A stretch of DNA of 18,051 bases from a bacterium (GTDB lineage Bacteria > JAHJDO01), in assembly GCA_030611945.1 (NCBI GenBank), contig JAUWOV010000035.1, positions 1 to 18,051 on the forward strand, in the 5' to 3' direction. Position 1 is the stretch's first letter; each line of letters begins with the position of its first letter. Of this stretch, positions 1 to 18,051 are shown in pieces. Below the pieces are notes generated by a model. That model saw only the letters and a list, made by a program, of their open reading frames with translations, did no database searches and was not told where the DNA came from. Made by a program: the position numbers and the translations under genes.

Positions 1-1
1 A

Positions 2-481
2 TCAGGTGGTGGTAAATTTTATTTGAATGGTGATAACGATGGGAATATTCCTGCTTGGTCGACTGGTTCAAGTGGAGCTCATTGTTCTATTGGAAAGTCT
101 GGGGGTAGAAATTATTTTAGCGGCCTCATCGACGAAGTCGCAATCTATAACAGGGCTTTATCAGCATCAGAGGTTTTGGAACATTACAAAAGAGGGGCGT
201 GTAATCTGAAATTTCAGGTACGTTCAGGGAGTGCTGACCCGCCTACTGGGGATTTTGTTGGTCCTGATGGCACAACCGATACTTACTTTACTGATGCAAG
301 TGGAGAGGATATGGGTATAAATGTTTCTGATAATCAGTATTTCCAGTATAAGGCATATTTCTCCACAGAGAATAAAAGGTATACTCCGGAGCTTCACAGT
401 GTTACAATTACATATGGTTCAGATGAAGGTGGCGGAGTGAGTGGAGCATATATCTACCAGTGGGAGGAAGTCTTTGAATGA
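2..481 (+). CDS. LamG-domain protein of the pilus operon (5' end outside window)
   Basis: The reading frame is open from base 2, so the N-terminus lies upstream of the window. The visible first third ends with the usual close of a concanavalin A-like LamG domain, seen as FSGLIDEVAIYNRALSASEV, a fold used for binding carbohydrate or protein ligands. A second beta-rich stretch follows, ending in FQYKAYFST and LHSVTITYG, a type often found after LamG modules in secreted proteins of uncultivated bacteria. Its TGA overlaps the ATG of the PilX-like gene (ATGA), so it is the upstream member of the T4P operon. A role as a pilus-associated minor pilin or adhesin is inferred from this position; the N-terminus that would show a prepilin signal is missing. 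Domain call secure, role moderate. Confidence 0.8.
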   Translation, partial: SGGGKFYLNGDNDGNIPAWSTGSSGAHCSIGKSGGRNYFSGLIDEVAIYNRALSASEVLEHYKRGACNLKFQVRSGSADPPTGDFVGPDGTTDTYFTDASGEDMGINVSDNQYFQYKAYFSTENKRYTPELHSVTITYGSDEGGGVSGAYIYQWEEVFE

Positions 482-861
482 ATGAAAGGGGAGTTATTCT
501 TCTGATTTGTCTGATAGTGATGGTAGCTCTGCTGCTTCTTGGCTCTGCTCTCTTGGTTATGACACAGAGTAACTATATTTCAGCAGGCGTTGAAAGAGAT
601 GAAAAAAGAGCTTTTTATGTTGCTTTTGCGGGTATAGAGAGGGCAGTCTATGAGTTGAATCAGGATAATGACTGGAGTGATGGAACCCCTTCTTCAGCTC
701 TATATACAGATGAATCTCTGAATTATGAGGCAGAAGATGTTACCTATACGGGGACATATACAATTGTGCTGACAAACAGGTCAAAAAATGATATAAGGAT
801 AATATCCACTGGCAAGATGAATAACAGTAAAAGGAAAATAAATGTGAGGGTAACAAAATGA
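478..861 (+). CDS. PilX-like minor pilin / prepilin-like protein
   Basis: This 127-residue protein starts with a short charged leader MNERG followed by a hydrophobic helix of about 22 residues (GVILLICLIVMVALLLLG), then a polar region with ERDEKRAFYVAFAGIERAVYEL. That layout matches PilX N-terminal-type minor pilins, which prime pilus assembly at the inner membrane. Cleavage by prepilin peptidase after Gly5 is predicted. The Glu normally at position 5 of the mature pilin is absent, as in PilX/GspK-type tip pilins, which fits a tip rather than a shaft role. Start and stop overlap both neighbours by 4 nt (ATGA), so translation is probably coupled. Exact family assignment (PilX or GspK type) is uncertain. 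Confidence 0.75.
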   Translation: MNERGVILLICLIVMVALLLLGSALLVMTQSNYISAGVERDEKRAFYVAFAGIERAVYELNQDNDWSDGTPSSALYTDESLNYEAEDVTYTGTYTIVLTNRSKNDIRIISTGKMNNSKRKINVRVTK

Positions 862-1634
862 GGATAATTGCAATTGCAAATCAAAAGGGAGGCTGTGGGA
901 AAACAACAACTGCTATAAACTTAAGTGCATGTCTTACAGAAAAAGGATGCAAGACCTTATTGATTGATATGGATCCACAGTCACATGCCAGTATTGGGCT
1001 TGGCATTGATGTGGATAAACTTGAGAAATCAATGTATGAGGTTCTCGTACAACCTGATGTTGGTTTCTACAATATCATTAGAAAAACTGAGATTCCAGGG
1101 CTGGAAATAGCGCCTGCAACAATTATGTTGTCCGGAGCAGAAATTGACCTTGCAAATGCTATTGGCAGGGAAAATGTGCTCAAGGAATGTATTCAAGAGT
1201 TACAGCATCAATATGACTATGTGATAATGGATTGTCCGCCATCCTTGAGTCTGCTGACAGTAAATGCCCTAACAGCGGCTGATGATTTACTTGCACCTGT
1301 GCATACACAGTATTTTCCTCTTGAAGGGGTAAAACAGTTACTTAAAACCATAGATATAGTGAAAAGTAGACTGAACAATAAACTGAATGTTCTTGGAATC
1401 CTCCCGACACTTTTTGACAAAAGAACAAAGCTCTCCAGAGATGTTTTGAGAGGTATAAGGGACTATTTTCGCGAAAAGGCATTTAACACAGTCATAAATA
1501 ATAATATAAAATTGGCTGAAGCTCCAAGTGCGGGGAAATCTATAATCTCTTATGATAGAAGCTCTATCGGGGCAATGGATTATCAGAGTTTAGCTGAAGA
1601 GGTTATTGCGCGTGAGAAGAAAATTAGGTCTTAA
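858..1634 (+). CDS. ParA/Soj-family deviant Walker ATPase in the T4P operon
   Basis: A complete 258-residue ParA-family P-loop ATPase. The deviant Walker A motif KGGCGKTT lies at residues 10-17 with the signature Lys10; LLIDMDPQ (34-41) is the Walker A-prime segment and YVIMDCPPS (121-129) is Walker B with Asp125. Such ATPases dimerise on ATP and bind DNA or membrane to position cargo. No parB-like gene lies beside it, and it sits between pilX-like and pilM-pilN with a 4-nt overlap upstream and about 23 nt downstream. That context argues for positioning of the pilus machine rather than chromosome partition, but this is inference. It has no MinD-type amphipathic C-terminal helix that I can see; the C-terminus ends in EEVIAREKKIRS. 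Family call is very secure. Confidence 0.93.
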   Translation: MRIIAIANQKGGCGKTTTAINLSACLTEKGCKTLLIDMDPQSHASIGLGIDVDKLEKSMYEVLVQPDVGFYNIIRKTEIPGLEIAPATIMLSGAEIDLANAIGRENVLKECIQELQHQYDYVIMDCPPSLSLLTVNALTAADDLLAPVHTQYFPLEGVKQLLKTIDIVKSRLNNKLNVLGILPTLFDKRTKLSRDVLRGIRDYFREKAFNTVINNNIKLAEAPSAGKSIISYDRSSIGAMDYQSLAEEVIAREKKIRS

Positions 1635-3267
1635 GAAGGATGTTTTTTCCGTACTGGGGAAGAGGTCTGAAAAAGCGTTAAAGAAAACAGGTCTGAGCAA
1701 AGAAGTATCCTCTATATTCAGTCAAAAGAAAGAAGAGAAAGTCTCATCTGTTCTCAAGAAGAGCTCCCCTGAAATACTGTCAATAGAGACATCAGTTGGC
1801 ACAAGATACAAAAAATCAAGAGACGTTCTTGGAGTAGACATTAGCGATGGGGCGGTAAAAGTAGTCTGGTTTTCAAAGAATGGCGTTTTGAACGCTGCGA
1901 TGAGTGAATTGCCTGCAGCTCTTTCTGGAGATAAGTGGTTCAGAGCGGTTGGCAGTGCAATAGGGAAAATTCTGAAGGAACATAAAGTAAAGGGGAGAAA
2001 AGCTAACTGTACCATCTCTGGTTCATTTGTATTCTTTCGCCAGATTAAGCTGCCGCGGATGGAAGGAGAAGAATTAAAGCAGACAATCAGATGGGAGACA
2101 AAAAAATTTCTTCCAGGTGGCGGAGACGATGTAGTTGTAGATTTCGTTGTCCTGAGAGAAATCACCGAGAGAGGAATGAACAAAGAAGAGTTGCTGATAG
2201 CTGGTATGAAAAGGGCAGACTTTTTAAAGTTAATATCTTCTCTTGGTGATAACAGCATCAAACTTTTAAAAGTTGATATAGTGCCATTTTCTATCCTGAA
2301 TGCTTTTCTTGAAACTGAACATAGCAATGATACAACTGCGCTTGTTGATATAGGGGCAAAAGAGGCAAATATTACAGTCGTAAGAGAGGAATCCCTTCTT
2401 TTTACGCGCCAGGTTCAGATTGGAGGGGACAGTTTTACAAAAGCTCTCTCAGATAATTTCTCTTTATCCTCTCAGAAAGCAGAACGTCTTAAGAAGGAAA
2501 AGGATTTGTTTTCTTCAGAATCAAGGGAATTTCCCGTAATCAGACCTGTTCTTGAACATCTTCAGCGGGAACTGGAACGCTCCTTTAACTCTTTTACTGC
2601 ACAGGGTGAGGAGTATGTAAGTAAAATATTAATGAGTGGCGGAGGCGGGAAGCTCAAAGGACTGGATGCTTATTTAAGTGAAAAAACAGGGTTGCAGGTG
2701 AAGATCATTGAACAACCGGCTTCACAATTTGTTACAGCGGCAGGAGCAGCTTTCAGCAGGATTGATGGAATAAATCTCCTCTGTCCCAGGATTAAAACCA
2801 GGAAGAAGTTAAAAGTGTCCATAAAAACTGCTTTCGTTATTGGTGCCCTGGGATTGGTTCTTATCTATAGCGCGCTTTTGGGAACAAAAGCTTATCTGAG
2901 AAAACAATTGCAGAACGAGAAATCGCAGCTTTTGAATTCAGAACCTCTTGTGCAAAAGGCCCGCAAAACAATAGCTCTAAGGGAACTTACTGGCAAACGT
3001 TCTCCATGTCTAAAAATACTTCAGGAGCTCAGGGGTCTCATTCCAAGAAATGTCTGGACTACAGAACTTAGATTTGATGAAGGGGCCAATCTCAAAATAA
3101 AAGGAAGAGCCCTTTCAAATATTGAGGCAACACAATTCTTAAAGAGATTACAAAGTTCAAAACTTGTTAAGAAAGCTCAGTTGGGTAGCATTAAGCAAAT
3201 GAAAAGCACTAAGAGGAAAATAGTGATTTTTGAAATTCACTGCCTTATCAAGAGAGGACAAAGATAG
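1612..3267 (+). CDS. PilM-PilN fusion, T4P inner-membrane assembly platform
   Basis: One frame encodes what are normally two proteins. After a Lys-rich N-terminal extension of about 70 residues comes an actin-like PilM domain beginning VLGVDISDGAVKVVW, with TALVDIGAKEANITVV and SGGGGKLKGLDAYL as nucleotide-binding segments. Near residue 387 the PilN cytoplasmic peptide appears as INLLCPR, followed by one TM helix (about 407-425), a coiled segment and a PilN periplasmic domain ending ...VIFEIHCLIKRGQR. In the separate proteins PilM grips this INLLP-like peptide; here it sits at the joint. I chose GTG at 1612 because GAAGAGG at 1596-1602 is 9 nt upstream; TTG at 1606 would put it too close. The stop overlaps the GTG of pilO by one base. 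Confidence 0.92.
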   Translation: MRRKLGLKKDVFSVLGKRSEKALKKTGLSKEVSSIFSQKKEEKVSSVLKKSSPEILSIETSVGTRYKKSRDVLGVDISDGAVKVVWFSKNGVLNAAMSELPAALSGDKWFRAVGSAIGKILKEHKVKGRKANCTISGSFVFFRQIKLPRMEGEELKQTIRWETKKFLPGGGDDVVVDFVVLREITERGMNKEELLIAGMKRADFLKLISSLGDNSIKLLKVDIVPFSILNAFLETEHSNDTTALVDIGAKEANITVVREESLLFTRQVQIGGDSFTKALSDNFSLSSQKAERLKKEKDLFSSESREFPVIRPVLEHLQRELERSFNSFTAQGEEYVSKILMSGGGGKLKGLDAYLSEKTGLQVKIIEQPASQFVTAAGAAFSRIDGINLLCPRIKTRKKLKVSIKTAFVIGALGLVLIYSALLGTKAYLRKQLQNEKSQLLNSEPLVQKARKTIALRELTGKRSPCLKILQELRGLIPRNVWTTELRFDEGANLKIKGRALSNIEATQFLKRLQSSKLVKKAQLGSIKQMKSTKRKIVIFEIHCLIKRGQR

Positions 3268-3776
3268 TGATAAAGCTAAAAAGAGAACAAGTACTTCTGG
3301 CTATTGTCACGGTTCTCATTCTGAGTATACTTTTTAAGTTTGTATATCAGCGGGAAATAAGAAAAATAGTCACATTAAAAAGCCAGTTTACAGAAACTTC
3401 ACAGGAATTAAAATACGCCAATATACTGCTTCAACAGAAAATCAGCAAAAACACAGAGAGAGAACTTGAAGAAAGGTTTGCTAGGGAAAATGAAGTTAAT
3501 GATATTCTATCCTTTCTGACAGAATCTGCTCAGGCGAGCGGAATCATACTGGGTTCAATCAAACAGAGAGAAACTGCAAGAAAGGAGTTCTATGAGGACA
3601 TTCCCATAGAAATAGAACTTTCTGCAGAGTATGGGGAAATACTGAATTATCTCGACAAAATTGCTGCATTCCCAAAACTTTTGCAAATAGACAACCTTGA
3701 AATTATAAGGGATGAAACAATACTTCCACGGCTAAGGGTGAAGCTCATGGTGAGAACATATGTATTATTTGAGTAA
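3267..3776 (+). CDS. pilO: Type IV pilus alignment protein PilO
   Basis: A 169-residue bitopic protein with a short basic cytoplasmic N-terminus, one TM helix at about residues 8-26, a coiled-coil stretch (about 30-80) and a compact alpha/beta periplasmic domain. The signature segment IELSAEYGEILNYLDKIAAF followed by PKLLQIDNLEI is typical of PilO. PilO pairs with PilN to form the alignment complex between the inner-membrane platform and the PilP-PilQ channel. It starts with GTG, its first base being the last base of the PilM-PilN stop (TAGTG), so coupled translation is likely. Its 3' end overlaps the next gene by 17 nt. Identification rests on sequence style plus unambiguous order in the operon. 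Confidence 0.88.
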   Translation: MIKLKREQVLLAIVTVLILSILFKFVYQREIRKIVTLKSQFTETSQELKYANILLQQKISKNTERELEERFARENEVNDILSFLTESAQASGIILGSIKQRETARKEFYEDIPIEIELSAEYGEILNYLDKIAAFPKLLQIDNLEIIRDETILPRLRVKLMVRTYVLFE

Positions 3777-4209
3777 GCGAGTAAAATTTATCATAATTGC
3801 AGGGCTAATTGTTGCGGGCAGTATATTGTACCTATCCTGGAAAGCTAATGTTGGGAACAAATCCTCCGGCTCCGAGGGCATTTCAGTCAGGCGCAGTAAG
3901 GAACCTGTTGTTGCAAATATTCAGGAGAAATCACCCTATCTTGAGGTAGAACGCGATCCATTCGCTTCACCTTTGAAACCGTCTGAAGAGTTGCAAATTT
4001 TTAAGAAATCACTTATTGAGGTAAAAGAGGATATAGGAATGACCCTAACAGGAATTGTCCGGCGAGGGAAGAGTTCGTCTGCAGTTGTTAATAAAAAAAT
4101 AATTCGGGTTGGCGATACAATTGAAGGGAAAAAGGTCATTGCAATTGAAAAAGGAATGGTGGTATTATCGGATGGCGAGAAAAAATATCTATTATACTTG
4201 AAAAGGTAG
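3760..4209 (+). CDS. PilP-like pilus assembly protein
   Basis: A 149-residue protein with a TM helix at about residues 8-26, a flexible linker, and a C-terminal GspC/PilP-type HR domain running from about residue 95 (MTLTGIVRRGKSSSAVVNKK to VVLSDGEKKYLLYLKR). The segment pairing GIVR with an IIRVGDTIEGKKVIAIE stretch is characteristic of this small beta-barrel. PilP links the PilN-PilO complex to the secretin. Unlike classical PilP it is anchored by a TM helix rather than a lipoprotein signal: no lipobox Cys is present, which makes it GspC-like. ATG at 3760 is preferred because GGTGAG at 3749-3754 lies just upstream; TTG at 3769 is an alternative. Stop and the secretin ATG are 2 nt apart. Confidence 0.82.
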   Translation: MYYLSKRVKFIIIAGLIVAGSILYLSWKANVGNKSSGSEGISVRRSKEPVVANIQEKSPYLEVERDPFASPLKPSEELQIFKKSLIEVKEDIGMTLTGIVRRGKSSSAVVNKKIIRVGDTIEGKKVIAIEKGMVVLSDGEKKYLLYLKR

Positions 4210-4211
4210 AA

Positions 4212-5531
4212 ATGTTTAATAAATGGTTGAGATTTTTGTGTATTTTCGTTTTATTGGTCATAGCCCAGGAATGTTTTCCACAGATGCATAAAGAGAGTAT
4301 TGAGGAACAGCTCATAACAATGGATTTTAATGAAGCTGAAATAGGTGATGTGCTTCGGATACTTTCTGAAGAATACAAGTTGAATATCATTGCAGGAAAG
4401 GACATAGTGGGAAAGGTGACTGTAAGTTTTGCAGGGGTTAAAATTGATGATGCGCTCTCGTCCATACTAAAAACAAATGGATATGACTATGTAAGAGAAG
4501 GTAATATCATCAGAGTGATAAAACTTGGGCAGGCAGGAGTTGAAAGAATTACTAGAATTTTTACTCTCAAATATGTGGATGCCGAGGATATTAAGAAGTC
4601 TATAAGTGGTATGATTACTCAATATGGACAGATTGAAACTATGGCGCGAACTAAAGGTATTGGAAGTGAGAAGACAGAAGGCAGGTCAAATGTGCTTATA
4701 ATTACTGATATTCCGTCCAACGTGAAAAAGCTGGAACAGACAATAAGTCAGCTTGACAAAACAGTTCCACAGATAATGATTCAAGCCAGGATTATGGAGG
4801 TATCAGTAAATGATGAGAAAGATTTAGGAATTAACTGGAATCTGGAAGCATCTGTAGGAGGAGCGAGCAGACCGACTACTTTCCCATTTGATAATAAAAA
4901 AGCTCTGCATAGCAGATACTTGCAGGGCGCTTTTCCTGCCATTGCAAGTGGTGATTTTACATTTGGAACATTATCATTTGGTAATCTTACTGCTGCTCTC
5001 AAGTTACTTGAAACAAAGGTTAGCACTAATCTTATATCTTCGCCTAAAATTACAACACTTGATAACCAGGAAGCAAGCATACATGTTGGGGACATTGTTC
5101 CTATTCCCAAATATACCTACAACGATGAGAGGGGTGCCTGGGAAATTACAGGATATGATGAGCAGGAAGTTGGGATAACTCTCAAGGTTACTCCGCATGT
5201 GAGCGGTGAATATATTGTTATGACTGTTTTGCCTGAAATAAGTGAGATTACAGGCTGGGTAAAAGGTCCTTCAGGGGAAAACGAAAAGCCAATGCTTTCT
5301 ACAAGACGTACTGATACACAGGTCAAAGTAAAGAATGGGGAAACAATAGTTATTGCAGGTCTAATAAAGGAGAAGGAGATAAAGACAGTTTCAAAGGTTC
5401 CTATTCTTGGCGATATTCCTCTTCTTGGGTTTTTTTTCAAAAGGCACAATCCTGTAAAAGAGAAAATTGATCTGTTGATTTTCCTCACTCCATATATTCT
5501 GACAGATGAAAAAACAAAGGAAAAGCTTTAA
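4212..5531 (+). CDS. pilQ: Outer-membrane secretin (PilQ-like, short form)
   Basis: This 439-residue protein forms the outer-membrane pore for the pilus. An N-terminal signal peptide (about 1-23, WLRFLCIFVLLVIA core) is followed by an STN/N0 domain (about 33-98, ITMDFNEAEIGDVLRILSEE), one N1 domain (about 112-190, ERITRIFTLKYVDAEDIKKS) and the secretin domain proper from about residue 195. In the latter LISSPKITTLDNQEASIHVG, EVGITLKVTPHV, VKNGETIVIAGLI and PILGDIPLLGFFF are the classical conserved blocks. It is much shorter than proteobacterial PilQ (about 700 residues) because peptidoglycan-binding AMIN domains are missing. It is the last gene of the operon; a 370-bp non-coding gap follows. 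Its presence proves a double-membrane cell. Confidence 0.94.
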   Translation: MFNKWLRFLCIFVLLVIAQECFPQMHKESIEEQLITMDFNEAEIGDVLRILSEEYKLNIIAGKDIVGKVTVSFAGVKIDDALSSILKTNGYDYVREGNIIRVIKLGQAGVERITRIFTLKYVDAEDIKKSISGMITQYGQIETMARTKGIGSEKTEGRSNVLIITDIPSNVKKLEQTISQLDKTVPQIMIQARIMEVSVNDEKDLGINWNLEASVGGASRPTTFPFDNKKALHSRYLQGAFPAIASGDFTFGTLSFGNLTAALKLLETKVSTNLISSPKITTLDNQEASIHVGDIVPIPKYTYNDERGAWEITGYDEQEVGITLKVTPHVSGEYIVMTVLPEISEITGWVKGPSGENEKPMLSTRRTDTQVKVKNGETIVIAGLIKEKEIKTVSKVPILGDIPLLGFFFKRHNPVKEKIDLLIFLTPYILTDEKTKEKL

Positions 5532-5560
5532 ACTACGGAGTTCTGTTTTCTCAAAATAGG

Positions 5561-5574
5561 ACATTTCTAAATGT
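5561..5574. repeat. Short palindrome downstream of the secretin gene
   Basis: ACATTT and AAATGT form a perfect 6-bp inverted repeat around a 2-nt centre, about 30 nt after the secretin stop and directly before the first TTGACA box. There is no following T-run, so a terminator is unlikely. It could be an operator overlapping the promoter cluster, or part of a degraded insertion-sequence end; nothing decides between these. Confidence 0.45.
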
Positions 5575-5576
5575 GC

Positions 5577-5632
5577 TTGACACAAACTATGCTTGACATT
5601 TTTCTTGACAGATAATATCTTTCTGCTATCAT
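5577..5632 (+). promoter_or_regulatory. Sigma-70-type promoter with three TTGACA boxes
   Basis: TTGACA occurs at 5577-5582, 5593-5598 and 5605-5610. The third is followed after 16 nt by TATCAT at 5627-5632, preceded by TG one base upstream (extended -10), giving a convincing bacterial promoter. The other two boxes have no good -10 at the right distance, though TAATAT at 5613-5618 lies 14 nt after the second. No gene begins soon downstream: the next start is at 5904 and that gene has its own upstream element. The target transcript is therefore unknown, and the promoter could be a leftover from a displaced gene. Confidence 0.55.
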
Positions 5633-5865
5633 CCTAAATATAGGTTCACTTTTCATCAGAAAGGTGGACTATTTTTGTTTCTGCTTTGCACACCATTAAT
5701 CCTTCCAGATAATCGTTTCTCGTCGGTAATTTCGATTTAGTTATATATCTATTTATATACACAATTCTTTTATGCTAACCTTTATTTTCCTATATTCTAC
5801 CTTTGCCATTCTTTGCCTTATTCACTTTTTTCTTTTTAACCCTTCTTTGTTTTCGTCGGATAAAT
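5633..5865. other. Non-coding stretch, pyrimidine-rich, no gene recognised
   Basis: Together with the preceding promoter cluster this makes a 372-base gap between the secretin and the recombinase. The top strand is strongly pyrimidine-rich, with many CTTT and TTTC runs, and only very short open frames occur on either strand. TCGTCGG appears twice (near 5719 and 5854). I see no tRNA, no clear hairpin and no complete insertion-sequence end. It may contain the join between the bacterial operon and the following accessory block. Confidence 0.4.
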
Positions 5866-5866
5866 C

Positions 5867-5881
5867 CAAAAGTTTTAAATA
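5867..5881 (+). promoter_or_regulatory. Archaeal-type BRE/TATA element before the recombinase
   Basis: CAAAAG followed by TTTTAAATA (box at 5873-5881, centre about 5877) lies 27 nt before the ATG at 5904. An archaeal TATA box is centred about 26-27 nt before the transcription start, so the mRNA would begin at or beside the ATG, i.e. leaderless. No Shine-Dalgarno site is present before the ATG, which agrees. It could instead be a chance A/T-rich run, but an equivalent box at the same distance is found at 11879-11886 on the other strand. Confidence 0.5.
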
Positions 5882-5903
5882 GAACTCTTATCCATTACAT
5901 CCC

Positions 5904-6590
5904 ATGTCTTTTTTAAAAAGGTTCATCAAACTGATGAAAAGTGAACTGTTTAAGAAAAAAGGTAAAAAGAAGAGCTTTGGCTGGGTAATAGATGAAAGCA
6001 AATGCCTTAGCATAAATGAGGTTAAAAAGCTGAGATATGTGTGTAACGAGGATAGAAATATCGGCATGGGAAAGAGGAGATTTTCGCTGTTAAGGAACTG
6101 GTTTATGCTTGAATTAGGGCTTGAAGCAGGGTTAAGAGTTCAGGAGATGGCTGCTTTAAGATGCAGCAGTCTTCTTATAGATACAAAAAGGTCGTCAATA
6201 GTCTTGATAGGAAAAGGCAATAAGAAAAGAGCGGTGTGGATAAATTCTAAATTTAAGAAAACCTGCGAATTGTTTCTTAAATACAAAAAAGATTTTGGAT
6301 ACAGCATTAACGCTGAGGATTTTCTTCTGAACAACCTTAAAGGCGAGATGATAACAAAAAGAGCCTTGCAGAAATTCTTTGGAAATATTGTAAGAAAAGC
6401 GAATGTGTCAAGGCGCTATTCAATTCACTGCTTAAGGCATACTTATGCGACTTTTCTTTTAGATGCAAGCAATAATAATTACAGGTTTGTTCAGAAACAG
6501 TTGGGACATTCTTCTATAAGGACAACCCAAACTTATGCCGGTGTTATTGATTCAAAAGGCAGGAAAGCCCTTGAGAAACTTTATGAGTGA
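5904..6590 (+). CDS. Short tyrosine recombinase (Xer/phage-integrase family)
   Basis: A 228-residue site-specific recombinase with the full catalytic set: Arg78 in EAGLRVQEM, Lys104 in the beta-hairpin GKGNKKR, His175 and Arg178 in IHCLRHTYAT, His202 in QLGHSSI, and the nucleophile Tyr211 in TTQTYAGV. It would cut and rejoin DNA through a 3'-phosphotyrosyl intermediate. Normal XerC/D/A proteins are near 300 residues; here the N-terminal core-binding domain is reduced to about 30 Lys-rich residues. It could be a mobile-element integrase or an inversion switch; no flanking direct or inverted repeats were found to name a target. The upstream region lacks a Shine-Dalgarno and has an archaeal-like TATA box. 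It lies at the edge of the accessory block. Confidence 0.9.
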   Translation: MSFLKRFIKLMKSELFKKKGKKKSFGWVIDESKCLSINEVKKLRYVCNEDRNIGMGKRRFSLLRNWFMLELGLEAGLRVQEMAALRCSSLLIDTKRSSIVLIGKGNKKRAVWINSKFKKTCELFLKYKKDFGYSINAEDFLLNNLKGEMITKRALQKFFGNIVRKANVSRRYSIHCLRHTYATFLLDASNNNYRFVQKQLGHSSIRTTQTYAGVIDSKGRKALEKLYE

Positions 6591-6667
6591 ATTAGTAAAT
6601 AACATGTTCTTTAGACGTAAAAAGGATAGCAGAGTTTTAATTATAAAAGGAAGGGGGTGAAGAACTG

Positions 6668-7006
6668 ATGAAAATAAAATTTACAGCATCAATCATCACA
6701 GCAGCCTTAATTGTGCTTTGGGCAACATCGTCTTTTGCTGACATGACATCAATTAGGATTAGAAATCTTACAGAACAGGCAATATGGGTTGGAACAGGAG
6801 GTATGGGACGGCAGATACCAAGACCTAGGGATGGCATAGTAAAAGTTTACAGTATTTGCGCAAATACCAGAGCCAGTCAGAAATGGATAAAGGTAACAGC
6901 TTCTTTGGAAGGATCGAACAAAGTGGCAGAGAAGAACTATAGAAAAGGGAGTGGGAAGATTGTAAATTTCTTTCTTAGTGACTTTAGAGAACCTGAAAAA
7001 AAGTAA
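6668..7006 (+). CDS. Small secreted protein, function unknown
   Basis: A 112-residue protein with a clear Sec signal peptide: MKIKF, a hydrophobic core (ASIITAALIVLWA) and an AxA-like cleavage site SSFA before DMTS. The mature part, about 87 residues, alternates hydrophobic and polar residues as in a small beta-sandwich (TSIRIRNLTEQAIWVG), with a single Cys and no family I recognise. A very strong ribosome site, GGAAGGGGGTGA, ends 6 nt before the ATG. The next gene starts 28 nt after its stop and also encodes a small secreted protein, so the two look like a pair made together. The bacterial signal peptide contrasts with the archaeal-style promoter of the recombinase just upstream. Confidence 0.75.
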   Translation: MKIKFTASIITAALIVLWATSSFADMTSIRIRNLTEQAIWVGTGGMGRQIPRPRDGIVKVYSICANTRASQKWIKVTASLEGSNKVAEKNYRKGSGKIVNFFLSDFREPEKK

Positions 7007-7034
7007 TTTTAATCATATAAGAGGAGGATTAGAT

Positions 7035-7439
7035 ATGCGTATGTTATTAAAAGGTATAGCTGTAGGTGTTCTTGCGACAGGATTTTTTGCTCTTTGCCAC
7101 GCTACCAGCTCGTCACGAATTGTACAGGTAGTGCCAGAGAAGGTTGTTGGTAACCTCATAGTTACTGTGAATCCAGGTGGGCAGACCCTCTATGTTGGAG
7201 CTACCGTCAGAAGTAGAGGCAGAGAAAAGGATCTTAAGCCATATAGAGTAAGTGGCTCTGGAGAGCAAGAGCTGATATGGACTTTTCTTACATCATTTGA
7301 TGAATATCGTGTCAGTTTATGGAAAAGAAAAGCAACATGCAAAGGTCGCAGGAAATGCAAATACTGCAAGAAAAATGGTTATCATATGGAGGGGCGTGTG
7401 GCAGATACAGGGTGGATGAGTGGTCCATATGGCTTCTAA
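7035..7439 (+). CDS. Small secreted protein with a Cys cluster, function unknown
   Basis: ATG at 7035 is chosen because GAGGAGG at 7021-7027 lies 7 nt upstream and because it places a signal peptide at the N-terminus (MRMLLKGIAVGVLATGFFAL, then CHATSSS). An upstream in-frame start at 6978 would bury that signal and overlap the previous gene. The mature protein of about 110 residues is beta-rich (NLIVTVNPGGQTLYVGATV) and has a basic Cys cluster, TCKGRRKCKYCKKNG, with C-x5-C-x2-C spacing. This could bind a metal or form disulfides outside the cytoplasm. It follows the other small secreted gene by 28 nt. No family recognised. Confidence 0.72.
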   Translation: MRMLLKGIAVGVLATGFFALCHATSSSRIVQVVPEKVVGNLIVTVNPGGQTLYVGATVRSRGREKDLKPYRVSGSGEQELIWTFLTSFDEYRVSLWKRKATCKGRRKCKYCKKNGYHMEGRVADTGWMSGPYGF

Positions 7440-7504
7440 ACGTTGATTTAGCTGTTTGTTGTTACATAGGGAGTTAATTGTAAAAACCAGAAAGGAGGAA
7501 GATT

Positions 7505-7657
7505 ATGCAGTGTTCACGTTGTGGCAGAAATGCAAGCCTGGTTTGCAGGAAATGCGGGGCTCATTGGTGTGTCAAGTGCCATAGAGAATGCGGAAAAGCT
7601 GGATTCTTTTCCGGCAAGTGCGGTAATTGCGGAGGCACAGTCGTAGCCATGAGATAA
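7505..7657 (+). CDS. 50-residue Cys-rich zinc-ribbon-like protein
   Basis: A short frame, ATG 7505 to TAA 7655-7657, encodes 50 residues with nine Cys: positions 3, 6, 14, 17, 22, 25, 29, 39 and 42, in four CxxC knuckles (CSRC, CRKC, CVKC, CGNC), plus His20 and His26. This is enough to bind two or three zinc ions. A near-perfect Shine-Dalgarno, AAAGGAGG at 7491-7498, sits 6 nt before the ATG, so translation is very likely. It lies 65 nt after the Cys-cluster secreted protein and has no signal peptide, so it should be cytoplasmic. Similar tiny zinc-ribbon proteins are common and mostly uncharacterised; nucleic-acid or protein binding is a guess. Confidence 0.75.
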   Translation: MQCSRCGRNASLVCRKCGAHWCVKCHRECGKAGFFSGKCGNCGGTVVAMR

Positions 7658-7728
7658 GGGGCACCTAGAACCTTAAAGGCAAAGCCCATGTGAACAGATA
7701 AGACAGAAGAAAATGAAAGCAGGGGTTC
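7658..7728 (+). ncRNA. Possible folded RNA leader (attenuator-like), tentative
   Basis: After the zinc-ribbon gene GGCA at 7660-7663 and GAACC at 7668-7672 can pair with GGTTC at 7724-7728 and TGCC at 7729-7732, enclosing a small GGC-AAA-GCC hairpin at 7678-7686. The same TGCC can alternatively pair with the GGGCA at 7738-7742 next to a T-rich tract. The two exclusive pairings resemble an anti-terminator and terminator. No known riboswitch is recognised, and the pairings were found by eye only. Confidence 0.25.
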
Positions 7729-7749
7729 TGCCTTGAGGGGCATTGTTTT
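7729..7749 (+). terminator. Candidate weak intrinsic terminator after the zinc-ribbon gene
   Basis: TGCCT (7729-7733) and GGGCA (7738-7742) form a 5-bp stem with one wobble pair and a TGAG loop, followed by TTGTTTT. It would end the transcript of the small secreted and zinc-ribbon genes. The short stem makes it a weak case. Confidence 0.35.
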
Positions 7750-7792
7750 GTCAGGGGTATATAACAATTATTACCACTCTCAAGTTAACAAA

Positions 7793-7810
7793 AATAGAAA
7801 GGTTTAAATA
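7793..7810 (+). promoter_or_regulatory. Archaeal-type TATA element before the 7902 gene
   Basis: AGAAAGG followed by TTTAAATA (7803-7810) resembles a purine-rich BRE plus TATA box. If used this way, transcription would start near 7833, just before the inverted repeat at 7840-7878, and give a leader of about 70 nt. No good -35/-10 pair for bacterial sigma-70 is evident here. Confidence 0.4.
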
Positions 7811-7839
7811 GTAGTTATGATTTAAAGACTTTAATAATA

Positions 7840-7878
7840 ATGCTGTTCAGTCAAGTCATCAACATAATTGAACAGCAT
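7840..7878 (+). repeat. 10-bp perfect inverted repeat in the leader of the 7902 gene
   Basis: ATGCTGTTCA (7840-7849) and TGAACAGCAT (7869-7878) are exact reverse complements with a 19-nt loop. The stem ends 13 nt before the GGAGG ribosome site (7892-7896). It is not followed by a T-run, so it is more likely a regulator-binding palindrome, an mRNA-stabilising 5' hairpin or a small recombination site than a terminator. Confidence 0.6.
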
Positions 7879-7901
7879 CTAAATTTATAATGGAGGAAAA
7901 A

Positions 7902-8585
7902 ATGATAAAATATAATCAAAATATAAGCGATGTAGTTAATAATGATTTAGTTAATAAAGCGCAAGAACCAGATAAACAGACTTTCTATCAAAAACATCCT
8001 TATTTAGCAAATATAGGGATAACAACAGCAACAATAGCAAGTTTAGCAACTCCTGCTTTTGCAAGCCCTACTATCATGCAACGAGGATTAGAACACATTA
8101 AGGGATACTTTACTGATAACACCACTGTTGATGACCATCTTAAAGAAGGATGGGAAAAAGGAGGAATTGAAGTTCTTAAAGGAGCAGGTAAGGCATTGGC
8201 TTTCGCTGTCCCTTATACAGCCAGAGATGTTTTAATGCTGCCTATAGCAATACCTAAGGGTTTATATAAAAATATAGGAAAGACATCTGAATTTTTAAAC
8301 ATGGGAAATGAAGATGCGCATATTCTAACAAAAAGCGGGAAAGTAGTAGTTTTCGTTCCTGCTTATGCTTATAAAATTGCAGAAGGAGCAGTAAAGAAAG
8401 CAATAAAAGACCCATGCCAAACTACTTTAGATCTAGCAGCAGCTTCTCTCATTGTAGGCAAGGTATTAGCAGAGAATAAAGCTGTAAGCCAAGACTTAGG
8501 AATATACAAATCTAGACAAAGGGATTCTCAGAATGCTGAAGTTGTAGTTGAAGAAAAACCTAAGGGTGGAGCTGGAGGAGATTAA
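7902..8585 (+). CDS. Unrecognised 227-residue protein with a hydrophobic N-terminal segment
   Basis: ATG at 7902 is preferred over 7890 because GGAGG at 7892-7896 is 5 nt upstream of it. The protein begins with about 30 polar residues (MIKYNQNISDVVNNDLVNKA), then a moderately hydrophobic stretch IGITTATIASLATPAFASPT that looks like a signal-peptide core with an AxA-like end, unusually far from the N-terminus. Further mildly hydrophobic, Ala/Lys-rich helices follow (AGKALAFAVPYTARDVLMLP; GKVVVFVPAYAYKIAEGAVK), and the C-terminus is polar and Gly-rich (KPKGGAGGD). I know no family for it. It is preceded by a leader hairpin and ends at a T-rich tract, converging on the minus-strand 43-residue gene. 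Membrane association is plausible. Confidence 0.65.
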   Translation: MIKYNQNISDVVNNDLVNKAQEPDKQTFYQKHPYLANIGITTATIASLATPAFASPTIMQRGLEHIKGYFTDNTTVDDHLKEGWEKGGIEVLKGAGKALAFAVPYTARDVLMLPIAIPKGLYKNIGKTSEFLNMGNEDAHILTKSGKVVVFVPAYAYKIAEGAVKKAIKDPCQTTLDLAAASLIVGKVLAENKAVSQDLGIYKSRQRDSQNAEVVVEEKPKGGAGGD

Positions 8586-8590
8586 ACTCC

Positions 8591-8609
8591 TTTATTTTTT
8601 TCTTAATTT
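8591..8609 (+). terminator. T-rich tract between converging genes
   Basis: TTTATTTTTTTCTTAATTTT follows the stop of the 7902 gene by 5 nt with no GC-rich hairpin before it. Hairpin-free T-runs of this sort are the usual intrinsic terminator in archaea; in a bacterium it would be weak. It ends where the minus-strand 43-residue gene ends. Confidence 0.4.
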
Positions 8610-8741
8610 TTATTCTTTATCTTTTAGTGTTATCTTAAAAGTTCCCTGACAAGTTTCTTTTATTTCATAATCTTCGTAGTAATTAGCTCTGGCGTATTCT
8701 TCTGCTTCTTCTTCTGTTTTAAATCCGTATTTAATTTTCAT
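8610..8741 (-). CDS. 43-residue acidic small protein
   Basis: A short frame on the minus strand, ATG at 8741 to TAA at 8612-8610, encodes MKIKYGFKTEEEAEEYARAN and then YYEDYEIKETCQGTFKITLK plus DKE. The pattern of a beta strand, an acidic helix and two beta strands looks like a genuine small fold, and the stop comes cleanly after a charged tail. It begins 15 nt after the stop of the 903-residue surface protein and is thus probably the last gene of that operon. There is no Shine-Dalgarno; the upstream bases are AATATAAAAA. Function unknown. Confidence 0.6.
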   Translation of the reverse strand: MKIKYGFKTEEEAEEYARANYYEDYEIKETCQGTFKITLKDKE

Positions 8742-8756
8742 TTTTTATATTAGTTT

Positions 8757-11468
8757 TTATGGAGTATCAATAATATGACTATCTTCTACACTATTGCCAT
8801 TGTCATCTGTTCCATACCATGTTTCTGTCATCTTATCTGGATGATAAGTTGTCCAAAACCATCTGTTATTTGCTGTAACCTGACCATTAGGGTTTATTCT
8901 GTTTGTGCCGAATTTAGCCACAGGATCATATTTGGGAGATTCACACCCTATTGATTGAAAACATCTTATTCTGTGACTCAATGTAACTCCAACACCATTA
9001 CTCTCGGTTATTGTTAAATCATAATACCATCTATCTTGAGATGGATCATAATGCAGATTACTATAACTCGCGCTCAACTCAGCAACAACATCAACACAAA
9101 CCCCATTCTCGCAAATCTCATTAGTTCCGCAGATTGTTCCATCTGGGATATTAACGCAGTTCCCACTGCCATCACATTCCTTGCATATATCACAGAATGT
9201 TCCTGCTGGTGAGTATGTTCTTGCGCATCCTCCAAGGCTATCGCATAAAGCAGTAGCATCACAAACCCCTCCTTCGCATGTATAGACTGTTCCAGAGCAG
9301 GTTCCTCCTGAGCAAACATCATTATATGTGCAGGCATTATCATCATCACAGCTTGCGCCATTATTCAAAGGGCATGTTCCTCCGCAGCCATCAGGATTTC
9401 CTCCGCAAACAGAAGGGCAGGATGGCGCGCATCCCTCAATTATCTCTAGGTCATCAGAGGATATGTCATCTTCGCCATCAACACTGGCTTTAAAAAAATA
9501 CTGGTGAAATGGAAGCATGTAATCAACAGTTCTTTCAGCAGTCCATGTTGCTGTTGCTGATGTTCCTGCAAAAGTGCTGTAAACAGTTGTAATATCTGTG
9601 TCTTGGAAAATCCAGTTGCTTTCCCATATATCAAAGTCAACTGTCTTTCCATTGCATCCCTGGCTTCCCTCAACAGTCAGGGTAACACTCTCTCCCTCAG
9701 TAGCAGAGGTTCTGTCCCAATAAGCTGAATTTAGATTGCAGTCACATAATTCTCCTTCATCAACACTTCCATCGCAGTCATTGTCTGTTCCATCGCATAC
9801 TTCCAAAGCAGATGGATTTATTTCATTATTATTGTCATTGCAGTCAGTATTATCAATGATATAGCCTAATGGCGCTGCGCATGCCTCAATAGTATCCAAA
9901 GGATTCCCATAGCCGTCATTATCACTATCCCTGTAAAAAGCACTCATTAATCCTTCATCAATATTTCCATCGCAGTCATTATCCATATTATCGCATTTTG
10001 TCTCAACTGCTTCATAATCTTGGTTATATGATAAATAATCTATATCAGAGCATCCATGCCAGTTATTGTTTGCGCAGGTTTGCATGCTTTCTAAGCAAAC
10101 CCCATACTGCTTAGGGCAAGGCATTGTTTTGCCATTAACACAAGCCAAAACTTCAACATCAAAAGAGTCTGTTGCTGCTGCAATGCCGTCATCAGCTTTG
10201 ACATAAAATGTTTTGCTTCCTGAAAAATCAGCATTTACACTGCAATAAATGTATTTGTCACTGGTTATACTGCATTCAACAAAAGTTGCATCTCCTGCAG
10301 AATTGGAAAAAGTTCCATCATGGCTTGCTGATATTTCATACAAATAATCTTTAAAAACATCATTGTTTATTATATCTGCATCTGAAACATAGTGCCAGAC
10401 AGGATTACTAAAAGCATTGCTGCTTTCACCAGCTCCCATCCCTATTTCATCCGGCAGATTAAGTGTTAAGGGATCATCAGGCAAAGCATCTAATTCCTCC
10501 TGTGTCAGGTTTTCGCTTTCAGGGGTAACTCCCAGCCCAATGCTCTCAAAAGCATCCAGGCAGTTTTCTGACAAATCAAGGTCAAGGACATAGCTGATAA
10601 TGGTTTCTTCGCTGATGCTGTTAAAATGCCACACAATCAAAGGATCTGATAATATCTTAAAATAGTCATATTCACCTGTCATATTTTTTAAATAATCATT
10701 AAGATAATCAACGCATTCTTTAGGGATACTCTCAATAAGCTTGAAATTCTTTGCATTTCCCTTTATCAATATTTCTACAACAGTCTCTCCCGGCTTTTTC
10801 CCGCAGTTAAACCTTCTTGCTATCTTTACTTTTTTGCTTGTTTCCCTGAAAATCTCAATCTCTGTATCTATATCTCCCATTGGACCGCCAGCAGGGAGCT
10901 GCTTTGCATGTTCTATAATTTCTTTGGCAGTTTCCTCATCAAGCTCAACAACTTCAAAAGTGCAGTCATTTCCGCAGTCTGTGTTAGAAATCTCTGCTGA
11001 AGCTCCTTTCCCTGACATGTAAAGATTAAGAACTCCTCTTGAAGTGTCTGAGCAGACAAAATAAGGCTCTTTTAGCTCAATATTTCCTATGTAAGAGGAA
11101 CCAACAAGTTTTCCTTTCCTAATAAAAAAGGCATTTTCCCTGACACCGGTTTTTATAGAATCCTCAATAAACGGAAACTCATACAGAGACTTGAACGAAG
11201 CTTCCATGTCCCTGTCCAGGTCAATAAAAAAAATCCTGTCAATATCGCATGGAACCATAAGGCTCTTTTCGCGGACACTGTCAAACCTGGAATACATCTT
11301 CTCAACAGAATCTTTTAAGTCCTGCTCAAACAAGGTTAATTCACCTTGGCAGAAGGAGATTTTGGCTTTATCCAGATAGTTGGCTATAATTAAGAATCCT
11401 ATTATAGAGATAAGCGCTATCAGGACATAGAGAATTACACCTTGATAAGCCATTCCTCTTTTTTTCAT
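8757..11468 (-). CDS. Large anchored surface protein with MopE-type metal-binding motifs and Cys-rich repeats
   Basis: 903 residues. The N-terminus MKKRG followed by MAYQGVILYVLIALISIIGF is a single membrane anchor resembling a pilin-type (class III) signal. Residues about 35-330 form a mixed domain I cannot name. A cadherin/Ig-like beta domain spans about 360-445. Two MopE-type putative metal-binding motifs follow, KCDNMDNDCDGNIDEG (about 490) and VCDGTDNDCDGSVDEG (about 555), separated by a thrombospondin-3-like DSDNDGYGNP calcium loop. An Ig-like domain (about 580-675), a Cys-rich stretch of short disulfide repeats (about 680-800, e.g. NGASCDDDNACTYNDVCSGG) and a C-terminal beta domain complete it. 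It is transcribed after the 121-residue 3-TM gene, 21 nt apart. Its style is that of large surface proteins of DPANN archaea; that is an impression, not a search result. Confidence 0.85.
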   Translation of the reverse strand: MKKRGMAYQGVILYVLIALISIIGFLIIANYLDKAKISFCQGELTLFEQDLKDSVEKMYSRFDSVREKSLMVPCDIDRIFFIDLDRDMEASFKSLYEFPFIEDSIKTGVRENAFFIRKGKLVGSSYIGNIELKEPYFVCSDTSRGVLNLYMSGKGASAEISNTDCGNDCTFEVVELDEETAKEIIEHAKQLPAGGPMGDIDTEIEIFRETSKKVKIARRFNCGKKPGETVVEILIKGNAKNFKLIESIPKECVDYLNDYLKNMTGEYDYFKILSDPLIVWHFNSISEETIISYVLDLDLSENCLDAFESIGLGVTPESENLTQEELDALPDDPLTLNLPDEIGMGAGESSNAFSNPVWHYVSDADIINNDVFKDYLYEISASHDGTFSNSAGDATFVECSITSDKYIYCSVNADFSGSKTFYVKADDGIAAATDSFDVEVLACVNGKTMPCPKQYGVCLESMQTCANNNWHGCSDIDYLSYNQDYEAVETKCDNMDNDCDGNIDEGLMSAFYRDSDNDGYGNPLDTIEACAAPLGYIIDNTDCNDNNNEINPSALEVCDGTDNDCDGSVDEGELCDCNLNSAYWDRTSATEGESVTLTVEGSQGCNGKTVDFDIWESNWIFQDTDITTVYSTFAGTSATATWTAERTVDYMLPFHQYFFKASVDGEDDISSDDLEIIEGCAPSCPSVCGGNPDGCGGTCPLNNGASCDDDNACTYNDVCSGGTCSGTVYTCEGGVCDATALCDSLGGCARTYSPAGTFCDICKECDGSGNCVNIPDGTICGTNEICENGVCVDVVAELSASYSNLHYDPSQDRWYYDLTITESNGVGVTLSHRIRCFQSIGCESPKYDPVAKFGTNRINPNGQVTANNRWFWTTYHPDKMTETWYGTDDNGNSVEDSHIIDTP

Positions 11469-11489
11469 CTTTTGCAGTTATATAATTCT

Positions 11490-11855
11490 TTAGAAGATAA
11501 TGGTTAAATCGTGGACAATTAACACAAAAAATACTAGCGTAAAAAATACTAGGAATGCGCACAAGAACAAGTTAAGCCATATATCCTCAAAGGTTGGTTT
11601 TATAAAAGGAATTTTGTCCTTTATAGCTATACAGATAAGAAGCATCAGCGAAAGAACGATAAGTAGTATACCATCTGTGACCATTAACCAATTTTGTTCA
11701 ATATTAAGCAACTTGGAAAGGCACCAACTAGATATCAAATATATTGGAGTAATGATGATTGAGACAATACAGAGAATCTTTAGGAGCAGAAATATTTTAT
11801 CGGAGACTTTTTTAAGATTAAATCTTTTCCTGCCCTTTACCTCTTTTTTAGCCAT
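11490..11855 (-). CDS. 121-residue membrane protein, three or four TM helices
   Basis: After a Lys/Arg-rich cytoplasmic start (MAKKEVKGRKRFNLKKVSDK) come hydrophobic helices at about 21-45, 57-78 and 92-118 (IFLLLKILCIVSIIITPIYL; WLMVTDGILLIVLSLMLLIC; LNLFLCAFLVFFTLVFFVLI). No family recognised. The opposite strand also has a long frame here (11500-11862), but that one is the reverse of hydrophobic helices and has no ribosome site or context. The gene is 21 nt upstream of the large surface protein, so it may help export or anchor it. No Shine-Dalgarno is present; an archaeal-like TATA box is centred 27 nt before the ATG. Confidence 0.65.
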   Translation of the reverse strand: MAKKEVKGRKRFNLKKVSDKIFLLLKILCIVSIIITPIYLISSWCLSKLLNIEQNWLMVTDGILLIVLSLMLLICIAIKDKIPFIKPTFEDIWLNLFLCAFLVFFTLVFFVLIVHDLTIIF

Positions 11856-11878
11856 ATCTTAGTTATTTAGATAGTTAC

Positions 11879-11890
11879 TATAAAAAGTTT
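11879..11890 (-). promoter_or_regulatory. Archaeal-type TATA element for the minus-strand operon
   Basis: Read on the minus strand, AAACTTTTTATA (box 11886-11879) has its centre about 27 nt before the ATG at 11855, predicting a leaderless transcript, the same geometry as before the recombinase at 5904. There is no -35/-10 pair that fits better on this strand. Confidence 0.5.
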
Positions 11891-11966
11891 TTGTTTTTCG
11901 AGTTTAAAGAGAATTATTCAAAAGCTTTATTTTTGTGCTGGAGTTTTCAGGCTTGCTCCTTTTTCT

Positions 11967-11995
11967 TTGACCCACCTTTCCTTGTGCGTTATAAT
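11967..11995 (+). promoter_or_regulatory. Sigma-70-type promoter for the 12027 block
   Basis: TTGACC at 11967-11972 and a consensus TATAAT at 11990-11995 are separated by exactly 17 nt. Transcription would start near 12002, about 25 nt before the ATG at 12027. It points away from the archaeal-style promoter about 80 nt to its left. A small GCATA/TATGC inverted repeat at 12001-12018 lies at the start site and could be an operator. Confidence 0.7.
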
Positions 11996-12026
11996 TGATT
12001 GCATAGATTGAAATTATGCGGTCAAA

Positions 12027-12377
12027 ATGAGCCAGACACTCTTATTAGGCAAACCAGTTCCTGTCAGAAGCCTTTGCTTTAGAAATGAGCTGGGAGAATG
12101 GCGCAGATACAGGGTTTGCGCTATGTGGGATTACTCAGCGGTAAAATTTACTCGCACACCAGCACAGGCTAATCTTGTAAAGGATGAAAATGGCAGGATT
12201 GGGGTAAAGATCACTGGCAGAGACAGTGGTTTAGTGAAAGTGGGAGCTAAAAGGGGTGTTTTTGATTCTTTGTTTGCTCCCTTCAATGCTCTGAGCAAGA
12301 AACCGAAGAATAATTTACTTGGACAAACCAAGCTCAGTTTGGTAGAAGAGGATGGAATGCTGATTGGGAGAGAGTAG
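12027..12377 (+). CDS. Unrecognised 116-residue protein
   Basis: First gene after the 11967 promoter. The product is basic and beta-rich, beginning MSQTLLLGKPVPVRSLCFRN, with ELGEWRRYRVCAMWDYSAV and GRIGVKITGRDSGLVKVGAK segments and no membrane helix or signal peptide. The ribosome site is weak (GCGGTCAAA before the ATG), and no alternative start upstream is better. No family recognised. It shares strand and orientation with the ATPase-nuclease gene 80 nt downstream but is separated by a second possible promoter, so co-function is not established. Confidence 0.6.
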   Translation: MSQTLLLGKPVPVRSLCFRNELGEWRRYRVCAMWDYSAVKFTRTPAQANLVKDENGRIGVKITGRDSGLVKVGAKRGVFDSLFAPFNALSKKPKNNLLGQTKLSLVEEDGMLIGRE

Positions 12378-12407
12378 ATTTTAAATGATTTGGAGACAAA
12401 AGATGTA

Positions 12408-12437
12408 TTGAAGGTTATTTTAAATATCGCCTATACA
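12408..12437 (+). promoter_or_regulatory. Possible second promoter before the ATPase-nuclease gene
   Basis: TTGAAG (12408-12413) and TATACA (12432-12437) are 18 nt apart in the 80-nt gap before the ATPase gene. The match is fair but the boxes are not consensus. Confidence 0.35.
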
Positions 12438-12457
12438 GACAAGAGAAGGAGATAGAA

Positions 12458-14173
12458 ATGCCAACATTTAAACCAGAGGTAAATGAAGTATCAGAGTTTT
12501 TGGAAATATCAAGTGATTTTGGGGACCCAAGAGAGATAATACGTGAAGCGATTAGTAATAGTTTTGACGCAAAAGCAACGGAGATTCGTATTTCTGCTAT
12601 AATTGATAGATCTACTGGAGAAGACGAAATTGTAATTACTATATCCGATAATGGCGAGGGTATGAGAGAAGAAGAATTGAAATTTTTCTTTGGATTGGGA
12701 TTTACTAATCGTTTAGAGTTAGATGAATTAGGTAGAAAAGTATCCGATGCCGTTGGTGAGAAAGGTCATGGAACAAAAATTTACTTCAATAGCAGGCGCA
12801 CTGAAGTCGAGACTATAAAAGAGGCAGAGCGCATTAGTGTATTTCTTGAGAATCCTAAAAAGAGTCTACGGCTAGGTAATCTTCCTGAGGTGGAGTATGA
12901 AGTAAATCCTACCGAATCTCAACATGGAACTAAGGTTATCATACGTGGCTATAACGATAATAATCAAGCAGGATTTAGTCATGAAGAACTCAAAGATTAC
13001 ATTTATTGGTTTACTCGATTTGGCTCTTTTGAAATGGAGGTAGACATAAAAAGGTATGAAAATGTGGTCATCTGGTTATCTGGTTTAGGTTGGAAAGATA
13101 TAGAAGGGGAACCTTTGAAATTTGGTCATCCTTTCTCTGAGGTCAACACGGATATTCGAAAATTAAAAAGTTCTGATAAAGTTTCACCTCTGGATTATTA
13201 TGTTGCTAGATGGTCGTTTTCTAATGAAGCTGTAATAGGTATTCCAGGCGCTTATATAGATTTTGTTTTTTACCTTGAAGGAGATAAAGCAAAGAGAGAA
13301 TATAATAAAATGATTCACGAGCGCAGGACTTATTGGCGTCCAGGACAATATAACGTTCAAGATCGCTATGGTTTATGGCTTTGTAAAGATTGTATTCCAA
13401 TAGAACGTCGTAATTCCTGGGTGGCGGAAAAGGGAGAGTGGACAAAATATCATGCATTTGTAAATTGCCAAGCGTTTCATTTGACCGCCAATCGTGGTGA
13501 TCTTGGAAATACTCCCCCACATATATTGGAAGCTGTTGAAAAAACAGTTAAAGAAATATTTGATAGAAGAATCAAACCATCTAAAGAATTTGAAAAATAT
13601 CAAGAAGAATTGGAAAAGGAACAGCTATATCAAAGTGCACAGAAGGAAGAAAAAGACTTTCAGCGAAGAAAAAAACTGACTTTGCAAAAGAACACAGTGA
13701 AACTGAAAAATATAGAACTTCTCGAACCTCGTCAGGAAAGTGGGGTCTTTAGCCTTGTATTACAATTATTGGCGCTTGAGCCAGGTCTCTTTGACTTTAA
13801 AGTAATTGACTATGACACTTCAATTGGATATGACCTTTTGGTCACTAAAGATTATGCACTGGACTTGAATAGAGCAGCGTTGAGGTTTGTAGAGATAAAA
13901 CATGAGTTAAAACGAGACTTCAATCATTCCTTTAAGAAACTAGCGGCAGTAATCTGTTGGGACACCAAGCTTTCGAATGATGATGAAGTAATTGATCTAA
14001 CAGGGGCTAAGAGGACTATGAAAATAACTCCTCCAGATGAAAAAGCTGAGAATAGTTGCACAAAGTATATGTTAGTCTCTGTTACAGAATTGCATAATAT
14101 CGAGGTCTTCGTGCTAAAGGATTTTCTTCGTGAACGTCTCAAACTAGAGTTCAGACCCAGAAGTAGTGGGTAA
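12458..14173 (+). CDS. Bergerat-fold (GHKL) ATPase with C-terminal PD-(D/E)xK-like nuclease domain
   Basis: 571 residues. The N-terminal Hsp90/MutL/MORC-type ATPase has its full motif set: N box REAISNSFDA (Glu30 general base, Asn34), G1 box DNGEGM (64-69) and G2 box GEKGHGTKI (100-108) as ATP lid. A transducer-like middle region follows, with a CxxC-lacking but conserved-looking DRYGLWLCKDCIPIERR near 305-320, then a charged coiled coil (about 375-420). The C-terminal domain (about 428-505) has Asp459 in SIGYDLLV and Glu479-x-Lys481 in RFVEIKHELKRDFNHSFKKL, the arrangement of a PD-(D/E)xK nuclease. ATP-driven clamp closure on DNA with cleavage is inferred. AAGGAGA at 12446-12452 supports the start. 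A zincin gene follows after 63 nt. Not a histidine kinase: no H box or receiver. Confidence 0.85.
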   Translation: MPTFKPEVNEVSEFLEISSDFGDPREIIREAISNSFDAKATEIRISAIIDRSTGEDEIVITISDNGEGMREEELKFFFGLGFTNRLELDELGRKVSDAVGEKGHGTKIYFNSRRTEVETIKEAERISVFLENPKKSLRLGNLPEVEYEVNPTESQHGTKVIIRGYNDNNQAGFSHEELKDYIYWFTRFGSFEMEVDIKRYENVVIWLSGLGWKDIEGEPLKFGHPFSEVNTDIRKLKSSDKVSPLDYYVARWSFSNEAVIGIPGAYIDFVFYLEGDKAKREYNKMIHERRTYWRPGQYNVQDRYGLWLCKDCIPIERRNSWVAEKGEWTKYHAFVNCQAFHLTANRGDLGNTPPHILEAVEKTVKEIFDRRIKPSKEFEKYQEELEKEQLYQSAQKEEKDFQRRKKLTLQKNTVKLKNIELLEPRQESGVFSLVLQLLALEPGLFDFKVIDYDTSIGYDLLVTKDYALDLNRAALRFVEIKHELKRDFNHSFKKLAAVICWDTKLSNDDEVIDLTGAKRTMKITPPDEKAENSCTKYMLVSVTELHNIEVFVLKDFLRERLKLEFRPRSSG

Positions 14174-14208
14174 AATAGTAGCAATCCCAAACTGCTGGGA
14201 ATGGCGAG

Positions 14209-14234
14209 TCTCCTGTTTCCCTAAAGGGAGGAGA
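14209..14234 (+). promoter_or_regulatory. Hairpin that can mask the zincin gene's ribosome site
   Basis: TCTCCT (14209-14214) pairs perfectly with AGGAGA (14229-14234), and CCC (14219-14221) with GGG (14226-14228), with a 4-nt bulge on one side. The right arm is the Shine-Dalgarno sequence of the gene starting at 14237. The helix would hide the ribosome site unless opened by protein, a trans RNA or ribosomes. A further TCCCA/TGGGA hairpin lies just upstream (14185-14200). Confidence 0.5.
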
Positions 14235-14236
14235 TA

Positions 14237-14956
14237 ATGGCTACCATAATTTTAGAAAACAAAGCACAAATTGATCTTGACCAAGACTTTTTAGCGCGTG
14301 TCAAGAATGAGGCAAATCTTCCTCCAGGGAGAGTGCTTTTAATTTTTCATGATGGGCCATTTCTGAAAGGTGCTCTTGGTGGATGTATACCAAAGTCTCT
14401 TCTTAATTACGCTCGCAATGAAAGAGTCCTTAATCCTTTTATTGAACGACGCTGGGATTGTAGTATTGTAATCTCGCAGAAGGCTTGCCTTTTGAAAGAA
14501 CAATATCCAGCATACTTTACATATCTTCTTGGTCATGAGCTTGGACATGCTTATGTATGTCTATCAGACGTGTCCTTGCACATCCATTATTGTCTCATTC
14601 AAGAATTTATTAAAGAGGCATCTGGTAATAAAATAACACAGTGGCATGAACTACCACATGAGGTGTGTTTTGATCAATTTGGCATATATATTGTTGAACA
14701 TTTGTTTTCCCGTGAAAAACTAAATATGGAGATAACACAAATGCTTAAGATGCCAAATTGCAAGGCTCGTATGCGTCTTGAGGCAATGTTGTCTTTACCT
14801 GGTTCTAATGATTTTGTCGACTTAAGAAACAACTTAATTAATTTTTCAAGGCCATATAAAGATAAATTAATAGAACTTTGGGAAAAAGATGCTGTGGAAA
14901 CAAGCGACGATTCGCTCGCTAAGTTGATAGTTAATCATGACGATTTATTCAGGTGA
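14237..14956 (+). CDS. HExxH zincin-type metalloprotease-like protein
   Basis: 239 residues with the zinc protease helix LLGHELGHAYVCLS, where His100-Glu101 and His104 form HExxH. The third ligand is probably Glu142 or Asp146 in LPHEVCFDQFGIYIVEHLFS about 40 residues on, an arrangement like the IrrE/ImmA-type zincins, though no helix-turn-helix domain is fused. The first 90 residues hold a beta-rich domain with GRVLLIFHDGPFLKGALGG. There is no signal peptide, so it acts inside the cell. The ribosome site GGGAGGAGA is strong but lies in a hairpin. Same-strand position 63 nt after the ATPase-nuclease makes a functional pair plausible; the substrate is unknown and could be a regulator or the ATPase itself. 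Confidence 0.78.
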   Translation: MATIILENKAQIDLDQDFLARVKNEANLPPGRVLLIFHDGPFLKGALGGCIPKSLLNYARNERVLNPFIERRWDCSIVISQKACLLKEQYPAYFTYLLGHELGHAYVCLSDVSLHIHYCLIQEFIKEASGNKITQWHELPHEVCFDQFGIYIVEHLFSREKLNMEITQMLKMPNCKARMRLEAMLSLPGSNDFVDLRNNLINFSRPYKDKLIELWEKDAVETSDDSLAKLIVNHDDLFR

Positions 14957-15036
14957 CTTGTTCACTTGTAGTTTCGTCTAACACAACTTTAATGTTATAT
15001 AAAATTGCCGTCTATTAAACGAGAGAAGGAGTTGAC

Positions 15037-15306
15037 ATGACAGAAATCAAAATTGAAAAGCCATTAGAGGAAAAGCTGAAAGAGCTGGAAATAGATAAAT
15101 GGAGCCTGTGGGAGTGTGAACCAAGCACATTTGAATGGTCTTATGGCTCAAATGAGGATTGTTATATTTTAGAGGGCAGGGCTAAAGTAAAAACTGCATC
15201 AGAAGAAGTTGAGTTTGGAAAAGGCAACCTGGTCCAATTCCCTAAAGGACTCAAGTGTACATGGATAGTTATTGAAAGGATTAAGAAGGTATATAATCTT
15301 TATTGA
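15037..15306 (+). CDS. Small cupin-domain protein (DUF861/EutQ-like)
   Basis: An 89-residue single-domain cupin. The pattern W-S-L-WECEPSTFEWSYGSNED, then CYILEGRAKVKTASEEVEFG and KGNLVQFPKGLKCTWIVIER is the classic small cupin_3 (DUF861) layout with the two beta-barrel motifs. These proteins bind small ligands or metals; many have no assigned reaction. One of the usual metal-ligand positions before YILEG reads Asp-Cys rather than Glu-x-x, so metal binding is uncertain. AAGGAG at 15026-15031 lies 5 nt before the ATG. It is 80 nt after the zincin gene and such proteins are common housekeeping stand-alones, so its presence between zincin and sensor genes may be incidental. Confidence 0.87.
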   Translation: MTEIKIEKPLEEKLKELEIDKWSLWECEPSTFEWSYGSNEDCYILEGRAKVKTASEEVEFGKGNLVQFPKGLKCTWIVIERIKKVYNLY

Positions 15307-15531
15307 TCAGAGATGATATGTTAGATAAAGCAGTATTATTGCTCGTCTATATTTTTTTGTGTCCTAGAGATTAATCGTAATGGACATAAGGATATAATTG
15401 CTCAACTTAAAAAACTTAAAAAACTTTGTGTTGATAAAACGTTAAAAAATGATAGAATTACTTTAAGATAAATTTTTAAATTTGTTAATACCACCGTATT
15501 GTTATAACTTTGACAAGGAAAGAGAGCGCAT

Positions 15532-16539
15532 ATGGCTTCATATGAGGGAGCTGAGTTTTATGAAAAATTTCTGACAAAAATCCCTTCATATTTTACGGGA
15601 AAAGCGTGGAACAGTATTGAGCGAATCGTACATTTAACAGCAAGTATACTTGCCATACTAATACCTATTATTATTTGGAAGTTTTCTCTTTCTGCCGATG
15701 ACATTCTTGCTTTAATAGCCATTATAACTCTTGGTTGCCTTGCTAGTATATTTGCCCTTCTTTTTATTATTGAAGAATACAGATTGTCATCGAAAGCACG
15801 ATATGCTGAAGCAATGAGTTCCCTCCATATGTGCATACATATTATTCGAGATATTCATTATAATTTAAACAAGCATAATATTTCTGATAATGATAGGTTT
15901 AATGACCTTTCTTTGTCTTTATGGGCATTGGCTCGATGTTTTTCTCTTACTAAAGCTGTCAATTGTCGGGTTTGTATAAAAAACATTGGTATTGACGAAG
16001 GGGTTTTAAAAGCAAAGAATCTTCATTCTCTTACTGATGAGGAAAGACTTAAATATATGTATGTTGAAACTTTATGTCGCGATATGGAAACACATAGGAC
16101 GGGTGCATTTAAAGACGATGGGGATTATAAACATCACACTATAGGGGGAAATACAGATTTTCGAAAGATATTTCTTATGGATTATGACGCAAAACGTTAT
16201 TGGTATTCTAATGACATTAGAGCTTTGGGACATCATTATCAAAACACACGACTTACTGAAGCTAAAAATTATAAAGACCTTGATTATAGAAGTGCTCTTG
16301 TTTTACCTATAAGAAAAACTACTTCAGGTATACAACACGAAAAACAGAAAGCACATAATCAGGATATCATCGGATTTCTTTGTATAGACTCAAAAACCAG
16401 AGGGATTTTCGATTATCGATATGATCCAGAGTTAGCAGCAGTTGTTGCTGACGCTTTATTTATTTTAATGCAAGATTGGTTCAAAATTTTACCAAAAACT
16501 ATTTCGAGAGAAAAAAAGGAGATATATGAAAAAGTTTAA
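15532..16539 (+). CDS. Two-TM membrane protein with a C-terminal GAF-like sensor domain
   Basis: 335 residues. Two membrane helices lie at about 32-50 and 57-81 (ILAILIPIIIWKF; LIAIITLGCLASIFALLFII) in a hairpin with both ends cytoplasmic. A helical linker (about 85-145) leads into a GAF-like domain whose last half is clear: RSALVLPIRKTT at 253-264 then DIIGFLCIDSKTRGIFDY at 278-295 and a closing helix ELAAVVADALFILMQ. GAF domains bind small ligands such as nucleotides. No kinase or cyclase follows, so this is a sensor-only or effector membrane protein, a layout often found in anti-phage and stress islands. GGAAAGAGAG precedes the ATG. Its 3' end overlaps the next ORF by 14 nt. AT content is visibly higher than in the pilus genes. 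Confidence 0.7.
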   Translation: MASYEGAEFYEKFLTKIPSYFTGKAWNSIERIVHLTASILAILIPIIIWKFSLSADDILALIAIITLGCLASIFALLFIIEEYRLSSKARYAEAMSSLHMCIHIIRDIHYNLNKHNISDNDRFNDLSLSLWALARCFSLTKAVNCRVCIKNIGIDEGVLKAKNLHSLTDEERLKYMYVETLCRDMETHRTGAFKDDGDYKHHTIGGNTDFRKIFLMDYDAKRYWYSNDIRALGHHYQNTRLTEAKNYKDLDYRSALVLPIRKTTSGIQHEKQKAHNQDIIGFLCIDSKTRGIFDYRYDPELAAVVADALFILMQDWFKILPKTISREKKEIYEKV

Positions 16540-16720
16540 TGAAAGATCTTTTTATAAAATAAACCAAAATACTTTTTTCGTAAAAACAATTAACTCTTCC
16601 AAAGTAATTAGATCTTATGTCCATTTATGTCCAAATGACATTCTTCAAACTGCTAAATTATATAATCAGAGTTCATTTGTCCCATCAAAAAAAATTTCTT
16701 CTTCTAGCGATGTTAACTAA
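16526..16720 (+). CDS. 64-residue protein coupled to the GAF-membrane gene
   Basis: The ATG at 16526 lies inside the end of the GAF gene (14-nt overlap) and has a strong ribosome site, AAGGAGA at 16516-16522, so translational coupling is likely. The product begins MKKFNERSFYKINQNTFFVK, is basic and Ser/Asn-rich, has no membrane helix and ends in a run of Ser (KKISSSSDVN). Its last 36 bases overlap the end of a minus-strand frame, and only one of the two may be real. Unknown function; a small partner of the sensor protein is possible. Confidence 0.55.
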   Translation: MKKFNERSFYKINQNTFFVKTINSSKVIRSYVHLCPNDILQTAKLYNQSSFVPSKKISSSSDVN

Positions 16721-16945
16721 ATAATCTGGGACTAGATAAACTGTTGTATACAGAACTTCGCCGTTATAACGATAAAATTTTAACCGTATATCTCTCGCTT
16801 GTTTTTCATCAGAAGGCGGTGCTCTGATACTAGTCTCTTGAAACATATTATCCCTTGTAATTATCTTCTTCTTATCCAAGTTCATAACATCGTCTATTGA
16901 CATATAAAGCAGAAGAATAGTTTTCTTTATAAAGTTTTCTATCAT
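16685..16945 (-). CDS. Unrecognised 86-residue protein on the minus strand
   Basis: The frame begins MIENFIKKTILLLYMSIDDV and contains a soluble-looking core DIRLKFYRYNGEVLYTTVYL ending in ARRRNFF. Amino-acid composition is normal for a real protein and the core reads like a beta-hairpin fold. No Shine-Dalgarno or convincing promoter precedes the ATG at 16945; a later start (Met15) is equally possible. It converges on the 64-residue gene with a 36-nt overlap. No family recognised. Confidence 0.4.
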   Translation of the reverse strand: MIENFIKKTILLLYMSIDDVMNLDKKKIITRDNMFQETSIRAPPSDEKQARDIRLKFYRYNGEVLYTTVYLVPDYLVNIARRRNFF

Positions 16946-17103
16946 TATTTTGTATTGTTCAATTTCATAATTAGGTTACAAATCAAGGATGTCTATAGAG
17001 GTGTGTTTGATTTATAAAGTTTATAAAAAGATTATGGATACACATCAATGAAGAAAAAGCAAAGCATTACTGAATAGGTAGAAAGAGTCTGTCAGATAAC
17101 CGA

Positions 17104-17145
17104 AAAAATAAAAACCACAAGCGGGCAGTTTTCAAGTCATGCCCG
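17104..17145 (-). terminator. Intrinsic terminator for the 17157 gene
   Basis: Read on the minus strand, CGGGCA (17145-17140) and TGCCCG (17127-17122) form a 6-bp GC-rich stem with a 12-nt loop, followed by CTTGTGG and a T-rich run (TTTTTATTTTTT). It lies 12 nt beyond the stop of the minus-strand gene, as expected. Confidence 0.6.
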
Positions 17146-17156
17146 GGACTGTTTAT

Positions 17157-18050
17157 TTATTCAGGCGGGTTTTGCCCTTCCATTTGCTCTCTCATCTGGT
17201 TTAATTTCCAGTCTGAAAATTTACTCTGCACTCTGTAAGAGGCTTCTGCTATCTTAAATGATGCTCGTTTAATCCTTTCTAAAGTTTTTAGAGCATCTTT
17301 CTCTCTTTTTCTTTCCAGCCTGATTCTGATGTCAAACCAGCTGTAATCATATCTTGAGCCTCCGATAAGAATTCTTACTTCTCTATCCACAGCTGCCTGC
17401 TTTGCCTTTTCATACGAAAAGAGCACCTCAGCCCAATCCTGCTTATTTTTCAGTATTATTGCTATCACAAACCAGGAATCTCTCTGCTGGCATTTCCATA
17501 ATTCCACGCATATCTTATACTTATGCCTTATCATGTAACAGCCGGACTGAAAATCGCTGTCAGCATCCAGTATTGTTGAGACAGAAGGATTAAAGTGATC
17601 TTCGGAGAAATCTCTTATCCTGCTCTGCTGCTTTTGCTCAATTCTGCAATAGTTCCATGCAGGAGCTTGTTTTAAAAGCTTTTTCCAGTTAATAAATCTC
17701 TGATGCAGCTCCCTTGCAGCCTTTGCCGTGCTGAGCCTTTTGATAGTTTCTTTTATCTCGTCATACTTATCTTCCAGAGCCTGTTTGGCTCCCTGCATCA
17801 TCTCGTATTCCAGAGCTGTCTTTTGGAACTTGAGCTGAATCTGTATAATCCTCTCTCCAAAATGCCCTGCTATCCTGTTAAACAATTCAATATTCTCTCT
17901 ACTATTCCCCCTTATATTCTTCATCCCTTCTGCATATTCCCGAAAAAGCATCTGTTTTATTTTTATCACAAAAGCAGGAATACGCATCCTGTTATCAGCA
18001 TGAACTTTTGTGATTTGTTTTGTGTTCTTACCAAGGCAGATCTTCTCCAA
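17157..18050 (-). CDS. Unrecognised helical, charge-rich protein (5' end probably outside window)
   Basis: The frame is open to the window edge; the first codon seen (TTG at 18050) is probably not the true start, and an internal ATG encoding MRIPAFVIKIKQMLFREYAE is possible. The visible 297 residues are rich in Lys, Arg, Glu and Gln and mostly helical, with coiled-coil-like stretches (EYEMMQGAKQALEDKYDEIK; RIRLERKREKDALKTLERIK) around a middle section containing SGCYMIRHKYKICVELWKCQ and SWFDIRIRL. There is no signal peptide or membrane helix in the visible part. A terminator follows the stop. I know no family; a structural or nucleic-acid-binding role would be a guess. Confidence 0.65.
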   Translation of the reverse strand: MEKICLGKNTKQITKVHADNRMRIPAFVIKIKQMLFREYAEGMKNIRGNSRENIELFNRIAGHFGERIIQIQLKFQKTALEYEMMQGAKQALEDKYDEIKETIKRLSTAKAARELHQRFINWKKLLKQAPAWNYCRIEQKQQSRIRDFSEDHFNPSVSTILDADSDFQSGCYMIRHKYKICVELWKCQQRDSWFVIAIILKNKQDWAEVLFSYEKAKQAAVDREVRILIGGSRYDYSWFDIRIRLERKREKDALKTLERIKRASFKIAEASYRVQSKFSDWKLNQMREQMEGQNPPE

Positions 18051-18051
18051 C

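Follow-up and report, generated by a model that had tools for sequence, protein, structure and literature searches.

What does a GHKL ATPase joined to a nuclease-like domain do in a bacterium, and does it act together with the HExxH protein encoded just behind it? The question is raised by a DNA stretch of 18,051 bp (the window), in which two ORFs follow each other on the forward strand, 12458-14173 (571 aa) and 14237-14956 (239 aa). A sequence-only reading had described them as an uncharacterised, defence-like module of an ATPase-nuclease and a zincin, close to a recombinase and a membrane GAF protein, and had suggested a sense-cut-release circuit. Both ORFs are present where it placed them. 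A promoter-like site (TTGACC-17-TATAAT, 11/12 to consensus) is found at 11967-11995, before a same-strand run that spans 12027-15306.

The first gene (12458-14173, +), defined by its ORF and by full-length relatives, encodes a GHKL (Bergerat) ATPase domain at residues 23-131 (12524-12850, +). The Pfam models HATPase_c_3, an HMM comparison that had been proposed for this protein, and HATPase_c both matched above cut-off (E = 1.9e-11 and 3.7e-10, respectively), and motif invariance supports the same assignment. The N, G1 and G2 motifs are complete, as had been claimed, and each named residue was confirmed (E30, N34, D37; D64-x-G66-x-G68; G100-EKGHG105). A middle (S5-type transducer) domain with an invariant lysine, K310, follows at about residues 204-337 (13067-13468, +; boundaries approximate). 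A long helical linker is predicted from secondary structure at residues 354-409 (13517-13684, +). The C-terminal end is a PD-(D/E)xK-like nuclease domain at residues 412-560 (13691-14137, +), recognised by a structure model, structural matches and residue invariance. The predicted nuclease residues are E427 (13736), D459 (13832) and E479-x-K481 (13892-13900), all on the forward strand.

Relatives of the ATPase-nuclease were collected from plasmids, bacterial genomes and viral contigs, and 13 bacterial members were aligned, i.e., the window protein and relatives from several phyla, one plasmid and two viral contigs. In the ATPase domain, E30, N34, D64, G66, G68, G100 and G105, and in the middle domain K310, are identical in 13/13. 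The same is true of the nuclease residues E427, D459, E479 and K481, so the Asp459 and Glu479-x-Lys481 signature that had been noticed in the window protein is shared by every aligned bacterial member. This invariance holds while overall identity to the window protein drops to 34%. The strongest argument for both active sites being in use is that their residues are conserved this far out, and, judged from the alignment, the named residues are more than chance. Pfam detects the GHKL domain in all 15 aligned members.

The predicted structures are in keeping with these assignments. A full-length model built from a 12-sequence alignment has a mean pLDDT of 81, and its residues 1-393 match the ATPase modules of Hsp90, MORC3, Topo VI-B and GyrB with Z of about 18-21. 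The isolated C-terminal domain was modelled with a pLDDT of 91.2 and a pTM of 0.87. Its elements run in the order helix-strand-strand-strand-strand. The helix starts at E427, D459 is located at core strand two and E479-x-K481 within core strand three; as modelled, this placement is as expected for PD-(D/E)xK enzymes. A Foldseek search with the nuclease domain gave no significant match, and a profile search against the PDB gave chance-level matches only. In a second look (VIA), every structural match had a Z below 5, and PD-(D/E)xK nucleases made up 24 of the 30 matches listed (by our own classification). The top match is NucS/EndoMS (Z 4.9, rmsd 2.9, 87 aligned). Other PD-(D/E)xK entries among those listed are NucC, SfsA, MspJI, DdmD, McrC, Ecl18kI, Bax1, Cap4, Hjc, SPARDA and I-Ssp6803I. 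For the model, such matches support a PD-(D/E)xK fold and not kinship with any one enzyme. The nuclease-like C-terminus that had been read from the sequence is thus borne out by a confident model and by mostly PD-(D/E)xK matches, each of them weak.

The second gene (14237-14956, +) is known from its ORF, and no relatives were detected. Its 239-aa product carries HELGH at residues 100-104 (14534-14548) and a second motif, HELPH, at residues 137-141 (14645-14659). Shuffled versions of the protein contain at least one HExxH in 2% of cases and two in 0.025%. The motif behind the zincin claim is therefore real, but the family identity did not hold up: the protein had no family match in Pfam (zincin profiles, up to E = 1), NCBIfam, PADLOC or PHROGs, and nothing similar was found in the PDB. 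Since no family profile matches, the label zincin reflects the motif alone. The comparison with COG2856/ImmA-type zincins likewise returned no zincin peptidase profile match.

Might the two genes nevertheless work as a circuit, the protease acting to switch or release the nuclease? They lie on the same strand with a gap of 63 bp, and an RBS-like GGAGGAG precedes the HExxH gene. This arrangement is compatible with co-transcription, but it is a single case. A tblastn of the HExxH gene against the related ATPase loci gave no match. Among predicted genes within 3.5 kb of the relatives, there is no HExxH except a HEAAH in an unrelated 410-aa ORF (L015). A search of ten host genomes produced one chance-level match (E = 0.13). 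There are no relatives in the four plasmid and two viral records of family members or in four genus mates, and another 695 genomes sampled from two phyla likewise yielded none. Plasmids, phages and viral contigs gave none either, though such blanks, those from genus mates and sampled genomes included, are weak evidence. A zinc metallopeptidase at one plasmid locus (L007) was considered as a counterpart and rejected as unrelated. No zincin relative stands beside any other family member, so the proposed ATPase-zincin module is not seen outside the window, and the sense-cut-release circuit loses its basis in co-occurrence. With no partner of this kind at other family loci, host genomes or records, and with no relative of the HExxH protein found in any collection searched, the two-gene circuit is very improbable. 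The HExxH gene is probably an unrelated neighbour.

The surroundings of the ATPase-nuclease gene vary by genome and are mainly housekeeping genes; most loci are not defence islands. Judged by gene neighbourhoods, the gene for the ATPase-nuclease travels alone. Neighbours of a defence or mobility type occur at three loci. In one (L013), the next gene encodes a TOTE conflict-system primase-helicase, with a SMEK-NTPase farther along; in another (L017), a Schlafen-type helicase lies about 2.3 kb from the family member; and in the third (L021), an integrase is directly upstream. These cases are telling, but few. The recombinase that had been described as nearby is real (Phage_integrase, E = 4e-25), but its gene ends 5.9 kb upstream. 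The putative membrane GAF protein (15532-16539) had no GAF match in a Pfam search. The window also encodes, at 8757-11468 on the reverse strand, a protein of 903 aa that has a hydrophobic helix at its N-terminus and contains metal-binding motifs of the MopE type (PF11617, 6.4e-10).

Near-full-length relatives share 62% identity with the window protein in Dehalococcoidia, 59% in Nitrospirae and about 34% in Nitrospinales and Clostridia. Overall, relatives were found in Chloroflexota, Nitrospirota, Nitrospinota, Bacteroidota and Bacillota, on one Burkholderiales plasmid and on two viral contigs. The family tree departs from taxonomy. The window protein groups with members from Chloroflexota and Nitrospirota, and the Burkholderiales plasmid member groups with a viral-contig member; cross-phylum grouping of this kind would be expected of lateral spread. 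Four genus mates have no relative of the ATPase-nuclease, one of them showing a weak, partial match to the ATPase domain only. No relative was found in the phage collection searched, nor in viral contigs when a single ATPase sequence was the query; a two-row alignment as query recovered relatives from the viral contigs. One viral contig (L020, 7980-9677) encodes a full-length member whose immediate downstream neighbour specifies a phage tail-sheath TIM-barrel domain, and, given this neighbour, phage may carry the enzyme. A second viral contig (L055, 6001-13206) encodes a distant relative in which the ExK lysine is replaced (VEIEY), adjoining large tyrosine-recombinase-like, PIN- and PHP-like genes (by eye). 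A Priestia megaterium plasmid (L007, 6294-9703) encodes a 740-aa protein that combines a divergent GHKL domain with the family's C-terminal nuclease domain, beside an AspBHI-N/HNH-like protein, TIR genes, dcm and SNF2 genes.

The architecture has been described before, in paraMORC3 proteins and in VcSduA. The paraMORC3 proteins combine GHKL and S5 domains with a fused C-terminal RE-fold domain bearing an E-D-ExK signature, are sporadically distributed, and include a subset that is standalone, without conserved neighbours (Iyer, Abhiman, Aravind 2008, PMC2292703). The window protein agrees in each of these respects with the published description, to which we likened it. Its ATP-binding motifs are complete, the fold of residues 1-390 places an S5 domain after the GHKL domain, and the RE-fold assignment has the invariant residues, the model and the weak structural matches behind it. 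The MORC-specific S5 motif GhXhhpXXRhl is absent from 15/15 members, as in paraMORC3. One difference lies in taxonomy: paraMORC3 was reported mainly from Proteobacteria and Bacteroidetes (PMC2292703), whereas the window family is found in several other phyla.

Iyer et al. propose functions outside restriction-modification (R-M) for standalone paraMORC3 (PMC2292703), and the enzyme might instead be a nuclease for repair or recombination that resembles MutL and, as an ATP-gated clamp, nicks damaged or mismatched DNA. MutL/PMS2 also couple a GHKL and S5 ATPase to a nuclease, the GHKL domain resembles that of MutL, and the best structural matches of the nuclease domain are the NucS/EndoMS mismatch endonucleases. 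However, the MutL nuclease differs in fold and motif, and its endonuclease motif, DQHA, is absent from the window protein. Membership in MutL itself was ruled out (full-length model, 30.9 bits vs 180). The patchy, laterally spread distribution, the absence from genus mates and the members on plasmid and viral contigs are also unlike core repair genes, and we regard a role in repair as unlikely.

The closest functionally tested analogue of the window protein is VcSduA, a GHKL-nuclease that protects against T1-like phages (2025 study, PMC12137116). Substitutions in its ATPase (E27A) and its nuclease (K557A) each abolish phage protection (PMC12137116). Both are single proteins with an N-terminal GHKL ATPase and a C-terminal PD-(D/E)xK nuclease, and by this analogy the window protein probably works like VcSduA. 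They differ in the nuclease, which in VcSduA is DUF4263/SduA_C, undetected in the window protein, and in the position of the catalytic lysine (557 vs 481). On account of its DUF4263 nuclease, VcSduA was assigned to Shedu type I-D (PMC12137116). The shared domain order, GHKL then PD-(D/E)xK, and the statement of the VcSduA authors that its architecture equates to paraMORC3 (PMC12137116) would also fit a divergent Shedu (SduA) type I-D immune nuclease with a VcSduA-like GHKL sensor. The profile comparisons argue against it: SduA_C (PF14082) matched none of the 15 family members at E up to 10, the window locus was unmatched in a genome search with SduA_C, and neither hmmsearch nor profile-profile comparison (hhalign) with 22 SduA_C domains found anything. 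Since SduA_C/DUF4263 is undetected, we do not file the window protein as Shedu, and a divergent member of that family seems quite unlikely. A canonical SduA_C (Shedu) protein, a 390-aa frame with E = 3.5e-21, is encoded in a genus mate (G003, contig C41; L024).

The N-terminal GHKL region is related to that of the BbrUII/HgiDII restriction enzymes (NF050001, E = 3.2e-9, residues 27-169). Membership in this family was ruled out, as the score (35.9 bits) fell short of the cut-off (550) and the remainder of the window protein was unmatched. No methyltransferase linked to the ATPase-nuclease was found in the window. Action together with an unlinked R-M system is possible. The window's genome holds a second GHKL gene on contig C101 (L072, 747-3630), encoding 540 aa with a Ymh-type-HEPN-like C-terminus (by eye). 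Next to it are genes for an endonuclease resembling Vsr and for a cytosine methyltransferase that is truncated (both by eye), and this locus looks like a classic MORC/paraMORC restriction-modification locus.

We read the gene as encoding a DNA nuclease of the paraMORC3 type that is gated by ATP, stands alone and moves laterally, most likely serving a restriction-like defence, and give this reading a probability of about 0.6. The analysis shows the domains, the conservation of their motifs, the predicted folds, the solitary setting and the patchy distribution. From its relatives we infer the dimer clamp, the cutting of DNA, the role in defence and the feature by which foreign DNA would be recognised. 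As in MutL, Hsp90, MORC and Topo VI-B, ATP binding to the Bergerat domain would close a dimer through the GHKL and middle domains. The closed clamp would hold DNA or a DNA-protein complex and, via the long helix, activate the C-terminal PD-(D/E)xK nuclease, which would then cut the DNA. The likely role would be to protect against invading DNA in a restriction-like manner, with no methyltransferase linked to the gene, and the downstream HExxH gene would stand outside this mechanism. The defence-like role that had been suggested is plausible, with VcSduA as its analogue, but the module and the circuit find no support. Structural Z values below 5 for the nuclease domain, the blank Foldseek search and the housekeeping neighbours count against this reading of the gene as a whole.

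Relatives of the ATPase are also encoded on two haloarchaeal plasmids (L005, 7989-9545; L006, 7992-9548). They keep all the ATPase residues and have K/Q, H/N, A/S and H at the four nuclease positions, i.e., the nuclease residues are lost. In both plasmids, a TGT-domain gene is immediately upstream, and none of the other plasmid records contains a relative of this TGT protein. Further genes of L006 specify large helicases, a PLD-like protein and a DUF6884 protein that matches, more weakly, PF03883, the DpdC family known from 7-deazaguanine DNA-modification systems. The gene content of L006 points to a 7-deazaguanine system of the Dpd kind that includes a GHKL subunit, and the TGT-paired loci look like 7-deazaguanine modification-restriction systems. 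Because these nuclease-dead relatives keep the clamp and pair it with a TGT-type base-exchange enzyme, the clamp might be a general sensor of foreign DNA. The bacterial enzyme could be an uncharacterised single-gene immune enzyme that parallels the GHKL-type Shedu with an unrelated nuclease lineage. We put forward both ideas, the general sensor and the parallel to Shedu, tentatively and consider them rather doubtful.

What had appeared as an orphan candidate module is now placed in a described class, one that spans several bacterial phyla with its active site unchanged. There are GHKL-gated nucleases whose nuclease escapes current defence profiles (PADLOC, SduA_C), and defence surveys that use profiles blind to this domain miss such enzymes. 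Through the nuclease-dead haloarchaeal relatives, a connection of GHKL clamps with DNA base modification can be put to the test.
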